Shown: positions 1-64,000 of the stretch, one piece after another
Position numbering within the stretch: the stretch's first letter is position 1
How the letters are laid out: each line of letters opens with the position of its first letter
From: Fibrobacter sp.
Lineage (GTDB): Bacteria; Fibrobacterota; Fibrobacteria; Fibrobacterales; Fibrobacteraceae
Reading direction: 5' to 3'
DNA: 64,000 nucleotides
Assembly: GCA_024399015.1 (NCBI GenBank)
Contig: JAKSIC010000007.1
Span: 62,001 to 126,000 of the forward strand
Translations under genes and position numbers: made by a program
The notes under the pieces: generated by a model
Databases searched by the model: none
Seen by the model: only the letters and a program-made list of their open reading frames with translations
What the model was told of the DNA's origin: nothing

Positions 1-1
1 C

Positions 2-37
2 AAACGTTTCGACTTGAAGGGCAACCACCTCAAGTAA
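2..37 (+). CDS. C-terminal end of an upstream gene (partial)
   Basis: An open frame enters from the left edge and reads KRFDLKGNHLK before a TAA stop. Only eleven residues are visible, so the product cannot be identified. In many bacteria rseP follows dxr (1-deoxy-D-xylulose 5-phosphate reductoisomerase), which makes dxr a guess from gene order only. A terminator hairpin at 97-127 separates it from rseP. Confidence 0.4.
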   Translation, partial: KRFDLKGNHLK

Positions 38-46
38 ATGTTGCAT

Positions 47-93
47 GTCATCCTCGCGATACTAATGTCATCTCGGCGAAGGCCGGGATCTCC
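47..93. repeat. REP-like intergenic palindrome
   Basis: This short stretch contains GTCATCTCGGCGAAGGCCGG followed by GATCTCC. It resembles the perfect hairpin ATCCCGGA-TCAAG-TCCGGGAT at 53222-53242 when that is read on the other strand, with shared GTCATC and GGGATCTCC ends. It looks like a member of a dispersed intergenic palindrome family. Confidence 0.5.
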
Positions 94-96
94 TGT

Positions 97-127
97 AAAA
101 GGCGGCCCACTTGGGTCGCCTTTTTTG
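97..127 (+). terminator. Intrinsic terminator of the upstream gene
   Basis: The stem GGCGGCCC / GGGTCGCC (one G-T pair, loop ACTT) is followed by TTTTTT. It lies after the partial upstream gene and before rseP. Confidence 0.8.
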
Positions 128-162
128 GTCTACCATATAATGAATTTCTATATTACCTCACG

Positions 163-1542
163 ATGAGTTCTATTCTTGACAATGTTTTGATGTTCGTACT
201 GGGCATTATTGGCCTCAGCTTCCTGGTGACTATCCATGAACTGGGTCATTTCCTGGTGGCCAAGTGGAATAACGTGAAGGTGAACACTTTCAGTGTTGGC
301 TTTGGCAAGAAGTTGTTCAGGTTTAGAAAGGGCGAAACGGAATACTGCATTTCTGCCATTCCTTTTGGTGGTTATGTGGCCATGGCTGGCGAAAATCCCG
401 ATTCCTTCAAGGACGGCCAGGTTCCCGGTGAACGTGACTTTACAGGAAAGTCCGTAGGCGCTCGAGCAGCAATTGCCTTTGCCGGCCCCTTTATCAATAT
501 CGTTTTCGCATTTATTCTTTTGATGATCCTTTATATGGTGGGTGTTCAGGAACCTGCCAACAAGGAACTGATTATCGGTTTCGTGGGTAAGGGATCTCCT
601 GCTGAGGTTGCTGGTGTTCTTCCTGGTGATACCATTACCGCTATGAACGGTAAGGAAACCCAAGGCTGGGATGATTTCCGTGAACAGATCGGTGTTAGCC
701 TTGGTGCCAATGTGGAACTGGAAATCCATCGTGGTGGTGCTCCGGTAATGATTACCGTGGTTCCCGAAGAACTGGTAATTCCCGCCAAGGATTCTACGGA
801 ATCTGAAACAAAGATGGGTATTGGTGATATTGGTATCTATCCCCAGAATCGAGTGATTGTCCGCTTGCCGCCTATGGCTGGCTCCGCTGCTGAAAAGGCC
901 GGCATCCTCCAGAACGATACGGTCTTTGAAATCAACGGCAACCACATTGGCCGTTACGAAGATGTGGTCCGCCAAATTGATGGCTCCAAGGGTGAAGAAG
1001 TTAAAGTCACTGTGATTCGTGGTGGCGATACCTTGACCCTTCCCATGACTCCCGTCTACAGCGAAGAAACCAAGCGCTACATGGTTGGTGTCCAGATGGG
1101 TTACGTTTTGTTCCGCGAAACGAAGTTTGTCCGTCGCGGTCCTATCGAGGCTTTACAAAAGACCTGCGCTACAAGCCTGAAGATGACCACCAGTATTTTC
1201 CGCTACTTCGGCCGCCTCTTCAAGGGCCAGGTCAAGATGGATGCTTTCTCTGGTCCGGTTTCTATCGTGGCCGTGATGGGTAACGTCTGGATGAGCGGCT
1301 TCCAGGAATTCCTCATGCTTCTCGCTCTCATCAGCATCAACCTTGGCGTTATGAATTTGCTTCCGCTGGCAATTACCGATGGTGGTCTCCTCATGTTCCT
1401 CGGTATTGAAAAGCTCCGCGGCAAACCCCTTTCTACAAAGACCCAGACTGTTATTCAGAACGTTGCTGCAGCATTCTTTATTTCGTTCTTTGTGTTCATC
1501 ACAATCCTCGATTTCGGAAAGCTCTCCCTGTTCTTGAAATAG
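163..1542 (+). CDS. rseP: RseP-type site-2 zinc metalloprotease
   Basis: This is an inner-membrane intramembrane protease of 459 residues, the usual length for RseP. In the family it cleaves anti-sigma factors or signal-peptide remnants within the membrane. The zinc motif HELGH is at residues 25-29 in the first membrane segment. Two PDZ domains follow at about 125-205 and 215-305, and C-terminal membrane segments come after them. The second active-site motif, usually NxxPxPxLDGG, reads NLLPLAITDGG near residue 400, so the aspartate is kept but the preceding residues are unusual. The ATG start has no strong ribosome binding site. The family assignment is firm; the natural substrate is unknown. 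Confidence 0.93.
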   Translation: MSSILDNVLMFVLGIIGLSFLVTIHELGHFLVAKWNNVKVNTFSVGFGKKLFRFRKGETEYCISAIPFGGYVAMAGENPDSFKDGQVPGERDFTGKSVGARAAIAFAGPFINIVFAFILLMILYMVGVQEPANKELIIGFVGKGSPAEVAGVLPGDTITAMNGKETQGWDDFREQIGVSLGANVELEIHRGGAPVMITVVPEELVIPAKDSTESETKMGIGDIGIYPQNRVIVRLPPMAGSAAEKAGILQNDTVFEINGNHIGRYEDVVRQIDGSKGEEVKVTVIRGGDTLTLPMTPVYSEETKRYMVGVQMGYVLFRETKFVRRGPIEALQKTCATSLKMTTSIFRYFGRLFKGQVKMDAFSGPVSIVAVMGNVWMSGFQEFLMLLALISINLGVMNLLPLAITDGGLLMFLGIEKLRGKPLSTKTQTVIQNVAAAFFISFFVFITILDFGKLSLFLK

Positions 1543-1580
1543 TTGGCTCGTTAAGTTTGAAATAAAAAAGGAAACACAGT

Positions 1581-2861
1581 ATGAATATTCTCGTTGTCGG
1601 TAGCGGTGGACGTGAACACGCCATTGCCCTCGCTGTAAAGAAGTCTCCCATGTGCGACTCCCTCATTTGCGCTCCGGGTAACCCGGGTATGGCAAACCTC
1701 GGCAAGTGCATCCCCGTGGATGTGGCTGACCCCAAGGCTATTGCCGATCTCGCTGTTGCCAACAACATCGACCTCGCTATCATCGGCCCGGAAATTCCGC
1801 TGGTCGCTGGCGTTGTTGACGAATTCCGTGCTCGCGGTCTCCGTGCCTTCGGTCCTACCGCAGGTGCTGCAGCTCTCGAAGGCTCCAAGGCTTTCAGCAA
1901 GGACATCATGAAGAAGTACAATGTTCCTACTGCAGCTTTCGAAACCTTTACCGACCTGGCTTCCGCCAAGAAGTTCCTGGCAGAACATCCCGCACCCATC
2001 GTGGTGAAGGCTTCCGGCCTTGCCGCTGGTAAGGGCGCCATCGTCTGCATGACCGACAAGGAAGCTGACGATGCTGTTGAAGAAATGCTTGGCGAAAAGG
2101 CCGTGTTCGGCGAATCCGGCAAGACTGTGGTGATCGAAGAATTCATGGACGGCGAAGAAGCCTCCATCTTCGTGGTCTGCGATGGCAAGGACTACGTGAT
2201 TCTCTCTTCCGCTCAGGACCATAAGCGCGTCTTCGACGACGACAAGGGCCCGAACACTGGTGGAATGGGTGCTTACTCTCCGGCTCCGGTTGTTACCGAC
2301 GCTCTGCTGGATGAAGTCAAGAAGACTATTATCGAACCGACCCTCAAGGGTATGGCTGCCGAAGGCAAGCCTTACACTGGCGTGCTCTATGTGGGCATCA
2401 TGGTGACCTCCAAGGGCCCCAAGGTTGTGGAATACAACTGCCGTCTGGGTGACCCGGAATGCCAGATTGTTCTGCCGCTTTACGATGGCGACGTGCTGGC
2501 TCTCTTTGACGCTGCCGAAAAGGGCGAACTGGCCAAGCTTGGCGCTCCCAAGGCTCCCAAGGGTTCCGCTGCAATCGTGGTTCTCGCAAGTGCTGGCTAT
2601 CCTGGTTCCTACGAAAAGGGCAAGGTGGTTACCGGTATCGAAGAAGCCGAAAAGAACGGCGCTCAGGTTCTCCACGCCGGTACCAAGATGGCCGACGGTA
2701 AGCTGGTCACCAACGGCGGCCGCGTGTTCGGCGTCGTAGGTCATGGCGCAACTCTTCGCGAAGCTCTGGACGTCGCATACGCCGCTTGCGAAAAGGTTGA
2801 ATTTGAAGGTAAGTTCTATCGTAAGGACATTGGTAAGAAGGGTCTCGCAAGATGCAAGTAG
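1581..2861 (+). CDS. purD: Phosphoribosylamine-glycine ligase (GAR synthetase)
   Basis: PurD catalyses the ATP-dependent joining of glycine to 5-phosphoribosylamine, the second step of purine synthesis, in the cytosol. The 426-residue length is normal. The N-terminus MNILVVGSGGREHAIA is the family signature, an ATP-grasp domain occupies the middle (with GPNTGGMGAYSPAP), and the C-terminal domain is complete. An AAGGAAA ribosome binding site precedes the ATG. The last ten bases overlap purE, so the two are translationally coupled. Confidence 0.97.
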   Translation: MNILVVGSGGREHAIALAVKKSPMCDSLICAPGNPGMANLGKCIPVDVADPKAIADLAVANNIDLAIIGPEIPLVAGVVDEFRARGLRAFGPTAGAAALEGSKAFSKDIMKKYNVPTAAFETFTDLASAKKFLAEHPAPIVVKASGLAAGKGAIVCMTDKEADDAVEEMLGEKAVFGESGKTVVIEEFMDGEEASIFVVCDGKDYVILSSAQDHKRVFDDDKGPNTGGMGAYSPAPVVTDALLDEVKKTIIEPTLKGMAAEGKPYTGVLYVGIMVTSKGPKVVEYNCRLGDPECQIVLPLYDGDVLALFDAAEKGELAKLGAPKAPKGSAAIVVLASAGYPGSYEKGKVVTGIEEAEKNGAQVLHAGTKMADGKLVTNGGRVFGVVGHGATLREALDVAYAACEKVEFEGKFYRKDIGKKGLARCK

Positions 2862-3322
2862 AAAACGCAAAAGTTGGTATTGTCGCTGGTAGCAAGAGCG
2901 ACCAGGAAGTCGTAGATAAGATCACCGCAGTGCTGGATAGCTTCTGCATCAAGTGGGAATTCAATATCTACTCCGCTCACCGCACTCCTAACGCAACTGC
3001 AAAGTATGCCAAGGAAGCTGCTGACCGCGGTCTTCAGGTAATCATCGGTGTTGCAGGTCTTGCAGCCGCTCTTCCGGGCGTGCTGGCTGCCCACACCATC
3101 CTTCCGGTAATCGGTCTGCCCTGCGCAGGTGGCCCGCTGAACGGTGTGGATGCTCTCCACTCCATCGTCCAGATGCCGGGTGGCATTCCGGTGGCAACCG
3201 TGGGTATCGGTAACGGCAAGAACGCAGGCTATCTGGCTGCTCACATCGTTGCGCTCTCCGATCCGGAAGTCAAGGCTAAGCTCATCCAGTACCGCAAGGA
3301 CCTGGGCGACATCGAAGGATAA
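2852..3322 (+). CDS. purE: N5-carboxyaminoimidazole ribonucleotide mutase
   Basis: This 156-residue protein has the class I PurE signatures GSKSD near residue 13 and SAHRTP near residue 40, and the glycine-rich AGLAAALPGV segment. PurE rearranges N5-CAIR to CAIR in purine synthesis and is normally a cytosolic octamer. The start lies inside the end of purD (ATGCAAGTAG, where TAG is the purD stop), giving a two-gene purine operon. A heptamer-phased repeat array starts within ten bases of the stop codon. Confidence 0.96.
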   Translation: MQVENAKVGIVAGSKSDQEVVDKITAVLDSFCIKWEFNIYSAHRTPNATAKYAKEAADRGLQVIIGVAGLAAALPGVLAAHTILPVIGLPCAGGPLNGVDALHSIVQMPGGIPVATVGIGNGKNAGYLAAHIVALSDPEVKAKLIQYRKDLGDIEG

Positions 3323-3330
3323 ATCCAATT

Positions 3331-3400
3331 ATGAATTATGATTTATGAATTATGAGATTGTTTCTCGTACTTCGTACTTCATGATTCGTAGATTATGGTG
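3331..3400. repeat. Heptamer-phased degenerate array 1 (purE to DUF3108 gap)
   Basis: Ten consecutive 7-base units keep exact phase: ATGAATT, ATGATTT, ATGAATT, ATGAGAT, TGTTTCT, CGTACTT, CGTACTT, CATGATT, CGTAGAT, TATGGTG. The left units are related to the reverse complement of the right ones (AATTCAT versus CTTCGTA/CTTCATG), so the array is an inverted pair of arms. The left-arm units put an ATG every 7 bases, creating spurious starts in all frames. Confidence 0.85.
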
Positions 3401-3416
3401 CATCACCCTCGCTAAT

Positions 3417-4226
3417 ATGTCCATTTTCTCTCGGCGCTCATCTCATCGCTTACTTGCCGCAGTCCTTGCGGCGGTTTTTTTGGCTATGGTGATGCCGGTA
3501 AATGTACTTGCCGGTGAACCGAATCTTCCTGTAGTGGACGCTCCCTGGATGAAGGGTGAACGTCTTGAATTCAATCTGAGCTGGGGCCCCATTACTGCGG
3601 GTACCGCCACCTTGGAAGTGAAGTCCGCTCCCGATGGAAAGACCGAGTTCTACACCATGGCCCATGACAAGGGAACCTTCAAAAGGCTCTACCCGGTGGC
3701 CGACACGATCTATACCCGTGTCCGCAACAAGGGACTTATGACCGAGGTGTTCCGCAAGACACTCCACGAAGGAAGCTACCACAACAAGTCTGTCATCCGT
3801 TTTGACCGAAAGGGAGAAAAGGCCTGGCTTTCCGATACGGTGTTCACTGATCCGGTAAAACGTACGGTGAAGCGTTCCGCAGATACGGTGGTCGCCATCA
3901 AGGGCATGGAACATAGTATCATGTCCGCATTCTACCTGGTTCGAACCATGCCTCTGACCGTGGGGGAGACTTCCAAGTTCTCTGCGGTGAGCGGAAAGAA
4001 ACGCTATGAACTGAAGGTGATCACCCATGGCCGTGAAAAAATGAAGACGGTGCTGGGGGAGGTGAATACGGTGAAGGTGGAGCCTGTACTGGATGGCGAC
4101 GGAATTTTCGTGTCCAAGGGCCGAATTTTCATCTGGTTGACCGACGACGAACGTCGAATACCGGTGCTTATGGAATGCGAAATTGCCCTTGGTTCCATCA
4201 AAGCGAAGCTGATTTCTGCAAAATAA
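3417..4226 (+). CDS. DUF3108 domain exported protein
   Basis: About 269 residues with an N-terminal signal peptide (basic start, hydrophobic AAVLAAVFLAMVMPVNVLAG) followed by a beta-rich domain. The segments GERLEFNLSWGPITAGTATL and GEVNTVKVEPV match the DUF3108 family of probable periplasmic or outer-membrane-associated proteins, whose function is not established. I place the start at 3417 because in-frame upstream starts at 3345 onward fall inside the heptamer array and would put about 24 residues ahead of the signal peptide. There is no recognisable Shine-Dalgarno before either start. Confidence 0.75.
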   Translation: MSIFSRRSSHRLLAAVLAAVFLAMVMPVNVLAGEPNLPVVDAPWMKGERLEFNLSWGPITAGTATLEVKSAPDGKTEFYTMAHDKGTFKRLYPVADTIYTRVRNKGLMTEVFRKTLHEGSYHNKSVIRFDRKGEKAWLSDTVFTDPVKRTVKRSADTVVAIKGMEHSIMSAFYLVRTMPLTVGETSKFSAVSGKKRYELKVITHGREKMKTVLGEVNTVKVEPVLDGDGIFVSKGRIFIWLTDDERRIPVLMECEIALGSIKAKLISAK

Positions 4227-4327
4227 CGTGAAATTCGTTATAAACCAACATTTTACAAGAACTTTTTGGTAAAAAATCCCATAAATAAGTTATATTCCGT
4301 AAGTGATTATATAATCCGAGGCTTTTG

Positions 4328-5326
4328 ATGATTAAAAAATTGCTTTTGACAGTTTGCTTGACCGCTTTTTTGGCCTGGGCTCAGGATGATGAAGATGATG
4401 ATGAAGGCTTCATTTCTGCTCCGGCTGCAGCCGAACAATCCGCTGACGATGATGACGAATGGGCTTCTGCACCGTCCGGTGGTTCTAGAGCTTCCATCGA
4501 TGATGAAGAAAGCGTTGACGAAAGTGCTGAAGAATTCGCTAGCGAAACTGGCCTGAGTGCTGCACAGCGCAAGGAACAGCTGGAACGTAAGAAGTTTGAA
4601 GAAGAACAGCGTCAGGACGAATACGCAAACTCTCTGCGTCGTCGTGACTGGCTCCGTAACCGTCTCATGCTCCAGATTGGTATGGGTTCCCGTTACTCCT
4701 TCATGGGCGAATCCGGTATGGGTATGAGCTTCGGTATCGGTGCCGAATATATCTTCCCCGAAATCCTTATCCCGGTTCATTTCGGTGTATACGGCTCTGT
4801 AGGCTTCCTCCCCAAGGGTACCGATAGCGACTTCGAAGAATTCACCCTGGAAGGTGGTTCCGGTTACAAGGTCGGTATTAACATGTACCTCTTCCCGAAG
4901 AACCCGCTCCACCTGGGTCTCTCCCTTTCTTATGGTACCGTCTACTTTGACCATGACATTATCCCGGACGAAGCAACCAAGGTCCGTCCTTTGATCGCTG
5001 TTAACGGTTACCAGGCTGACCTCTTGATTTCCTACCTCACCAATGAATGGTACTATTTGCAGTTCTCCATTGGTATGTACTATGCCCCGATTCTCGAAAA
5101 GACTGGTGCCGAAAACCCCAGCTTCCGCGAAAAGGCTAACTCTGACTCCGACCTTGAAGTTACCTACGTTTCTCGTGTTGTGAATCCGAATGGTATGAGC
5201 AAGACCGGTATTGTCTTCGGTATCGCCATCGGTTACGCATTGCCGGAACTCTTCCCGGATGACACTGAAAAGCGTCGTCGTGAACGTGAAAAGGCTCGTG
5301 CCCGTTCTGGTGCTGCAGGTCGCTGA
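4328..5326 (+). CDS. Outer-membrane beta-barrel protein with acidic N-terminal segment
   Basis: A 332-residue exported protein. A signal peptide (MIKKLLLTVCLTAFLAWA) is followed by a very acidic, Ala/Ser-rich segment with runs of Asp and Glu (about residues 20-75). A short charged helical stretch rich in Glu, Lys and Arg comes next, then about 220 residues of alternating hydrophobic and polar strands with many Gly, Tyr and Phe, typical of a barrel. It ends in a basic Arg-rich tail rather than in Phe. GAGG lies eight bases before the ATG; a TTG codon precedes it but is a less likely start. A terminator follows directly. I do not recognise a specific family. Confidence 0.65.
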   Translation: MIKKLLLTVCLTAFLAWAQDDEDDDEGFISAPAAAEQSADDDDEWASAPSGGSRASIDDEESVDESAEEFASETGLSAAQRKEQLERKKFEEEQRQDEYANSLRRRDWLRNRLMLQIGMGSRYSFMGESGMGMSFGIGAEYIFPEILIPVHFGVYGSVGFLPKGTDSDFEEFTLEGGSGYKVGINMYLFPKNPLHLGLSLSYGTVYFDHDIIPDEATKVRPLIAVNGYQADLLISYLTNEWYYLQFSIGMYYAPILEKTGAENPSFREKANSDSDLEVTYVSRVVNPNGMSKTGIVFGIAIGYALPELFPDDTEKRRREREKARARSGAAGR

Positions 5327-5355
5327 TTCCTAGAGTCTGCAAAAAACTTGAAATG

Positions 5356-5386
5356 AAAAAGGCCGCTTTAACAGCGGTCTTTTTTT
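5356..5386 (+). terminator. Intrinsic terminator
   Basis: The stem GGCCGCT / AGCGGTC with loop TTAAC is followed by seven T residues. It ends the outer-membrane protein gene and lies next to the 3' end of the tRNA-Arg gene on the other strand. Confidence 0.85.
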
Positions 5387-5387
5387 A

Positions 5388-5459
5388 TACCCATGTCCGG
5401 AATCGAACCGGAATAACTCCCTTCGGAGGGGAGGACACTATCCATTGTGATACACGGGC
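5388..5459 (-). tRNA. tRNA-Arg (CCG)
   Basis: Read on the minus strand it folds as a full cloverleaf: acceptor GCCCGTG / CATGGGT, anticodon stem CTCCC / GGGAG with loop CTCCGAA (anticodon CCG, reading CGG), and T-arm with GGTTCGATTCC. The discriminator is A and no CCA is encoded. It lies downstream of rimO, separated from it by a terminator. Confidence 0.93.
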
Positions 5460-5477
5460 GAACTTTGTGCAATATAG

Positions 5478-5507
5478 AAAAAAGCGAACCGTTGGGTCCG
5501 CCTTTTT
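5478..5507 (-). terminator. Intrinsic terminator of rimO
   Basis: On the minus strand GCGGACC-CAAC-GGTTCGC forms a stem with one G-T pair and is followed by TTTTTT. It is just downstream of the rimO stop. Confidence 0.8.
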
Positions 5508-5528
5508 CATAAGTTAAAGACCGGTCGC

Positions 5529-6842
5529 TCAAAGCAGGCGGACAATCAATTCGTGAGGTTCTGCGTCAACGACCAGGGCCTTTCTGAATTCGCCCACTTC
5601 ACCGTCGCCTTCAAGGACCTTGACGATGTCGTCGGTATCCAGGGAGTTGCCTTCGGTGCGGCCGTAGAAGTGGTATTCGCTTTCCTCGGCCACTTCGTCG
5701 AGAATCACGGTAATTTCCTTGCCGATCATGTCTTCGGCGTACTGGGCGGCCAGTTCTTCCTGGAAGTCGGTGATTGCGGCCAGGCGAGCTCGGGCTTCGC
5801 TTTCATCCACGGGAGTGAGCTTCTTCATGGACATCACCGGGGTGCCTTCCTCGGGGCTGAACACAAAACCGCCCAGGTGTTCGAACTTGATTTCCTGGAG
5901 GAGGTCCATCAGGTCTTCGAAGTCTTCGTGGGTTTCACCGGGGAAACCTACCAGCACTGTGGTGCGGAGGGTAACGTCGGGCAGCTTGGTACGGATCCTG
6001 CGCAAAATGTCGATGAGTTCCTTGCGGGTGTACTTGCGGAGCATGTTCTTCAGAACGCTGTCGCTGCTGTGCTGGATGGGCATGTCGATGTACTTCACCA
6101 GACGGGGCTCGCTTGCCATAAGGTCCAGCAGTTCGTCGTCGACGAATGCGGGATACCAGTAGAGCATACGGATCCAAGGAATGTTGGTTTCCGCAAGGAT
6201 CGCCTTCAGCAAGTTGGTAAGGGTCTCGCTCTTGTTCTTCTTTTCGCGGCCGAAGTAGGTGGTGTCCTGCGCAATCAAGGTCAGTTCCTTGATGCCCTGG
6301 GCTTCCAGTTCCTTGGCTTCCTTCACCAGGTCCTCGATGGGGATGGACTTCTGGAGGCCGCGGATATTGGGAATGGCGCAATAGGCGCAACGGCGGTTGC
6401 AACCTTCGGCAATCTTCAGGTAGGCATGGTGGGGAAGGCCGCCCAAGTTCAATCGGGGCAACTTATCCGGATTGCAACCTGCGGGCTGGTCAATGCCCAT
6501 CTTCTTCAGGAGTTCACCGGGCTTGTAGGTACCGACCCAGTAGTCAACCTCGGGAAGTTCCTTTTCAAGCTCTTCGCCGTAGCGACCGCTGAGGCAGCCT
6601 GCCACGATAAGTTTCTGCTTGGCCTTCTTGGCCTTTACCTGGGCGAGAATCGCATTGATGGATTCTTCCTTGGCGGCTTCGATAAAGCCGCAGGTGTTCA
6701 CCAAAATAAAGTCTGCCTTGGAGGCGGTTTCGGTAGTCTGGAAACCGGCGTTCAACATTTCGCCGACGAGGCGTTCTGCGTCGACCTGGTTCTTGGAGCA
6801 ACCCAGGTGGACAACGAAAATCTTAGGTTTTTTTGTAGCCAT
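5529..6842 (-). CDS. rimO: Ribosomal protein S12 methylthiotransferase
   Basis: RimO adds a methylthio group to an aspartate of ribosomal protein S12 using radical SAM chemistry. The 437-residue length and domain order fit: an N-terminal UPF0004 domain with HLGCSKNQVD (first cluster cysteine), a radical SAM core with CNRRCAYC, and a C-terminal TRAM domain. The SKNxVD signature favours RimO over its relative MiaB. The gene has its own terminator and is divergent from the small lipoprotein gene at 6914. Confidence 0.93.
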   Translation of the reverse strand: MATKKPKIFVVHLGCSKNQVDAERLVGEMLNAGFQTTETASKADFILVNTCGFIEAAKEESINAILAQVKAKKAKQKLIVAGCLSGRYGEELEKELPEVDYWVGTYKPGELLKKMGIDQPAGCNPDKLPRLNLGGLPHHAYLKIAEGCNRRCAYCAIPNIRGLQKSIPIEDLVKEAKELEAQGIKELTLIAQDTTYFGREKKNKSETLTNLLKAILAETNIPWIRMLYWYPAFVDDELLDLMASEPRLVKYIDMPIQHSSDSVLKNMLRKYTRKELIDILRRIRTKLPDVTLRTTVLVGFPGETHEDFEDLMDLLQEIKFEHLGGFVFSPEEGTPVMSMKKLTPVDESEARARLAAITDFQEELAAQYAEDMIGKEITVILDEVAEESEYHFYGRTEGNSLDTDDIVKVLEGDGEVGEFRKALVVDAEPHELIVRLL

Positions 6843-6913
6843 GCCGTCAAATATAGCAATTGATTATCTAGCTTTAAATACCGATAAGTACAAGGAAAAA
6901 GGAGGCTTATTCA

Positions 6914-7318
6914 ATGAATATGAAAATTGCTCTTTCTGCAGCAATGATGGTTATGGCTTTGGGCTTGGTAGCCTGTGGCGATAGCAGTACCGGAAGCAGC
7001 GACTCTAGCGGCAATTACTGCAACGTGTCCTACACTTCTACTACCGTTACGATGAAGATGGGCTTGAACGGTGCTACCTACCAGGCTGATGGAACGCTCA
7101 AGGGAGACAGGATCTATTACAGCTACAAGGAATACTACCCGTCCGCTTCCGAAGCGTCTGAACAATGCGAAAAAAAGAAAAGAGGCAGCTGGTATACCAA
7201 TATCAACTGCACGACCCATGACTTGACATACTCCGACTACGATGAAGTCTCCATTGAAGAAGCTGTGGAAGGCTGGGAAGATGTTTGCGATCAGTATGCT
7301 GAAAAGTATGGACTTTAA
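6914..7318 (+). CDS. Small lipoprotein
   Basis: A 134-residue exported lipoprotein. The signal peptide ends in the lipobox LVAC, followed by a short Gly/Ser/Asp linker that usually keeps a lipoprotein out of the inner-membrane retention pathway. The mature part is polar, has several cysteines (after the linker, in the middle and near the C-terminus) that could form disulfides, and matches no family I know. The ribosome binding site AAGGAGG at 6898-6904 clearly fixes the start. It shares a bidirectional terminator with the convergent SPOR-domain gene. Confidence 0.75.
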   Translation: MNMKIALSAAMMVMALGLVACGDSSTGSSDSSGNYCNVSYTSTTVTMKMGLNGATYQADGTLKGDRIYYSYKEYYPSASEASEQCEKKKRGSWYTNINCTTHDLTYSDYDEVSIEEAVEGWEDVCDQYAEKYGL

Positions 7319-7345
7319 CAGATAACTTCAGTTTATTCTCACAAT

Positions 7346-7381
7346 AAAAAAAGCCCCGTTCATTGGAACGGAGCTTTTTTC
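7346..7381. terminator. Bidirectional terminator between convergent genes
   Basis: The stem GCCCCGTT / AACGGAGC (one mismatch) is flanked by A-rich and T-rich tracts on either side, so it can act for the lipoprotein gene on the plus strand and the SPOR gene on the minus strand. Confidence 0.75.
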
Positions 7382-7395
7382 ATAGTCTTGACTTA

Positions 7396-8292
7396 TTATT
7401 CCCAGTCGTCGTCCAGGTCGTCTGCGGGAGCCGGGGCTGCGGGTGCTGCAGGAGCTGCCGGTGCGGCAGGAGCAGGCTTGGCTGCGGGCGCGGGGGCCGG
7501 AGCAGGTGCCGGTGCCGGGGCGGGCTCTGCCTTGGGTGCGGGAGCCGGAGCAGGCTTTGCTTCCGGAGCGGGAGCTGCTGCAGGTGCGGACTTGGAAGCC
7601 GGAATTTCTACGACTTCTTCTTCCTCTTCTTCGTCATCGTCCCAGCTACCGTTAGAAGCGGTGTTGCTGCTGTAGGATGCGCTATTGCTATAGGAGCTGC
7701 TTTCGCCGCCACCAGGATTGCCGACTTCGTCGTTCTTGGTCTTGTCCACCCACCAAGCGTAGTTCAGCGGGCTCAAAGTCTGCTTACCGTAGTTCTGGGC
7801 GTCTGCGGAGCTTGCGAAGTAACCCACGCGGATACGGTAGTAGGTGCCTTCCAGTTCACCCGGGTTTTCTACGGATGCGATGTAGGCCTTCACGTTGTTT
7901 TCTGCCAATTTCTTCACGATAGCGTCTGCAGCCTTCTTGGAAGCCTGGATGCTAACCTGGATTACATAGTCGCCCTTGTCCAACTGACCGTCGCCATTTG
8001 CGATGGGAGCCTTGGCTGCCGGGACTTCTTCCTTGACGGCTTCGTCCTTGGATGCGGAAAGAGACTGGATGGGAACCAGCTGCGGTTCGTCTGCTGCCTT
8101 TGCTTCTTCTGCTGCAGGGGCTGCTGCTTCGGCTGCAGGTGCGGGAGCCGGCTTTGCGGCGGGAGCTGCTGCCTGGGCGGCCGGTTTTGCCGGTTCCATC
8201 TGCGGAACCAGGTCTTCTTCTTCGTTACAGGCCATGAACAAGGAGCAGGCCAGGGCGAGGGAGCCTAAAGATAAAGCTGAAAAGGATTTCAT
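7396..8292 (-). CDS. SPOR-domain lipoprotein with Ala/Pro-rich tail
   Basis: A 298-residue envelope protein. A signal peptide with lipobox FMAC starts the protein, followed by an Ala/Pro-rich linker and a SPOR domain at about residues 105-190 (GDYVIQVSIQASKKAADAIV, ending near YYRIRVGYF). SPOR domains bind peptidoglycan lacking stem peptides and often mark division proteins. The segment after the SPOR domain is acidic, then becomes a long Pro/Ala/Lys repeat and ends in an acidic DDLDDDWE. The order (SPOR in the middle, flexible tail at the C-terminus) is less usual than a C-terminal SPOR. The Ala/Pro region is low complexity and may vary in length between strains. Confidence 0.8.
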   Translation of the reverse strand: MKSFSALSLGSLALACSLFMACNEEEDLVPQMEPAKPAAQAAAPAAKPAPAPAAEAAAPAAEEAKAADEPQLVPIQSLSASKDEAVKEEVPAAKAPIANGDGQLDKGDYVIQVSIQASKKAADAIVKKLAENNVKAYIASVENPGELEGTYYRIRVGYFASSADAQNYGKQTLSPLNYAWWVDKTKNDEVGNPGGGESSSYSNSASYSSNTASNGSWDDDEEEEEEVVEIPASKSAPAAAPAPEAKPAPAPAPKAEPAPAPAPAPAPAPAAKPAPAAPAAPAAPAAPAPADDLDDDWE

Positions 8293-8415
8293 CCCAATCT
8301 CCGTTTTTTTTGAAAAATCAAGATAAACTATGCTTTGTAAGTTTTTTTAAATATACATAAGTCTTTGATATTCCGCAAGTTATTACAATAAAAAGCCGCT
8401 CTTTTTTTATGACCC

Positions 8416-8444
8416 TTGACGGAACTCACAGGAATGAATATATT
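8416..8444 (+). promoter_or_regulatory. Sigma-70-type promoter of rpsU
   Basis: TTGACG at 8416-8421 and TATATT at 8439-8444 are separated by 17 bases, close to consensus. The start of transcription would be near 8451, giving a leader of about 40 bases before the GTG start of rpsU. Confidence 0.75.
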
Positions 8445-8489
8445 TGGCTATCCAAATTTGAATTTTTAATTATTAACCAAAGGATTATC

Positions 8490-8699
8490 GTGATCGGCGT
8501 TATTGTTAAGTCCAACGAACCTTTCGAACGCGCTCTCAAGCGTTTCACCAAGTCTTGCGAAAAGAACGGCATCATTTCCGATGTCAAGAAGCGTCAGCGC
8601 TTCGAAAAGCCTTCTGAAGAAAAGAAGCGCATCGAAACTGCTGCTCGTCGCAAGCGTTTGAAGGAAATCGCTGACCAGAACCGCAAGCGTCTCTACTAA
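8490..8699 (+). CDS. rpsU: 30S ribosomal protein S21
   Basis: The 69-residue product reads VIGVIVKSNEPFERALKRF and continues as a basic helical protein ending RKRLY, the typical S21 pattern. S21 sits on the 30S platform and helps initiation. The start is the GTG at 8490, because AAAGGA lies five bases before it and because the protein then has the normal S21 length; upstream in-frame codons would add an AT-rich, non-conserved extension and lie across the promoter. Confidence 0.93.
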   Translation: MIGVIVKSNEPFERALKRFTKSCEKNGIISDVKKRQRFEKPSEEKKRIETAARRKRLKEIADQNRKRLY

Positions 8700-8856
8700 T
8701 TCTCTGGGCTCTTGCCCGTTGAATTGTAGCCGCTCTTTGTTTCTCTAGCCTACGCGTAGCTGGGGAACAAGTTCAAAAGCGAAACTTTATGATCTGTGAG
8801 TCGCTGACCTGTGGTTGGTGGCTCATTAGGTGTTTATAGACAAAAGGATTTTAATT
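8700..8856. other. rpsU-yqeY gap with degenerate heptamer remnant
   Basis: No gene is seen here. At 8810-8830 the sequence TGTGGTTGGTGGCTCATTAGG resembles the left (reverse-complement) arm units of the heptamer arrays found at 9321-9394 and 11077-11136, but only two to three units can be counted and no right arm is present. I regard it as a decayed or short copy. Confidence 0.35.
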
Positions 8857-9327
8857 ATGGCAAGTGCATTGCTTACTCGCATTCTCAACGACGTCAAGGC
8901 TTCCATGAAGGCCCATGACTCCGAAACCCTCAGCGTTCTCCGTACTCTTCATTCTGACATCAAGAACGAAGCAATGAAGTCCGGTGCAACTCCGGCCCAG
9001 ATTACCGAAAGCATTACCGACGAAATGTGCGTCGACGTGCTGGCCAAGAGTGTGAAGCAGAAGCAGGAAGCCATTGAAATCCTCAAGAAGGGTGGCTTTG
9101 AAGACAAGATTCCGGCTGAAGAAGCTGTCATCGCAATCTACAAGAAGTACATGCCTGCCGAAATGACCGAAGACGAAGTCAAGGCTCTCATTGCAGAAAT
9201 CAAGGCTGCAACTGGCGCAACCTCTCCCAAGGACATGGGCAAGATCATGAAGGAATTGCAGCCCAAGGTCAAGGGTCGTTTTGATGGCAAGCGCGTTAGC
9301 GCCCTGGTCCAGGAAGCGCTGAAGTAG
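8857..9327 (+). CDS. GatB/YqeY domain protein
   Basis: A 156-residue cytosolic helical protein of the YqeY family, related to the C-terminal domain of GatB and to the tRNA-binding tail domain of amidotransferases. Family features are visible: an N-terminal helix with ILNDVKASMKAHDSETLSVL, a central AYxKYMP-like segment (AIYKKYMP) and the C-terminal pattern GKIMKELQPKVKGRFDGKRV. The ATG at 8857 has AAAAGGA ten bases upstream. The exact role of stand-alone YqeY proteins is not established. The stop codon is contained in the first unit of a heptamer array. Confidence 0.88.
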   Translation: MASALLTRILNDVKASMKAHDSETLSVLRTLHSDIKNEAMKSGATPAQITESITDEMCVDVLAKSVKQKQEAIEILKKGGFEDKIPAEEAVIAIYKKYMPAEMTEDEVKALIAEIKAATGATSPKDMGKIMKELQPKVKGRFDGKRVSALVQEALK

Positions 9328-9394
9328 TGATTAGTAAACAGTGGTTAGTAAACAGGAATCACTAACCACCAACCACTAACCACTAACCACTGCT
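9321..9394. repeat. Heptamer-phased degenerate array 2 (yqeY to regulator gap)
   Basis: From 9321 the sequence divides exactly into sevens: GAAGTAG, TGATTAG, TAAACAG, TGGTTAG, TAAACAG, GAATCAC, TAACCAC, CAACCAC, TAACCAC, TAACCAC, and then TGCT before the ATG at 9395. The left arm has TGGTTAG-type units and the right arm their reverse complement, CTAACCA-type. The array fills the whole intergenic gap and includes the upstream stop codon. Confidence 0.9.
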
Positions 9395-10927
9395 ATGCAA
9401 TCCGGCGATCAAAATAAAATTCAAGAACTGGAGCTGCTCTACAAGATTAGCTCCATTTTGAACCAGAGTCTGGACTTCGAGAGCGTGGCTCATCCCATTC
9501 TCGAAGTGTTGGAATCCACTATGGGTGTGCTGCATGCCACCCTTACGTTGTATAATCGCCATACCGGTGAAATTTCCATTGAAATTGCAGAAGGCCTTTC
9601 CAGCCGTCAGGCCCGAAAAGGCCGTTATAAGGTGGGTGAAGGTGTTACCGGCCGCGTGGTTGAAACCGGCAAGCCGATCATCATTCCTTCTGTGGGCAAG
9701 GACCCCAACTTCCTTGACCGTACGGGCCGCGGTAAAGATGAAAACCGTGCCTTCCTTTGCGTTCCCGTGATTATGGAACACGAAGTCATTGGCGCCTTGA
9801 GTGCCGACGTCCAGAATCCTGTGGAAACGGAACTTCCCGAGAAACTTCGCCTGCTGGAAATTATCGCCCAGATGCTTGCTGGAGCTGTGAAGCTCCGTCG
9901 TCAGGCCCGCGAAGAAAACGAGATTTTGAAGGCGGAAAATGAACGTTTGACTATGGAGCTGAAGGATCGTTTCCAGCCGGACAATATCATCGGCCGCTCC
10001 AGCGAAATGCAACGCGTCTACGCCCAGATTGACCAGGTTTCCAAGAATCCTCTCCCGGTTCTGATTGTGGGGGAGGTGGGTACCGGCAAGGGCCTTGTGG
10101 CAGAAGCCATCCATTACCGTTCCGACCGCAATACTCATCCCTACATCCGCGTCCATTGCGCCTCCATGCCAGAATCTGTGCTGGATCGCGAACTTTTCGG
10201 AAGTGAACGTGGCGCCTTGGTAGGCGTCCTTACGGAAACCCCGGGCCGTGTGGAACAGGCCGATGGCGGTACGCTCTTTTTGGATGAAGTGGCGGAACTT
10301 TCTCCCAATCTTCAGGTGAAGCTTTTGCGCCTGCTGCAGGACGGCGAAATGGAACGCGTCGGCGCTCGTTTTTCAAAGAAGGTGAATGTCCGCATCATTG
10401 CCGCCACCACAAAGAACTTGCAGCAGATGGTGGCCGAGGGCACCTTCCGTGAAGACCTTTACTACCAGCTCCACATTTCTCCCATTTATGTGCCCGCCTT
10501 GCACAACCGCAAGACTGACATTGTGCTTTTGGCAGACCACTTTGTGGAACATTACTGCCGTATTGTTGGCAAGAATGTTCGTCGTCTAGCCCGCACCACC
10601 ATCAATATGCTCATGAGCTATCCCTGGCCGGGCAACGTCCGTGAACTTGAAAACGCCATAGAACGCGCAGTTCTCGTGACTGATGAAGACGTGATTTATC
10701 CTCATCATTTTCCCACCACATTGCAGACTGCGGAAACTTCCGGCACCCAGGTGTCCGGCAACTTGAAACTGATGGTGGAAGCTTACGAACGGGACATCAT
10801 CTGCGACGCCCTCAAGAGTTCCAAGGGCAAGATGGCTGCAGCCGCCCGCAGCCTTTCTACCACGCCCCGCATTCTTACATACAAAATAAAACAGCTGGGC
10901 ATCGACCTGGCTGCATTTACCCGATAA
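9395..10927 (+). CDS. GAF-AAA+-Fis regulator of the sigma-54 activator family, altered GAFTGA loop
   Basis: A 510-residue NifA-like protein. Domains in order: GAF sensor (about 20-170), short coiled coil, AAA+ domain (about 195-430) with Walker A GEVGTGKG and Walker B GGTLFLDEVAEL, and a Fis-type HTH at the C-terminus (about 460-510). The loop that touches sigma-54, normally GAFTGA, reads GALVGV at residues 273-278, and the usual YRLN arginine position reads YYQLH. In studied family members the Phe and Thr of GAFTGA are needed to activate sigma-54 polymerase, so this protein may be a repressor, a sigma-70-linked regulator, or work with a divergent sigma-54. The upstream gap is a heptamer array with no Shine-Dalgarno. 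Confidence 0.88.
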   Translation: MQSGDQNKIQELELLYKISSILNQSLDFESVAHPILEVLESTMGVLHATLTLYNRHTGEISIEIAEGLSSRQARKGRYKVGEGVTGRVVETGKPIIIPSVGKDPNFLDRTGRGKDENRAFLCVPVIMEHEVIGALSADVQNPVETELPEKLRLLEIIAQMLAGAVKLRRQAREENEILKAENERLTMELKDRFQPDNIIGRSSEMQRVYAQIDQVSKNPLPVLIVGEVGTGKGLVAEAIHYRSDRNTHPYIRVHCASMPESVLDRELFGSERGALVGVLTETPGRVEQADGGTLFLDEVAELSPNLQVKLLRLLQDGEMERVGARFSKKVNVRIIAATTKNLQQMVAEGTFREDLYYQLHISPIYVPALHNRKTDIVLLADHFVEHYCRIVGKNVRRLARTTINMLMSYPWPGNVRELENAIERAVLVTDEDVIYPHHFPTTLQTAETSGTQVSGNLKLMVEAYERDIICDALKSSKGKMAAAARSLSTTPRILTYKIKQLGIDLAAFTR

Positions 10928-10944
10928 GTTCCAGGCGCTTTTTC

Positions 10945-11000
10945 CCTCGTCGTTCCCGGCTCCGACCGAGAATCTTGCTTTTTCCCTGCATCTCTCGGTC
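10945..11000. repeat. REP-like palindrome downstream of the regulator
   Basis: GACCGAGA at 10966-10973 and TCTCGGTC at 10993-11000 form a perfect 8-base inverted repeat around a 19-base loop. The left side, TCGTTCCCGGCTCCGACCGA, resembles the other REP-like element with GTCATCCCGG. It lies directly before a heptamer array. Confidence 0.5.
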
Positions 11001-11041
11001 TACTACCTACTTCCTACTTCCTACTATTTTCTATCTTTCCT
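11000..11041. repeat. Heptamer-phased array 3a
   Basis: Units in phase are CTACTAC, CTACTTC, CTACTTC, CTACTAT, TTTCTAT, CTTTCCT. It is one of two heptamer blocks in the gap between the regulator and tyrS. Confidence 0.75.
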
Positions 11042-11076
11042 TCCGAAAATGAAAATTCACTCTTTTTCCATGGGCT

Positions 11077-11136
11077 TTAGTTGATTGATGGCTAGCATTT
11101 CCTAACCACCAATCACTAACCACTAACCACTGAGAA
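11077..11136. repeat. Heptamer-phased array 3b, inverted arms, before tyrS
   Basis: The right arm is CTAACCA, CCAATCA, CTAACCA, CTAACCA, CTGAGAA (11102-11136). The left arm TTAGTTGATTGATGG (11077-11091) is nearly the reverse complement of CCACCAATCACTAA in the right arm, so the block can form an imperfect hairpin with a loop around 11092-11105. It ends five bases before the tyrS start. Confidence 0.8.
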
Positions 11137-11140
11137 AATT

Positions 11141-12358
11141 ATGCAATTCCGTCCTGTTAAAGAACAGCTTGATATTTTGATGCGCGGCGTGATCGACATC
11201 GTCCCGCAGGATGAACTCGAAAAGAAACTTCAGAAGTCCTATGAAACTGGCGTTCCCCTCCGTATCAAGATGGGTGTTGACCCCACTGCTCCGGATGTTC
11301 ATTTCGGCCATACCGTCGTGATGCGCAAGCTCCGTCAGTTCCAGGATCTCGGTCATACCGTTGTTCTTATCGTTGGTGACTACACCGCTCAGATTGGTGA
11401 CCCCAGCGGCCGTAACAAGGCCCGTCCTCGTTTGACTCACGAACAGGTTCTGGAAAATGCAAAGGAATACCAGGAACAGTTCTTCAAGGTTGTCCGTCGC
11501 GACCAGGTGGAAATCCACTACAATGGCGAATGGTTCTCCAGGCTGGACTTCAGCAAGGTGACCGAACTCATGGGCCAGTTCACTGTGGCTCAGATGCTTG
11601 AACGCGAAGACTTCCACAACCGCTATACCGCCAACACTCCCATTAGCCTCCACGAATTCATGTACCCCATGATGCAGGGCTACGATTCCGTGGCTATCAA
11701 GTCCGACGTGGAACTTGGCGGTACCGACCAGAAGTTCAACGTACTTCGCGGTCGCGACCTTCAGATTTTTGAAGGCATGGAACCCCAGATCGGTCTCTTC
11801 ATGCCCATCCTCCTTGGTACCGACGGCAAGGTCAAGATGTCCAAGTCCATCGGTAACTACGTGGGCCTCAACGAAGCTCCGGACGTGATGTACCACAAGA
11901 TCTACAGCCTGGCTGACAGCATCGTTGAAAACTGGTTCGAACTCTTGACCGAAATCCCCATGGAAGAAATCAAGCAGATGATGGCTGACGTTGCTTCCGG
12001 CAAGATGAACCCCAACGAAGCAAAGCATCGTCTGGCTATGGACATCGTGACTCAGTACTATGGCGCCGAAGCTGCAGAAGCAGCCGCTGCCAAGGAAAAG
12101 GAAGTCCACAGCGGTAACGCAATTCCTAGCGATGCTGCGGAATGCTCTGTCGCTGCCGGTTCCTACGGCGCCCTCGACCTCCTGGTGGAAGTCAAGGCTT
12201 TCGCCTCCAAGGGTGAAGCCCGCCGCATGGTCCAGAACGGTGGCGTCAAGATCGGTGGCGAAAAGCTGGCTGATCCTCAGGCCCAGATTGAAATCAAGGG
12301 CGGCGACCAGATGGTTATCCAGGTGGGTAAGCGTAAGTTCTACAAGGTGAACTTCTAA
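11141..12358 (+). CDS. tyrS: Tyrosyl-tRNA synthetase
   Basis: A 405-residue class I aminoacyl-tRNA synthetase that charges tRNA-Tyr. The HIGH-like motif is HFGH at residues 54-57 and KMSKS is at 232-236. An S4 RNA-binding domain lies at the C-terminus (VKAFASKGEARRMVQNGGVK). The N-terminal layout with HFGH and the total length point to the TyrZ-like subgroup. GAG in TGAGAAAATT before the ATG is at best a weak ribosome binding site, as the array reaches almost to the start. The PfkB kinase follows 22 bases downstream. Confidence 0.95.
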   Translation: MQFRPVKEQLDILMRGVIDIVPQDELEKKLQKSYETGVPLRIKMGVDPTAPDVHFGHTVVMRKLRQFQDLGHTVVLIVGDYTAQIGDPSGRNKARPRLTHEQVLENAKEYQEQFFKVVRRDQVEIHYNGEWFSRLDFSKVTELMGQFTVAQMLEREDFHNRYTANTPISLHEFMYPMMQGYDSVAIKSDVELGGTDQKFNVLRGRDLQIFEGMEPQIGLFMPILLGTDGKVKMSKSIGNYVGLNEAPDVMYHKIYSLADSIVENWFELLTEIPMEEIKQMMADVASGKMNPNEAKHRLAMDIVTQYYGAEAAEAAAAKEKEVHSGNAIPSDAAECSVAAGSYGALDLLVEVKAFASKGEARRMVQNGGVKIGGEKLADPQAQIEIKGGDQMVIQVGKRKFYKVNF

Positions 12359-12380
12359 GTTCATCAAGGATTGGGGAAAT

Positions 12381-13337
12381 ATGGCTCAGGAAATTCTCAT
12401 TCTCGGTTTGAATCCGGCATGGCAGCGTTTGTTCTTCCTGGACAAGTTCACGCTGGGCGAAGTCCACCGCATTAGCAAGGTGGAATCCTACGCCTCCGGT
12501 AAGGGCATCAACTGCGGCCGCGTGCTGCAGTTGCTTGGCGGTACTCCGCTCCTGATGCATTTCTTGGGTTCTGAGCACGGCTCCCGAATCTTTGACGAAC
12601 TGTCTGCCTGCGGTATCCAGCAGGCTCCGGTGTGGATCAAGGAACCGACCCGCATCTGCACCACCATCGTCAGCGAAGGCGAATCTACAGAACTTATTGA
12701 ACCGTCTCCGCTCCTTTCTGAAGTGGAAAACGAAGACTTCATCCAGACCTTGAACCAGTACTGGGCTTCCACCCAGAGCGTTGCCCTTTGCGGTTCTTTC
12801 CCCAAGGGTTTTGACGTGGACCAGATCAACTCCCTGGACTTCACGGGCAAGAAGGTCTTTATCGACGCTATCGAAGGCATCGACGCCTGGCTCGCCAAGG
12901 GTGTGGAACTTCTCAAGATCAACCTCGACGAATACTGCAAGCTTTGCGAACGTATGGGCATTCCTCTGGTGATGAGCAGTCCCCAGTTCTGGAAGATGTC
13001 CGCTACCACGGTGCTGGAACGTCTCCCCATCAAGAATCTGGTGGTGACCGATGAAGATGCTCCGGTCCGCGCCTTTAGGCTTGTGGAAGGCAAGTTCCAG
13101 GGCATTCAGCTCCAACCGCCGACCATCCAGATGAAGAACGATATCGGTGCAGGCGACTCCTTCTTTGCTGGCTGGCTCCTGGCTGATTCCCAGAACCTTT
13201 CCTTTGAGGAACGTCTAGTGAAGGCAACTGCAGTGGCTGTGGCCCGTTGCGAAGTGGAACGTCCCTGGAACCTCAAGCTGGATCGCGTAGACGAATTGGA
13301 AAAATCCCTTTCCGAAGCTGTCGAAAAGCTGGAGTAA
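12381..13337 (+). CDS. PfkB-family sugar kinase, FruK/LacC-like
   Basis: A 318-residue ribokinase-fold kinase. The start (ILILGLNPAWQRLFFLDKF) and SGKGINCGRVLQLLGG align with 1-phosphofructokinase and tagatose-6-phosphate kinase, and the C-terminal catalytic motif is NDIGAGDSFFAGW near residue 252. The family motif NPAxD at the N-terminus, whose Asp contacts the sugar, reads NPAWQ, so the substrate may differ from fructose 1-phosphate. It sits between tyrS and mqnB with gaps of 22 and 6 bases and is probably co-transcribed. GGGGA precedes the ATG. Confidence 0.82.
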   Translation: MAQEILILGLNPAWQRLFFLDKFTLGEVHRISKVESYASGKGINCGRVLQLLGGTPLLMHFLGSEHGSRIFDELSACGIQQAPVWIKEPTRICTTIVSEGESTELIEPSPLLSEVENEDFIQTLNQYWASTQSVALCGSFPKGFDVDQINSLDFTGKKVFIDAIEGIDAWLAKGVELLKINLDEYCKLCERMGIPLVMSSPQFWKMSATTVLERLPIKNLVVTDEDAPVRAFRLVEGKFQGIQLQPPTIQMKNDIGAGDSFFAGWLLADSQNLSFEERLVKATAVAVARCEVERPWNLKLDRVDELEKSLSEAVEKLE

Positions 13338-13343
13338 TTCCGA

Positions 13344-14033
13344 ATGACGTTGTTTGCTTTTGCGTCAACGTTGGAATTCTCAAAAATGTTTCCGGAAACA
13401 CCTGTTCCGGAAAATTCAAGCAATATTACAGATAAAATAATTCCACTTGCCGTAGGTTGCAAGAGCATTGGCTGCGCCGCAATTTTGGGCGTTGGCCTTG
13501 TGGAATTTTCTGCAAACCTTTCCGCTTTACTTAATCGAAAAAACGAACTGGGAATTACGTCGGTTGTACTAGTGGGGATTTGTGGCGCCTTTAAGGACCG
13601 CGACCTGCAAGTGGGTGATGTCGTCCGCGTCGACACTGAGGTCGTTGGCGATCTAGGAGTCGAAGAAAAAGAAGGCTCCTTTACCGCCTGGTCGAAAATT
13701 TCCGGCGAAGTCAAGAAGTACGATGCCGCCGACCCGTCTTCCGCTCCCCTCTGGATTCGAAACCTGCGGGGCGCCTCGGGCATTTCCGTCAACTGCTGTA
13801 CCGGAACCGAAGCCACCGCCCGTGTCCGCGCTCATTTGTTCAATGCCGACGTGGAATCCATGGAGGGCGCCGCCTGCTTCTCCATCTGCAAGGCGTTTTC
13901 CGTGAACGCCTACGAAATTCGCGCGGTCAGCAACTTTGTGGGAGCCCGCGACAAATCCCAGTGGAAAATCGCCGAAGCCCTCGAAAAGCTCAGAGAGCTT
14001 TTCAATTACGAATTGCCAATTACGAATTACTAG
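13344..14033 (+). CDS. mqnB: Futalosine hydrolase
   Basis: MqnB removes the base from futalosine to give dehypoxanthine futalosine in the futalosine route to menaquinone. The 229-residue protein has the nucleosidase-fold signatures VESMEGAA (catalytic region) and EIRAVSNFVGARDKSQWKI near the C-terminus, which are characteristic of this family. GGAG lies nine bases before the ATG. The last residues, NYELPITNY, are encoded by units of a heptamer array that crosses the stop codon, so the tail is probably not under the same constraint as the rest. mqnD follows. Confidence 0.9.
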   Translation: MTLFAFASTLEFSKMFPETPVPENSSNITDKIIPLAVGCKSIGCAAILGVGLVEFSANLSALLNRKNELGITSVVLVGICGAFKDRDLQVGDVVRVDTEVVGDLGVEEKEGSFTAWSKISGEVKKYDAADPSSAPLWIRNLRGASGISVNCCTGTEATARVRAHLFNADVESMEGAACFSICKAFSVNAYEIRAVSNFVGARDKSQWKIAEALEKLRELFNYELPITNY

Positions 14034-14138
14034 AATTGCAGTCCTAGGCCGCAACAATAAATCGCCCCAAATTTTTCATACTTCATACCTCACACCTCGA
14101 ACCTCGAACCTCGAACCTCGAACCTCATAACTAGAACC
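14005..14138. repeat. Heptamer-phased array 4, two arms, mqnB to mqnD
   Basis: Left arm: ATTACGA, ATTGCCA, ATTACGA, ATTACTA (14005-14032), inside the end of mqnB. Right arm: TTCATAC, TTCATAC, CTCACAC, four copies of CTCGAAC, CTCATAA, CTAGAAC (14075-14137), ending one base before the mqnD ATG. The left units are reverse complements of a TAATTCG-type heptamer related to the right ones. The 42 bases between the arms carry no clear gene or promoter. Confidence 0.9.
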
Positions 14139-14933
14139 ATGCGCCTGTCTCTCGGAATCTCCACCTGTCCCAATGACACCTACATCTACGAAGCCCTGGT
14201 CCATGGCCTCGAAAAATCTCCCTTTGAATGGGATGTCCATTTCGCCGATGTCCAGACCCTAAACGAATGGATCATGGCTGGAAAGCTTGATGTAGCGAAA
14301 GTCAGCGCCCAGGTCTATCCCGAGATCGAGAAGGATTACCGTTGCCTGGGTTGCGGCGGTGCCATCGGTTATGAATGCGGTCCCCTGCTTCTTTCTTCAA
14401 ACGCGGACTCCTTTGACGGAAACGCTCCCACGATTTTACCTGGGGCAAACACTACGGCCGCTTTGTTGTTCAAGTTTTGGTACCAGAAAAAGTTTGGCGG
14501 TAAGCCTAACCTCCAGTTCGCCTTGTTCAATCAGGTCTACGAAGGCCTCCTCTCCAAGGATTACGTACAAGGTGTGACCATCCACGAACACCGTTTCACC
14601 TGGAAGCGAGACGGTCTTCACTTGCTGCAGGACCTCGGTGCTTTCTGGGAACAGGAAACGGGTACTCCCATTCCCCTTGGCATTTCCGTTGCCCGCCGTT
14701 CCCTTGGCGACGAAACCATAGCCCTGGTGGAAAATGAAATCCGTGAAAGCCTGAAAATGGCCCGTAGCCGTTCTGAACTGGTTACGCCTTTCATTGATGA
14801 AAAAGCCCAGATTGAAGACAAAAAGGTGATGGAGGCGCACATCAATATGTTCGTCAATGACTTCTCCGAAAACGTGGGAGAGAGGGGAAGGGCGGCTCTT
14901 GAAAACCTGTGGCGGTTATCACATTGTGAATAA
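14139..14933 (+). CDS. mqnD: 1,4-dihydroxy-6-naphthoate synthase
   Basis: MqnD converts cyclic dehypoxanthinyl futalosine to 1,4-dihydroxy-6-naphthoate. The 264-residue protein has the family N-terminus LSLGISTCPNDTYIYEAL, the AKVSAQVYPEI segment and the two-lobed binding-protein fold length. Together with mqnB it shows the futalosine pathway; mqnA, mqnC and mqnE are not in the window. The start directly follows the heptamer array and has no Shine-Dalgarno. Confidence 0.92.
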   Translation: MRLSLGISTCPNDTYIYEALVHGLEKSPFEWDVHFADVQTLNEWIMAGKLDVAKVSAQVYPEIEKDYRCLGCGGAIGYECGPLLLSSNADSFDGNAPTILPGANTTAALLFKFWYQKKFGGKPNLQFALFNQVYEGLLSKDYVQGVTIHEHRFTWKRDGLHLLQDLGAFWEQETGTPIPLGISVARRSLGDETIALVENEIRESLKMARSRSELVTPFIDEKAQIEDKKVMEAHINMFVNDFSENVGERGRAALENLWRLSHCE

Positions 14934-15057
14934 ACTGTGAATTTGTACATTTTTATTGTAATATTATGGAAATGTAAACGTTGTTTTACAAAATGGCGAA
15001 TTTTTTCAAAAAACTTTATTTATTTTCCATACTGCATATTTTAAGTGGAGTTTACTT

Positions 15058-15258
15058 ATGAGCTTAGTGAACGATCTGGACCAAGAAGTCGAAAATTTCA
15101 AGCGCGAATACGACAAGTTCTCTCGCGGCAATAAGTCTGCCGGAACTCGTGCTCGCAAGATCCTGCAGGACATCAAGAAGACCTGCCAGGAAATCCGTGT
15201 ATCTATCCAAGGAGCTAAGAAAGAGGACGAAAAGGCTGAACCGGCCTCCGAAGATTAA
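15058..15258 (+). CDS. Small Hc1-like (histone H1-like) DNA-binding protein
   Basis: A 66-residue protein, mostly two helices. The segment RGNKSAGTRARKILQDIKKT followed by CQEIRVSIQ resembles the N-terminal domain of Hc1-like histones of Bacteroidetes and chlamydiae (GNKAAGTRxRK...IR). In chlamydiae Hc1 condenses the nucleoid; for short relatives only nucleoid association can be inferred. Here the long Lys/Ala tail is absent and the C-terminus is mixed-charge with an acidic end (KKEDEKAEPASED). GTGGAG lies nine bases before the ATG. It stands alone between mqnD and the OmpA-like gene. Confidence 0.7.
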   Translation: MSLVNDLDQEVENFKREYDKFSRGNKSAGTRARKILQDIKKTCQEIRVSIQGAKKEDEKAEPASED

Positions 15259-15321
15259 GCTTCGGGTGCCTCCAAAAGTGCTAAAATCACAACATTTTTT
15301 GCCCTTTTTTGCGAAAATCGT

Positions 15322-15350
15322 TTGACTAAAGCCCTTTTTGAAGGTATATT
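15322..15350 (+). promoter_or_regulatory. Promoter of the envelope-machine cluster
   Basis: TTGACT at 15322-15327 and TATATT at 15345-15350 are spaced by 17 bases. The predicted transcript would begin near 15357, about 80 bases before the OmpA-like gene. Confidence 0.65.
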
Positions 15351-15435
15351 CCCATTTGGATTTTATGTCGCCTGAACTGGGTGGCGTATAAGTTGAAGAA
15401 TTTAAAGTGTTCTATGATTGGAGAAACGTAGCAGT

Positions 15436-16953
15436 ATGACCCTAAAGAAACTGGTCTTAATTACGGCCGGGGCAATGCTTCTTACCGGAACCGCCATGGC
15501 CAAGAATATCAATGTGCCTGGTGATTACAGCAAGATTGCAGACGCTCTCGGTAACGCCGACGCCGGAGATACCATCTTCGTTAAGCGCGGTACTTATAAC
15601 GAAAACATCACCTTGATCATGGGTGTTGTACTTAAGGGCGAAGATCCGCTCACTACCATCATCGATGGTGGCCGTCGCGGTCCTACCGTCATGGGTACTT
15701 CTGGCGCCGAAATGTCTCACTTCACCGTGAGAAACGGTCTCGAAGGTATTCTTTGCGAAAACGCTGCTCCCTACATCCACCACACCTACGTGATGGACAA
15801 CCATGCAACTGGTATCGGCGCATTCATTTCTCTGCCTCACCTCCGCAACAACGTGGTGTACGGCAACCGCTGGTCCGGCATCCTCGCATGGGGTGCTAAG
15901 TCTCTCGACGCTTACATTGAACAGAACGTTGTTCTTCGCAACGGCTACTCTGGCCTTGCTTTGAAGGGACCGACCAACGTGGTCGCCCGTAACAACATCT
16001 TCATGGAAAACCACTACTACGGTGTGTTTGCTGACCCGGCTGCCGGTCAGACGAAGGTGGAATACAACAACATCTACAAGAACTATTACCCGTTCAACCA
16101 GTTCATCAAGGTTAACCGTACGAACGTTTCCTTGGATCCGAAGTTCATGAATGCTTCTCTTTCCAAGCCGAACTTCTACTGCCAGTCTACCTCTCCGATG
16201 CTCAAGCGCGGTAAGGGTAAGATGGACATCGGTTTGACTGCTACCGAACTGGTGAAGGAAGAAGAAGCTGTTGAAGAAACCCGTAATCCGGATACCGATG
16301 GCGATGGCCTTTGCGATCCTTGGGTTTCTGAAGAAGGCGTTGCAGACAAGTACGCATCCGTTTGCACTGGTCTCGACAACTGCCCGGAAGAAGCTGAAGA
16401 CTTCGATGGCTATCAGGACGACGATGGTTGCCCGGATGCCGATAACGACCGTGACGGTCTCTGCGATCCTTGGGTAGAAGCCAAGGGTATGCTCTCCAAT
16501 TTCGCTCACATCTGTAAGGGTGTTGACCTCTGCCCGGAACAGGCAGAAACCCAGAACGAATATAAGGACGACGATGGTTGCCCGGATGAAGTTCCGCAGC
16601 CGCCGAAGAAGCGCTTCGTTCTCGAAGGTGTGAACTTTGAATCTGGTAAGGCTACCATTACTCCGGACTCCTACATCTCTCTTATGAAGGTGGTGGACAT
16701 CATGGAAACCTTTACCGATGCTACCTTCCAGATTGTCGGCCATACCGACAACGTTGGTAACAAGGACAAGAATAAGCAGCTTTCCGCTGACCGCGCTGCC
16801 GCAGTGAAGAACTTCCTCGTCGAAAAGGGTATCGACGAAAGCCGAATTGTCACTGACGGTATGGGTGATTCTCAGCCGGTTGCTTCTAACAAAACCCCTG
16901 AAGGTCGTGCTCAGAACCGTCGTATCGAGTTCATCCGCACGGATATGAAGTAA
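15436..16953 (+). CDS. OmpA-family protein with beta-helix and calcium-repeat segments
   Basis: A 505-residue exported protein. Order: signal peptide (LTGTAMA), a right-handed beta-helix of the pectate-lyase/NosD type (about 25-240, with VPGDYSKIADAL and repeated N-rich turns), two thrombospondin type-3-like repeats (DTDGDGLCDPW, DNDRDGLCDPW, DDDGCPD; about 275-385), and a C-terminal OmpA domain (VGHTDNVGNKDKNKQLSADR) with the Asp and Arg that bind peptidoglycan. It can therefore reach from the cell wall outward, with a role like Pal but on a larger scaffold. The ATG at 15436 is chosen for the signal peptide; GGAG lies 13 bases away and a TTG at 15418 is an alternative. First gene of the 15.4-26.3 kb cluster. 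Confidence 0.85.
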   Translation: MTLKKLVLITAGAMLLTGTAMAKNINVPGDYSKIADALGNADAGDTIFVKRGTYNENITLIMGVVLKGEDPLTTIIDGGRRGPTVMGTSGAEMSHFTVRNGLEGILCENAAPYIHHTYVMDNHATGIGAFISLPHLRNNVVYGNRWSGILAWGAKSLDAYIEQNVVLRNGYSGLALKGPTNVVARNNIFMENHYYGVFADPAAGQTKVEYNNIYKNYYPFNQFIKVNRTNVSLDPKFMNASLSKPNFYCQSTSPMLKRGKGKMDIGLTATELVKEEEAVEETRNPDTDGDGLCDPWVSEEGVADKYASVCTGLDNCPEEAEDFDGYQDDDGCPDADNDRDGLCDPWVEAKGMLSNFAHICKGVDLCPEQAETQNEYKDDDGCPDEVPQPPKKRFVLEGVNFESGKATITPDSYISLMKVVDIMETFTDATFQIVGHTDNVGNKDKNKQLSADRAAAVKNFLVEKGIDESRIVTDGMGDSQPVASNKTPEGRAQNRRIEFIRTDMK

Positions 16954-16964
16954 AGGAGTAGGTG

Positions 16965-19214
16965 ATGCGTTCTAATTTTATTAAAACCGCAGTTCTCGGA
17001 CTCTCCGTCGCTAGCACTTCCTTGTTTGCTGATGCAACTTATTCTCCCCATAAGTATCAGCAGAATGACTGGTTTGCAGAATTTGGTGGCAACACCGCTA
17101 TGTACGTCAACCCGGCAGGCATCGCTGAAACCGAACAGCTCGAAGTCAGCGCTGCATTCTTCAGCTCCATTAGTGGTGAAGCTAGCCAGGAATACGTCAG
17201 CGTAACTTATCCTTGGGATTACAAGCACACTTTGGGCGTGTCTCTCTTCGAAAACGGCGCATCCATTGATGGTGGCAAGTCCTACGGCGAATACTCTATC
17301 TTGGTTGGCTATGCTTACAACCTGATGCAGTTCGTCTCCCTGGGTGTTGACCTCTCCATTCTTTACATCAACCAGTTCGATGAAACCACTCAGCTGACCT
17401 TCGGTGCAGACCTCGGTGTTACCGTCAATGCGCTCTCTTCTTCCAAGTACGGCTACCTCTTGATCGGCCTTGCTTTGCAGAACGTGGCTCAGCCGGGTAT
17501 CAGCACTGCTGATGCAGATGGCTTTACCTTTGTTGTTCCGGGTTTCTTCGGTAGTGGTAGCAGCGATGCTTACAACATCCCGAGTAACCTCAACCTGTCC
17601 TTCTTCTACCGCGGCCTCAACCGCACTCTCGAAGCTAAGGCAGAAATTTCCCTCATCGATATCTTCCATGCTGAAGAAGAAGGTGGTAGCGGCGTGAATC
17701 CGGAATTCAGCCTTACCTTGACCTACTTCCTCTCCCCGCACCTTGGTGTTCGTCTCCGCTTCACAAAGGAAGGCTACCCGGTTGCTGGTGCTACAGTGAA
17801 CGTGAAGGATGTCAGCATCTTCCGTTACCTCGCTCTTGACTTGGAAATGTCTCATGACGACCTCTATGCCAAGAAGAACCGTGGTTTCATCTGGGCTGTG
17901 AAGATTACTTCTCGCTTCGGTGACACTCGTGAAGAAAAGATTGGTGAAGAACGTTATCGTCGCTTGAAGATCGAACCTGAAAACGACTACCGTGCTGCAA
18001 TGCGTCTCTACTTGAACCGTCAGTTCCTCGAAGCAGCTTATGCTTTCGGTAAGGTCCAGACCAAGTACCCTGCATTCCACCTTGTCGACCAGGCTGCTTT
18101 CTATAAGGCAAAGTCCTTCGAAAACCTCCGTATGCATAAGGCTGCAAAGGCCGTGTACGAAGATGCTATCAAGCGCTATCCGCAGAGTGACCAGCGTGCT
18201 AAGTACCACTTCCAGTTGATGAACATCGACTATAAGGAAGGCAAGTACACTGAAGCTATGTCCAAGTACCAGAACATTGCTCAGAAGTTCGGCGAAAGCG
18301 ACGTTAAGGCTGACGCTGACTACGTTGCCGGTCAGATCAAGTTTGAACAGGGCCTCTACCAGGAAGCTGTCGACCTGCTCGCAGCAATTCTCCCGGGTAA
18401 CGCCAACTACTTCTACGCTCGCTATACCATGGGTATTGCTTACAGCCGCCTTGGTAAGTGGGACGAAGCTGAAAACTGCTTCCGCGATATTACCGAACAG
18501 CCGGTTTCCAACCAGTCCGAACGTGACTTGCAGGATGCCGCTAAGGTTAAGCTCGGCCATATCTTCTTCTCTGGTGAAAAGGCTGACATCAGTGCTGCAG
18601 CTCAGATGTACGCACAGGTTCAGGCTGGCTCCCCGGTTTATGACGAAGCTATGCTCGGTATTGCATGGTCCTTCCTTAAGGTTAACAAGCCGGACGAAGC
18701 TATGAAGCCGGCTAAGTGGATCATCAGCAACCTTCCGGAATCCTTCCTGGTTTCTGAAGCTTACCTGGTTGTTGGTTACTGCCACTTCATGAAGAAGGAT
18801 TACAACGGCGCTGTTAAGGCTCTTGAACAGGCTGAAAAGCGCACCGAACAGCCGGTTGTCTCTGTTGCTGCTCGCGACAGTGCTCGTCAGGCCTACGATG
18901 CAATGCAGGATGAATTCGATTCTGTCCAGACCAAGGCTTTGGATCTCGCTCGTCAGCTCCCGACTCCTCGTGTGCAGAGCAAGCGCGAAGCTTTGAAGCC
19001 GTCCTTCGACAAGGCTAACGAAGCAATCGAAAATTACGCTGCCTTCAACCTTAAGGCAATTCAGAGTGACCGCTTTGAATCCAACCGTAAGCGTATTCTC
19101 GATGACGCAGGCTTTACCTTGGCAACCGTTAAGACCAAGATGGGTCAGGGCGCTGGCAGTTCTGAAGCCGCTTCCGAACTCGATGCTTTGGATGACGACT
19201 TAGATCTGGAATAA
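16965..19214 (+). CDS. PorV-like outer-membrane barrel fused to TPR repeats
   Basis: A 749-residue protein. After a signal peptide (ending SLFADA), residues to about 300 form an outer-membrane barrel with the PorV/UPF0164-type start (NTAMYVNPAGIAETEQLEVS). From about 330 to 640 it becomes TPR-like helices (for example AFGKVQTKYPAFHLVDQAAF), and ends in an acidic coil. A barrel joined to a long periplasmic TPR arm suits a scaffold linking the outer membrane to inner-membrane parts. AAAGGAG precedes the ATG by five bases, 11 bases after the OmpA-like gene. Fusion partners of this kind are unusual. Confidence 0.78.
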   Translation: MRSNFIKTAVLGLSVASTSLFADATYSPHKYQQNDWFAEFGGNTAMYVNPAGIAETEQLEVSAAFFSSISGEASQEYVSVTYPWDYKHTLGVSLFENGASIDGGKSYGEYSILVGYAYNLMQFVSLGVDLSILYINQFDETTQLTFGADLGVTVNALSSSKYGYLLIGLALQNVAQPGISTADADGFTFVVPGFFGSGSSDAYNIPSNLNLSFFYRGLNRTLEAKAEISLIDIFHAEEEGGSGVNPEFSLTLTYFLSPHLGVRLRFTKEGYPVAGATVNVKDVSIFRYLALDLEMSHDDLYAKKNRGFIWAVKITSRFGDTREEKIGEERYRRLKIEPENDYRAAMRLYLNRQFLEAAYAFGKVQTKYPAFHLVDQAAFYKAKSFENLRMHKAAKAVYEDAIKRYPQSDQRAKYHFQLMNIDYKEGKYTEAMSKYQNIAQKFGESDVKADADYVAGQIKFEQGLYQEAVDLLAAILPGNANYFYARYTMGIAYSRLGKWDEAENCFRDITEQPVSNQSERDLQDAAKVKLGHIFFSGEKADISAAAQMYAQVQAGSPVYDEAMLGIAWSFLKVNKPDEAMKPAKWIISNLPESFLVSEAYLVVGYCHFMKKDYNGAVKALEQAEKRTEQPVVSVAARDSARQAYDAMQDEFDSVQTKALDLARQLPTPRVQSKREALKPSFDKANEAIENYAAFNLKAIQSDRFESNRKRILDDAGFTLATVKTKMGQGAGSSEAASELDALDDDLDLE

Positions 19215-19228
19215 TTAAGAATTAAGCT

Positions 19229-19271
19229 TAGACCTGGAGAACTTGGTTCTCTAGGTCTTCCCCTTTTTTTA
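19229..19271 (+). terminator. Strong intrinsic terminator within the cluster
   Basis: AGACCTGGAGAAC / GTTCTCTAGGTCT forms a 13-pair stem with loop TTG and is followed by CCCC and seven T residues. It should reduce or stop readthrough from the first two genes into the giant TPR gene. Confidence 0.8.
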
Positions 19272-19294
19272 GAATTATAGGTGGAAAGAGAAAG

Positions 19295-22200
19295 ATGAAA
19301 AAATTAATGCTTGTTGGTGCAATCGTTTGCTCGCTGATTGGCAATTCCTTTGCAGCGTCCGACCCTTGTAAAGACAAAGTAGCCGAAGCCAAGAAGTTGG
19401 CTGCAAAATGTAAGGCTATGCCTAAGGGCCCCGAAAAGACCCAGTGCGCTGGCTCCTATAAGGTTTTGAAGAACCAGGCCGAACAGGCTTGCCGTTCCGG
19501 TGGTCTTGACGAAGATGGTATGCGTCAGGCTATCGCCCAGTGGGAAAAGCAGGTGAACAACTGTAAGGGTAAGCAGAACGCACGTTGCGCTTCCGCTCTC
19601 CAGCAGCTCGGTCACTATCAGTTCCAGTTGGAAGAAAAGCAGTTCTTGGACAAGAACGCCCAGTACGAAGAAGATGTTGCATGGTGCGCAGACCGCGATA
19701 ACAAGCCGGCAAAGTGCGCTAACATCGATCAGCTCCCGAAGGCTGACCATAAGAAGTCTCTTGGCTACTTCCTCGAATACATTGATAAGTATCCGAAGGA
19801 ATCCAAGACCCCGACCGTTATTTACCAGGCTGCTGCTGTGCAGGAAGCTTCCGGTGAAGACGAAAAGGCTTTCAAGCTTCGTGATCGCCTCGTCAAGAAC
19901 TTCCCGGACAACGGTCTTGTCCCGAAGGCTTGGCTCCGTATTGCTGAATACCACTTCATGAACCGCAAGTTCCGCGACGCTATCAACGCCTATAAGAAGG
20001 TGACTGGCTTCGAAAGCTTGACCGGTAAGGAAGCTGCCTTGGCAATGTACCACTTGGCAGAATCCTACTATAACATTGCAGAATACGAAACCGCTGCAAT
20101 TAAGTACTACGAATATATCATTGGCGCAGACAAGGGTAAATACCCTGCTGACTTGCGCGCAGAAGCTATGGACTTCATGGCTGCATCCTTCTCTGACTTG
20201 GAAGGTGGTGGTGTCCAGGAAGCAGAATCTTTCTTGAAGGATAAGAAGGTTCCGTTCAAGGATTCCGTCTACTACCGTATCGGTATGAAGAACAAGGACC
20301 ATGACCGTAACGAAGAAGCTGTCCAGTCCTTCAAGCGTTTGATGAGTATCAACCCGGACTACATCGATGCTCCGTTGGCTGATATCGCTATGATCGAAAT
20401 CTTGATCGTCCAGCAGAAGTTCGAAGATGCTCAGGCTCATCGTTACACTGTTGTGAAGCGTTATGACCGTAACTCCTCCTGGTACAAGAAGAACCAGAAG
20501 TATCCGGAATCTGTGAAGAACGCAGAAACTGCAATCCGTGGCGCTATGCTCGACATTCCGCAGTACCACCACGCTCGCGCAGCTAAGCTCACCAAGGAAG
20601 GTGACTTGGAAGCCGGTAAGAAGCAGTATGCAGAAGCTATCAAGGCTTACGAAAAGTTCTTGGAACGTTACAAGAAGGAACCGACCTGGGACGAATACAA
20701 GGTTCACATCAACCTCGCTCTCGTCTATCAGGAAATGGGCCAGTATGCTAACGCTGCCAAGATGTTCAACTGGATCGTTGACACCGATACTACCCGTTAT
20801 GGCCGTCGCCCGATGGGCTCCGACGCTCTCCTGAAGAAGGAAGAAGCTGCTTATAACGCTGTGCTTGCTATGGACCAGTCTCGCGAAAACGCAAAGAAGA
20901 ACAAGGCTGGCGACGACAATGTTAAGGCTTACTCTCTCCCGGAAACCAAGGCCTACTTCGAACAGGTTAAGAAGTACATGGCTAAGTACGGTCAGAACAA
21001 GGAAGCTGCAGAACTTGCATACAACGCTGCTATCGTTCACTACGATGCAAAGCAGTTCAAGGTTGCTGTTGGCGTGCTCCGCGACTTGAAGCAGAAGTTC
21101 CCCAACCATCAGTACATCTTGCTCATCAGCCGTATGCTCGCTCAGTCCCTCTTGGAATCTAGCCAGCTCGATGAAGCTCTTACTGAATTTAGATGGCTCT
21201 ACAAACAGTATCATGATGTCAAGGCTACCAGAAATGACTCCATGGCTGCTGAAATCGAAAAGGCTATTGCTTACGTTCTCTTCCAGCAGGCTGAACAGTC
21301 TGTTAAGAACGGCCAGAACGAAAAGGGTGCTGGCGCTTACTTGGAACTCGTGAAGCTCTATCCGAAGATCGACATTGCTGACAAGGCTGTGTTCGAAGCT
21401 GCAGTTGCTTACGAAAATGCAAAGCAGTTCGTGAAGGCTGCTGAAACCTTCATGATGTTGCCGAAGCAGTACGCTGCATCTCCGCTCACCATCAAGGGTA
21501 TCCTCCGCGCTGCATCCGACTACAAGAAGGAAGCAGAAGCTAACAAGAATAATAAGAAGGTGTTCGAACAGCGTAACCGCGAAGCTGCACAGACCTTCTT
21601 GTTCATCACCAACAACTTCCCGCAGGACTCCATGGCCTTCCAGGCTATCGGTTTCGCTGCTCAGGTCTACGACTCCATCCCGGATAAGAAGACCGCTGCA
21701 ACCACTTACGAAATTGCTTACAAGCGTTACCCGAAGAACGAAAAGACTCCGTCCTTCCTTTATAGCGCATGCTTGAGCTATGACGAAGCTAAGATGGTTG
21801 ACGAAGCTATCCGTTGTAACAAGGACCTCGTTCGTGACTATCCGAAGAGCACCTACGCTCTCGACGCAGCATTCTCCATCCCGATGGCTTATGCAAACGG
21901 CAAGAAGTGGGACCTCGCTGCTAAGGAATATCACAACTTCATCAAGAGCTACAACGAAGACAAGGAAAAGCTGATTGCTGCCTACATCGGTGCTGCTCGT
22001 GCTTACATGGAACTTAAGGATGAAGACAAGGCTATCGCCGACTACGACGCAACCTTGAAGAACTACGATAAGTTCGGTCTTCAGATTAAGAATGCTGACC
22101 CGGCTGTTCCGGCTGAAGCTGCTTACTACCTCGGTGAACGTGAATACAACAAGATGACCCCGATCGTGATCAAGGGTAAGGACAAGGACAAGGCTAAGAT

Positions 22201-23107
22201 CATCAAGCAGTTGGTCGAAATCCTTCAGAAGGCTATGGGCCACTACTCCAAGTCTGCAACCTACGCATCTGAAAAGTGGACCTTCCGCGCTACCAACCGT
22301 ATGGGTATGCTCTTCGTTACCATGGCTGCTAAGATCCGTGAACAGGAACTTAACGGTAAGAAGGAAGACGAACGCTTCGCAGAACGTATCGGTATCGTCC
22401 AGCAGCTCCCGAGCTACTACGAACAGGCTCGTCCGATCTTCCAGAAGAACATCGACCTTGCTCGTGACCAGGGCTTCTACAATAAGGACGTGGTCGAAGC
22501 TGAAGAAGGCTATATCGAAATGTACTACCAGGGTTGCGCAGTGTTCGTCGAAGTTGCTGACGCATTCGCTAACTCTCCGCTTCCGGACTCCGCTGCCATC
22601 GTAAAGGAATACGTCGAATACGAAGGCGCTGTTAAGGAAGACGCTATCGAAATGGCTCACGAAGACCTCGAAGCTTATCGTGAAGAATTGAACACTCGTT
22701 CTGAAGGTGCTAAGGAACTGGCTAAGCCGCAGTGCGCAACCGGTATCAAGGCATCCGCTCACTACGGTATCGATAACCAGTGGACTGCAAAGCTCTTCGA
22801 ATTGCTCAAGACTCTCGACGAAAACGACGAAACCTTGAACACCAAGATCGAAAAGTTCGACCCGTCTACCTTGTTCTCCGACCCGGCATACTTCAAGACT
22901 AAGGCTCGTATCGAACAGATCTCCAAGTCTGAAGTGATGACTCCGGAAGAACAGATCGCTACCTACCGCGATATCATTAAGGAAGGCAAGGCCGAAAACG
23001 AAAAGTTGAAGGCTGAACTCGCTGACCTTAAGAAGCAGATGGCTCCGGCTGATGCTGGTGTCGACGCTGGCATGGGTGCTGCAGACAACGCAGCAGGCAT
23101 GAACTAG
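19295..23107 (+). CDS. Giant exported TPR protein (1270 residues)
   Basis: A signal peptide (MKKLMLVGAIVCSLIGNSFA) is followed by a cysteine-containing N-terminal domain (about 25-150) and then TPR-like helical repeats to about residue 1040, a further helical region, and a short coiled coil and Ala/Gly tail. TPR arrays bind other proteins; placed before TolQ/TolR homologues, this is probably a periplasmic scaffold of the same machine. After codon 4 the gene contains no TTA, CTA or TCA codon, a strong bias suggesting high expression. I know no characterised close homologue; TPR proteins of the myxobacterial Glt machinery are the nearest analogy. Confidence 0.8.
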   Translation: MKKLMLVGAIVCSLIGNSFAASDPCKDKVAEAKKLAAKCKAMPKGPEKTQCAGSYKVLKNQAEQACRSGGLDEDGMRQAIAQWEKQVNNCKGKQNARCASALQQLGHYQFQLEEKQFLDKNAQYEEDVAWCADRDNKPAKCANIDQLPKADHKKSLGYFLEYIDKYPKESKTPTVIYQAAAVQEASGEDEKAFKLRDRLVKNFPDNGLVPKAWLRIAEYHFMNRKFRDAINAYKKVTGFESLTGKEAALAMYHLAESYYNIAEYETAAIKYYEYIIGADKGKYPADLRAEAMDFMAASFSDLEGGGVQEAESFLKDKKVPFKDSVYYRIGMKNKDHDRNEEAVQSFKRLMSINPDYIDAPLADIAMIEILIVQQKFEDAQAHRYTVVKRYDRNSSWYKKNQKYPESVKNAETAIRGAMLDIPQYHHARAAKLTKEGDLEAGKKQYAEAIKAYEKFLERYKKEPTWDEYKVHINLALVYQEMGQYANAAKMFNWIVDTDTTRYGRRPMGSDALLKKEEAAYNAVLAMDQSRENAKKNKAGDDNVKAYSLPETKAYFEQVKKYMAKYGQNKEAAELAYNAAIVHYDAKQFKVAVGVLRDLKQKFPNHQYILLISRMLAQSLLESSQLDEALTEFRWLYKQYHDVKATRNDSMAAEIEKAIAYVLFQQAEQSVKNGQNEKGAGAYLELVKLYPKIDIADKAVFEAAVAYENAKQFVKAAETFMMLPKQYAASPLTIKGILRAASDYKKEAEANKNNKKVFEQRNREAAQTFLFITNNFPQDSMAFQAIGFAAQVYDSIPDKKTAATTYEIAYKRYPKNEKTPSFLYSACLSYDEAKMVDEAIRCNKDLVRDYPKSTYALDAAFSIPMAYANGKKWDLAAKEYHNFIKSYNEDKEKLIAAYIGAARAYMELKDEDKAIADYDATLKNYDKFGLQIKNADPAVPAEAAYYLGEREYNKMTPIVIKGKDKDKAKIIKQLVEILQKAMGHYSKSATYASEKWTFRATNRMGMLFVTMAAKIREQELNGKKEDERFAERIGIVQQLPSYYEQARPIFQKNIDLARDQGFYNKDVVEAEEGYIEMYYQGCAVFVEVADAFANSPLPDSAAIVKEYVEYEGAVKEDAIEMAHEDLEAYREELNTRSEGAKELAKPQCATGIKASAHYGIDNQWTAKLFELLKTLDENDETLNTKIEKFDPSTLFSDPAYFKTKARIEQISKSEVMTPEEQIATYRDIIKEGKAENEKLKAELADLKKQMAPADAGVDAGMGAADNAAGMN

Positions 23108-23125
23108 CGGTAAAAACAAATTTAC

Positions 23126-23158
23126 GGGGGACCTAGTTCATAGGGTTCCCCTATTTAT
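23126..23158 (+). terminator. Possible weak terminator or attenuator
   Basis: GGGGGACC / GGTTCCCC pairs around a 10-base loop and is followed by TATTTATT, a poor U-tract. It may only attenuate transcription into the TolQ-like gene, 138 bases further on. The rest of this 188-base gap is AT-rich with no clear promoter. Confidence 0.45.
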
Positions 23159-23295
23159 TCAGGCAAAAAAAGGCATTTGGGATTTTGTAAAACAAGTTTT
23201 ACACGTCTCGAGCCCCTAATTTGCCCAAAAAAAAATAAATATGAACGAAGATTATCAAAAACAACAAAAAAACACTCAATGAAAGGAGTACTCTA

Positions 23296-23916
23296 ATGTC
23301 TAAAATGCTTCAATCCTTCAGCCCTGAATCCGATGGTTGGCAGTTCATGTGGATCATCTTGGTCGTCTTCCTGATCGGCCTTGGCTTCTCCATCGAACGT
23401 TTTGTCTACATCATGCTCAAGAGCGGTAAGGGTCGTGCAAAGTTCCTCGCTGACTTCGGTAAGCTCATCTCTTCTCAGCAGTACGATCAGGCTCTCAACC
23501 TGGCTAACTCTGCAAAGCTCCCGGTTGCTCGCGTTATGGCTGCTATCGTTGCCGCTCGTAACGGTGGTCGCGAAACCATGACTGCTGCTTGCGATGCAGT
23601 TTTCCTTACTGAAGCTCCCCGTCTGACTCGCTACATTTCCATCATTCAGGTTATGGCATCCATCTCTACCTTGCTCGGCCTTATGGGTACCATTTACGGT
23701 CTGATCTTCACCTTCGACGCTGTTGCTAACAAGCCGGCTTCCGAACGTGCTAAGGCTCTTTCTGACGGTATTGCTATCGCTATGGGTACCACCCTCCTCG
23801 GCCTTCTCTCTGCAGTGCCTCTTCTGGTCATCGTTGGCCTCCTCAACATGAACTCTGAACGCCTCATCCAGGAAATGGAAGAAAAGGGCCTCAAGATCAT
23901 CAACTCCTTGGCATAA
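23296..23916 (+). CDS. MotA/TolQ/ExbB family proton-channel protein
   Basis: A 206-residue inner-membrane protein, the pentamer-forming subunit of TolQ/ExbB/MotA motors. Three membrane segments are visible (about 15-37, 110-140, 150-180). The family motif GLMGTIYGLIFTF and the TM3 segment AIAMGTTLLGLLSAVPLL with the conserved Thr residues are both present. GAAAGGAG lies eight bases before the ATG. It is followed closely by two TolR/ExbD homologues and a TonB-like gene, the usual partners. Whether it matches TolQ, ExbB or AglR best cannot be settled by eye. Confidence 0.9.
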   Translation: MSKMLQSFSPESDGWQFMWIILVVFLIGLGFSIERFVYIMLKSGKGRAKFLADFGKLISSQQYDQALNLANSAKLPVARVMAAIVAARNGGRETMTAACDAVFLTEAPRLTRYISIIQVMASISTLLGLMGTIYGLIFTFDAVANKPASERAKALSDGIAIAMGTTLLGLLSAVPLLVIVGLLNMNSERLIQEMEEKGLKIINSLA

Positions 23917-23954
23917 TTGTTTAGGTAATTACAATTAACTGGAGTTTATAAAAT

Positions 23955-24851
23955 ATGTCAAGACAACTTAAGAAACCAGCAAAGCCTGAAGAACCGGACC
24001 TGTTGCCGGCAATGGGCTTGTTCACAATCCTGATTCCTATGCTGTTGTCTATGGCTGCCTTCTCCAAGCTGGCTATCGTTGAAGTCAATCTGCCGGAACG
24101 TTCCATGATGCAGATGGACAACGATACCCCTCCGGAACCGGACCAGCAGGCTCTGAACCTCTCCCTCGCTATCACCGGTGATTACCTGGTGATCGGTGCT
24201 CGTGGCGGTTTCCAGCCCAATGTCTACTTCAAGGAAATGTGGACATTCCGTTGCAAGTCCGACGCTAAGTTGGTTACTTACTCTCCGGACGATGTGAAGG
24301 CTGCTGTTGATGGCGGTCATGGTCCCAAGTGCAAAGATGGCTCCGAAATGGATAAAGAAAAGTATCTTTATGAAATCGAAACCATCGAACTTTGGGCAAT
24401 CAACAAAGAATCTGAAGAAGATCCGGGTCGCGTTCTTTGGGCAGTTTACACCAACGGTGGTACTGCTGAAGAAGCAATTGCTGACTCTGCATACGTAGAC
24501 GGCAACAACAACTTCCTCATGGCTCCTGGTGAAGGTGCTATGGGCCTGAACCCGCCTTCTGCTCTCAAGAAGCCCAGCGCAGGTGCTGACTTGGCTACCC
24601 TTACTCCGAACTCTGCTCGTAAGCTGAAGCCGGATGTAGCTGCCAAGAACCTCATTCACCCGCTCTCCGCTTATGACCTGATTGCTAAGGACCTCATCCA
24701 GATCCACACTCAGTTCATCGACCTTGATGACGTTGATAACATCATCATCGTTGCAAACGACGATACTCAGTTCGACAAGATCATTCAACTTATGGACCGT
24801 GCTAAAGAAGCCGGTTTCAGCAAGATCAATCTTGCTAAGCTGGGAGGTTAA
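23955..24851 (+). CDS. TolR/ExbD-like protein lacking the channel aspartate, with large insert
   Basis: A 298-residue single-pass protein. The N-terminal membrane segment is followed by VEVNLPE as in ExbD, and the C-terminus (DNIIIVANDDTQFDKIIQLM then AKEAGFSKINLA) matches the ExbD/TolR periplasmic fold. About 140 residues with no recognised domain are inserted between them. The Asp that carries protons in TolR and ExbD is absent: residue 21 is Gly (LLPAMGLFTIL), whereas the next gene has Asp at residue 21. Three bases separate the two genes. It may be a structural half of a mixed pair. GGAG precedes the ATG. Confidence 0.8.
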   Translation: MSRQLKKPAKPEEPDLLPAMGLFTILIPMLLSMAAFSKLAIVEVNLPERSMMQMDNDTPPEPDQQALNLSLAITGDYLVIGARGGFQPNVYFKEMWTFRCKSDAKLVTYSPDDVKAAVDGGHGPKCKDGSEMDKEKYLYEIETIELWAINKESEEDPGRVLWAVYTNGGTAEEAIADSAYVDGNNNFLMAPGEGAMGLNPPSALKKPSAGADLATLTPNSARKLKPDVAAKNLIHPLSAYDLIAKDLIQIHTQFIDLDDVDNIIIVANDDTQFDKIIQLMDRAKEAGFSKINLAKLGG

Positions 24852-24853
24852 TC

Positions 24854-25348
24854 ATGGCTAGAAGAAGTCGTAAATACGGTGAAGACGTCCCGTTCTCGAT
24901 TACGTCCATGATGGACATGATGACCATTATTCTGGTGTTCATGATTAAGAACATGGACGCAGAAGGTCAGCTCTTGACTCAGGCTGAAAACTTGATCCTG
25001 CCGGTTTCCACCTCTCGTGTGCAGCCGAAGGAAGTTTCCCTGGTGGTTATCGTTGATAACAATTACGTGCTCGTTGATAATGCTAAGGTTATCCCGACCG
25101 AAGATGTCCTGAAGCAGGAAGATCTCCTTGTGACCAAGGTTGACTCTGTGCTGAAGGAACGTCGCGCAGTGGAACAGGAACATGCCCTTAAGGCAGGTCT
25201 CCCCGCTGACGAAGCCGGCCACATCGTTGTGCAGATCGACAAGAACATCCCTTACGATGCAATGTATAAGGTAATGGCTACTTGTGGCTTTGCCGGTTAC
25301 ACCAATATTGCATTCGCCGTGATGGAAAAGAACGGCGGGGAGGACTAA
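24854..25348 (+). CDS. TolR/ExbD-like protein with the channel aspartate
   Basis: A 164-residue single-pass protein with a short basic N-terminus, a membrane segment carrying Asp21 in SMMDMMTIILVFM, and a periplasmic ExbD fold (IVVQIDKNIPYDAMYKVMA then GFAGYTNIAF). This Asp corresponds to TolR D23 / ExbD D25, needed for proton-driven motion in the family. Its ribosome binding site (GGGAGG) is in the end of the previous gene, so the two TolR/ExbD-like proteins are probably made together. Three bases separate its stop from the TonB-like gene. Confidence 0.88.
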   Translation: MARRSRKYGEDVPFSITSMMDMMTIILVFMIKNMDAEGQLLTQAENLILPVSTSRVQPKEVSLVVIVDNNYVLVDNAKVIPTEDVLKQEDLLVTKVDSVLKERRAVEQEHALKAGLPADEAGHIVVQIDKNIPYDAMYKVMATCGFAGYTNIAFAVMEKNGGED

Positions 25349-25351
25349 TAT

Positions 25352-26296
25352 ATGGCAAAGACTAAAAAGCAAGCTCCTGTCGTAGACCCGTTAGTAGCAT
25401 CTCTCATGCCGGAATCCGACAAGAAGATGGGTGCTATCGCCGGTATCTCTCTCGTAGTAGCTTTGGCAATCTGCCTTTGGGCTTCCATGTACGAACAGGT
25501 TGTGGACGAAGTCGTGTTCGATGACTCCGCAGCTGCTGATCTGACTACTTCTATGTCCATCGAAGAAAAGAAGGAAGAGAAGAAGGAAGAAAAGAAGAAG
25601 GAAGAACCCAAGAAGCCTCGTAAGAAGGCTGGTGGTGGTGGCAAGCCGCGTGGTAAGGGTCAGCCCAACGCTCCCCAGACTCGTGGTGTGCTTAAGCTCC
25701 TCACTGCTCAGACCAAGAACGCAAGTGCCGGTGCATATGACCTCATGAAGAACCAGAAGTTCTCTAAGGACATTGACAAGGTGCTTAAGGACGTGGCTGG
25801 CCTCCAGACTACAGGTAAGACTGTTCTCGGTGGTCGTCGCGGTAAGGCTGATGGTGGCTTTAACGAAGGTTACGCTGAAGGCGGTTCCGGTGGTATCGGT
25901 GACGGTCTGGCTGGCCTCCTTGGCGGTGGTGGCGGTGGTATCGCTACTAAGGCTAAGGGCTCCATCAAGACCCCGTCTGAACGTGATATCGATATGGGCG
26001 CTGGTGGTGGTTCCCGTTCTGCTGCAGACATCATGAAGGTTGTCCGTCAGCGTACTCCGGGTCTCCGTCACATCTATAACAAGTTCCTGAAGAAGAAGCC
26101 GGGCTTCCAGGGTAAGGTTACCTTGAAGTTCACAATCGCTCCGGGTGGCGAAGTTATCAGCATCTCCATTGCTTCCTCTACCACTGGTTTCGGCGAATTT
26201 GATGGTGAAATCAAGACCGCTGTTAGCCGCTGGAAGTTCAGCAAGGTTAAGTCCGGTAACACTACTGTGACGATTCCGTTCACCTTCTCTGAATAA
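25352..26296 (+). CDS. TonB-like protein with AgmX/PglI-type C-terminal domain
   Basis: A 314-residue protein with a membrane segment at about 30-47, then a Lys/Glu-rich rod (EEKKEEKKEEKKKEEPKK), a basic and a Gly-rich linker, and a C-terminal domain (about 220-314) with VVRQRTPGLRHIYNKFLKKK, TIAPGGEVISISI and AVSRWKF. This end matches the TonB-like domain found in AgmX and PglI of Myxococcus gliding machinery. The rod suits crossing the periplasm and the C-terminal domain suits binding an outer-membrane or periplasmic partner. The Gly-rich stretch (about 175-215) is unusual for TonB. GGGGAGGA precedes the ATG. A terminator ends the cluster. Confidence 0.85.
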   Translation: MAKTKKQAPVVDPLVASLMPESDKKMGAIAGISLVVALAICLWASMYEQVVDEVVFDDSAAADLTTSMSIEEKKEEKKEEKKKEEPKKPRKKAGGGGKPRGKGQPNAPQTRGVLKLLTAQTKNASAGAYDLMKNQKFSKDIDKVLKDVAGLQTTGKTVLGGRRGKADGGFNEGYAEGGSGGIGDGLAGLLGGGGGGIATKAKGSIKTPSERDIDMGAGGGSRSAADIMKVVRQRTPGLRHIYNKFLKKKPGFQGKVTLKFTIAPGGEVISISIASSTTGFGEFDGEIKTAVSRWKFSKVKSGNTTVTIPFTFSE

Positions 26297-26314
26297 TTCT
26301 TTTATTCGTGAAGC

Positions 26315-26351
26315 GAAAAAGAGCTAGACTGCAAAGTCTGGCTCTTTTTTT
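26315..26351 (+). terminator. Terminator of the envelope-machine cluster
   Basis: AGAGCTAGACT / AGTCTGGCTCT with loop GCAA is followed by TTTTTTT. Confidence 0.88.
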
Positions 26352-26357
26352 ATGCAG

Positions 26358-26390
26358 ACAAATGTTTAAAAAAAAGAACAAATGTTTAAA
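26358..26390. promoter_or_regulatory. Direct repeat upstream of an outer-membrane protein promoter
   Basis: The 13-mer ACAAATGTTTAAA occurs at 26358-26370 and again at 26378-26390, a spacing of 20 bases, about two helical turns. It ends 12 bases before the -35 element, the position expected for an activator or repressor binding on one face of the helix. Confidence 0.5.
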
Positions 26391-26402
26391 TTTTTATTGC
26401 GT

Positions 26403-26431
26403 TTGACATTTTTTTAAACTAACTTTATAGC
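26403..26431 (+). promoter_or_regulatory. Promoter of the outer-membrane barrel gene
   Basis: TTGACA at 26403-26408 and TATAGC at 26426-26431 are 17 bases apart. The gene starts at 26455. Confidence 0.7.
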
Positions 26432-26454
26432 AGAATTTTTACTAGGAGTCTGAA

Positions 26455-27786
26455 ATGAATTTAAGAACAGCTGCTGCAGTTGGCGCCGCTATTGGTGTCT
26501 TTGGCGTTGGTTCCGCATTCGCTACTTTTGCTCGTGTTGAATCTATGGGTAAGAACACAACTTACATCATGGACGACGTTAGCATTTTTGATAATCCGGC
26601 AAACGCTAGCCTGTATTCCAACTATTTGATCGGTGGTTTCGGTTCCTATACCGATGCTAACCCGGCTGTTGGTACCAACCAGGATCCTATGCATCCGACC
26701 TTCGGTGGCATCTTCTCCGTTTCTTTCGGTGATGATAACAACCCGGATCCGCGTTTTACCATCGGTGGCTTGCTTGGCCGCACTTCCGAACTTGCTTCCT
26801 ACCTGCCTAAGTACGTTCAGATTGACGACAAGAACAAGGTTGCTGTTCCTGCTAGCGTTACTAACTTTGACGGCTTCTTGGGCGGCACCTTTACTAGTGG
26901 CGACGCTTGGGGCTTGCACCTCTACATTGCTCACCAGGATGGTGGTGAATATGATGAAAAGAGCGGTGCTTATCAGGTTAACAGCGATGCATTCGCTTCT
27001 GTCGTTGAACTTGATGGTGGCTTGAACTTCCAGGTCGGTAGCGGCACTTCCTATGAACTGTCTATCGGCATTGCCCGTATTCAGTACGGTCCGGAACACC
27101 ACAGCTTCTTTGACGATGGCAACTTCTCTTTCTTGGCAAAGGCTCGTGCCTTCTTCACTCTCGACGCTATCGATGGTGAATTGATTCCGGCTGCTTCTGC
27201 AAACTTCATCAACGCTCCGGGTCTTGACGACAAGCATGCCCAGGCTGGCGTTGGTATCAACGTTGCTATGGATCGCGGCTTCTTCTGGATGGGCGTTGAC
27301 TTCGTCTGGAATCAGCTCAAGTCTCATGACTACTTCTATGAAACTGCAATGAATGGCTGGGTCTATGATGCTCGCTTCGATGACGACGATGATGAAGATC
27401 TCGTTTGGGACAAGCGCTCCGACATCGGCGGCAAGATCAGCTTCGGTATCGAACGTAACATTTGGTGGGATTGGTTCGTGATCCGCGTTGGCGGCCAGAA
27501 GTCCATTCTCTATACCAGCTGCGAAGTTAACGAAGGTAGCCGTGGCCAGAGCAAGGGCGTATATCCGGACAACCGTTACGGCAAGTGCAAGGCTGATGGT
27601 AACTTCTTCTCCACCAATCCGCTTGCTGATGGTACCAATAAGGACCACGTTGGCTTCGGCTTCGGTATCAACATCGAAGAAAAGCTGAAGATCGACGTTA
27701 CTGTTGCTGAAGATATTCTGTTCCGTAACCCGTTCCAGGGTGAAGGTCGTTTCTTCTCCAGACTCGACGCTACCTATAGCTTCTAG
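26455..27786 (+). CDS. Outer-membrane beta-barrel protein
   Basis: A 443-residue exported protein. A signal peptide ends at SAFA. The mature part has many alternating strands, Gly/aromatic-rich segments, an acidic loop (FDDDDDEDLVW near residue 320), and ends in RLDATYSF, a C-terminal Phe typical of barrels folded by the Bam machinery. Its start (ESMGKNTTYIMDDVSIFDNP then ANAS) resembles PorV/FadL-like proteins that begin with a short plug. AGGAG precedes the ATG. It has its own promoter and terminator, so it is separate from the TPR/TolQ cluster upstream. The substrate is unknown. Confidence 0.75.
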   Translation: MNLRTAAAVGAAIGVFGVGSAFATFARVESMGKNTTYIMDDVSIFDNPANASLYSNYLIGGFGSYTDANPAVGTNQDPMHPTFGGIFSVSFGDDNNPDPRFTIGGLLGRTSELASYLPKYVQIDDKNKVAVPASVTNFDGFLGGTFTSGDAWGLHLYIAHQDGGEYDEKSGAYQVNSDAFASVVELDGGLNFQVGSGTSYELSIGIARIQYGPEHHSFFDDGNFSFLAKARAFFTLDAIDGELIPAASANFINAPGLDDKHAQAGVGINVAMDRGFFWMGVDFVWNQLKSHDYFYETAMNGWVYDARFDDDDDEDLVWDKRSDIGGKISFGIERNIWWDWFVIRVGGQKSILYTSCEVNEGSRGQSKGVYPDNRYGKCKADGNFFSTNPLADGTNKDHVGFGFGINIEEKLKIDVTVAEDILFRNPFQGEGRFFSRLDATYSF

Positions 27787-27806
27787 GATTAGAAAAAAAG
27801 ATTCAA

Positions 27807-27833
27807 GGACGCTCCTTTGGGGCGTCTTTTTTT
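27807..27833 (+). terminator. Intrinsic terminator
   Basis: GACGCTCC / GGGGCGTC with loop TTT(G) followed by TTTTTTT, just after the outer-membrane barrel gene. Confidence 0.85.
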
Positions 27834-27882
27834 ATGCAATAAATTTACGATGACGCTCCTATCATTTTTATATTTTTGACGT

Positions 27883-28251
27883 ATGAAGAAAATTTTCTTG
27901 TTTGCATTTTTGCTCGCCTTGATTGGTTGCTCCGAGCCCACGGAGCGTATTGAGAACAAATTAACGCCATACCTTCAGGAAGACCTGAAGTTTATGGTGG
28001 CGGAAACCATGCGTACTTCCAACAACGACAGGGAAGCCATCCTTGACACTCCCTACTATCGCGTGAAGGACTTTAGATTGTTCGAAGGCGCAGAAGCTAG
28101 AATTTATGCTGCCTATGCAGAGGTCGATTTCTTTATCTTCAAGAACATCGGTATGCATGAGAAACGCAAGTACCGTTACGATGTTCATACTCGTAAATGG
28201 GACCGTTATTTGAAGACGTTAAAATTCGGTAAAGATACGATTCCCGAGTAA
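27883..28251 (+). CDS. Small lipoprotein
   Basis: A 122-residue lipoprotein with a short signal peptide and lipobox LIGC at residues 13-16. The mature domain is mixed-charge with several aromatic residues (YYRVKDFRLFEGAEARIYAA) and no cysteine other than the lipidated one. No family is recognised. It lies just upstream of mreB in the same direction, with 66 bases between them, so it could be part of the rod-shape transcript, but no function follows from that. Confidence 0.65.
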   Translation: MKKIFLFAFLLALIGCSEPTERIENKLTPYLQEDLKFMVAETMRTSNNDREAILDTPYYRVKDFRLFEGAEARIYAAYAEVDFFIFKNIGMHEKRKYRYDVHTRKWDRYLKTLKFGKDTIPE

Positions 28252-28317
28252 CGCAAGTTTGTAGTAAATAATTATATTTTTCCCGGTTAGTTTCATTTTC
28301 AAAAAAGGACGAGTCCC

Positions 28318-29340
28318 TTGTTTGGTCTTTTTTCTTGTGACATCGGTATTGATCTTGGCACTGCAAACACTTTGGTCCACGTTGCAGGTCAGGGTATTGT
28401 AATTAACGAACCTACGGTTATCGCTGTGGACAGCAAGAATAACCGTGTTTCCGCCATCGGTTTCGAAGCTAAGAAGATGCTTGGCCGTACCCCGGGCGAA
28501 AGCCGCGCTGTGCGTCCTATGCGTGATGGCGTGATCGCAGACTTTGAACTGGTGGAAAACCTCCTCCAGACCTTCATCAAGCGTGTTCAGAAGTATCCTT
28601 TGTGGATGGTTAGACCCCGCGTCGTCGTGGGTGTTCCCTCCGGCATTACCGAAGTGGAAAAGCGCGCTGTGATCGATGCTGCTAAGCAGGCTGGTGCAAA
28701 GGAAGTCCACCTGGTTCACGAACCTATGGCCGCTGCAATCGGCATGGGCATTCCTGTGGAAGACCCTGTGGGTAACATGATTGTGGACATCGGCGGTGGT
28801 ACCTCCGATATCGCAGTGATCGCCTTGAACGGTTCCGTATGTAACGCTTCCGTACGCGTTGGCGGTGATGAAATGGACGAAGCTATTGTCCGCTACCTCC
28901 GCACCATGTACAACCTCTGCGTTGGCGAAAGCACCGCAGAACAGATCAAGATGCAGATCGGTTCCGCAGTACCTCTGGAAGAAGAACTTTCCATGGAAGT
29001 GAAGGGCCACGACTTTATCGCCGGTATGCCCCGCACCATGACTATCAACAGTGCTGAAATCCGTGAAGCCTTGAATGAACCTGTAACCGCTATCGTTGAA
29101 GCTGTCAAGCAGGCTTTGAGCATAACTCCGCCGGAACTTTCTGCTGATATTTACGACAAGGGTATCATCATGACTGGTGGTGGTTCTCAGCTCCGTGGTT
29201 TCGACGAACGTATCCGTCAGGAAACCGGTCTTTCCGTGAACGTTATTGACGAAGCCTTGATCAGCGTCTGTAAGGGTGCCGCACGCATTCTCGAAGACCT
29301 GGACAAGTATCGCCCGGTTTTGATCGCTTCCTCTACTTAA
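28318..29340 (+). CDS. mreB: Rod shape-determining protein MreB
   Basis: A 340-residue actin-fold ATPase that guides cell-wall synthesis along the side wall from the inner face of the membrane. Phosphate-binding motifs are visible: DIGIDLGTANT at the N-terminus, VDIGGGTSDIAV in the middle and TGGGSQLRG near the end. The start is a TTG, supported by AAAAGGACGAG a few bases before it and by the normal MreB N-terminus. It heads the order mreB-mreC-mreD-mrdA-rodA. Confidence 0.96.
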   Translation: MFGLFSCDIGIDLGTANTLVHVAGQGIVINEPTVIAVDSKNNRVSAIGFEAKKMLGRTPGESRAVRPMRDGVIADFELVENLLQTFIKRVQKYPLWMVRPRVVVGVPSGITEVEKRAVIDAAKQAGAKEVHLVHEPMAAAIGMGIPVEDPVGNMIVDIGGGTSDIAVIALNGSVCNASVRVGGDEMDEAIVRYLRTMYNLCVGESTAEQIKMQIGSAVPLEEELSMEVKGHDFIAGMPRTMTINSAEIREALNEPVTAIVEAVKQALSITPPELSADIYDKGIIMTGGGSQLRGFDERIRQETGLSVNVIDEALISVCKGAARILEDLDKYRPVLIASST

Positions 29341-29357
29341 CCCAAATTTGAAGTTCG

Positions 29358-30185
29358 ATGTTTAGGGCTTTTCGCTTTATAGTCGACTTGTTTACTCAAA
29401 GGCATGGCGTTGTCGCTTTTGCCTTTTTTCTGCTATTGGGACTCTTGATGCGTCAGGCTCCTGGAACAATACGTCAGAGCATTGTTTCCACGGCCCTGGG
29501 CACTGTTTTCTATCCGGCACAGCTCGTCGCCTCTTCGTTGAATTCGTTCCGCGAAGTGGCTCTTGAAAATGAACAATTGAAGGAAGAAAACGCCCGCCTC
29601 CGTCAGGAAACTTATCATGCCCGCGAGGGCTTGCAGGAATTGGCTAGACTGCATACGCTGGTCCGTTTTGATGACAAGTGGGACTATCCTATTGTGACTT
29701 CCCGCGTGGTGGGACACAACCCCGGTCGTTTCCTTACGACGCTTGTAATCAACCGCGGTACACGTCACGGAGTAAAGGAGAACATGCCTGTGTTCTCCAT
29801 GAATGGTCTTGTTGGCAAGATTACCAAGGCTGCCATGACTCATTCCCGTGTGCAACTTCTTGTTGATCCTAACTTGAAACTTTCCGTGATGGAACGTAGA
29901 ACACGCGTGGTGGGCTTCCTTGAATCCAAGGATGGTCATATGCTGACCGCCATGGTGCCGGCTCATGCTGGTATTCAGGAAGGCGATACCTTGGTCACTT
30001 CTGGTCTTGGCGGCATTTTCCCCAAGGGCATTCCCGTGGGAACTGTGAATAAGGTTCGTAAGGCCGACCTTGACGTGATGCGCTTGATGGATGTGGCTCC
30101 GTTCCAGGAGTTCGCTATTCTGGAAGAAGTCTTTGTGATGGAAAAAGAACCTGACTGGGTCATTCAGGAGTTACTAGATGAGTAG
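29358..30185 (+). CDS. mreC: Rod shape-determining protein MreC
   Basis: A 275-residue bitopic protein. One membrane segment (about 14-32) is followed by a coiled coil (ALENEQLKEENARLRQE) and the two beta-barrel-like MreC domains (VVGHNPGRFLTTLVINRGT; GLGGIFPKGIPVGTV). MreC links MreB to the wall enzymes in the periplasm. The gap to mreB is 17 bases and the end overlaps mreD by 8 bases. Confidence 0.94.
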   Translation: MFRAFRFIVDLFTQRHGVVAFAFFLLLGLLMRQAPGTIRQSIVSTALGTVFYPAQLVASSLNSFREVALENEQLKEENARLRQETYHAREGLQELARLHTLVRFDDKWDYPIVTSRVVGHNPGRFLTTLVINRGTRHGVKENMPVFSMNGLVGKITKAAMTHSRVQLLVDPNLKLSVMERRTRVVGFLESKDGHMLTAMVPAHAGIQEGDTLVTSGLGGIFPKGIPVGTVNKVRKADLDVMRLMDVAPFQEFAILEEVFVMEKEPDWVIQELLDE

Positions 30186-30666
30186 TTTGAAATGGCTTAA
30201 GGTTTTGATTTTGTTTGTGGTTACTTTCGGCCTTCAGGTGACTGTTGCCGAGTGGCTGCAGATTTTTGGCGTCGGCCCTGACTTCGTCATCATTTTCATC
30301 GTTGCAGTTGCTATCCGCCGTGGCCCTGCTGCAGGTTGCTTCTGGGGCTTTACGGCTGGCTTTGCACAGGATGTCTATGCGCCCATTGAATGGTTCGGTG
30401 CAAGCACTATTTCCATGACGATTCTTGGCTTTGTGGTGGGCCAGCTTGAAGAGCGCTTCTTGACTTTGAACATGCCTGCAAAGGTTGGTGTTCTTGGTCT
30501 TGGTTTCTTTGTTTGCGATATGTTCTATTTCGGCATCACAGGTCTTTCCAAGGATGTGGTGACCAACATGTTCTTGACCCAGACTTTACCGGAATGCATC
30601 TACACTATGTTCGTTGGTGCTATTGCGTTCTATCTGGATTTTGGCAAGAAGAAGAAACATGCTTAA
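30178..30666 (+). CDS. mreD: Rod shape-determining protein MreD
   Basis: A 162-residue membrane protein with about five hydrophobic segments, the usual MreD size and place. The pattern GPDFVIIFIVAVAIRRGPAA with GFTAGFAQDV fits the family. It overlaps both mreC and mrdA by 8 bases, which suggests coupled translation. Confidence 0.9.
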   Translation: MSSLKWLKVLILFVVTFGLQVTVAEWLQIFGVGPDFVIIFIVAVAIRRGPAAGCFWGFTAGFAQDVYAPIEWFGASTISMTILGFVVGQLEERFLTLNMPAKVGVLGLGFFVCDMFYFGITGLSKDVVTNMFLTQTLPECIYTMFVGAIAFYLDFGKKKKHA

Positions 30667-32566
30667 CTTCTCGTCGGAAAACGAAATTCAGCAAAGCAAA
30701 AACTTGCACGTCCTGATTTTCTTGGCGGGCGTAGTGTTGCTGTTCTGTATTTTGCTGGTCCGCCTTTTCTCTTTGCAGTATACCCATTACGACGAGAATC
30801 TTCAGCGCTCTGACAATAACCGTATCCGTAAGGTTGTGCTTGTTGCTGAACGCGGCTACATCTATGACCGCAATGGCGAAGTGCTGGTGCGTAATCGTCC
30901 GTCTTACCAGATTGCGTTGATGGCTTCTAATCTTCCGCGTAAGAAGGATCAGCGTGATTCCGTCTTTAGCAACTTGCTGAAGATTCGCGACAAGAGCGGT
31001 GCTCGTCTTTTTGATTCTCTTTCTGTGGATACGGCGTTCCAGCGTTCCCGCTGGATCAAGAACCGCCCCATCCGAATGCTTGAAGATGCGTCCCCGGAAC
31101 AGGTGGCCATTATCGAAGAGCATTCTGCGGACTTGCCAGGTGTTGTGACGTTGATTGAGTCTCGTCGCGACTATCCTTACGGAACTCTTGCTTCTCACGT
31201 GCTGGGTTATACTAGCGAAATTTCCGAAGAACAGTTGAAGCTTCCGGAGTTCGCCGATTATACCCAGGGTGACCGTGTTGGCCAAAAAGGTTTGGAACAG
31301 GGTTACGACAAGGAGTTCCGTGGAAAGAACGGCATGAAGCTTGTGGAAGTGAATGCATCTGGCCGTGAAGTGGGCCAGGTCTCTGGCGTTGAAGGTACTG
31401 AACCGGAGCCGGGCTTGCATCTTGTTTCTACCATCGATTTGGCTTTGCAGAAAGTTGCGGAAGAAGCTATTCCTGATAGTGCGAAGGGAGCCTTGGTCGC
31501 CCTTGATCCTAACACGGGTGAAATTCTTGCCATGGTCAGCTCTCCGCGATTGGACCCGAATATCTTTTCCTTGAAGCGTCGTGAACGAAACAAGGGCTGG
31601 GCTCAGGTCGCCCTTGACTCCATGCGTCCTTTGACTAATCGCGCAATCTCCGGAACTTATCCGCCGGCATCCATCTTCAAGCTTGTTACGTCTGGGGCAG
31701 GTCTTGAAAGCGGGATACTTTCGGAATACAAGTACTACCCGAAGGCTTGTACCGGCGGCTACCAGTATGGTTCCCGTTACCAGAAGTGCTGGGGTGTTCA
31801 CGGGAACTTGAACGTGGTGAATGCAATCCGCCTTTCCTGCGACGTGTTCTTCTATCAGGCTGGTCTCGATATTGATATGGCCCGCATCAATGAATTTGGT
31901 CGCAGATTCGGCCTGGGCGAAAAGCCTCTTGGCGTGGACATTCCTGGCGAAAAGGCTGGCTGGCTTCCTGACTCTGTTTCTTTCAATGCTCGTAACAAGC
32001 GATTGGGCTGGCGCTGGGCTCGTGGCCTGATCTTGAACTTGTCTATTGGCCAGGGGCAGATTGTAACTCCGCTTCAGCAGGCCGTTCTTGTGGGATCCCT
32101 GGCAACGAACAAGGGTGTCTATCGTCCTCACTTCATGAAAGAACTTCGTGACTCCAAGGGCAATGTGGTTCGTCGTTATGAACCGGAAATCATCCGCCCG
32201 GGTAACATGAAAAAGGAAACTCACCGTGTGCTGATGAACGCCATGGATTCCGTGGTGAACCATCCGGGTGGAACAGGTAAGCGTGGCGCAATTCCGGGAA
32301 TTCGTGTGGGTGCAAAGACTGGTTCCGGTGAATGGAAGAAGGGCGAGAAGACTCACGCATGGTATGCTGCCGTCGCTCCTCTGGACAAGCCTGAAATTGC
32401 CGTGGCTGTCATTATGGAAGCCGCAGGTGGTGGCGGTGCCGTTTCCGGCCCCATCGCCAAGAAAGTCATGATGGCATTCTTTGAAGCGAAGAAGGAATTG
32501 GAATTGGCAAAGGAGCAGGAGAATGCTCCTGAAGAAGCGACTGAAAGTGAGGAGGATGGACAATGA
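30659..32566 (+). CDS. mrdA: Penicillin-binding protein 2 (peptidoglycan transpeptidase)
   Basis: A 635-residue class B PBP acting in lateral wall synthesis. It has one N-terminal membrane segment (about 15-37), a pedestal domain, and a transpeptidase domain with the catalytic motifs SIFK, SCD and KTGS. The ATG at 30659 is chosen because the mature N-terminus is then of normal length; an upstream start at 30614 would overlap mreD by 53 bases. The C-terminus has an acidic Glu-rich tail. The stop overlaps the rodA start (ATGA). Confidence 0.95.
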   Translation: MLNFSSENEIQQSKNLHVLIFLAGVVLLFCILLVRLFSLQYTHYDENLQRSDNNRIRKVVLVAERGYIYDRNGEVLVRNRPSYQIALMASNLPRKKDQRDSVFSNLLKIRDKSGARLFDSLSVDTAFQRSRWIKNRPIRMLEDASPEQVAIIEEHSADLPGVVTLIESRRDYPYGTLASHVLGYTSEISEEQLKLPEFADYTQGDRVGQKGLEQGYDKEFRGKNGMKLVEVNASGREVGQVSGVEGTEPEPGLHLVSTIDLALQKVAEEAIPDSAKGALVALDPNTGEILAMVSSPRLDPNIFSLKRRERNKGWAQVALDSMRPLTNRAISGTYPPASIFKLVTSGAGLESGILSEYKYYPKACTGGYQYGSRYQKCWGVHGNLNVVNAIRLSCDVFFYQAGLDIDMARINEFGRRFGLGEKPLGVDIPGEKAGWLPDSVSFNARNKRLGWRWARGLILNLSIGQGQIVTPLQQAVLVGSLATNKGVYRPHFMKELRDSKGNVVRRYEPEIIRPGNMKKETHRVLMNAMDSVVNHPGGTGKRGAIPGIRVGAKTGSGEWKKGEKTHAWYAAVAPLDKPEIAVAVIMEAAGGGGAVSGPIAKKVMMAFFEAKKELELAKEQENAPEEATESEEDGQ

Positions 32567-33819
32567 GTTCTGGAAAGTTCGTTGAACACTCCTTCAAGTT
32601 TGACTGGTTCTTTATTCTGCTGGTGCTGGCCTTGATGGCCTGCGGCGTCACCTTGGTGTACTCTGCCACGGTGTCCGATGAAATTCCAGTGTTTGATACT
32701 TTCTGGTTCAAGCAGATTGTGTATTTCCTTTGTGGTCTGGGAATTGCGTTCGCCTTGATTTTTGTCCGCGTGGATTGGCTGAAGAGAATCGCCTTCCCGC
32801 TTTATGCGGTGTCCCTTGTATTGCTTGTTGTTGTGCTGTTCTTTGCTGGTGATGTGGTGAAGGGTGCGGGCCGTTGGATTGACCTTGGGGTTTTCAAGTT
32901 ACAGCCTTCCGAGTTTGCAAAGATTGCCTACCTGCTTGTGATATCCCATTGGCTTTCGAAGCATCCTGTGGACTTGACCAAGCTCAAAACGTTCGCAGTC
33001 CCCTTTGTATTGTTCATTGTTCCTTTCGCCTTGGTGTTGAAGCAACCGGACCTTAGTACCGCCTTGGTGTTCATTGCTGTGACCATGGTGGCGTTCTTCT
33101 TTGCAGGCCTTACCGTTGCAGATATGTTCCTGATTGTGAGCCCGGTCTGCTCCGTGCTTTTCTCCCATTCCCAGTCCATCGAGTACGAAGTGCTTTGGGG
33201 ACTTTTGATTTGTGCGGTTGTGTTTACTCTTGTCCGCCGCCACCTGCCGAAGTATCTTAACGCAATTTTCCTGTTTGCGAATATTCTTGCGGGGTATGCA
33301 AGTTCCATGGTCTGGAACATGTTGGAACCGCACCAGCAGAAGCGTGTGAACACCTTCCTTGATCCCATGAGTGATCCTCTGGGTGACGGTTATCAGGTGT
33401 TGCAGTCCATGACAGCTATTGGTAGTGGCGGTCTTCAGGGTAAGGGCTTTGGTAACGGAACCCAGACGAACCTTGCGTTCTTGCCGGAAGAACATACGGA
33501 CTTTATTTTCAGCGTGCTTGGTGAGCAATTTGGTTTTGCAGGCTGTGCCTTTGTGCTTGTACTTTATGCCTTGTTCCTTTGGCGAGCTTCTTCCATTTGT
33601 AAGCTGACCTCTGATTCCTTTGTTACCTTGATGGTGATGGGCGCATCTACGGTATTCCTGTTCCATATCCTGGTGAACATTGCCATGACCATTGGCTTAA
33701 TGCCTGTGACTGGTTTGCCTTTGCCGTTCTTGTCTTATGGCGGCTCCTTTGCCTTGACTTGCTCTGTGCTTGTGGGATTCCTGTTCTGCCTTCGTTACCA
33801 GAGTACTCGTCGACTTTAA
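32563..33819 (+). CDS. rodA: RodA peptidoglycan glycosyltransferase (SEDS family)
   Basis: RodA polymerises lipid II in the elongation machinery, with PBP2 as partner. The 418-residue protein has about ten membrane segments and SEDS motifs such as GAGRWIDLG, QPSEFAKIAY and LPFLSYGGSF. It overlaps mrdA by four bases and ends the mre/rod operon, with a terminator 37-70 bases downstream. Confidence 0.95.
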   Translation: MSSGKFVEHSFKFDWFFILLVLALMACGVTLVYSATVSDEIPVFDTFWFKQIVYFLCGLGIAFALIFVRVDWLKRIAFPLYAVSLVLLVVVLFFAGDVVKGAGRWIDLGVFKLQPSEFAKIAYLLVISHWLSKHPVDLTKLKTFAVPFVLFIVPFALVLKQPDLSTALVFIAVTMVAFFFAGLTVADMFLIVSPVCSVLFSHSQSIEYEVLWGLLICAVVFTLVRRHLPKYLNAIFLFANILAGYASSMVWNMLEPHQQKRVNTFLDPMSDPLGDGYQVLQSMTAIGSGGLQGKGFGNGTQTNLAFLPEEHTDFIFSVLGEQFGFAGCAFVLVLYALFLWRASSICKLTSDSFVTLMVMGASTVFLFHILVNIAMTIGLMPVTGLPLPFLSYGGSFALTCSVLVGFLFCLRYQSTRRL

Positions 33820-33855
33820 TTTTTTTTACAAAAAAGAGTGTTCAGTTGAACCGAA

Positions 33856-33888
33856 AAAAGCGTGTCTATAGAGGACACGTTTTTTTTT
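33856..33888 (+). terminator. Intrinsic terminator of the mre/rod operon
   Basis: CGTGTC / GACACG around a 7-base loop is followed by nine T residues. The T-tract ends four bases before the comF start. Confidence 0.8.
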
Positions 33889-33892
33889 GATT

Positions 33893-34606
33893 ATGGACTT
33901 TGTACAAACTTTTGAAAAATTTGTTTTTGGAGTGGAGTGCCTTGGCTGTGGTGCTTCCAATATTCAGCTTGATCCCTGGTTGTGCTCGGCATGCAGGGCT
34001 GAACTTGACGGGCTTGCAAAGGCGGCGTTGTTCCCTGGGGAAGATGTGATATGCCTTTTCCCTATGCGACCGTTGACTCGTCGCCTGATCCATTCGCTGA
34101 AGTACAGGACCATTCCTGGAATGGCCATGTATCTGGTGAAGCGATCTTCCGCAGTAAGGGGTGCTCTGGTTGGACAGATGTTTCGGGATCTGCCTCAGCC
34201 TTTGTTCTTTGTTCCGGTTCCCTTGCATAGGGCTCGCTACAGGGAACGAGGTTATAACCAGGCGGAGAAAATCGCGACGGCTCTGGCTACTGTGACTGGT
34301 GGAAAGGTTTGCCGATGGCTTAAGCGAAGAAAGTTCGTTGTATCCCAGACCAAGCTTTCCAGGGAGGACCGTGAACTGAACGTGGCGGGGGCCTTTGTGG
34401 CGGATCTCCCGAAAGAGATGCCTCGACAGGGGACGGTGGTTGTGGTGGATGACGTGTTTACCACGGGGGCGACCACCAATTCCTGCCTGGGGGCGTTCGG
34501 GCGAGATTTTCCGTTGCCGCTAAAGGTGTGCACGCTTCTGTTCGAGGAATCTGTGACCGCGGTGGCGGATTTTGTGGCGGATTGCCATGGGGAGTGGGAC
34601 CCGTGA
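33893..34606 (+). CDS. comF: ComF family phosphoribosyltransferase-like protein
   Basis: A 237-residue protein with a four-cysteine N-terminal zinc-binding part (CLGCG...CSACRAEL), the family core VPVPLHRARYRERGYNQAEK and the PRPP loop VVVVDDVFTTGATT. ComF proteins support DNA uptake in naturally competent bacteria, but homologues are widespread and their role elsewhere is unclear. The ATG at 33893 is preferred over a TTG at 33887 that lies in the terminator T-tract. No other competence gene is nearby. Confidence 0.85.
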   Translation: MDFVQTFEKFVFGVECLGCGASNIQLDPWLCSACRAELDGLAKAALFPGEDVICLFPMRPLTRRLIHSLKYRTIPGMAMYLVKRSSAVRGALVGQMFRDLPQPLFFVPVPLHRARYRERGYNQAEKIATALATVTGGKVCRWLKRRKFVVSQTKLSREDRELNVAGAFVADLPKEMPRQGTVVVVDDVFTTGATTNSCLGAFGRDFPLPLKVCTLLFEESVTAVADFVADCHGEWDP

Positions 34607-34615
34607 CCCAAAACG

Positions 34616-34643
34616 CAAAAAAGGACCCTTTTGAGGTCCTTTT
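34616..34643. terminator. Bidirectional terminator between comF and tRNA-Ser
   Basis: AAGGACC / GGTCCTT is flanked by A-rich and T-rich tracts on both sides and lies between convergent comF and tRNA-Ser. Confidence 0.8.
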
Positions 34644-34645
34644 AG

Positions 34646-34726
34646 CGGAGGAAGAGGGACTCGAACCCCCAAGCCTTACGGCGGCGGTTTTCAAGACCGC
34701 TGACTTACCAATTAGCCTATTCCTCC
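34646..34726 (-). tRNA. tRNA-Ser (UGA)
   Basis: On the minus strand: acceptor GGAGGAA / TTCCTCC, anticodon stem GCGGT / ACCGC with loop CTTGAAA (anticodon UGA), a variable arm with GCC-GTAA-GGC, and T-loop TTCGAGT. The long variable arm makes it a class II tRNA and the anticodon assigns serine. At 81 bases it is short for tRNA-Ser. The discriminator is G and no CCA is encoded. Confidence 0.93.
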
Positions 34727-34738
34727 AAAAGTGGTCAA

Positions 34739-34768
34739 AGGTTAGAAAAATTACCCCATTTTTGTCAA
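34739..34768 (-). promoter_or_regulatory. Probable promoter of tRNA-Ser
   Basis: On the minus strand TTGACA (34763-34768) is followed after 18 bases by TAACCT (34739-34744), and the tRNA begins 12 bases later. Confidence 0.55.
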
Positions 34769-34810
34769 CCGATTGTCTAAATAAAAAAGGTTTATCTAAA
34801 TTAATGGTGT

Positions 34811-35965
34811 ATGAACGTAAACACAAGTTCACAAGACATGGAATCCAAGGAAATCTTGGAGCTTCTGTTCTCTTACATGCCGAAGATTGCGGCAGAACGT
34901 AAGATGGACAACTTGCTGGTCCTGATGGCAGATCTGGGCCGTTCCATCGTGTCTGCTGACAGATGCTCCTTGTGGCTTGTGGACGAGGACGAAGGCGAAC
35001 TATGGACCAAGGTCGCCCATGGTGTCGATGAACTTCGCATTCCTCTGACGGCAGGCTTTGTGGGCTATTCCGTAAAGACTGGCGAATCCCTTTTGATTGA
35101 AGACGCCTACCAGGACCCTAGGTTTGACCGCCGTAGCGACGAAAAGACCTTGTACCGCACCACTTCCGTGATGACGGTGCCGCTGATGGACTCCCAGGGC
35201 TTGGTGATGGGTGTGTTCCAGGCAATCAACAAGAAAGGCGACTCTGCAGTGTTCTCCAAGGACGACTTGGAACGACTGCGCCTTACTGCAGTATATTCCG
35301 CTAAGACTGTGGAATCTGCCATGTTGACTGCAGAACTTGAAGCGACTCAGCGAGAAATCATCCACATTCTCGGTGAAGTGTCTGAATACCGCAGTCAGGA
35401 GACTGGCGACCATATTCAGCGTGTGGCAGAAATTTCGTATAAACTTGCAAAGTACCTTGGACTGCCGGCAGAAGATGTGGAAAACATCCGCCTCGCAACG
35501 CCTATGCACGACTTGGGCAAGATCGGCATTCCCGACGCGGTGCTTAACAAGCCTGGCCGATTCACCGACCAGGAGTACGCCATCATGAAGACCCATTCGG
35601 AGCTGGGTTACAACATGCTCTGCAACTCCAAGCGTAAGCTGCTGCGTTTTGCCGCAAGTGTTGCCCGCTCCCATCATGAACGCTGGGATGGCAAGGGCTA
35701 CCCGCTGGGCTTGTCTGGTGAAAATATTCCGTACGCAGGCCGTATCTGCGCCGTGGCCGATGTGCTTGACGCCTTGGCCAGCCCGCGCTGCTACAAGCAT
35801 CCGTGGCCGGAGGCCCGCGTGAAGGAAGAGTTTATCAAGCAGCGCGGAGCTCAGTTCCAACCGGAGATCGTGGACGTTCTCCTTGAACATTGGGATGAAT
35901 TGTTTGCCTGCTACCGTGACATTCACGAAGAAGACGTTTCATCATTGGATGAATTCCTTCGCTAG
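34811..35965 (+). CDS. GAF and HD-GYP domain protein (probable c-di-GMP phosphodiesterase)
   Basis: A 384-residue cytosolic protein. A GAF sensor (about 35-175) precedes an HD-GYP domain (about 185-350). The HD metal motif is MHDLGKIGIPDAVLNKPG, further histidines are present in RSHHERWDGKGYP (the GYP motif), and a GRICAVADVLDAL segment follows. Domains of this type break down cyclic di-GMP. The GAF domain suggests control by a small ligand. The gene stands alone between two tRNA genes and ends in a strong terminator. The phosphodiesterase role is inferred from the motifs. Confidence 0.88.
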   Translation: MNVNTSSQDMESKEILELLFSYMPKIAAERKMDNLLVLMADLGRSIVSADRCSLWLVDEDEGELWTKVAHGVDELRIPLTAGFVGYSVKTGESLLIEDAYQDPRFDRRSDEKTLYRTTSVMTVPLMDSQGLVMGVFQAINKKGDSAVFSKDDLERLRLTAVYSAKTVESAMLTAELEATQREIIHILGEVSEYRSQETGDHIQRVAEISYKLAKYLGLPAEDVENIRLATPMHDLGKIGIPDAVLNKPGRFTDQEYAIMKTHSELGYNMLCNSKRKLLRFAASVARSHHERWDGKGYPLGLSGENIPYAGRICAVADVLDALASPRCYKHPWPEARVKEEFIKQRGAQFQPEIVDVLLEHWDELFACYRDIHEEDVSSLDEFLR

Positions 35966-35973
35966 AATTTAAA

Positions 35974-35999
35974 AGAGGCGCCGAGAACGGCGCCTTTTT
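35974..35999 (+). terminator. Intrinsic terminator of the GAF/HD-GYP gene
   Basis: A perfect stem AGGCGCCG / CGGCGCCT with loop AGAA is followed by TTTTT. Confidence 0.9.
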
Positions 36000-36073
36000 C
36001 TATGTACCTGCCATACATGAATACAATAACGGTGCGGGTTTGGCGCGTTATTTCGTGCGTTATCTGGAAAAAC

Positions 36074-36104
36074 AAAAAAACCTCTAACTTGCGTTAGAGG
36101 TTTT
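36074..36104 (-). terminator. Terminator of tRNA-Phe
   Basis: On the minus strand CCTCTAAC-GCAA-GTTAGAGG is followed by TTTTTTTG, two bases past the tRNA 3' end. Confidence 0.85.
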
Positions 36105-36106
36105 CG

Positions 36107-36179
<73 letters not shown>

Positions 36180-36193
36180 GAAAGAGTGAACCA

Positions 36194-36222
36194 AATATAG
36201 TAGCCTATGTGCTCCTTGTCAA
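36194..36222 (-). promoter_or_regulatory. Consensus promoter of tRNA-Phe
   Basis: On the minus strand TTGACA (36217-36222) and TATATT (36194-36199) are 17 bases apart, fully consensus except one base. Transcription would start a few bases before the tRNA. Confidence 0.85.
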
Positions 36223-36348
36223 GGGTAAATAGAATATTACCGACATTTTTTCCTTTTTTTCTAATAATCTTCTAAATTTAGGGGTAGGGTGATAGTAAAA
36301 TGTCAAAAGGGTGGGACCTTTTGATTAACGATATAGTTTGGACATAGC

Positions 36349-38838
36349 ATGATTTCTTTGAAAAAAATCGCTAATATCGCAGCCCTTTGTTGTTTGGGCT
36401 TTTGCATTACGGGTTTGGTGGGTTGCCTAGAAGAAGATCCGGTATCTCAGACCGGAGGCAATAATAATTCTGGTAGCGATCCCTCCAATCCTCCGGTAGA
36501 CCCTAATACCGGAAAACCGATGCAGTCTTACCAGGACACCGTTACTTATCGTGATTCCATCACTGGTCAGATTATTACAAAGATTGACACTTTCTTCCTG
36601 CCCGAAGATACCACTCTTCGCTGGGTTGGTAACTCTTCTTTGAGAATTACCGAAATTGCTCCGGTGAACCTTGACTGGTTGGACGAAGAGCTGAAGGATC
36701 CGGGTTGGGTTGAAATTTATAACGCAGGTTCCGATACTGCAAACCTCAAGAATTATACCCTTGTTGAAAATCGAGAAAACGCAAGAAAGTGGTTCTTTGG
36801 CAATGTGAAAATTGCTCCGAAGGGTTTCTTGACCGTCTTCTGCGACAAGAAGAATGTGCAGGAAGCCTCGGCAGATGTGAAGGATACTAATGGCGTTATT
36901 CTTGGCCATGGCCGCCCCCACACCAACTGGAAACTTGAAAAGGATGGTGGCATCCTTTACTTGATCGACCCCTATTATGGTATCCGCGATTCTGTTGTCT
37001 ACCCGGAACTTACCACTGGCCTGAGCTGGGGTATCGTTGATGGTGGCGTCTGGAAGTACTTTGAAAAGCCCACTCCGGAACAGCCTAATACAAAGTCCAC
37101 TGCATACGATGGTGTCGCTCCGGAATTCTCCTTTGCCGGTGCTGCAGGCGGCTTCTATAACGACGAAGTTACCCTTAAGGCTCCCAATGCTCCGGATGGA
37201 ATGAAGATCCGTTGTACCCGTAACGGTTCTGCTCCTACAAAGGACTCCCCGGAATTCAACCAGACTATTACTATTTCCCAAAACACCGTTCTCCGTTGTG
37301 CCGCCTTTAAGGAAGGCCTCCTGACCAACAAGGTTGTAACCAATACCTATTTCATTGGTGAACTGGTGAAGATGCCTGTGGTTGCGGTTTCTGTGGACTC
37401 CAATTTCTTTAGGAATCATTATGTTCCGAAGAAGGAATGCGGTTCCGATGACCCGAAGAGCTGCCCGGCTGGCTTGATGGCAGATGTCGAGTTCCCGGTT
37501 CACGTGGAATACTTTGCTGAAGGCAGCAATTCCAAGAGTAAGGCTTGGGAAATGGATGCCGGTATTTCCTTGATGGGTGGCTGGAGCCGCGTGGCAGACA
37601 AGAAGTCTGTGGCTGTAGTGATGCGTGAAGAATACGAAGCCGGTTGGCTCAAGTACCCGCTGTTTGAAACTCGCAAGGATACCCATAGCAAGTTCAAGGG
37701 CTTCAACCTCCGTAACAACGGTAACCGCTTTGTGAGCGACTACATTGAAGACGCCGTGGGCGGTGCTGCTCTCGAAGGTTCTGGTGTTGACTACCAGCGT
37801 AGCCGTCAGGTTGTCGTGTTCTATAACGGTAAGTACTGGGGCATTCACGATATGCGTGAACGTTTCAACAAGAACTACGTTGAAACCAATTACGATATTG
37901 ACGCTGGTACTGTTGAAATCATCAAGATTCTCGGTAAGTCCGATAGCTCCTTGACTGGAAATACTCAGAGTGCGGTCAACAACTTTAGAGCTTTGCTTGA
38001 CTTTATTGGTAGTGCAGACTTCAGTGGCGAAAATAATCAGGCTTACGAAATGGTGAAGTCCTTGATGGACGTGGGCAACTATGCCGACTACATGGCTGCT
38101 GAAATTTACTACAAGAATGGTGACTGGCCCAACAACAACGTTCGTGCTTGGCGCGCTCCGGATCATCCGTGGAAGTTCATGATTTATGACCTTGACCATG
38201 GCTTTGGCTGGAAGTGGGGCGTGAACGGTGGTGAATTCGATGCCAGCTCTACCAATATGTTCTCCTGGATCAAGAAGGGCGGTGGAAATAAGCCCTGCAA
38301 GGAAACAGGATGCTTTGCTAACATCTATATTCAGTTGATCAAGAATCCGGACTTTAAGCGTCTCTTCTTGAACCATGCGGCTGTCTTGTACCAGAACTAC
38401 GTGAACGGCTTCAACATCGGTAAGGTCGTGGACAAGATGGTTGCTTCCATGAGTGCCGATGAAATGGAAAGAGACCTGGAAAAGTTCAAGCAGAAGGAAA
38501 AGTACTATCCGGATGGATTCAGCACCGATGGCAAGATTCTTGTGGAATGGGCTGAAAAACGTGATGGCAAGATCTTTAGCGAATACGAAGAAGAGTTCGG
38601 CCTCAGCGGCACTGTCAAGGTTTCCATCGCCGCTAGCGGCAAGGGCTCTGTGGAAGTGGATGGCATGAAGCTCCCCAGCAGTTCTTACTCGGGCAAGTTC
38701 TTTGCCGGCGTGGGCATGACTCTGGAAGCTAAGGAAGTTGACGGCGGCATGTTTATCGGTTGGTCTGATGGCGTAACTGAAAAGGTTCGCTATGTTGAAC
38801 CTACTGACGGTGCAACCTACACCGCAAACTTCAAGTAA
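36349..38838 (+). CDS. CotH-kinase-like surface lipoprotein with LTD and repeat domains
   Basis: An 829-residue lipoprotein with lipobox LVGC. Domains in order: a Gly/Asn/Pro linker; a lamin-tail-like domain (about 95-180; LRITEIAPVN, GWVEIYNAGS); a chitobiase/hexosaminidase C-terminal-like domain (about 255-335); a CotH kinase-like domain (about 380-690) with FKGFNLRNNGNRFVSDYIED and FMIYDLDHGFGW; and a C-terminal InlB-type repeat with MFIGWSDGVTEKV. CotH proteins are atypical kinases known from spore coats, and similar modules are common on surfaces of polysaccharide-degrading bacteria. Its target is unknown. The 126 bases from 36223 to 36348 hold no gene or clear promoter. A terminator follows. 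Confidence 0.82.
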   Translation: MISLKKIANIAALCCLGFCITGLVGCLEEDPVSQTGGNNNSGSDPSNPPVDPNTGKPMQSYQDTVTYRDSITGQIITKIDTFFLPEDTTLRWVGNSSLRITEIAPVNLDWLDEELKDPGWVEIYNAGSDTANLKNYTLVENRENARKWFFGNVKIAPKGFLTVFCDKKNVQEASADVKDTNGVILGHGRPHTNWKLEKDGGILYLIDPYYGIRDSVVYPELTTGLSWGIVDGGVWKYFEKPTPEQPNTKSTAYDGVAPEFSFAGAAGGFYNDEVTLKAPNAPDGMKIRCTRNGSAPTKDSPEFNQTITISQNTVLRCAAFKEGLLTNKVVTNTYFIGELVKMPVVAVSVDSNFFRNHYVPKKECGSDDPKSCPAGLMADVEFPVHVEYFAEGSNSKSKAWEMDAGISLMGGWSRVADKKSVAVVMREEYEAGWLKYPLFETRKDTHSKFKGFNLRNNGNRFVSDYIEDAVGGAALEGSGVDYQRSRQVVVFYNGKYWGIHDMRERFNKNYVETNYDIDAGTVEIIKILGKSDSSLTGNTQSAVNNFRALLDFIGSADFSGENNQAYEMVKSLMDVGNYADYMAAEIYYKNGDWPNNNVRAWRAPDHPWKFMIYDLDHGFGWKWGVNGGEFDASSTNMFSWIKKGGGNKPCKETGCFANIYIQLIKNPDFKRLFLNHAAVLYQNYVNGFNIGKVVDKMVASMSADEMERDLEKFKQKEKYYPDGFSTDGKILVEWAEKRDGKIFSEYEEEFGLSGTVKVSIAASGKGSVEVDGMKLPSSSYSGKFFAGVGMTLEAKEVDGGMFIGWSDGVTEKVRYVEPTDGATYTANFK

Positions 38839-38875
38839 ACAGGTTCTTGCCGGATTATCGGAAAAGTTGATATGG

Positions 38876-38902
38876 AAAGCGCGGGTTCTGCCCGCGCTTT
38901 TT
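38876..38902 (+). terminator. Intrinsic terminator of the CotH gene
   Basis: AAGCGCGGG / CCCGCGCTT with loop TTCTG followed by TTT. Confidence 0.85.
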
Positions 38903-38936
38903 ATTTACGGTAACGAGATATTTCTAAATTAAGGCT

Positions 38937-39740
38937 ATGGCTAGTTCTACCAAAAAAGATCCTAACGACAAGAGCTATGTTCGTGCGATGTTTGACGAGA
39001 TTTCGTCCCGCTACGACTTCTTGAATCATTCCCTCAGCTGCTTCCAGGACATTCTCTGGCGGAGGGCTTGTTGCAAGGAAATACGCAGGGAATTGGCTAA
39101 GGATGCGGTGCGTCGCGAAGGTAATTGCTGCGATGGGAAACGTCGCGATAGGGAACGTCGCGATGGGAAACGTCGCGATAGGGAACGTCGCGGCCGCCTG
39201 CTGGACCTTTGTGGTGGAACGGGTGACTTTGCTGTCACTTATGAAAAGTTTAATGGCCCTCAGGAAAGGGCTGTGCTGGGCGATTTCTCCTACGGTATGC
39301 TGAAGGGTGCCGAGGGCAAGAAAACAAGCGCTGCGCCAGTGCAATTGGACGCCATGAAGATGCCTTTTGGTGAAGCGACTTTTGACGTGGTTCTGAATGG
39401 CTTCGGCATGCGAAATGTGCCTGATGCCGCGGGCGCCCTGAGGGAATCTGCCCGCGTCTTGGACGTCGGCGGCTACCTGCAGATTTTGGAATTTTTCTCC
39501 CCGAGAAATGCGTTCAACAAGTTCTTCTACAAGGTTCTGGCCCCGCTGTTCATTCCTGTGATGGGGGCCTTCTTCAGTAAGCGTGACGCCTACGAATATC
39601 TGGTGAATTCTGTTTTGAATTTCCTTTCTGTGGAAGACTTCGTGAAGCTTGCGGAAGAAAACGGTTTTGAACTTGTCCACGTGAAGCCTTGCTTCTGGGG
39701 CGTTGCCTACAGAGTGTTGCTGAAGAAGCGTGCGGTATAG
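38937..39740 (+). CDS. menG: Demethylmenaquinone methyltransferase (UbiE/MenG) with a repeat insert
   Basis: A 267-residue SAM-dependent methyltransferase for the last step of menaquinone synthesis. The N-terminus (FDEISSRYDFLNHSLS) and motif I (LLDLCGGTGDFA) are typical. Between them, about residues 60-86 form an insert not found in the usual protein: DGKRR-DRERR repeated twice, encoded by a 30-base repeat. Later motifs (GFGMRNVPDAAGALRESARV) are intact, so the enzyme is probably functional. It is followed by ubiX and mqnP, so the late menaquinone steps are clustered. ubiX begins 10 bases after the stop. Confidence 0.9.
   Translation: MASSTKKDPNDKSYVRAMFDEISSRYDFLNHSLSCFQDILWRRACCKEIRRELAKDAVRREGNCCDGKRRDRERRDGKRRDRERRGRLLDLCGGTGDFAVTYEKFNGPQERAVLGDFSYGMLKGAEGKKTSAAPVQLDAMKMPFGEATFDVVLNGFGMRNVPDAAGALRESARVLDVGGYLQILEFFSPRNAFNKFFYKVLAPLFIPVMGAFFSKRDAYEYLVNSVLNFLSVEDFVKLAEENGFELVHVKPCFWGVAYRVLLKKRAV
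39131..39190. repeat. In-frame coding minisatellite within menG
   Basis: Four 15-base units alternate between CGATGGGAAACGTCG and CGATAGGGAACGTCG, making an exact 30-base repeat present twice. Each unit is five codons, so change in copy number keeps the frame. The preceding stretch at 39107-39130 looks like older decayed units (GTGCGTCGCGAAGG). Confidence 0.9.
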
Positions 39741-39750
39741 GAACGTAATC

Positions 39751-40308
39751 GTGAGTCGTTTTATTCTTGGAGTTACAGGAGCTAGCGGCGCCATTTATGG
39801 GGCTCGCACGGCTATGTACCTTAAACGCCTCGGGCATTCGGTAACCGCCTTGGTCACGGCGCCGGGTCGTGAAGTGGTTGCATACGAAGGCCAGAACGCT
39901 TTGTACGATTACTGCGACGAGCTTCCCAATATTGACGACTTCTTTGCAGAATGTGCCAGCGGAAGCGCCGACTACGCAGGCATGGCTGTAGTGCCCTGCA
40001 CCATGGGAACTCTCGGCCGTATGGCTGCAGGAACTGCAGACAACTTGTTGGTCCGTTCTGCAGACGTGTGCCTCAAGGAAAGACGCCCCTTGGTTATTGT
40101 TCCCCGGGAAATGCCTTACAACTTGATCCATCTGGAAAATATGGAACGCTTGACTCGTGCGGGGGCTGTGATTATTCCTGCCTCTCCCCAGTTTTATAGC
40201 AAGCCTTCTTCCGTCGAAGAGTTGGTGGATACGGTGGTGGCTAAAGTCCTAAAGCATTTGGGCGTTTGTGAAAATATTGTAGAACCTTGGAAAGGCGAAA
40301 AATGCTAA
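39751..40308 (+). CDS. ubiX: Flavin prenyltransferase UbiX
   Basis: A 185-residue protein that makes prenylated FMN, cofactor of UbiD-type decarboxylases; in the futalosine pathway the homologue acts with the decarboxylase after mqnD. The signatures are GVTGASGAIYGARTAMYL, PCTMGTLGRMAAGTADNLL and LKERRPLVIVPREMP. I use the GTG at 39751 as start because AGGAA lies seven bases before it; another GTG at 39730 overlaps menG. The end overlaps mqnP by 7 bases. Confidence 0.93.
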   Translation: MSRFILGVTGASGAIYGARTAMYLKRLGHSVTALVTAPGREVVAYEGQNALYDYCDELPNIDDFFAECASGSADYAGMAVVPCTMGTLGRMAAGTADNLLVRSADVCLKERRPLVIVPREMPYNLIHLENMERLTRAGAVIIPASPQFYSKPSSVEELVDTVVAKVLKHLGVCENIVEPWKGEKC

Positions 40309-41195
40309 AAAAGATTCTTGAGTTTGGACATATGGTGCGCTTCAGCCATTCGCTGTTCGCCATGCCTTTTGCCTTGGGCTCCATGTGGGTTGCTGCCAAT
40401 GGTTTCCGCGGAATGTCCGCCGCAGAAATTGCCCGCATCGTGGTGCTGATTCTTTTGTGCATGGTGACTGCCCGTAACAGCGCCATGAGCTTTAATCGAA
40501 TTGCAGATGCAGATATCGATGCAAAAAATCCCCGCACGGCAGGTCGCCACTTGCCGGCCGGCCGCTTGAGCCAGAAGTCTGTGATCGCATTTCTTGCAGT
40601 GAACGGCGTTTTATTTGTGGCTTGTGCTTTCTTGCTGCAGCCTTTGGCTGGCGCTTTGGCTTTGCCTGTGTGGCTCCTGCTTCTTTCCTATTCCTACTGG
40701 AAACGCTTTAGCTGGCTTTGCCATTGGTTCCTGGGTTTTGCCATCGGTATGAGCCCTCTTGGCGCCTGGATCGCCATTCGTGGCGAATTTGCCCTTTTCC
40801 CAATTTTCCTGTTGGTGATTCTAATGCTTTGGATGGGCGGCTTCGATATTATCTACGCTACCCAAGATGAAGAAATTGACCGCCAGCTGGGACTTCATTC
40901 CGTGCCTGCCCGCTTTGGCCGCAAGCGTTCCCTGCAGATTGCCCTTTGGAGTCACATTGCCATGTTGGCTCTGTGCGTGGCCTTTGGCTTTATTTGGAAC
41001 ATGGGTATTGCCTGGTGGGCTGTTACGGCCTTAATGACCGCTGCAATTCTTTATATTCACTTGTTCAGAAAGTCCGATGACTTGGATGCTATGAACCGTG
41101 ACTTTTTCTTGGCCAATGTTGCCGTGAGTGTCTTGGTGATGATAGGCCTTGTGGTTTGGATTATTATGGGAGGCGATGTCAATGCCCTTTACTAA
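40302..41195 (+). CDS. mqnP: UbiA-family prenyltransferase (menaquinone, MqnP-like)
   Basis: A 297-residue membrane protein with about eight hydrophobic segments. It has the two aspartate motifs of the UbiA family, NRIADADIDAKNPRTAGR and DIIYATQDEEID. Next to menG and ubiX in an organism with mqnB and mqnD, it most likely attaches the polyprenyl chain to the naphthoate in the futalosine pathway. The ATG at 40302 has GGAAAGGCG upstream and overlaps the ubiX stop. A small membrane protein gene overlaps its end. Confidence 0.87.
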   Translation: MLKKILEFGHMVRFSHSLFAMPFALGSMWVAANGFRGMSAAEIARIVVLILLCMVTARNSAMSFNRIADADIDAKNPRTAGRHLPAGRLSQKSVIAFLAVNGVLFVACAFLLQPLAGALALPVWLLLLSYSYWKRFSWLCHWFLGFAIGMSPLGAWIAIRGEFALFPIFLLVILMLWMGGFDIIYATQDEEIDRQLGLHSVPARFGRKRSLQIALWSHIAMLALCVAFGFIWNMGIAWWAVTALMTAAILYIHLFRKSDDLDAMNRDFFLANVAVSVLVMIGLVVWIIMGGDVNALY

Positions 41196-41388
41196 CGAAG
41201 ACAAGATTAAGATGTTTGAGCGCATGGGCGCTACCGGAGCCATTATCGCTCTCGTCATTGTGATGTTGATTGAAACTGGAAACGTGGGACAATATCAGGC
41301 TCTTGCCGATATGGGTCTCACCGCCATGATTGTGGTGCTTGCTGTTTCCCTTGTGGGAAGCGTTTTCTATAAGGCGAAGAGAAAGTAG
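41182..41388 (+). CDS. Small two-segment membrane protein
   Basis: A 68-residue product with two predicted membrane segments (GAIIALVIVMLIETG and MIVVLAVSLVGSVFY) and a basic tail. I use the ATG at 41182 because GGGAGG lies eight bases before it; an ATG six bases earlier is too close to that site. The gene overlaps mqnP by 14 bases and is probably co-translated. No family is recognised, so a function in menaquinone synthesis is only suggested by position. A GC-rich 41-base gap without a clear U-tract separates it from convergent birA. Confidence 0.6.
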   Translation: MPFTNEDKIKMFERMGATGAIIALVIVMLIETGNVGQYQALADMGLTAMIVVLAVSLVGSVFYKAKRK

Positions 41389-41429
41389 TTAAGTGGCGCG
41401 GCGTTTCCCGCGGCCTCTCGCGCGTCGGT

Positions 41430-42299
41430 TTAAATTTCGAGATCGGCGGAATAGACTGTTAAGGTTTCTCCGTCGTCAGTCTTGAACAAAAGACTTCCGT
41501 CAGGTTGCATGTCCAGGATGCAGCCTGATTTTTTTGTGGCGCCTTCACCGCTATTGTGGTTTTCATCGGTGCAATGATTGTTGACCACCACGGTTCCGCG
41601 GGCGCCGATGAACTTGTCCATCTTGCGCCAGGCTTGCACCCAGGGGGAAATGCCGAAGGCCTTGAATTGGCCCAGTGCTCGCTCCAGGGAGGCTACGAGA
41701 CCACGAAGCAAAACTTCGCGATTGATGGACTTTCCTGTAATTGCTTTTAGTGTAGTGACGGCGCGGCCAAGGAATTCGTATTCAGAAGGATCGCTATTGA
41801 CGTTGATTCCTACGCCCATATTTAATGCAGGCTTTGCGCCGGGCAGAAAAACAATTTCTGCAAGGATTCCGCAGAACTTGCTCTTTTCAAACAGGATATC
41901 GTTTGGCCATTTGACGGTGACGTTTGCCCCCATGGCCTGAAAAACTTCGGAAAAGGTCAGTGCTGCAATCTGCGTAATTTGTGCAAAACTTGCCGGAGGG
42001 ATTCCGTCCAATGGAAGCAACAAGTTGAAGTACAAATTCTTGTTGGCGGGGGAGGCCCAGGTACGTTCGTGACGACCGCGGCCGGCGACCTGGCAGTTGG
42101 CTACAATGAGGGCTCCTGGCTGCACAAGGCCCGCTCTAGCTTGTTCTTTCATCAAGCTGTGGGTACTTTCCAGGTTTTCAAAAATTTGGGCTTTCTGATT
42201 GTTGAATCCGCAGACGTTCCAATCGGAAAATTTATTTTCGGGAGAGAACATTGTTTGGAGTGCGACTATCCTGAGGCGGTTAGTCGTCCTTCTTTTCAT
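41430..42299 (-). CDS. birA: Biotin-protein ligase BirA
   Basis: A protein of up to 289 residues that attaches biotin to acetyl-CoA carboxylase. Catalytic signatures are GRGRHERTWASP and KWPNDILF. There is no N-terminal HTH, so it is not a transcriptional repressor. The C-terminal SH3-like domain carries a polar insert (about residues 245-264). The longest start (42299) overlaps the upstream gene by 20 bases; an ATG at 42251 would give a more usual N-terminus, and neither has a strong ribosome binding site, so the true start is uncertain. Confidence 0.9.
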   Translation of the reverse strand: MKRRTTNRLRIVALQTMFSPENKFSDWNVCGFNNQKAQIFENLESTHSLMKEQARAGLVQPGALIVANCQVAGRGRHERTWASPANKNLYFNLLLPLDGIPPASFAQITQIAALTFSEVFQAMGANVTVKWPNDILFEKSKFCGILAEIVFLPGAKPALNMGVGINVNSDPSEYEFLGRAVTTLKAITGKSINREVLLRGLVASLERALGQFKAFGISPWVQAWRKMDKFIGARGTVVVNNHCTDENHNSGEGATKKSGCILDMQPDGSLLFKTDDGETLTVYSADLEI

Positions 42300-42708
42300 C
42301 TTCGATCATCTTCAAAGCTTCTTCAGGGAAGATGGCGAAGTATTCGCGCTTGCGGTCCTCGAACAACTGCAAGAGGCGTTCCTGTTCAAATTGTTCGCGG
42401 TCGATGTTCTGCATGAAGAATTCATCACGGGCGAAGTCGCGGGTGGTCATCATTTTCTTGATGTCTTCGGAAAGGTCCACCTGATCCCAGAGGATGTAGT
42501 AGGAACCGATCATACCATCGGCGAAAATGTCCACATTCAATGTGACTGCATTGTTCTTGGTGGAGTCCACCAACTGAACCTTGGTGTCGCGCTTTTCGGG
42601 ACGGAACACATCGACATCCTTGACGGGCTTGGATACGTCCTGAGCCCAGCTGCAGACGGCTAGGCCTGCAACCATAAACAATGCGATATGTTTGACGTTC
42701 AAAAGCAT
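42280..42708 (-). CDS. Small exported protein of unknown function
   Basis: A 142-residue product with an N-terminal signal peptide (hydrophobic segment ending CSWA, then QD). The mature part is highly charged with several aromatic residues (YYILWDQVDLSEDIKKMMTT) and a Glu/Lys/Asp-rich C-terminus. No family is recognised. Its end overlaps the longest birA start and it has no obvious terminator before birA, so the two may be co-transcribed. Confidence 0.6.
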   Translation of the reverse strand: MLLNVKHIALFMVAGLAVCSWAQDVSKPVKDVDVFRPEKRDTKVQLVDSTKNNAVTLNVDIFADGMIGSYYILWDQVDLSEDIKKMMTTRDFARDEFFMQNIDREQFEQERLLQLFEDRKREYFAIFPEEALKMIEDEKKDD

Positions 42709-42845
42709 AAACTCAATATAGCTTCAATTTTGCGAAATGACCACTCTTTGCAAAACTTTGTGTTTCTTATTACGTAATACCGACAAAATGCGAAACAATT
42801 CGTGCTTTCACAAACAAATTCTAGGTGAAAAAGTGTGACCTGGTA

Positions 42846-43853
42846 TTACAAAGCCAGAGGCATCCAAGGCTTTACAACTTCAACGGAGGAAAGTTTGTTC
42901 TGACGAACTCTGCGGATGGCTGCAGCTGCAATCATGGCTCCGTTGTCGGTGCTAAGGCTGCGGTCGGGAATGCAGAACTTGATTCCGTGCTTGCCGCAGT
43001 AATCCTGCAGCCGGGTGCGGAGCCAAGCGTTGGCGCTAACGCCGCCACCAACCACAAGAGTCTTCATCTTGGTTTGCTTGAGGGCGGCAATGGTCTTTGT
43101 CACGAGGCTGTCCACGATGGCGTCTTCCAAGGAGGCGCAGATGTCGCCCAGATTTGCCTTGATGAATTCCGAATCGTGGGTTTCTGTATAGCGGAGGACT
43201 GCGGTCTTTAATCCGCTAAAGGAAAATTCGCAGTTGTCGTGGCTGCGCAGTGCCCTGGGGAATTCAACGAACTTGCGGTTGCCATTTGCGCCGAGGCGGC
43301 TGATGGTGGCGCCTGCGGGATACTTGAGTCCCAGAAGCTTGCCGCACTTGTCGAAGGCTTCGCCTGCGGCGTCGTCGCGGGTGCGACCGATGCTTGTGTA
43401 CTTGAAGCCCGGTTCTTCCAGAACCAGTTCCGTGTGTCCACCGGAAACAGTCAACGTCAGGAACGGCGGTTCAATTTCCGGATTGCTAAGCCAGGCTGCT
43501 GCAAGGTGGCCTTCCAGATGATTCATACCGTAGGCGGGAATCTGCAAATCGCGGGCCAGGCCCTTAGCGAAGCTTGCTCCTACCAGAAGAGGTCCCATAA
43601 GGCCGGGGCCTGCAGTGTAGGCGATGGCGTCGATGTCTGTCATCTGGATGCCTGCTTCCTTCACGGCTGCTTCTGCAATGGGTGCAATCTTCTGCAGATG
43701 TGCTCGTGCTGCGATTTCAGGAACTACACCGCCATAAAGGGCGTGTTCATCAATCTGGCTGTAAAGCGGGTTGGAAAGAACCTTTACAGGATCGTCCTGC
43801 AAAACGGCGCAGGCGGTTTCGTCGCAACTGGATTCAATGCCGAGCCAAATCAT
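42846..43853 (-). CDS. tsaD: tRNA threonylcarbamoyladenosine transferase TsaD
   Basis: A 335-residue ASKHA-fold enzyme that makes the t6A modification on ANN-decoding tRNAs with TsaB and TsaE, which are not in the window. Motifs: GIESSCDETA, the metal-binding NHLEGH, VSGGHTELV and a GGVSANAWLR segment near the end. The start overlaps the stop of the YbbR gene (ATGA). The 137 bases to the right of the upstream small-protein gene at 42708-42845 are AT-rich and carry no gene. Confidence 0.96.
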   Translation of the reverse strand: MIWLGIESSCDETACAVLQDDPVKVLSNPLYSQIDEHALYGGVVPEIAARAHLQKIAPIAEAAVKEAGIQMTDIDAIAYTAGPGLMGPLLVGASFAKGLARDLQIPAYGMNHLEGHLAAAWLSNPEIEPPFLTLTVSGGHTELVLEEPGFKYTSIGRTRDDAAGEAFDKCGKLLGLKYPAGATISRLGANGNRKFVEFPRALRSHDNCEFSFSGLKTAVLRYTETHDSEFIKANLGDICASLEDAIVDSLVTKTIAALKQTKMKTLVVGGGVSANAWLRTRLQDYCGKHGIKFCIPDRSLSTDNGAMIAAAAIRRVRQNKLSSVEVVKPWMPLAL

Positions 43854-44920
43854 TGTGCCTTCTCCTCGTTAGCTACGGGAACTGCGATTGCGGGCTGTTC
43901 TGCCGGCTTCGGCAGTTCTGCAACCTTGGCCTGCAACCTGATCTTTTCAGGCTTGATTTGAATAGCCTTGATTGCCATGTCGCGGTTGATTTCCGGAGGG
44001 AGAATCAGTTTTACGGTGGGCGGCAAGCTATCTACGTCTTCAATAGCGAATCTGTTGTATTCCAGGACCAGCAGGATGTTGCTTGCGCCGATGGAATCAA
44101 GGGCCTGTTTGCCACCAGTAATTTCAACAGATACGGTGTCCGGGTCCAGGTAATACTTTGTCTTGTCGTAGAAACCGATGAGGTTCACGGGAACGTTGTT
44201 GAAAGTCTTGCTTTCCATTTTCTGGATGTTCACGGAAACCTGGATGGTGGAATCGCTGGGGTTCACAAATGCCGGGAGGACCGTAAAGTCCAGGGGAACA
44301 TTGAACTTCTGGGAACTGGACAAGGAATCAAAGATAATGGAGTCGGTTGGAATGTCGATAATGCGGGTCAAAGCGTTACGTGCGCCAGAAACCTTAAGTT
44401 CTTCGGGAGTGATTTTCGGCTGGTCTGCCAGGAGGTAACCCTGGGCCGCATTGAATTGAATGTTGGGCTTGATAGGCACGTTTCTGTGGATGCGGGTGTC
44501 CAAGTCCAAGTCTACGAAGAGCAACTGGTTTTCGGGTTCTACGAAACGGATGTCGGGAAAATTCGGAGCGACAAAGTTCTTGCTGTCGAGGTGAATTCTG
44601 GTGGCGCCAAGTTCGGCCTTTTGAAGGTCCACGATCATGGAGACAACATTCTGCTTATTCTTGTACTGATGCTGCAGACGGATCAAATCCCAGGAATGAC
44701 CTTCAACCTTGACGGACAAGGTTTGAGGAGGCTTAGAGGCGATGGCCATGGATTCGGGAAGCTTCACAAACTGCAGAGGTGCTTCCAGGGAAAGCTGGAA
44801 GTCCTTTTGTGAAATCACCAAGAACCAAAGGGCAATGCCGAAGATCAGAGCTGTTATCTTTAATACGATGTTTCCCATAGTCGACCCGTAAAGAACTGCC
44901 TTAAATTTAGTTATATTCAT
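43850..44920 (-). CDS. YbbR-domain membrane protein (CdaR-like)
   Basis: A protein of up to 356 residues with an N-terminal membrane segment (KITALIFGIALWFLVISQ) and several YbbR-like beta domains behind it. In Firmicutes the YbbR protein CdaR regulates the cyclic di-AMP cyclase, but no cyclase gene is next to this one. Starting at 44920 leaves only four bases before divergent ftsX; the ATG at 44878 gives a shorter N-terminus closer to the family and a more realistic gap. The stop overlaps tsaD. Confidence 0.75.
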   Translation of the reverse strand: MNITKFKAVLYGSTMGNIVLKITALIFGIALWFLVISQKDFQLSLEAPLQFVKLPESMAIASKPPQTLSVKVEGHSWDLIRLQHQYKNKQNVVSMIVDLQKAELGATRIHLDSKNFVAPNFPDIRFVEPENQLLFVDLDLDTRIHRNVPIKPNIQFNAAQGYLLADQPKITPEELKVSGARNALTRIIDIPTDSIIFDSLSSSQKFNVPLDFTVLPAFVNPSDSTIQVSVNIQKMESKTFNNVPVNLIGFYDKTKYYLDPDTVSVEITGGKQALDSIGASNILLVLEYNRFAIEDVDSLPPTVKLILPPEINRDMAIKAIQIKPEKIRLQAKVAELPKPAEQPAIAVPVANEEKAQ

Positions 44921-44924
44921 CGTT

Positions 44925-45812
44925 GTGTTCGGACAACTTGGCTATTTAATATCAGAATCTTTCCGTGGAATGAAACAACACCGCACGGTTATCTTGCCGT
45001 CGTTGGTGACAATATTCCTTTGTTCCCTGTTGTTGTCTGCTTCTTTCGTTGTTTTTGGCGGCGTAACCAAGGTTTTGTCCGCTGAAAAGACCCTTTATAC
45101 CATTGAAGCTTTCCTGCCTGAAGATGTGGGCGAAGATTCTGTTGCGGTAATTCGCAATAGGCTGGAACATTTCAAGAGGCTTGACTCCGTTTCCTTTATC
45201 AGTGCCGATTCTGCCTTGGCTGATTTCCGTAGCCATTTCTCTGAAGAAATGCTGGAACTGGTGGAAGGCAATCCCATACCGCCGTTCTTCCGCGTAACAT
45301 TGAACGAGGAAAACCAGAACCCTGCTGATTTGGCAGATGTTCGAAACGCCTTGGTGAATGAAGGCTTTTTTGAAGAAGTGCAGGCCCCGGTAGAATGGGT
45401 TGAAAAGATTGCCGCCTGGAAGTTCAAGATGCTCTTCTGGCCCATTTGCGTCAGCGTTCTTTTGCTAATCACCTTGTCGTTGATTATTTGCAATTCTGTC
45501 CGACTTTCCTTGATGTCCAGAAAGCTCCTGGTTGAAAACATGAAGTATGCTGGCGGAAGCCATTTCTTCATTGAGTTCCCCTTTGTTCTTCAGGGCGTGA
45601 TTCAAGGCTTTGTGGGAAGTGGCCTGGCCGTTGTGCTGCTGCTTGCCATTGTTCGGGCTGTGGCTGACGCTTTGCCCATTGTTGCCGCCAACTTGGGTGG
45701 ACTGGGTTTGATTCTTGCGTCGGTTGTCTTGTTGGTAACAGCGTTGTCTGGATACTTTAGCTTCCGTACGGTACGAGGTTTCTTGACCATCAAACGCAAT
45801 GAACAGGAATAG
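44925..45812 (+). CDS. ftsX: Cell-division ABC-like permease FtsX
   Basis: A 295-residue membrane protein with four membrane segments, one near the N-terminus and three in the C-terminal part (LLLITLSLIICNSVRLSLMS; GFVGSGLAVVLLLA), with an extracytoplasmic domain between. With FtsE it controls wall hydrolase activators at the division site. The GTG at 44925 is the start. FtsE is not adjacent. EnvC follows directly, the expected functional partner. Confidence 0.87.
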   Translation: MFGQLGYLISESFRGMKQHRTVILPSLVTIFLCSLLLSASFVVFGGVTKVLSAEKTLYTIEAFLPEDVGEDSVAVIRNRLEHFKRLDSVSFISADSALADFRSHFSEEMLELVEGNPIPPFFRVTLNEENQNPADLADVRNALVNEGFFEEVQAPVEWVEKIAAWKFKMLFWPICVSVLLLITLSLIICNSVRLSLMSRKLLVENMKYAGGSHFFIEFPFVLQGVIQGFVGSGLAVVLLLAIVRAVADALPIVAANLGGLGLILASVVLLVTALSGYFSFRTVRGFLTIKRNEQE

Positions 45813-45814
45813 CC

Positions 45815-47188
45815 ATGCGTTTCTTGGTTCTTGTGATTACGTTGTTCCTGGGTCTTGGCCTTGCCGAGGCTGCACCGGCGAAACCTGCGCATAACAAATC
45901 TGCTCCCGCAAAATCCGCTCCTGCAAAAACACCTGCGAAATCCGCACCGTCCAAGGCCCCTGCAAAATCAAACAATTCAAAGTCGGTCACCAAGAAAACT
46001 GATGCCCAGATTAATGAGCAGAAGAACGCCTTGAAAAAACTGGAATCGGACTTGGCAAAAAAACGTCAGGAATTGGCTATGCTGGAAACCGAGGAAAGAG
46101 GTGTGCTGAACACCATTTCCCTTTTGGACCAGAACTTGAACCAGACGAGAAACTACCTCAACGAACTTGCGAAAAACGAAAGCCTGCTGGAACGTACTCT
46201 TGTTCAGCTTGCTGCAGATATTGATTCTCTGGATCGAAAGATTGGTGACCGTAAGGAAGTCATGAAAAAGAGAATCCGTACGTTGTATGTAAACGGCCGT
46301 AGCAGCGAAGCCAAGGTTCTCTATAGCCTTTTAACTCAGGAAGGAAACCCGGAACGACAAGTCTACTGGGTTCACCACATTCTTTACCAGGATCGTGAAG
46401 AAATCGAATACTTGCAGAGTTTGGTGCAGGAACGTGATGAAAAGAAACAACAGGAACAGAGCCACCTCTCTGACTTGAAGAATCTTCGTTCCAAGAAGGC
46501 TGTTGAAGAAAAGGGACTTGTGTCCCAGATGTCTGGCCAGGAAAAAATGCTGAAGTCCCTGAAGCAGGACCAGAATATGCAGCGCCGTGCCTTGCAGGAA
46601 TTCGAACAGAACCAGAAGACCATGCTCGCTCTTATCAAGAAGTTGGAAGAACGCCGAAAGAAGGAAATCGAGGAAGCCAAGAAGGCAGAAGCTGCTCGAA
46701 AGGCCCGAGAAAAGGCCGCCAAGGAAAAGGGCAAGAAGTTGCCGCCTCCGCCGCCGAAGGTTACCAAGCCCAAGGTCACCGTGGCAGAAAGCGTGAAGGG
46801 ACCCAAGTGTACGCCTCTTGAAGGTGATATCATTAGCCAGTACGGCTTGCAGGAACATCCGGTTCTGCACATTATGACCCGTAACCTGGGCGTGGAAATC
46901 CGTGGTAAGCGTGGTGCGTCCGTTCGTGCGGCTGCTGCAGGTTCTGTGGTAATGGTTGGCGAAATTGATGGCCGTGGTCCCTCTGTCATTATTGAACATG
47001 CGGGCGGAACCTACTCTGTTTATGGCCATATGAAGTCTATTCGCGTTCAGGAAGGCAAAGAAGTACGAAATTGCGAAGAAATTGGCGAAGTCGGTGATGT
47101 GGCCTCCCTAAATGGAATTAAATTGTATTTCCAAGTTAGCGAAGGAACACAAACAATCGATCCGTTGCAATGGTTGAAAACAAAATGA
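45815..47188 (+). CDS. envC: EnvC-like murein hydrolase activator with degenerate LytM domain
   Basis: A 457-residue exported protein. Signal peptide, an Ala/Pro/Lys/Ser-rich low-complexity segment (about 20-55), a long coiled coil (about 60-300) and a C-terminal M23/LytM domain (about 330-457). The domain lacks the metal ligands: the usual HxGxD reads NLGVE (TRNLGVEIRGKRG), as in E. coli EnvC, which activates amidases rather than cutting peptidoglycan itself. The gap to ftsX is two bases, so FtsX-EnvC is a functional pair. The LytM end overlaps the holB start. Confidence 0.88.
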   Translation: MRFLVLVITLFLGLGLAEAAPAKPAHNKSAPAKSAPAKTPAKSAPSKAPAKSNNSKSVTKKTDAQINEQKNALKKLESDLAKKRQELAMLETEERGVLNTISLLDQNLNQTRNYLNELAKNESLLERTLVQLAADIDSLDRKIGDRKEVMKKRIRTLYVNGRSSEAKVLYSLLTQEGNPERQVYWVHHILYQDREEIEYLQSLVQERDEKKQQEQSHLSDLKNLRSKKAVEEKGLVSQMSGQEKMLKSLKQDQNMQRRALQEFEQNQKTMLALIKKLEERRKKEIEEAKKAEAARKAREKAAKEKGKKLPPPPPKVTKPKVTVAESVKGPKCTPLEGDIISQYGLQEHPVLHIMTRNLGVEIRGKRGASVRAAAAGSVVMVGEIDGRGPSVIIEHAGGTYSVYGHMKSIRVQEGKEVRNCEEIGEVGDVASLNGIKLYFQVSEGTQTIDPLQWLKTK

Positions 47189-48309
47189 TCCAGTACACTT
47201 TAAATGGCCCGGTCTCACAGGAACGCGCACGCATTCGACTTATGTCCGCATTGCGTGAAAATCGCTTTCCCCAGTCTATCCTGATAGACGGTCCGGCGGG
47301 TATTGGCAAGAAAGCTTTGGCTATGGAATTGGCCAAGGCTTTGATGTGTTCCAACCCCAACGCACGCCCCTGCGGCCACTGCTTTGGTTGCCGTATGGCC
47401 ACTGATAGTGGTGTAACTGAAAACTGGGTGATTCCTCTGGATACAAAGGAAGCCCACGCCAAGAGTGCCGATGAAGTTTCTGCCGGCAGCACCGCAAAGA
47501 CTGTTGAAGATTTCAAGAAGTCCTACATCGAGGAAATCCAGAAGAATCCCTACCGTGTGGACTTGTTCGGTACCAGCGCCTTTATTTCCGTGGACTTGAT
47601 CCGTTCCATGACCGGCAGTTTCGCCATGAAGGGTGACCGCATCCGTGTGGTCATTATTGCCGAGGCCGACCGCATGAACGAAGCCGCTTCCAATGCCTTC
47701 CTGAAGACCTTGGAAGATGTTCCTCCCGACACCTACTTTATTTTGACCACCTCCTCCCGCGAAAAGATGCTGCAGACTATCCGTTCCAGATGTCTGGCCC
47801 TGCATCTGCTGCCCCTGACGGACGACGAAGTCCGCTCCGAGGCGCTGAAGGTGGGCGGCGAAGATTTTGACGAAGAAAGCCTGACGGACGATATTGTGGG
47901 CCTGGCTGTAGGCTCCCCGGGCAAGGCTCTCTACTATGCCCAGCACGGCTCTGAATGGTGCAAGCTGGCTGTTGAATTTGTGCGCAGGTCTCTGCTGCAG
48001 GATTACACGGATTTGTTCTTTAAGTTGAAGGACTCCTCCTTGGATGAAGCCTACGAGGCAAACCGATTCCTGGAAGTTCTTTCCTTCTTGATTGCGGACT
48101 TGCTGAGAGCGAAGGCTGGCGCTTCTTTGCGTTTGCCTGAAACCACCTTGAATGTGGGTCTGGAAAATTTCCCGAGGGTGGATGCCACCGCGCTTGAACT
48201 TGCGCTAGTGACCGTTCAGGAAACCATGTCCCGCATTGATTCTCGCCGCGTGACTGCGACCATGTGTCTCCAGAATCTGGCACTGAAACTTTTTGAAGGC
48301 TACAAGTAA
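47170..48309 (+). CDS. holB: DNA polymerase III delta' subunit (clamp loader)
   Basis: A 379-residue AAA+ protein. Walker A is GPAGIGKKAL, the zinc-binding cysteines are CSNPNARPCGHCFGC, and an AEADRMNEAASNAFLKTLED segment with SRC follow. It loads the sliding clamp with delta and tau/gamma. An ATG at 47185, overlapping the envC stop as ATGA, is an alternative start five codons downstream. The stop overlaps the start of recJ (TAATG). Confidence 0.9.
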   Translation: MVENKMIQYTLNGPVSQERARIRLMSALRENRFPQSILIDGPAGIGKKALAMELAKALMCSNPNARPCGHCFGCRMATDSGVTENWVIPLDTKEAHAKSADEVSAGSTAKTVEDFKKSYIEEIQKNPYRVDLFGTSAFISVDLIRSMTGSFAMKGDRIRVVIIAEADRMNEAASNAFLKTLEDVPPDTYFILTTSSREKMLQTIRSRCLALHLLPLTDDEVRSEALKVGGEDFDEESLTDDIVGLAVGSPGKALYYAQHGSEWCKLAVEFVRRSLLQDYTDLFFKLKDSSLDEAYEANRFLEVLSFLIADLLRAKAGASLRLPETTLNVGLENFPRVDATALELALVTVQETMSRIDSRRVTATMCLQNLALKLFEGYK

Positions 48310-50057
48310 TGGATCTTTGTTCTACAGACGAACATTTGGCTTCAGCGCTTGCTCACGGCCTGCGAATTCCCCACCTGGTGGCCCGTTTCCTGGTCTCCAG
48401 AGGAATCCGTACGCAGTCCGAGGCGCACCATATGCTCTGTGGAAGCGTAGACGATATTCTTGATCCGTTCCTGATGCTTGGCATGGAAGATGCCGTCCGC
48501 TGGTTCCTTGACGTTCGTGACAAGGGCGAAAAGGTTTTCATTTTCGGTGACTACGACTTGGACGGTATGACGGCCGTAACCTTGATGACCAAGGCCTGTG
48601 AAGATCTTGGTATTCCTTCGGATTGGCGCTTGCCCAACCGCTTTGGTGATGGCTACGGCTTGTCCATGTCTGCGGTGGATGAACTGCATCAGGCTGGTGC
48701 CCGCTATGTTGTTACTGTGGATACCGGCATTACCGCTAATGCCGAAATTGCCCACGCCAAGGAACTTGGCATGGCGGTTATGGTTATCGACCATCACCAG
48801 CCTTCTGGCGAAGGGTTGCCTTGCTGCGACGTTCTGCTGGATCCGCACCAGGAAGGAGATTCTTATCCCAATTCCGAATTGTGTGGTGTAGGCGTTTCCT
48901 ACAAGTTCCTATGCGCTCTTTATTCCCGACTTGGAATGGCTGCACCGGAAAAGTTCCTGGACCTTGTGGCCCTGGGAACCTTGGCTGACCTTGTGCAGAT
49001 GACTCCGGAAAATAGAGCCTTCACAAAGATTGGCTTGCGCGCCCTGCAGCATAGTTGCTGGCCTGGCTTGCAGGAAATGTATTCTGCCTTGATGAAACCC
49101 CACAGCACTGTGGGTGGCATCGATGTGATGTACAAGATTGCTCCGTTGCTCAATGCTCCTGGCCGTATGGAAAGTCCGGATCCGGCATTGAAACTTTTGT
49201 TGAGCCCCAACCGTGCCCAGGCAAACGCTCTGCTTGCAGAACTTAAGGACTGGAATGCCCGTCGTAAGCAGAAGGAAGCTGAAATTACAGACATGGCCAT
49301 GGAACAGGTGAAGCTTGTCTATGGTGAAAATATTCCGAAGGTCATTGTGGTGGCCGGCGAGAAATGGCATGTGGGCGTCATTGGTATTGTGGCTGCAAAG
49401 CTGGCCCAGGAATATCATCGCCCTGCTGCTGTGCTTTCTGTTTGTGACGGTATGGCTCACGCCAGTGCCCGTGCTGTGCCTGGTTTTAACTGGCACAAGG
49501 CGCTGTTCGAATCAAGAGATTTATTCGACCGTTGGGGTGGCCACGCCAACGCCGCCGGTTTCTCCCTCGCAGCAGACAAGGTTGATGAACTTCGCCAGCG
49601 TCTGGAAGAATCCGCTATGGCTCAGGGCTACACTGGCGAAGAAGAAATTGTTACGGAACAGTATCCCTTCGATATTCAGGTCGCCTTGCATGAATTGGTT
49701 GTTGAATCCGATCAGTACATGCCTGTTGGAAATCGAGCTCAGGGAATGCCTGCGCCTCAATTGATTTCCGTGCTGGATTTCTTTGACCAGCTGGAACCTT
49801 TCGGCGGAAACTTCCCGTATCCTACGTTCCGCGCAGAAAACATTCGCGTGCATCGTTTGCGCGAAATCAGGGGTGGCCACTTGCAGATGGATATTTCTCA
49901 GGCGGGTAGTCGCGTATTCCCTGCAATCGCTTTTGGCTTGCGTAAGAGCAAGGCTTTGCTGGGCAAGTCCAAGCCGGTTTCTGTTGTCTTTGAACCCACG
50001 TGGAATTACTTCAACGACAAGAAGTCGCTGCAACTTTGTATCAAGGCTATTGAGTAA
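48309..50057 (+). CDS. recJ: Single-strand-specific exonuclease RecJ
   Basis: A 582-residue DHH-family 5'-3' exonuclease used in recombination and mismatch repair. The motifs FGDYDLDGM, VDTGI and VIDHHQP are at about residues 78-165, and the GGHANAAGFS motif of the DHHA1 part is near 415. The gene overlaps the stop of holB by one base (TAATG). Confidence 0.95.
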   Translation: MDLCSTDEHLASALAHGLRIPHLVARFLVSRGIRTQSEAHHMLCGSVDDILDPFLMLGMEDAVRWFLDVRDKGEKVFIFGDYDLDGMTAVTLMTKACEDLGIPSDWRLPNRFGDGYGLSMSAVDELHQAGARYVVTVDTGITANAEIAHAKELGMAVMVIDHHQPSGEGLPCCDVLLDPHQEGDSYPNSELCGVGVSYKFLCALYSRLGMAAPEKFLDLVALGTLADLVQMTPENRAFTKIGLRALQHSCWPGLQEMYSALMKPHSTVGGIDVMYKIAPLLNAPGRMESPDPALKLLLSPNRAQANALLAELKDWNARRKQKEAEITDMAMEQVKLVYGENIPKVIVVAGEKWHVGVIGIVAAKLAQEYHRPAAVLSVCDGMAHASARAVPGFNWHKALFESRDLFDRWGGHANAAGFSLAADKVDELRQRLEESAMAQGYTGEEEIVTEQYPFDIQVALHELVVESDQYMPVGNRAQGMPAPQLISVLDFFDQLEPFGGNFPYPTFRAENIRVHRLREIRGGHLQMDISQAGSRVFPAIAFGLRKSKALLGKSKPVSVVFEPTWNYFNDKKSLQLCIKAIE

Positions 50058-50065
50058 CAGATCCT

Positions 50066-50593
50066 ATGCTGGTGCGTAATTTCCCGTTGCTTTTTTTGGC
50101 ACTGCTATTCATTGCCTTTGGTTCCGTGATTTTTATAAAGGCTCCGGAACGTCCTTTGACGTTGTTGGTTGCGGAAGAAGAACCCGAACCTGAACAGACT
50201 GTAAAATCTTTTACAGGGCGCATGGTCATGCCGTCTGTCGACGATATCTATGTTCTGGATAATTCCGCTGGACGAGACTTGCTTCAATTTGAACGCTTCT
50301 TGCAGGGCCGTGCCGCGGGCTTGCATTGGGTGGCTGCGGATCATTTCAGAAACGAAAAGGCTGCTGCAAAGCATCACAAGAATGTTCAGGTGAAAGATGT
50401 CTACATGGGGCTAAAGCTTACCGTTGATTCCTTGGGGACAATGGCCCCCAGCATTTTGTTCTGCAATATCCATGACCAGAATTTTACCAACTTGGTTCTT
50501 CAGCACATTGGTGCCTATTGGAAATACCCGCGAGGCGTTAGTGGAAAGTTCGAAGTTTGGGTGCCCGTAGTCTGGCGAGCAAACTGGAAATAA
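50066..50593 (+). CDS. Membrane-anchored protein with TonB-like C-terminal fold (probable)
   Basis: A 175-residue protein with an N-terminal membrane anchor (LLFLALLFIAFGSVIFI), a short acidic/proline stretch (AEEEPEPEQ), and a C-terminal part whose pattern resembles the TonB/AgmX end: VYMGLKLTVDSLGTMAPSI, then a helix ending HIGAYWKYP and a final strand EVWVPVVW. It lies eight bases after recJ but has no obvious link to DNA repair. It could be the TonB-type partner of another TolQ/ExbB set. The comparison is by eye and is uncertain. Confidence 0.45.
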   Translation: MLVRNFPLLFLALLFIAFGSVIFIKAPERPLTLLVAEEEPEPEQTVKSFTGRMVMPSVDDIYVLDNSAGRDLLQFERFLQGRAAGLHWVAADHFRNEKAAAKHHKNVQVKDVYMGLKLTVDSLGTMAPSILFCNIHDQNFTNLVLQHIGAYWKYPRGVSGKFEVWVPVVWRANWK

Positions 50594-50636
50594 AAAAAAG
50601 AACCCGGGAGTTTGAACTCTCGGGCTTAATTTTTTG
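50592..50636 (+). terminator. Intrinsic terminator
   Basis: CCCGGGAGTT / AACTCTCGGG with one G-T pair followed by CTTAATTTTTT ends the ftsX-to-TonB-fold run and faces the convergent gene at 50664. Confidence 0.75.
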
Positions 50637-50663
50637 CGAGGCGTCTCTGATGCGCGGCTAATT

Positions 50664-51104
50664 TTACTTAGCCTTCAGAATAGCCAGCAACTGTTCGGCC
50701 TTCTTTTCGATCAGGATGAAGGCTTCGAACATGCGGGCTTCACGCCACTTGATCAGGTACTTGGCGCGCCATTCGTCGGCCACCATTTCGGTGTCTTCGT
50801 GGCAGCCGTCCTTTTCCTTTTCGTTCTTGTACCATTCTTCCTTCTTGATCTCCTTGATCATGTCGCCCATTTCTGCGGCAGGCTGCAAGGAGCCCTTGCA
50901 GAGGAGCAATGCGCGGAGGTTGTCCAAAAGGATTTCGTCGGTGGGATTTTCGGCGTCGTCGCGGGCGCAATCCCAGATTTCGCCACGGTGACGTTCGGTC
51001 CAGCCCATGAGGTGCTTTTCTGTCTTCTGCAGTTCGCCCTTGGCCAACTTTTCTTCGACGGCTTCGCGGGGGTAATAGATGCTGTTAGGATAGAAATCAA
51101 TCAT
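50664..51104 (-). CDS. Cytosolic helical protein of unknown function
   Basis: A 146-residue, strongly charged, mainly helical protein without signal peptide or membrane segment. It starts MIDFYPNSIYYPREAVEE and has many Glu/Lys residues with three cysteines at about 46, 69 and 101 (WDCARD, LLCKG, DGCHED). I recognise no family. It stands alone, after the tRNA-Leu gene on the same strand, and is convergent with the TonB-fold gene. Confidence 0.65.
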   Translation of the reverse strand: MIDFYPNSIYYPREAVEEKLAKGELQKTEKHLMGWTERHRGEIWDCARDDAENPTDEILLDNLRALLLCKGSLQPAAEMGDMIKEIKKEEWYKNEKEKDGCHEDTEMVADEWRAKYLIKWREARMFEAFILIEKKAEQLLAILKAK

Positions 51105-51133
51105 AGTGACCTCGAAAAGTTTTGCTCAATTAA

Positions 51134-51216
<83 letters not shown>

Positions 51217-51270
51217 AGGTGTTGAGCGTGGTACAAATATATAAAAAAGTCGGGCCTTGTGCAGATGAAG

Positions 51271-51885
51271 CTACTTCAGGAAATAAATAATATCTATTAA
51301 GTTTGCCCTTGCAAACCAACCAACATCCTTTCGCTTGTTGGTGATTTCAAATTGCACTCCGCCTTCTAGTCCTATGAGAGACAAACCGATTCCAGCACCA
51401 AGCTCCTGACCCCAGCCTACTTCGTCCATGCGCCATTTGCCGTTCTTCTTGTTTAGCCACCATTCAAACACGTGGGATTCAAAAATAAAAAAAGAGGAAT
51501 TATTGCTACGCAAAGAATAGCCTAGCTCGCCAGATGCTAAAAATGCGGCAACGCCAGCAAGAATACCTGCCCATTCAGGAATAACATGGGCAAAAGCCAA
51601 AAATATCGTTCCTGCGGCGGGAATGGTTACTATGGGAGCTCCTAGAGAAACTGGGGGTGAATCATATTCGCCTTCATCATAGCTTGTACGAAAGTAAAGT
51701 CTAAGCAGATTGGCGCCTATAAGAGGCCCGCCATCAGTGCGGAATTTAAGAGCGCTTACCTCAGTACGTCCAAGAGAAGAGTATCCCACATTAAGGGAGT
51801 AGACGGTTGCACTTAAGTTTGGCAAAGTGTGGTCCGCAAAGGCGGCCACGGCTGCAAACAAGATAATGACTAGAATTTTTCTCAT
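51271..51885 (-). CDS. Paralogue 1 of a tandem exported-protein family
   Basis: A 204-residue product starting [17 protein letters not shown], a signal peptide shared nearly word for word with the next two genes. Conserved blocks include [51 protein letters not shown] and [18 protein letters not shown]. The strand-like pattern suggests a beta-rich envelope protein. The upstream sequence TTAACCTAATG also recurs before the paralogues and lacks a Shine-Dalgarno. An in-frame start at 51930 would add 15 residues that the paralogues do not share. The family is not recognised. Confidence 0.65.
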
Positions 51886-51919
51886 TAGGTTAATAATAAA
51901 AAAACTGATGGCGTTATTG

Positions 51920-52510
51920 CTAGAATTCAAACATGTTGAGCCTTACAAACCAGCCGATTCCTTTCCGCTTGTTGGTAATTTCGAACTGGGCGCCGACATC
52001 TATGCTAACATAGGGGAATAAGACATCCAGACCAAGTTCTTCACCCCAGCCCACTTCGTCCATGTGCCATTTACCATTCTTCTTGTACAGCCACCACTCG
52101 AATACGTGGGATTCGAAGACCGATAGCGTTAATGGCTTAAAATCAAAGATGTCGAAGTATAATCCACCAGCTGCTAAATATGCGGGAACGAGCGCGATAA
52201 CACCAAGGATACCTGGGATATGATTGTTCATTGATAAAATACAGATGCCTACAGTGGGTATGGTAACTATAGGAGCTCCCAATGAAACTGGAACTTTATC
52301 GTACTCTCCGTCATCATAGAAGACACGAGTGTCTACTCTAAGGAGGTGAAATGCGAGTCCGCCGAAGCGGATATCGCCGACGTTCGCTTCGATACGTCCA
52401 AGAGAAGAGTATCCCACATTAAGGGGATAGGAATGCCCTTCTAAGAAGCCTTCCCATTCGGCAGCAGCACCTACAACAGCAAACAAAATAATGACTAGGA
52501 TTTTTCTCAT
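51920..52510 (-). CDS. Paralogue 2 of the tandem exported-protein family
   Basis: A 196-residue product with the shared signal peptide ([17 protein letters not shown]) and the blocks [60 protein letters not shown] and [18 protein letters not shown]. It starts 26 bases after paralogue 3 and ends 34 bases before paralogue 1. The best-conserved parts are the signal peptide, the central YD-x-EYD-PVS block and the C-terminal third, while the membrane-like middle differs, as expected from duplication and drift. Confidence 0.65.
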   Translation of the reverse strand: MRKILVIILFAVVGAAAEWEGFLEGHSYPLNVGYSSLGRIEANVGDIRFGGLAFHLLRVDTRVFYDDGEYDKVPVSLGAPIVTIPTVGICILSMNNHIPGILGVIALVPAYLAAGGLYFDIFDFKPLTLSVFESHVFEWWLYKKNGKWHMDEVGWGEELGLDVLFPYVSIDVGAQFEITNKRKGIGWFVRLNMFEF

Positions 52511-52536
52511 TAGGTTAAGTATAGATTAGGTTTACG

Positions 52537-53163
52537 CTAGTGAAACATTTCTTTGAGTGCGAGGATCTCAACCAAGTTGATTCTTGCAAACCAGCCGATG
52601 CCTTTTCGCTTGTTGGTGATTTCAAACTGAGCGCCGCCTGATAGTAATACGTGAGGAAATTGCAGTTCTAAACCAAGCTCCTGGCCCCAACCAGCTTCGT
52701 TTGTGTACCATATGTTGTTCTTTCTGTACATCCACCATTCGAATACGTGGGACTCAAAAACAGAAAGCCTGAAATATTTATAATTCAGCAATGTAAAACC
52801 CATTTCCCCCGATGCTAAAAACATTGACAATGCAGGAAAAACACTAAGGAAGTTGCCACTTTCAGATAGCATCAAAAAGAAGAGTGTTGAGGGAACGGTT
52901 ACCATTGAAGTTCCCCATGAAACAGGGATGTCGTCGTACTCTTCATCATCGTTGCTTGTTCGGATGTCAAATCTTAATGGGGCAACTGCTATATAAAAAA
53001 ATCTTGATTCCCTAGTGTCACCTAATTTTGTCCCTCCCATGTGAAATTTAATGGCGTTCATTTCAATTCGCCCAAGAGAAGAGTATCCCGCACCAACTGA
53101 GTAAAGGGCATCAGCGAATGTGCCCGCAACTGCAAACAAGATAATGACTAGGATTTTTCTCAT
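52537..53163 (-). CDS. Paralogue 3 of the tandem exported-protein family
   Basis: A 208-residue product, first of the three in reading order, starting [20 protein letters not shown]. Shared blocks are [57 protein letters not shown] and [21 protein letters not shown]. The leader TCTATACTTAACCTAATG matches that of paralogue 2. A minus-strand terminator lies just upstream, so this gene is the first of its own small operon. Confidence 0.65.
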   Translation of the reverse strand: MRKILVIILFAVAGTFADALYSVGAGYSSLGRIEMNAIKFHMGGTKLGDTRESRFFYIAVAPLRFDIRTSNDDEEYDDIPVSWGTSMVTVPSTLFFLMLSESGNFLSVFPALSMFLASGEMGFTLLNYKYFRLSVFESHVFEWWMYRKNNIWYTNEAGWGQELGLELQFPHVLLSGGAQFEITNKRKGIGWFARINLVEILALKEMFH

Positions 53164-53184
53164 TAGGTTAAGTATAGAAAATAA

Positions 53185-53210
53185 AAAAAACCGAGCCGAA
53201 GCTCGACCTT
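53185..53210 (-). terminator. Terminator upstream of the paralogue operon
   Basis: On the minus strand CGAGC-TTCG-GCTCG is followed by GTTTTTTTT. It should stop transcription coming from the gpmI side. Confidence 0.75.
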
Positions 53211-53464
53211 TTTCAAAGGGAGATCCCGGATCAAGTCCGGGATGACAATTACAATTACTGGCGCTCTGCGAGCGCAGTAGTCTTCGGCTCAGTCATGACC
53301 GAACAAGTTCGGTCGCGACATTCGCCTTGGGACTACTTGACGATCAACATAGAATCATCCCAAGCCTCTCGTGAACCTCCGCAGTTTACTGCGGGAGGTG
53401 AGCTTTAGCTCGCCGATCGGTGAACGAAATCGTTTTTTCTAGAGATGCATCCACTTTAGTGGAT
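53192..53464. repeat. Hairpin-rich gap between gpmI and the paralogue genes
   Basis: The 398-base gap (53164-53561) has no gene but a dense series of inverted repeats: 53192-53205 CGAGC/GCTCG; 53222-53242 ATCCCGGA/TCCGGGAT; 53261-53275 GCGCTC/GAGCGC; 53297-53314 GACCGAAC/GTTCGGTC; 53376-53398 CCTCCGCAGT/ACTGCGGGAGG; 53397-53414 GGTGAGC/GCTCGCC; 53449-53464 ATCCACT/AGTGGAT; then the terminator at 53503-53524. The one at 53222-53242 matches the REP-like element at 47-93. A relic of gpmI is embedded at 53333-53368. Confidence 0.75.
53333..53368 (-). pseudogene. Relic of the gpmI 3' end
   Basis: Read on the minus strand it encodes EAWDDSMLIVK and a TAG stop, exactly the end of the intact gpmI at 53562-53597. 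The two 36-base copies differ at four positions, all synonymous (TCT/TCG, TTG/CTC, GTC/GTG). Sequence on either side does not match gpmI. It is thus the remnant of a second gpmI allele, not a simple recent copy. Confidence 0.85.
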
Positions 53465-53496
53465 AGCAGCTCTTAAAAAGGATTTAGGAGGCGCAA

Positions 53497-53529
53497 GCAA
53501 AAATGGACTCCCGAAGGAGTCCATTTTTA
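53497..53529. terminator. Strong terminator of gpmI
   Basis: A perfect stem ATGGACTCC / GGAGTCCAT with loop CGAA lies between an A-run and a T-run, so it is usable from both strands. Confidence 0.88.
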
Positions 53530-53561
53530 ATTATTTGTTTGATGCGAATAATTGATGTTCA

Positions 53562-55196
53562 CTACTTCACGATGAGCATCGAATCATCCCAAGCCTCATG
53601 CTTTTCGAAGCCGAGGAGGTTAGCGGTGGTAGCAGCCAAGTTGGACAGACCCCAGTCGCCTTCCTTGAGACCAAGCTTGCCGCCAGTAACGTTATCGTAC
53701 AGGATGCAGGGAACCTTGTTCAAGGTGTGGCTGGTCTTAGCCTTGAAGGAACCATCCTTGTTCACCTTCGGCATGCCGGTCTTCTTGTCGATTTCGTACA
53801 TTTCGTCAGCGTTACCGTGGTCAGCAGTGATGATGGCAACACCGCCGGCTGCGTCGATCACCGGGAGGAGACGAGCGAGGCCGATGTCCACAGCTTCGAT
53901 AGCCATGGTAGCAGCACGGAAGGAACCAGTGTGGCCCACCATGTCGCCGTTGGGGTAGTTGCAGCGGAGAGTCTGGTACTTGCCGCTCTTGATAGCTTCG
54001 ATCATAGCGTCGGTAACTTCTGCAGCCTTCATCCAAGGACGCTGTTCGAACGGAACCACGTCGGATTCAATTTCGAGGTAGGTTTCGCCGTCGAACTTGC
54101 TGGAACGGTTACCATTCCAGAAGTAAGTCACGTGGCCGTACTTCTGAGTTTCAGAGCAAGCGAACTGCTTAACGCCAGTTTCTGCGAACCATTCGCCAGA
54201 GGTTTCCTTGATTGCCGGAGGCGGAACGAGGAAGCGGTTGGGGAGTTTCAGGTCGCCATCATACTGGAGCATGCCGGCGTAGCAGACCTTCGGGAAGCGG
54301 ACGCGGTCGAATTCGCTGAAGGATTCTTCTTCGAATGCGCGGGTAATTTCGATAGCGCGGTCACCACGGAAGTTGAAGAACACAACGGAGTCGCCATCGT
54401 TGATGGTGCCAACCGGCTGGCCGTTAGCTGCGATAACGAACGGCGGGAGGTCCTGGTCAATAGCCTTGGTTTCGCCACGGAGAGTCTCAATTGCCTGCTT
54501 AGCAGATTCGAACATACGGCCTTCGCCGAGAACGTGGGTCTTCCAACCCAGTTCAACCATCTTCCAGTTAGCATTGTAACGGTCCATGGTGATCTGCATA
54601 CGGCCACCACCGGAAGCGATGCAAACGTCGAATTCAGAAGAACGGAGTTCAGAGAGGAACTGTTCGAACGGTTCAACATAATCGAGAGCGGAAGTTTCAG
54701 GAACGTCACGACCGTCGAGGAGGATGTGAACGCGAACCTTCTTCACTGCTTCCTTCTTGGCCTGGGCAACCATTGCCTTCAGGTGAGAAATGTTGGAGTG
54801 AACGTTACCGTCGGAGAAGAGGCCGATGAAGTGAAGAACGGAGTTCTTTTCACGAACGTTGGCGGAGATTTCCTTCCAAGCATCGCGGCCGAAGATTTCG
54901 CCGGAAACGATGGAGTCCTGAACGAGAGCTGCACCCTGGTTGTAGACCTGGCCAGCGCCGATTGCGTTATGGCCAACTTCGGAGTTACCCATGTCTTCGT
55001 TGGTGGGCATACCGACAGCGCGGCCGTGAGCCTTCAGAAGAACGTTCGGATAAGCCTTGAAGAGGTTGTCGAGGGTCGGCTGACGAGCTGCCTTGATGGC
55101 GTTGCCCTGTTCGTTGTTATTGATGCCGTAACCGTCCATAACGATGGTAACGACGGGACCCTTGATACCGGGGAAGTTGGAAAGCTTCTTAAGCAT
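53562..55196 (-). CDS. gpmI: Phosphoglycerate mutase, cofactor-independent
   Basis: A 544-residue glycolytic enzyme of the alkaline-phosphatase superfamily that interconverts 3- and 2-phosphoglycerate using two metal ions. Signatures are VVTIVMDGYGINNNEQGNAI, the catalytic serine in NEDMGNSEVGHNAIGAG (about 70), a central NANWKMVELGWKTHVLGEG region, and the metal-binding ADHGNADEM near the C-terminus. Its end is duplicated as a relic 229 bases downstream. It is separated from the lipoprotein gene to the right by a terminator. Confidence 0.96.
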   Translation of the reverse strand: MLKKLSNFPGIKGPVVTIVMDGYGINNNEQGNAIKAARQPTLDNLFKAYPNVLLKAHGRAVGMPTNEDMGNSEVGHNAIGAGQVYNQGAALVQDSIVSGEIFGRDAWKEISANVREKNSVLHFIGLFSDGNVHSNISHLKAMVAQAKKEAVKKVRVHILLDGRDVPETSALDYVEPFEQFLSELRSSEFDVCIASGGGRMQITMDRYNANWKMVELGWKTHVLGEGRMFESAKQAIETLRGETKAIDQDLPPFVIAANGQPVGTINDGDSVVFFNFRGDRAIEITRAFEEESFSEFDRVRFPKVCYAGMLQYDGDLKLPNRFLVPPPAIKETSGEWFAETGVKQFACSETQKYGHVTYFWNGNRSSKFDGETYLEIESDVVPFEQRPWMKAAEVTDAMIEAIKSGKYQTLRCNYPNGDMVGHTGSFRAATMAIEAVDIGLARLLPVIDAAGGVAIITADHGNADEMYEIDKKTGMPKVNKDGSFKAKTSHTLNKVPCILYDNVTGGKLGLKEGDWGLSNLAATTANLLGFEKHEAWDDSMLIVK

Positions 55197-55274
55197 AGTG
55201 TACTCCAGTTATGCCCGGACCTTCCGGGCGTGTTAAATTTCGGACTTAAAGATAGAAAAAATGGGGGGTAAATA

Positions 55275-55304
55275 AAAGACTCCCCGCAGGAGCGAGGAGT
55301 CTTT
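55275..55304 (-). terminator. Terminator of the 55344 lipoprotein gene
   Basis: AAAGACTCC / GGAGTCTTT is the inverted repeat. On the minus strand it is followed by TTATTT. The loop is GC-rich. Confidence 0.7.
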
Positions 55305-55343
55305 AAAAGGTTAAATCCGTAGGGATTTACGGCAGAACCACGA

Positions 55344-56336
55344 TTACTTCTTCTTGTAAACCTTGAGGGTCACGTCGAAGTCTCTGTTCAAGCCTTCTGC
55401 TGCGGCAACTGCTGCGAATGCATAGAATCCGGTACCAGTTTTGGCATCGCCGTTCGGGGTCAGAGCGACAAAGATTTCAATAGCCGGAGAACCACTTTCG
55501 ACGATGGGGAGCTGAGTCTTAGTGATGTTCTTGAATCTGAAGTCGCTGACATAGGCGTTGCGGCCATTTTCTTCTTCAGGCCACATGGTAACGTCGTAGT
55601 CGTCGTCATAGTTGGAGTCGGTGTCGTTGGTAATGGTAGAGAACAAGGTACCGTTGCCGCTGGAAAGAATTACACCGCCAGAGGTCTTGGTGAGGACGAT
55701 ATCTGCAGTGGTGGAAGCGCTGACAGTACCGGTTGCGAGGTCAAGACCCATCTTGTCTGCAGTGGACATGGCTGCAGTGTAGGTGACCATTTCGATTTCA
55801 GTAGAAGTTGCGGGGCCGCTAGTGGAAGATCCAACAGCGGGGCAGTAGATTTCAGAATTACGGTTGAACGGAATATACTGAGTTGCAGTCTTCTTCTTGC
55901 TGTCGAGGTGAGCGTTAACGGTCACAGCGAGCTTGAAGTCGCCGCACTGGTTTGCAAAGCCCGGATCGGTCAGGTTGACGGTGACCATCATGGAGTTAAG
56001 GGAAACCTTGTCGCTGGGGAGAATTGCCGGAGTGAAAGTCGGCTGAACGTTAATCTTCTTGTTGGAAGCATTCACGATTGCAAAATCGAGGGCGTCGATA
56101 GCGAAGTCGGCATCCTGGCCGATGCTCGGATTGTCAACGGCGAGGCTAATGTTTGCAACGAACTTGACAATAGCACCTGCAGTAACGGAAGTTGCAGTTT
56201 CGTCAAGAATGATTTCTGCATCGCCGCCTTCCTCCGGGCCGTGGGGAGTATCTTCGCCGCCGCATGCGGTGAGGCCGAAAGCTCCCATTGCGATTACGGA
56301 GCTCATGAGCAAAGTCTTGGTGAATTTGGATTTCAT
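55344..56336 (-). CDS. Exported lipoprotein of unknown function
   Basis: A 330-residue lipoprotein with lipobox LTAC followed by GGED and an acidic linker. The mature part has the alternating pattern of beta-sandwich domains (SVTAGAIVKFVANISLAVDN; a C-terminal DFDVTLKVYKKK). The start at 56336 has AGAGAGGA nine bases upstream; the earlier in-frame starts at 56345 and 56378 are less plausible. No family is recognised. The 127-base gap to uvrB has no clear promoter, though uvrB ends in a weak hairpin (GCCCAAATATGGGC). Confidence 0.7.
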   Translation of the reverse strand: MKSKFTKTLLMSSVIAMGAFGLTACGGEDTPHGPEEGGDAEIILDETATSVTAGAIVKFVANISLAVDNPSIGQDADFAIDALDFAIVNASNKKINVQPTFTPAILPSDKVSLNSMMVTVNLTDPGFANQCGDFKLAVTVNAHLDSKKKTATQYIPFNRNSEIYCPAVGSSTSGPATSTEIEMVTYTAAMSTADKMGLDLATGTVSASTTADIVLTKTSGGVILSSGNGTLFSTITNDTDSNYDDDYDVTMWPEEENGRNAYVSDFRFKNITKTQLPIVESGSPAIEIFVALTPNGDAKTGTGFYAFAAVAAAEGLNRDFDVTLKVYKKK

Positions 56337-56463
56337 AGTTAACATCCTCTCTATTAGTTTTTGAGGTTGAAAATACACAAAAATGATTGAAAATGCACTA
56401 GTCTAGGGTGTAAAAATCCTAAAACGAGGGCTAAAAAAGGCTCTTTTTGCCCATATTTGGGCG

Positions 56464-58623
56464 TTATTTTCCCATATCTCGGATAATATCGCGAAGTCGG
56501 GCCGCCTCTTCGAAGTCCAGACGGGCGGCGGCGGCCTTCATTTGGGCCTCCAGTTCCTCGATGGAGGCTTCCTTCGGTTCGATACGCTTCTTGCTATTGG
56601 ACTTCTTGGGCTTGCCCACAGGAGCCGCCTTGGGCTGGTATTCTTCGTCCAGATCCGGGTCTTCCAGAAGTTGGGGCGTCTTCTCGCCGCGCCAAAGTTC
56701 CAGAAGCGGGTCGCTGATGACCAGGTCGTCTTCCAGTTTGCGGGTAACGGACTTGGGGATGATGCCGTGGGCCTTGTTGAACTCTTCCTGCAGGGCGCGG
56801 CGACGGGTGGTTTCGTTGATGGCCTTTTCCAGACTGTCCGTCATGTTGTCTGCAAACAGAAGGACGGTGCCGTTGACGTTACGGCTGGCACGGCCCATGG
56901 TCTGGATGAGGCTGCGGTAGTTGCGGAGGAAGCCTTCCTTGTCGGCATCCAGAATGGCCACCAGGCTGACTTCCGGAAGGTCCAAACCTTCGCGCAGAAG
57001 GTTGATACCCACTAGCACGTCGAATTCACCGGTACGAAGTCCCTTGATAAGGTCGTGACGTTCCAAAGTCTTGATGTCGCTGTGGAGGTATTTGGCACGG
57101 ATGCCTGCTTCCACAAAGTAATCCGTAAGATCCTGGGCCATCTTCTTGGTAAGGGTGGTGACCAGCACACGGTCGCCTTTCTTTACCGTTTCTTCGATGC
57201 GGTAAAGGAGAACATCCATCTGACCCTGGATGGGGAACATTTCGATGTTGGGGTCCAAAAGGCCGGTAGGACGGTTGATCTGTTCCGTCACCACGCCGCC
57301 GGTCTTTTCCATTTCGTAATCACCGGGGGTAGCGCTGACGAACAGCACCTGCTTCGGGTACATGTACTCGAATTCTTTGAAGTTCATGGGACGGTTATCG
57401 AGAGCGCAGGGGAGGCGGAAACCATACTGAACGAGGGTGGTCTTTCGGCTCTTATCGCCTTCGGCCATGCCACCTACCTGAGGAATACTTACGTGGGATT
57501 CGTCTACCATCAAGAGCCAGTCATCGCCGAAGTAGTCGATGAGGGTAAAGGGGCGGGTTCCGGGAGCGCGGTCTTCAATGAGGGCGGAATAGTTTTCAAT
57601 GCCGCTACACATGCCGGTTTCGCGAATCATTTCCATGTCGTAGCGGGTTCTGCTACTCAGTCGGGCGGATTCAAGAACCTTTCCTTCCTTGTCCAGTTCT
57701 GCAAGGCGTTCCGTCAATTGCAACTGCATACGCTGCAAGATACCGGCTCGGCCTTCTTCCTTGGTCACGAAGTGTTTTGCCGGAGCGATGGTCATTTCTT
57801 CCAACTCCTGGATAACCTCGCCGGTAATAATGTTGAAGCGGACTAGGCGATCCACCTCGTCACCAAACAATTCAATACGAAGACCGTCTTCGTCGTAGCT
57901 GGGGTGAATCTCGATGACATCGCCATGACAGCGGAAGGTGCCGCGTTCCAGGGAGTAGTCGTTGCGGGTATACTGCACACGCACCAAGTCGTGAAGAATC
58001 TTGTCACGGTCGTAGACATCACCCTTCTTGATGCGAACCATCAGGTCAAAATATTCCGCAGGGCTTCCCAAACCGTAAATGCAGCTGACAGAAGCCACAA
58101 TAATTACGTCGCGACGAGTCAGCAAATTCGCCGTTGCACGCAGACGCAACTTGTCGATTTCATCGTTGATGCTGGCGTCCTTTTCAATAAAAGTATCCGT
58201 GTGGACGATGTAGGCTTCCGGCTGGAAATAGTCGTAGTAGCTTACAAAGTATTCCACCGCATTGTTGGGAAAGAATGCCTTGAATTCCTGGTAAAGCTGG
58301 GCGGCAAGTGTCTTGTTGTGAGTCAAGATAAGGGTGGGCTTACCCACGTTCTTGATGACGTTCGCCATGGTGAACGTTTTACCTGAACCGGTAACGCCAA
58401 GCAACGTCTGGAACTGTTCGCCGTTTTCAAAACCTTTGGAAATCTGCTCAATGGCTGCGGGCTGGTCGCCGGCGGCACCGTAAGGCGAAACAAGGTCGAA
58501 CTGCGCACGAACCGGAGCCTGGAACTGCTTGAATTTACCGGGCAAGCTCTGCTCGGGAGAGAGAACCTTTGCTATCGGTTTTGCATACGGGTCCGGTGTA
58601 ATTGTTTTACGTGCGCGTGCCAT
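56464..58623 (-). CDS. uvrB: Excinuclease ABC subunit B
   Basis: A 719-residue DNA repair helicase-like protein that verifies damage found by UvrA and recruits UvrC. It has Walker A GVTGSGKT, the beta-hairpin region YYDYFQPEAYI, a helicase C domain, and a UVR domain at the very end (EELEAQMKAAAARLDFEEAA). About 42 residues precede the usual UvrB start (FDLVSPYGAAGDQP), and their coding sequence overlaps the end of the upstream AAA+ gene by 52 bases. The overlap is in a different frame, and no closer ATG exists. Confidence 0.95.
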   Translation of the reverse strand: MARARKTITPDPYAKPIAKVLSPEQSLPGKFKQFQAPVRAQFDLVSPYGAAGDQPAAIEQISKGFENGEQFQTLLGVTGSGKTFTMANVIKNVGKPTLILTHNKTLAAQLYQEFKAFFPNNAVEYFVSYYDYFQPEAYIVHTDTFIEKDASINDEIDKLRLRATANLLTRRDVIIVASVSCIYGLGSPAEYFDLMVRIKKGDVYDRDKILHDLVRVQYTRNDYSLERGTFRCHGDVIEIHPSYDEDGLRIELFGDEVDRLVRFNIITGEVIQELEEMTIAPAKHFVTKEEGRAGILQRMQLQLTERLAELDKEGKVLESARLSSRTRYDMEMIRETGMCSGIENYSALIEDRAPGTRPFTLIDYFGDDWLLMVDESHVSIPQVGGMAEGDKSRKTTLVQYGFRLPCALDNRPMNFKEFEYMYPKQVLFVSATPGDYEMEKTGGVVTEQINRPTGLLDPNIEMFPIQGQMDVLLYRIEETVKKGDRVLVTTLTKKMAQDLTDYFVEAGIRAKYLHSDIKTLERHDLIKGLRTGEFDVLVGINLLREGLDLPEVSLVAILDADKEGFLRNYRSLIQTMGRASRNVNGTVLLFADNMTDSLEKAINETTRRRALQEEFNKAHGIIPKSVTRKLEDDLVISDPLLELWRGEKTPQLLEDPDLDEEYQPKAAPVGKPKKSNSKKRIEPKEASIEELEAQMKAAAARLDFEEAARLRDIIRDMGK

Positions 58624-60341
58624 AGTTTGTTGGTGAAATCCTTGTCGGTGATTTCGCTGATGTTTGCCTGAGCCAGGTTCGGAACTTTTGCCAAACGGTT
58701 TGCTTGATGTTCGATAGTCTTCTCAAAGAGATTACGAACGAATCGTCCGTTCCCGAAATGGGAATCCTTTTCCTGAACAGCCTTGCTGATGGTTGCCTTC
58801 AGGGCAGTGTCTGCGGAGGCGCTCATGGAGTAATCGTACTTGCTTGTAAGCAACTTGAAAATTTCCACAAGTTCCTCTTCCGTGTAGTCCGGGAAATTGA
58901 TATATCGGTTGAAACGGGAGGAAAGGCCCGGGTTGGAATTGACGAAGTTCTGGATTTCCTCGGTGTAGCCTGCGATGATGACCACAAGGCGGTCACGGTC
59001 ATCTTCCATGCGCTTCAGCAAGGTGTCGATGGCTTCCTGGCCGAAATCGTTTTCGGAACTTCTGGAAAGGGTGTAGGCTTCGTCGATGAACAGAACACCA
59101 TTGAGGGCGCTGTCGATAACCTTGTTTGTCTTGATGGCGGTTTGGCCCATGTATCCTGCAACGAGGTCGCTGCGGGAGGCTTCCACAAGATGACCGCTGG
59201 AAAGAACCCCAAGGGATTTGAGAATCTGCGCCATGATGCGGGCGATGGTGGTTTTGCCGGTACCGGGGTTTCCGGAGAAGACCAGATGGTAGGAGGTGGG
59301 AGGAACGGACAAGCCTTTCTTTCTGCGTTCGTTCTGAATCTTGAGGAAGTTGCGGAAGGTGATGATTTCCTGTTTGACGGAATCAAGACCAACCAAGGAC
59401 CTCAATTGCTTTTCGGCGTCCATACCGCACTGATTTCGTTCTTCTTCGGTGAGCGCTTTGTTTGCGCCGGCCTTTTTTGCTGCGGAGTTTTCGTTGTCGG
59501 ATTCGTCGTTAGCTTCTTTGTACTTGACCACTCGCGGGCGGAACTTCACATTGGAAACTTTGTTGAATCGGAAACCGCCAATGAATTTTTCCATGGCTTG
59601 CAACCATTGGATTTCATCTGCAGTGAGCTTTCCGTCAATGTTGGCCAAAGCAGAAGAGAAGTCGTACATCAATCGCATATATTTCTTGACTGCGTCAGGA
59701 GAAAATTCTGCGAAGATGGAGGGGAAGAGGAACGGTTGCCCGTTTTTCTCAAGAGGCAAACTATTCTTTTCTAGGTCTGCACTTAGGGCATCCAAATCAA
59801 TTTCATTGTTGACGTAGGTTTGTAAAGTGAGGCGTTTCCAGTCGGTATCGGCTGGGGCGTTGGTGCGGAGGCGAAGCATCAATGCCACAAAACCGCAGGA
59901 CTCGAAATTTTCGTAACAAACAGGATGGCCCAATTTTTTAGAAATGTAGGCAATGTCTGTGAGAAATACTGTGGAAAGTTCCTTGAAAACGTCGCTGCCA
60001 TTATGGGAGGCATGCATACTCAGTTTGTTTGCGACACCGTCGTAAAGCAGAAAATCTTGGAAGAAGTTGGAAATGGAAGAAACAACGGGATCCAGCCTTT
60101 GCATATACTTTGGCAAAAGAGGATTGATTGCATCCTTGATGTCCACTTCTACAGCCCGGGATGTTTCCTGACCATTTGCCTGCTTGGCTTTTTCAATTTG
60201 GTAGGCTTTAAATTCTTTTAGATAATCGGAAATCTGCTTGGGTTCAGATTCGTCGGGATGTTTCTTGAACTTGTCAAGCAGGGCGCCCGACAAAGCTAAA
60301 ACACAAGATACCAAAACAAGGAAAACGATAAGACTTGTCAT
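58572..60341 (-). CDS. Membrane-anchored CbxX/CfqX-type AAA+ ATPase with TerB-like region
   Basis: A 589-residue protein. It begins with a hydrophobic anchor (SLIVFLVLVSCVLALSGALL), then a helical region with a TerB-like patch (ANIDGKLTADEIQWLQAM near 240), and a C-terminal AAA+ domain (about 320-570). Walker A is GNPGTGKTTIARIM, Walker B is GVLFIDEAYTL, and an AGYTEEIQNFVNSNPGLSSR segment contains the arginine finger. Related ATPases include CbbX, SpoVK and EccA, which remodel protein complexes. The target here is unknown. A GTG lies directly before the ATG at 60341. It sits between an acyltransferase and uvrB on the same strand. Confidence 0.8.
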   Translation of the reverse strand: MTSLIVFLVLVSCVLALSGALLDKFKKHPDESEPKQISDYLKEFKAYQIEKAKQANGQETSRAVEVDIKDAINPLLPKYMQRLDPVVSSISNFFQDFLLYDGVANKLSMHASHNGSDVFKELSTVFLTDIAYISKKLGHPVCYENFESCGFVALMLRLRTNAPADTDWKRLTLQTYVNNEIDLDALSADLEKNSLPLEKNGQPFLFPSIFAEFSPDAVKKYMRLMYDFSSALANIDGKLTADEIQWLQAMEKFIGGFRFNKVSNVKFRPRVVKYKEANDESDNENSAAKKAGANKALTEEERNQCGMDAEKQLRSLVGLDSVKQEIITFRNFLKIQNERRKKGLSVPPTSYHLVFSGNPGTGKTTIARIMAQILKSLGVLSSGHLVEASRSDLVAGYMGQTAIKTNKVIDSALNGVLFIDEAYTLSRSSENDFGQEAIDTLLKRMEDDRDRLVVIIAGYTEEIQNFVNSNPGLSSRFNRYINFPDYTEEELVEIFKLLTSKYDYSMSASADTALKATISKAVQEKDSHFGNGRFVRNLFEKTIEHQANRLAKVPNLAQANISEITDKDFTNKLWHAHVKQLHRTRMQNR

Positions 60342-60362
60342 CACTAAAAATATAGTATGAAA

Positions 60363-61484
60363 TTATTTGATGCTTAGGCTTTCGCGAATAGAGATTTTCT
60401 CTTTTCCGATGAGTTTGTACAACTTGCAACGGAACAAGGGAATGGCGGCGATGGTGCCTGCGGCAACGATGATTGGGGCAATCCAAACGATGCCAGGTTT
60501 GTCCAGTTCTGTTTTGAAAATGATTCGCAGAACAAGTAAAATCCACCAATGTACCGCAAGAATAATCAATGCGTTTCTTGAAATGTTTCGCAGGATTCCT
60601 TTGACAATTCGAACGGGTGCAATGTCGGGAATTCGGGTGGTCAGCTGGAAAAATCCTACGAGGCCGATGATTCCGAAAATGGAACTCCCCACAAAGCGGG
60701 GGAGACTTTTGCCAAGGTCGTTATTCATGATACTGAACCATGAGGAAGCCTCATTAGTGAAACCGTAAAGAACGAATGCCGCAATGGTGAGAATCAAAAC
60801 GAAAATGCTTTTGCAATTTGCCAAGCGCTTGATTAAATCCTTGGAAAGGAAGCCCAATGCGAAAAATCCAAGGCAAGTCAAGTCGCGTTCAATTCCGAGA
60901 GGCAACCGAATGTGGCTTCTGTGAAGAGTCCAGCCGCTCGCAATACTTGCTGCGGCCGCAATGAAAATGATGAGGGTACGGCGCGATACTAGACCTGCAA
61001 TTTTCTGAACACCGAAGAACATCAGGCTGATGGAATACAACGTAAACACAAACCAGAGAGGTCCCGATCCGATGCTGGATTTCCCGGCTACGAAAATTTT
61101 TGCGAAATTCCAACCGATGTAATCGCCTACGTTTTCAATGACGGGACGGATGTTCATGATGGTCATCTTGGGTGCTTTTGGAAACCACTCAAAATTCCAA
61201 ACAACCGGGTCCAAGGCCAGGAATAACAGCGAAAGCCAAATGTATGGCAACAAAAGAACTTTGGTCTTATGCAGGGCGTAGCTCTTGAAATCTGCGAATC
61301 GTCGGGTGCTGAAAAGTACACCCGAAATAAAGAAGAAGGCAGACATGCGCATGGCGCTGAGCGCTTCCATTCCCAGGTTCACATTCTTGAAGGATTGCTC
61401 CACGTGAAAAAGGCAGACCAGCAAAAGGACGAATCCCTTGTATTCGTCAATCCACTGGATGCGATTTTGCGATGCCCCGCCCAT
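60363..61484 (-). CDS. Acyltransferase family 3 membrane protein
   Basis: A 373-residue protein with about ten membrane segments. The N-terminus IQWIDEYKGFVLLLVCLFHV fits the family, with the His that is catalytic in this group, and the segment SAFFFISGVLFSTRRFADF follows. Members acylate sugars of envelope polysaccharides such as O-antigen or peptidoglycan. The substrate is not known. The gaps to its neighbours are 21 bases to the AAA+ gene and 23 to the MBL gene, so an operon is plausible. Confidence 0.85.
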   Translation of the reverse strand: MGGASQNRIQWIDEYKGFVLLLVCLFHVEQSFKNVNLGMEALSAMRMSAFFFISGVLFSTRRFADFKSYALHKTKVLLLPYIWLSLLFLALDPVVWNFEWFPKAPKMTIMNIRPVIENVGDYIGWNFAKIFVAGKSSIGSGPLWFVFTLYSISLMFFGVQKIAGLVSRRTLIIFIAAAASIASGWTLHRSHIRLPLGIERDLTCLGFFALGFLSKDLIKRLANCKSIFVLILTIAAFVLYGFTNEASSWFSIMNNDLGKSLPRFVGSSIFGIIGLVGFFQLTTRIPDIAPVRIVKGILRNISRNALIILAVHWWILLVLRIIFKTELDKPGIVWIAPIIVAAGTIAAIPLFRCKLYKLIGKEKISIRESLSIK

Positions 61485-61507
61485 TGAAACTCCTCCCGTT
61501 GAAATTT

Positions 61508-62176
61508 CTAGTAGTTGGAACGTTCATCACCGATGGTGGTGAAGGGACCGTGTCCGGGGAACACGATGGTGTCTGCTGGCAGTGACATTAGTTTGTTCTT
61601 GATGCCGTTGACAAGTGCATCGTCATCACCGCCGAATAAATCGGAACGGCCTCGTCCTCCTGCGAACAGAATATCGCCGGAGAACAGCAATGCAGGCGTT
61701 CTTCCTGCGGGTTTCCCGTTGAAAACCACTTCGCCGGGCTGGTCGCAGTAAAGGGCGATTCCGCCGGGGGAGTGGCCCGCAATGTGCAAAACGTGAAGCT
61801 TGATTCCCGGGACTTCGACGGTGTCGCCCTCTGCCAAAAAGTTTCCCAGTTCAGGAGCGGCATCTTCAAAAGGCAGGCCGTACATGCTGCTTTGTTCTTC
61901 CTGCAGGTCCAGCAAGAAGTTGTCTTCTTCATGAGCCTCTGCCTTCACGCCGAAGGTGCGTTCTACGAAGGCGTTCCCAAGAACATGATCCAGGTGCAGG
62001 TGGGTGTTGACCGCTCTTTTTACGGTAATCCCCTTGTCCTTGATGAACTGTGCCAACTGGGCTTGTTCTGCGGGGGAACAGACGCTAGGATCGATAAGAA
62101 TACCGTCTCCGGAATCGTTCCAGAGGACAAAGGCGTTGACGCCGAAGGAATTTACAGTAAAAGCCTGAATTTGCAT
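61508..62176 (-). CDS. Metallo-beta-lactamase fold hydrolase (glyoxalase II-like)
   Basis: A 222-residue cytosolic hydrolase. The metal motif THLHLDH is at about 58-64, with further ligands in AGHSPGG, FSGDILFAGG and the final FPGHGPFTT. This pattern matches hydroxyacylglutathione hydrolase-like proteins, which often split thioesters, but the exact substrate cannot be read from sequence. It begins the minus-strand run MBL hydrolase, acyltransferase, AAA+ ATPase, uvrB. Confidence 0.85.
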   Translation of the reverse strand: MQIQAFTVNSFGVNAFVLWNDSGDGILIDPSVCSPAEQAQLAQFIKDKGITVKRAVNTHLHLDHVLGNAFVERTFGVKAEAHEEDNFLLDLQEEQSSMYGLPFEDAAPELGNFLAEGDTVEVPGIKLHVLHIAGHSPGGIALYCDQPGEVVFNGKPAGRTPALLFSGDILFAGGRGRSDLFGGDDDALVNGIKNKLMSLPADTIVFPGHGPFTTIGDERSNY

Positions 62177-62217
62177 GCCGAAAATATAGATATACGCGAA
62201 TTGTAAGATTTCAAAAT

Positions 62218-62246
62218 TTGCGTTTGGATACGTTGTTTGTTATATT
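62218..62246 (+). promoter_or_regulatory. Possible promoter of the DUF2334 gene
   Basis: TTGCGT at 62218-62223 and TATATT at 62241-62246 are 17 bases apart. A small hairpin (CCGC/GCGG) follows in the leader. Confidence 0.45.
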
Positions 62247-62309
62247 ACTAGTACCCCGCTCATATGCGGACTAACATATTGTGCATTGTAACTTAACTGG
62301 TATTTTATT

Positions 62310-63080
62310 ATGGAAATAAATAAGGATATTGCCGATCTCGAGTCGGCTGAAAACCGTAAGCGCATGGCGAAGAAATTCGTCTTGTGCTATCACAACTTTA
62401 ATGTGAAAAACTGCAAGCGCGCCTCTGCTGAAATTCGCAAGATTGCCGCTGCCGCAGGTTCTCCCATTACCATCGCCGTGGTCCCCTCCATTGGTGGCGT
62501 GCCCGAATCTGAAGTGGAATATTTCTGCGAACAGATTGAGCAGTTCATCAAGGATGGCTACGAAATCATTCTCCATGGTGCCCGTCATCGTGCAGACCTC
62601 TTCGTGAACCGTTCCTGGTTCGGTAAGGTGGCTCTTTGGCTGTCCCATAACGGTGCAGAATTTGCTGGCCTCAGCAAGCGATTCTCCCAGGCTCTCCTGG
62701 ATCGCGGCATCGCTCTTTGGAACGCTCATGGCTTGGGCAAGGCTTCTGGCTTTGTTCCTCCCGTGTGGATCGATAACAAGTACCTTCGTAGCCAGGCTCT
62801 TAAGCATTTCGATAACTACGAAGACATGATCTGCATCTACAAGAAGAAGGGTGAACATGTGAAGACCTTTGGTTCTCCGTTGCTGACCTTCTCTGCCCTG
62901 CCGAAGTTCCTCCTTGGTCCTTACATGGCCATCGCCTGCTTCATCTTCTGGGCACCTGCAGGTACTCCTCGCCTGGTTTTCCATAGCGAAGACTTCCGTA
63001 ACCTTGGTGAAAAGCGTGTGCTGAACATGGTTCGCTATGCCGCAGTCATGCGTGAAAACGTCAAGTACAAGGACCTGTAA
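62310..63080 (+). CDS. DUF2334-type polysaccharide deacetylase-like protein
   Basis: A 256-residue protein with the DUF2334 pattern: VLCYHNFNVKNCKRASAEIR at the start, VVPSIGG, GYEIILHGARHRAD (metal-binding histidines) and FVPPVWIDN. The family is related to carbohydrate esterase 4 deacetylases and its members are thought to deacetylate polysaccharides, but few have been tested. No signal peptide is present, so it probably acts in the cytosol or at the inner membrane. The start has no clear Shine-Dalgarno. Confidence 0.78.
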   Translation: MEINKDIADLESAENRKRMAKKFVLCYHNFNVKNCKRASAEIRKIAAAAGSPITIAVVPSIGGVPESEVEYFCEQIEQFIKDGYEIILHGARHRADLFVNRSWFGKVALWLSHNGAEFAGLSKRFSQALLDRGIALWNAHGLGKASGFVPPVWIDNKYLRSQALKHFDNYEDMICIYKKKGEHVKTFGSPLLTFSALPKFLLGPYMAIACFIFWAPAGTPRLVFHSEDFRNLGEKRVLNMVRYAAVMRENVKYKDL

Positions 63081-63164
63081 TCCTTATTTATCTCCAACTC
63101 GATTTTTGCTCCTGCGCATTAAATTTTTTGTTTTTTCTAATTCTTTGATTTATGAGACTATTGG

Positions 63165-64000
63165 ATGATTTTAAATAAATTCCTTGCTCGCACTGAGTAC
63201 GATTCCTACGAGGACTTGTACCAGAACTTTAAATTATCCATACCCGACAACTTTAACTTTGCTTATGATGTTGTCGATGAGTATGCAAAGACCGAGCCCA
63301 AGCGCGAAGCTTTGGTTTGGTGTGACGATAATGACGAAAGTCATATCTTTACCTTCAAGGACTTGTCCAGGGCTTCCCAGCGTACGGCAAACTTCCTTGT
63401 GAACAGCGGAATCAAGAAGGGCGACCGCGTGATGCTTATCCTGCGTCGCCGTTATGAATTCTGGTATTTCTTGCTGGCTCTCCACCGTATTGGCGCCATC
63501 GCTATTCCGGCAACGAACATGCTTTCGTCCCATGACCTGGAATACCGCTTCAATGCTGCCGATGTGAAGATGGTGGTAACCTACGACGATCCCGCCTTGC
63601 AGAAGGAAGTGGAAACCGCCCAGGAAAAGAGCACCTCCGTCGAAAAACTGGTAACTATTGGCCAGGCCCGTCAGAACTGGATCAGCTTCTACGACGATTA
63701 CGAAATTTGCCCCCCGGTATTTGAACGCCCCACGGGTGCTGACGCTATCAAGAACGACGACATCATGATCGTTTACTTCACCAGCGGCACAAGCAGTAAC
63801 CCCAAGATGGTGGCCCATACCTTTACCTACCCCCTGGGTCACATCATCACAGCGAAGTACTGGCAGAACGTGGTAGATGGCGGCCGTCACCTGACCGTTG
63901 CGGAAACAGGTTGGGCCAAGGCTCTCTGGGGAAAAATCTATGGTCAGTGGATTGCAGGTTCCGCCGTATTTACCTACGACATGAACGTATTCATTCCGGG
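63165..64000 (+). CDS. AMP-forming acyl-CoA synthetase (partial, runs off the right edge)
   Basis: An open frame of 278 codons continues to the end of the window. The protein starts MILNKFLARTEYDSYEDLYQ and contains FTFKDLSRASQRTANFLVNS, GDRVMLILRRRYEFWYFLLA and the ATP-binding motif YFTSGTSSNPKMV near residue 204, all typical of acetyl- or medium-chain acyl-CoA synthetases. The enzyme forms an acyl-AMP and then acyl-CoA. Substrate cannot be set from the N-terminal part. The ATG at 63165 lacks a clear ribosome binding site. Confidence 0.88.
   Translation, partial: MILNKFLARTEYDSYEDLYQNFKLSIPDNFNFAYDVVDEYAKTEPKREALVWCDDNDESHIFTFKDLSRASQRTANFLVNSGIKKGDRVMLILRRRYEFWYFLLALHRIGAIAIPATNMLSSHDLEYRFNAADVKMVVTYDDPALQKEVETAQEKSTSVEKLVTIGQARQNWISFYDDYEICPPVFERPTGADAIKNDDIMIVYFTSGTSSNPKMVAHTFTYPLGHIITAKYWQNVVDGGRHLTVAETGWAKALWGKIYGQWIAGSAVFTYDMNVFIP

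Follow-up and report, generated by a model that had tools for sequence, protein, structure and literature searches.

Among described envelope motors, the AglR-AglQ-AglS system of Myxococcus xanthus, with GltG, is the closest to the one analyzed here, as it likewise combines one TolQ-like protein with two different TolR-like proteins. A member of the Fibrobacteres has been placed in the AglRQS/GltCDEG core clade (Luciano 2011, PMC3169522). AglQ and AglS have both been described as Asp-bearing, and the literature leaves undecided whether they form a heterodimer or homodimers (PMC9389320). The D28N substitution in AglQ abolishes function in Myxococcus (PMC3858216). In published models of MotAB, ExbBD and TolQR, the two Asp residues exchange protonation states with a rotation of 36 degrees per proton, and the Asp is regarded as strictly indispensable (PMC12905483, PMC12215075). 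The TPH-vWA pairs found with TolQ-like pentamers are also predicted to place a hetero-pair of pore helices in the ring, with an Asp in each helix and vWA domains in the periplasm, unlike the pair from Fibrobacterota described here (PMC12204202).

The stretch of DNA that we analyzed, referred to as the window, comprises 64,000 nucleotides of a Fibrobacter sp. contig (JAKSIC010000007.1). It contains a compact operon on the forward strand in which a gene for a large TPR protein is followed by genes for an ExbB/TolQ-like protein, two ExbD/TolR-like proteins (ExbD' and ExbD), a TonB-like protein, a porin-like protein and a small lipoprotein-like protein (Table 1). Thus, as in AglRQS-Glt, one TolQ-like and two TolR-like genes share a single operon, and the ExbD', ExbD and TonB-like genes are separated by gaps of 2-3 bp. 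Downstream of the small lipoprotein-like gene are mreB, mreC, a short ORF and a gene for a PBP2-type transpeptidase. Gene order in the operon is kept across the 40 loci we fetched, as far as the contigs extend. The position directly 5' of mreB-mreC-PBP2 recurs in families f1, f2 and f4 and is absent from the Chitinispirillia-type loci examined. No TonB-dependent receptor was found among the neighboring genes examined. The TonB-like protein scores 80.4 bits against NF033768 (cut-off 40) and has an AgmX/PglI C-terminal domain, which together with the TPR proteins near the motor genes resembles the Agl-Glt system. Its score against the GltG equivalog model is 62 bits, where the cut-off is 650, indicating that it is not GltG itself.

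Table 1. Features of the motor operon and its surroundings, in window positions.
Feature	Position	Strand	Basis or remark
OmpA-domain / beta-helix protein, upstream of operon	15418..16953	+	
TPR protein, 750 aa, upstream of operon	16962..19214	+	
Large TPR protein, 1270 aa; first conserved gene of operon	19295..23107	+	
ExbB/TolQ-like channel subunit, 206 aa	23296..23916	+	Pfam MotA_ExbB 3.6e-21; aligned to E. coli ExbB
ExbD', Asp-less ExbD/TolR-like subunit, 298 aa, Gly21 at proton-site position	23955..24851	+	Pfam ExbD 6.7e-9; AF2; phylum-wide alignment
ExbD' predicted transmembrane helix	24003..24065	+	Gly21 codon ggc 24015-24017; no acidic residue inside
ExbD' beta-rich insertion, ~140 residues, in periplasmic ExbD fold	24207..24629 (approximate limits)	+	AF2 and alignment
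ExbD, Asp-bearing ExbD/TolR subunit, 164 aa	24854..25348	+	Pfam ExbD 6.6e-15; AF2; Asp21 codon gac 24914-24916
TonB/GltG-like transducer, AgmX/PglI C-terminal domain	25352..26296	+	NF033768 7.7e-23; GltG 3.2e-17, far below GltG model cut-off
Porin-like outer-membrane protein, conserved next gene	26455..27786	+	weak PopA-family match, below cut-off
Small protein, lipoprotein-like start (MKKIFLFAFLLALIGCS); last gene ahead of mreB	27883..28251	+	
mreB-mreC-PBP2 region directly after motor operon	28318-32566		

The original prediction held that the two ExbD/TolR-like proteins differ at residue 21. Indeed, the codons specify Gly for ExbD' and Asp for ExbD, within an ungapped register in which M20, T24 and I25 are common to both, and residue 21 of each protein aligns with Asp25 of E. 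coli ExbD. Both proteins pass the PF02472 cut-off of 25.4 bits (36.3 for ExbD' and 55.7 for ExbD), with the match in ExbD' confined to its C-terminal part, and the proton-binding Asp of this family is missing in ExbD' and present in ExbD. AF2 models predict a single N-terminal transmembrane helix (residues 17-37 in ExbD', whose model has a pLDDT of 78.9, and 16-36 in ExbD) and a periplasmic ExbD/TolR fold for each protein. The extra length of the first copy, originally put at about 140 residues, comes to 134 (298 versus 164 amino acids) and is modeled as an insertion, rich in beta structure, that separates the early strands from the first helix. This large insert marks the Fibrobacterota ortholog group, unlike the Agl system. 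The best relevant folds in the PDB are TolR (5by4) and ExbD (8vgc), at weak E-values of 1.5e-3 to 0.14; matches of the whole ExbD' model to actin/Hsp70-type folds had TM-scores near 0.2 and were judged meaningless.

From the former Asp site to position +13, the ExbD' helix contains no charged residue. A search for a substitute acid in the Asp-less helices gave none that is conserved; a Glu at +14, at the periplasmic end, occurs in just 44%. In other respects these helices still resemble those of ExbD: the Asp site holds a residue that is small or polar (Asn in 71% of distinct helices), and the flanking residues are of the ExbD type. Separately, some genomes of the Fibrobacter family encode the periplasmic domain of ExbD' without its transmembrane helix, in exported or lipoprotein-like form (L177:5308-6708, L184:2518-4032, L182:5430-6188, L183:5131-5904, L187:5142-5963 and L188:5506-6921). 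In two cases this domain is fused to the C-terminal region of TonB/AgmX, which hints, in the Rosetta-stone sense, that ExbD' cooperates with the TonB-like protein.

To define how widely the asymmetry is conserved, we compared 168 Fibrobacterota genomes (89 of them good), with relatives that include Fibrobacter, Chitinispirillaceae, Chitinivibrionales and Ca. Raymondbacteria; the loci of most deep branches come from MAGs. ExbD' was matched in 150 of the 168 genomes and in 83 of the 89 good ones. At the Asp site, 70 ExbD' orthologs have Gly (36), Asn (21), Ser (6), Ala (4) or Cys (3), while all 69 orthologs of the second gene have Asp. A wider count, taking in every ExbD copy of 22 genomes plus the paralogous loci, yielded 125 distinct adjacent pairs. 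In 122 of these the first member is non-acidic (N, G, S, A or C) and the second has Asp; the three Asp-Asp pairs are a canonical-type pair of family f11 (two distinct sequences) and the operon of genome G164. Asp is present in every distinct second member (117/117) and every distinct lone ExbD (63/63), and first copies are non-acidic in 112 of 116 distinct relatives. Recurring in 122 of the 125 distinct pairs, which come from many genomes, the asymmetry exceeds chance, and it is a phylum-wide feature of Fibrobacterota rather than a quirk of a single genome. Searches of plasmid sequences returned no relatives outside Fibrobacterota, and the genome contigs covered were those of Fibrobacterota.

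Gly itself is not the conserved state. Its conservation is limited to Fibrobacter and close genera, and Asn, with occasional Ser, Ala or Cys, is the commoner residue across the phylum, so that of the two residues whose conservation was to be checked, Asp21 of the second copy was upheld and Gly21 gave way to a conserved lack of acid. Syntenic first copies with Asp, which tell against the original prediction, occur in one of 14 families, that of G164 and G165. The syntenic operon of G164 (L194) has Asp in both copies and offers a natural two-site comparison. That of G165 (L196) has Asp in the first copy, and its contig ends ahead of the second. Solitary first copies of this two-Asp type adjoin TonB-like genes in L195 and L197. 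Some genomes of the Chitinispirillia and Raymondbacteria types (G004, G016, G023, G031, G036, G038 and G167) each contain several motor operons with paired ExbD genes, which is an unusually rich complement of envelope motors.

The variety of residues at the site (N, G, S, A, C) might be taken to mean that the first copy is decaying and the position merely relaxed. We regard this as very improbable, since the gene reads intact and is preserved across Fibrobacterota, with invariant residues outside the site, no other charged residue and no bulky one ever stands at the site itself, and F. succinogenes expresses both proteins. The simplest reading of the conserved asymmetry would be a mixed pair with one proton site, in which the Asn of most first copies is a natural D-to-N substitution in one of two subunits. 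Since the same substitution at this site kills AglQ (D28N), it must be argued that one Asp suffices. We consider it probable that the operon encodes a heterodimeric 5:1:1 motor that resembles AglRQS/Glt and has a single protonatable site, and we lean, a little less firmly, towards a phylum-wide family of one-proton-site rotary motors (ExbB5:ExbD'1:ExbD1, or ExbB4:ExbB-ExbD'1:ExbD1 in the fusion version described below).

The stoichiometry, location in the pore, proton use, step size and periplasmic division of labor of this motor are what we infer, as follows. The operon would encode an envelope motor that is driven by protons and belongs with ExbBD, TolQR and AglRQS; its ExbB pentamer would house one Asp-less (Gly/Asn) and one Asp21 ExbD-type helix. 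Protons would be taken up and released by the Asp helix only, and the Asp-less helix would fill the other place in the pore, as a neutral partner in a permanently 'protonated-like' state. The enlarged periplasmic domain of ExbD' may have a separate task, such as anchoring to the cell wall or gripping the GltG-like transducer. Such a motor would use five protons per turn instead of ten, moving either by 72-degree steps or by half-steps that are driven and passive in turn.

A second arrangement, which the sequence by itself permits, would have two kinds of pentamer, one holding an Asp homodimer and acting as motor, the other holding an Asp-less homodimer and being non-conducting, regulatory or a decoy. 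However, in most operons ExbB is a single gene, a homodimer of the Asp-less type would be left without any proton site, and the two copies have diversified jointly across about four paralogous systems; we therefore find this arrangement improbable, if less so than decay of the first copy.

Further evidence on the make-up of the ring comes from natural ExbB::ExbD' fusions. Proteins of about 430 residues (427-450) that join the two occur in 21 of the 168 genomes, spread over eight families (f3, f7 and f9-f14), with the match incomplete in two of the 21; the loci are L191, L265-L271 and those of 13 further genomes. A separate ExbB gene was found beside the fusion in 17 of the 21, and both ExbB versions keep the pore threonines. 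In the eight loci examined over their whole length, the fusion is followed by genes for an Asp-bearing ExbD and a TonB-like protein, and none of the eight fused first copies read at the site has Asp. A 607-residue open frame of G167 that resembled a triple fusion is really a 430-residue fusion followed by a separate ExbD. The C-terminus of ExbB and the N-terminus of ExbD are both cytoplasmic, and the topology of the fusion is thus permitted. If the pore accommodates two helices, no more than two subunits of the ring can be fusions, and if the other pore helix carries the needed Asp, exactly one subunit per ring would be a fusion. The fusions found beside a separate ExbB would fit best with a mixed ring and a mixed pair, which does not prove that the ExbD' helix lies in the pore.

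Indeed, the fusion is also compatible with an ExbD' helix outside the ring, and this counts against the one-site motor, as does the retention of two Asp in the syntenic operon of G164/G165. The main rival to that motor has an Asp-bearing ExbD homodimer within the ExbB pentamer (5:2) and ExbD' as an accessory anchor or adaptor outside it, where TonB and TolA also bind in their own systems. The large insert of ExbD' suggests a special periplasmic job. Additionally, the Ser/Thr-x3-His motor box of the TonB-like protein is missing in 63 of 64 ortholog-type and all eight fusion-type operons but kept in seven of 12 insert-free paralogs, so that another protein may have assumed a role beside the ring. 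Against this, the Asp-less helix is still ExbD-like, as expected if it packs against the pore threonines, and a separate ExbB beside the fusions would be needless if every ring subunit could carry an outside helix. On balance we consider an accessory ExbD' unlikely, and the one-site heterodimer remains the reading we prefer.

To our knowledge, every structurally known motor of the class has two like subunits, a further point against the one-site motor. The Fibrobacterota operons share the ExbB pore threonines, the ExbD fold and a TonB-like third protein with the 5:2 motors of E. coli, ExbBD-TonB and TolQR-TolA. Whereas those have two identical Asp-bearing ExbD subunits, here the pair is unequal with one Asp; in Agl, both TolR-like proteins are described as having it (PMC9389320). 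In the window ExbB, the equivalents of E. coli T148 and T181 are kept, and both threonines are retained in practically every ExbD pair system. E176 is replaced by Ile. A Glu at this position occurs in 54 of 81 lone-ExbD systems, in most two-Asp pairs and in one of about 130 Asp-less operons; the value of its loss as a diagnostic is weakened, as some lone-ExbD motors also lack it. Also unlike E. coli, the motor box is gone in the ortholog group, and the transmembrane helix of the window TonB-like protein has no Ser-x3-His. With few independent lineages behind them, the Glu176 and motor-box correlations would serve as leads, not tests.

ExbD trees, which were built without the trait column and rooted on E. 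coli ExbD, have long branches. Second copies formed one clade (99/95), as did the Asp-less first copies (95/85), whose sister is the two-Asp first copies of G164/G165. The Asp-less clade covers about four system types: the window ortholog, two groups of paralogs that have no insert, and the fusion group. A nested reversal to Asp inside the class Fibrobacteria orthologs was rejected by the AU test (p 0.0076), whereas a grouping of G164/G165 with all orthologs was not (p 0.29). In a tree of the TPR protein, G164/G165 join class Fibrobacteria on a long branch. The simplest account would be an ancestral two-Asp heteropair that lost one Asp once, anciently, with the Asp-less state then probably retained in about four related system types. 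Given the p of 0.29, the E. coli rooting and the long branches, one loss is the account that fits best, though it is not proven.

Orthologs of ExbD' and ExbD, FSU_2401 and FSU_2402, have been detected as proteins in F. succinogenes S85, where FSU_2400 to FSU_2403 are made together and are more abundant on cellulose (PMC4619616, PMC6851124). The masses predicted for the window proteins agree with those of S85. Induction on cellulose has hitherto been read as cellodextrin import (PMC6851124), and motility has never been demonstrated in F. succinogenes (PMC3079729). The similarity to the Agl-Glt core, the place ahead of mreBCD in class Fibrobacteria and the lack of a TonB-dependent receptor among the neighbors seen suggest force transmission through the envelope, as in surface adhesion, polymer movement or wall-linked work, over simple nutrient import. 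FSU_2400-2403 may thus be an Agl-like envelope motor rather than a cellodextrin importer.

We found no earlier report of an Asp-less ExbD partner or of a natural ExbB-ExbD fusion in the open-licence PMC literature, and both appear, tentatively, to be novel. The natural fusions provide a means of fixing the order and stoichiometry of the subunits. A one-site motor predicts half the protons per turn and a different step geometry, and a motor that has lost one of its two sites, with the loss persisting throughout a phylum, would directly test the models of two-Asp exchange. If the reading is true, alternating protonation of two Asp residues would be dispensable for this class of motor, and the axle would be heterodimeric and functionally polarized.
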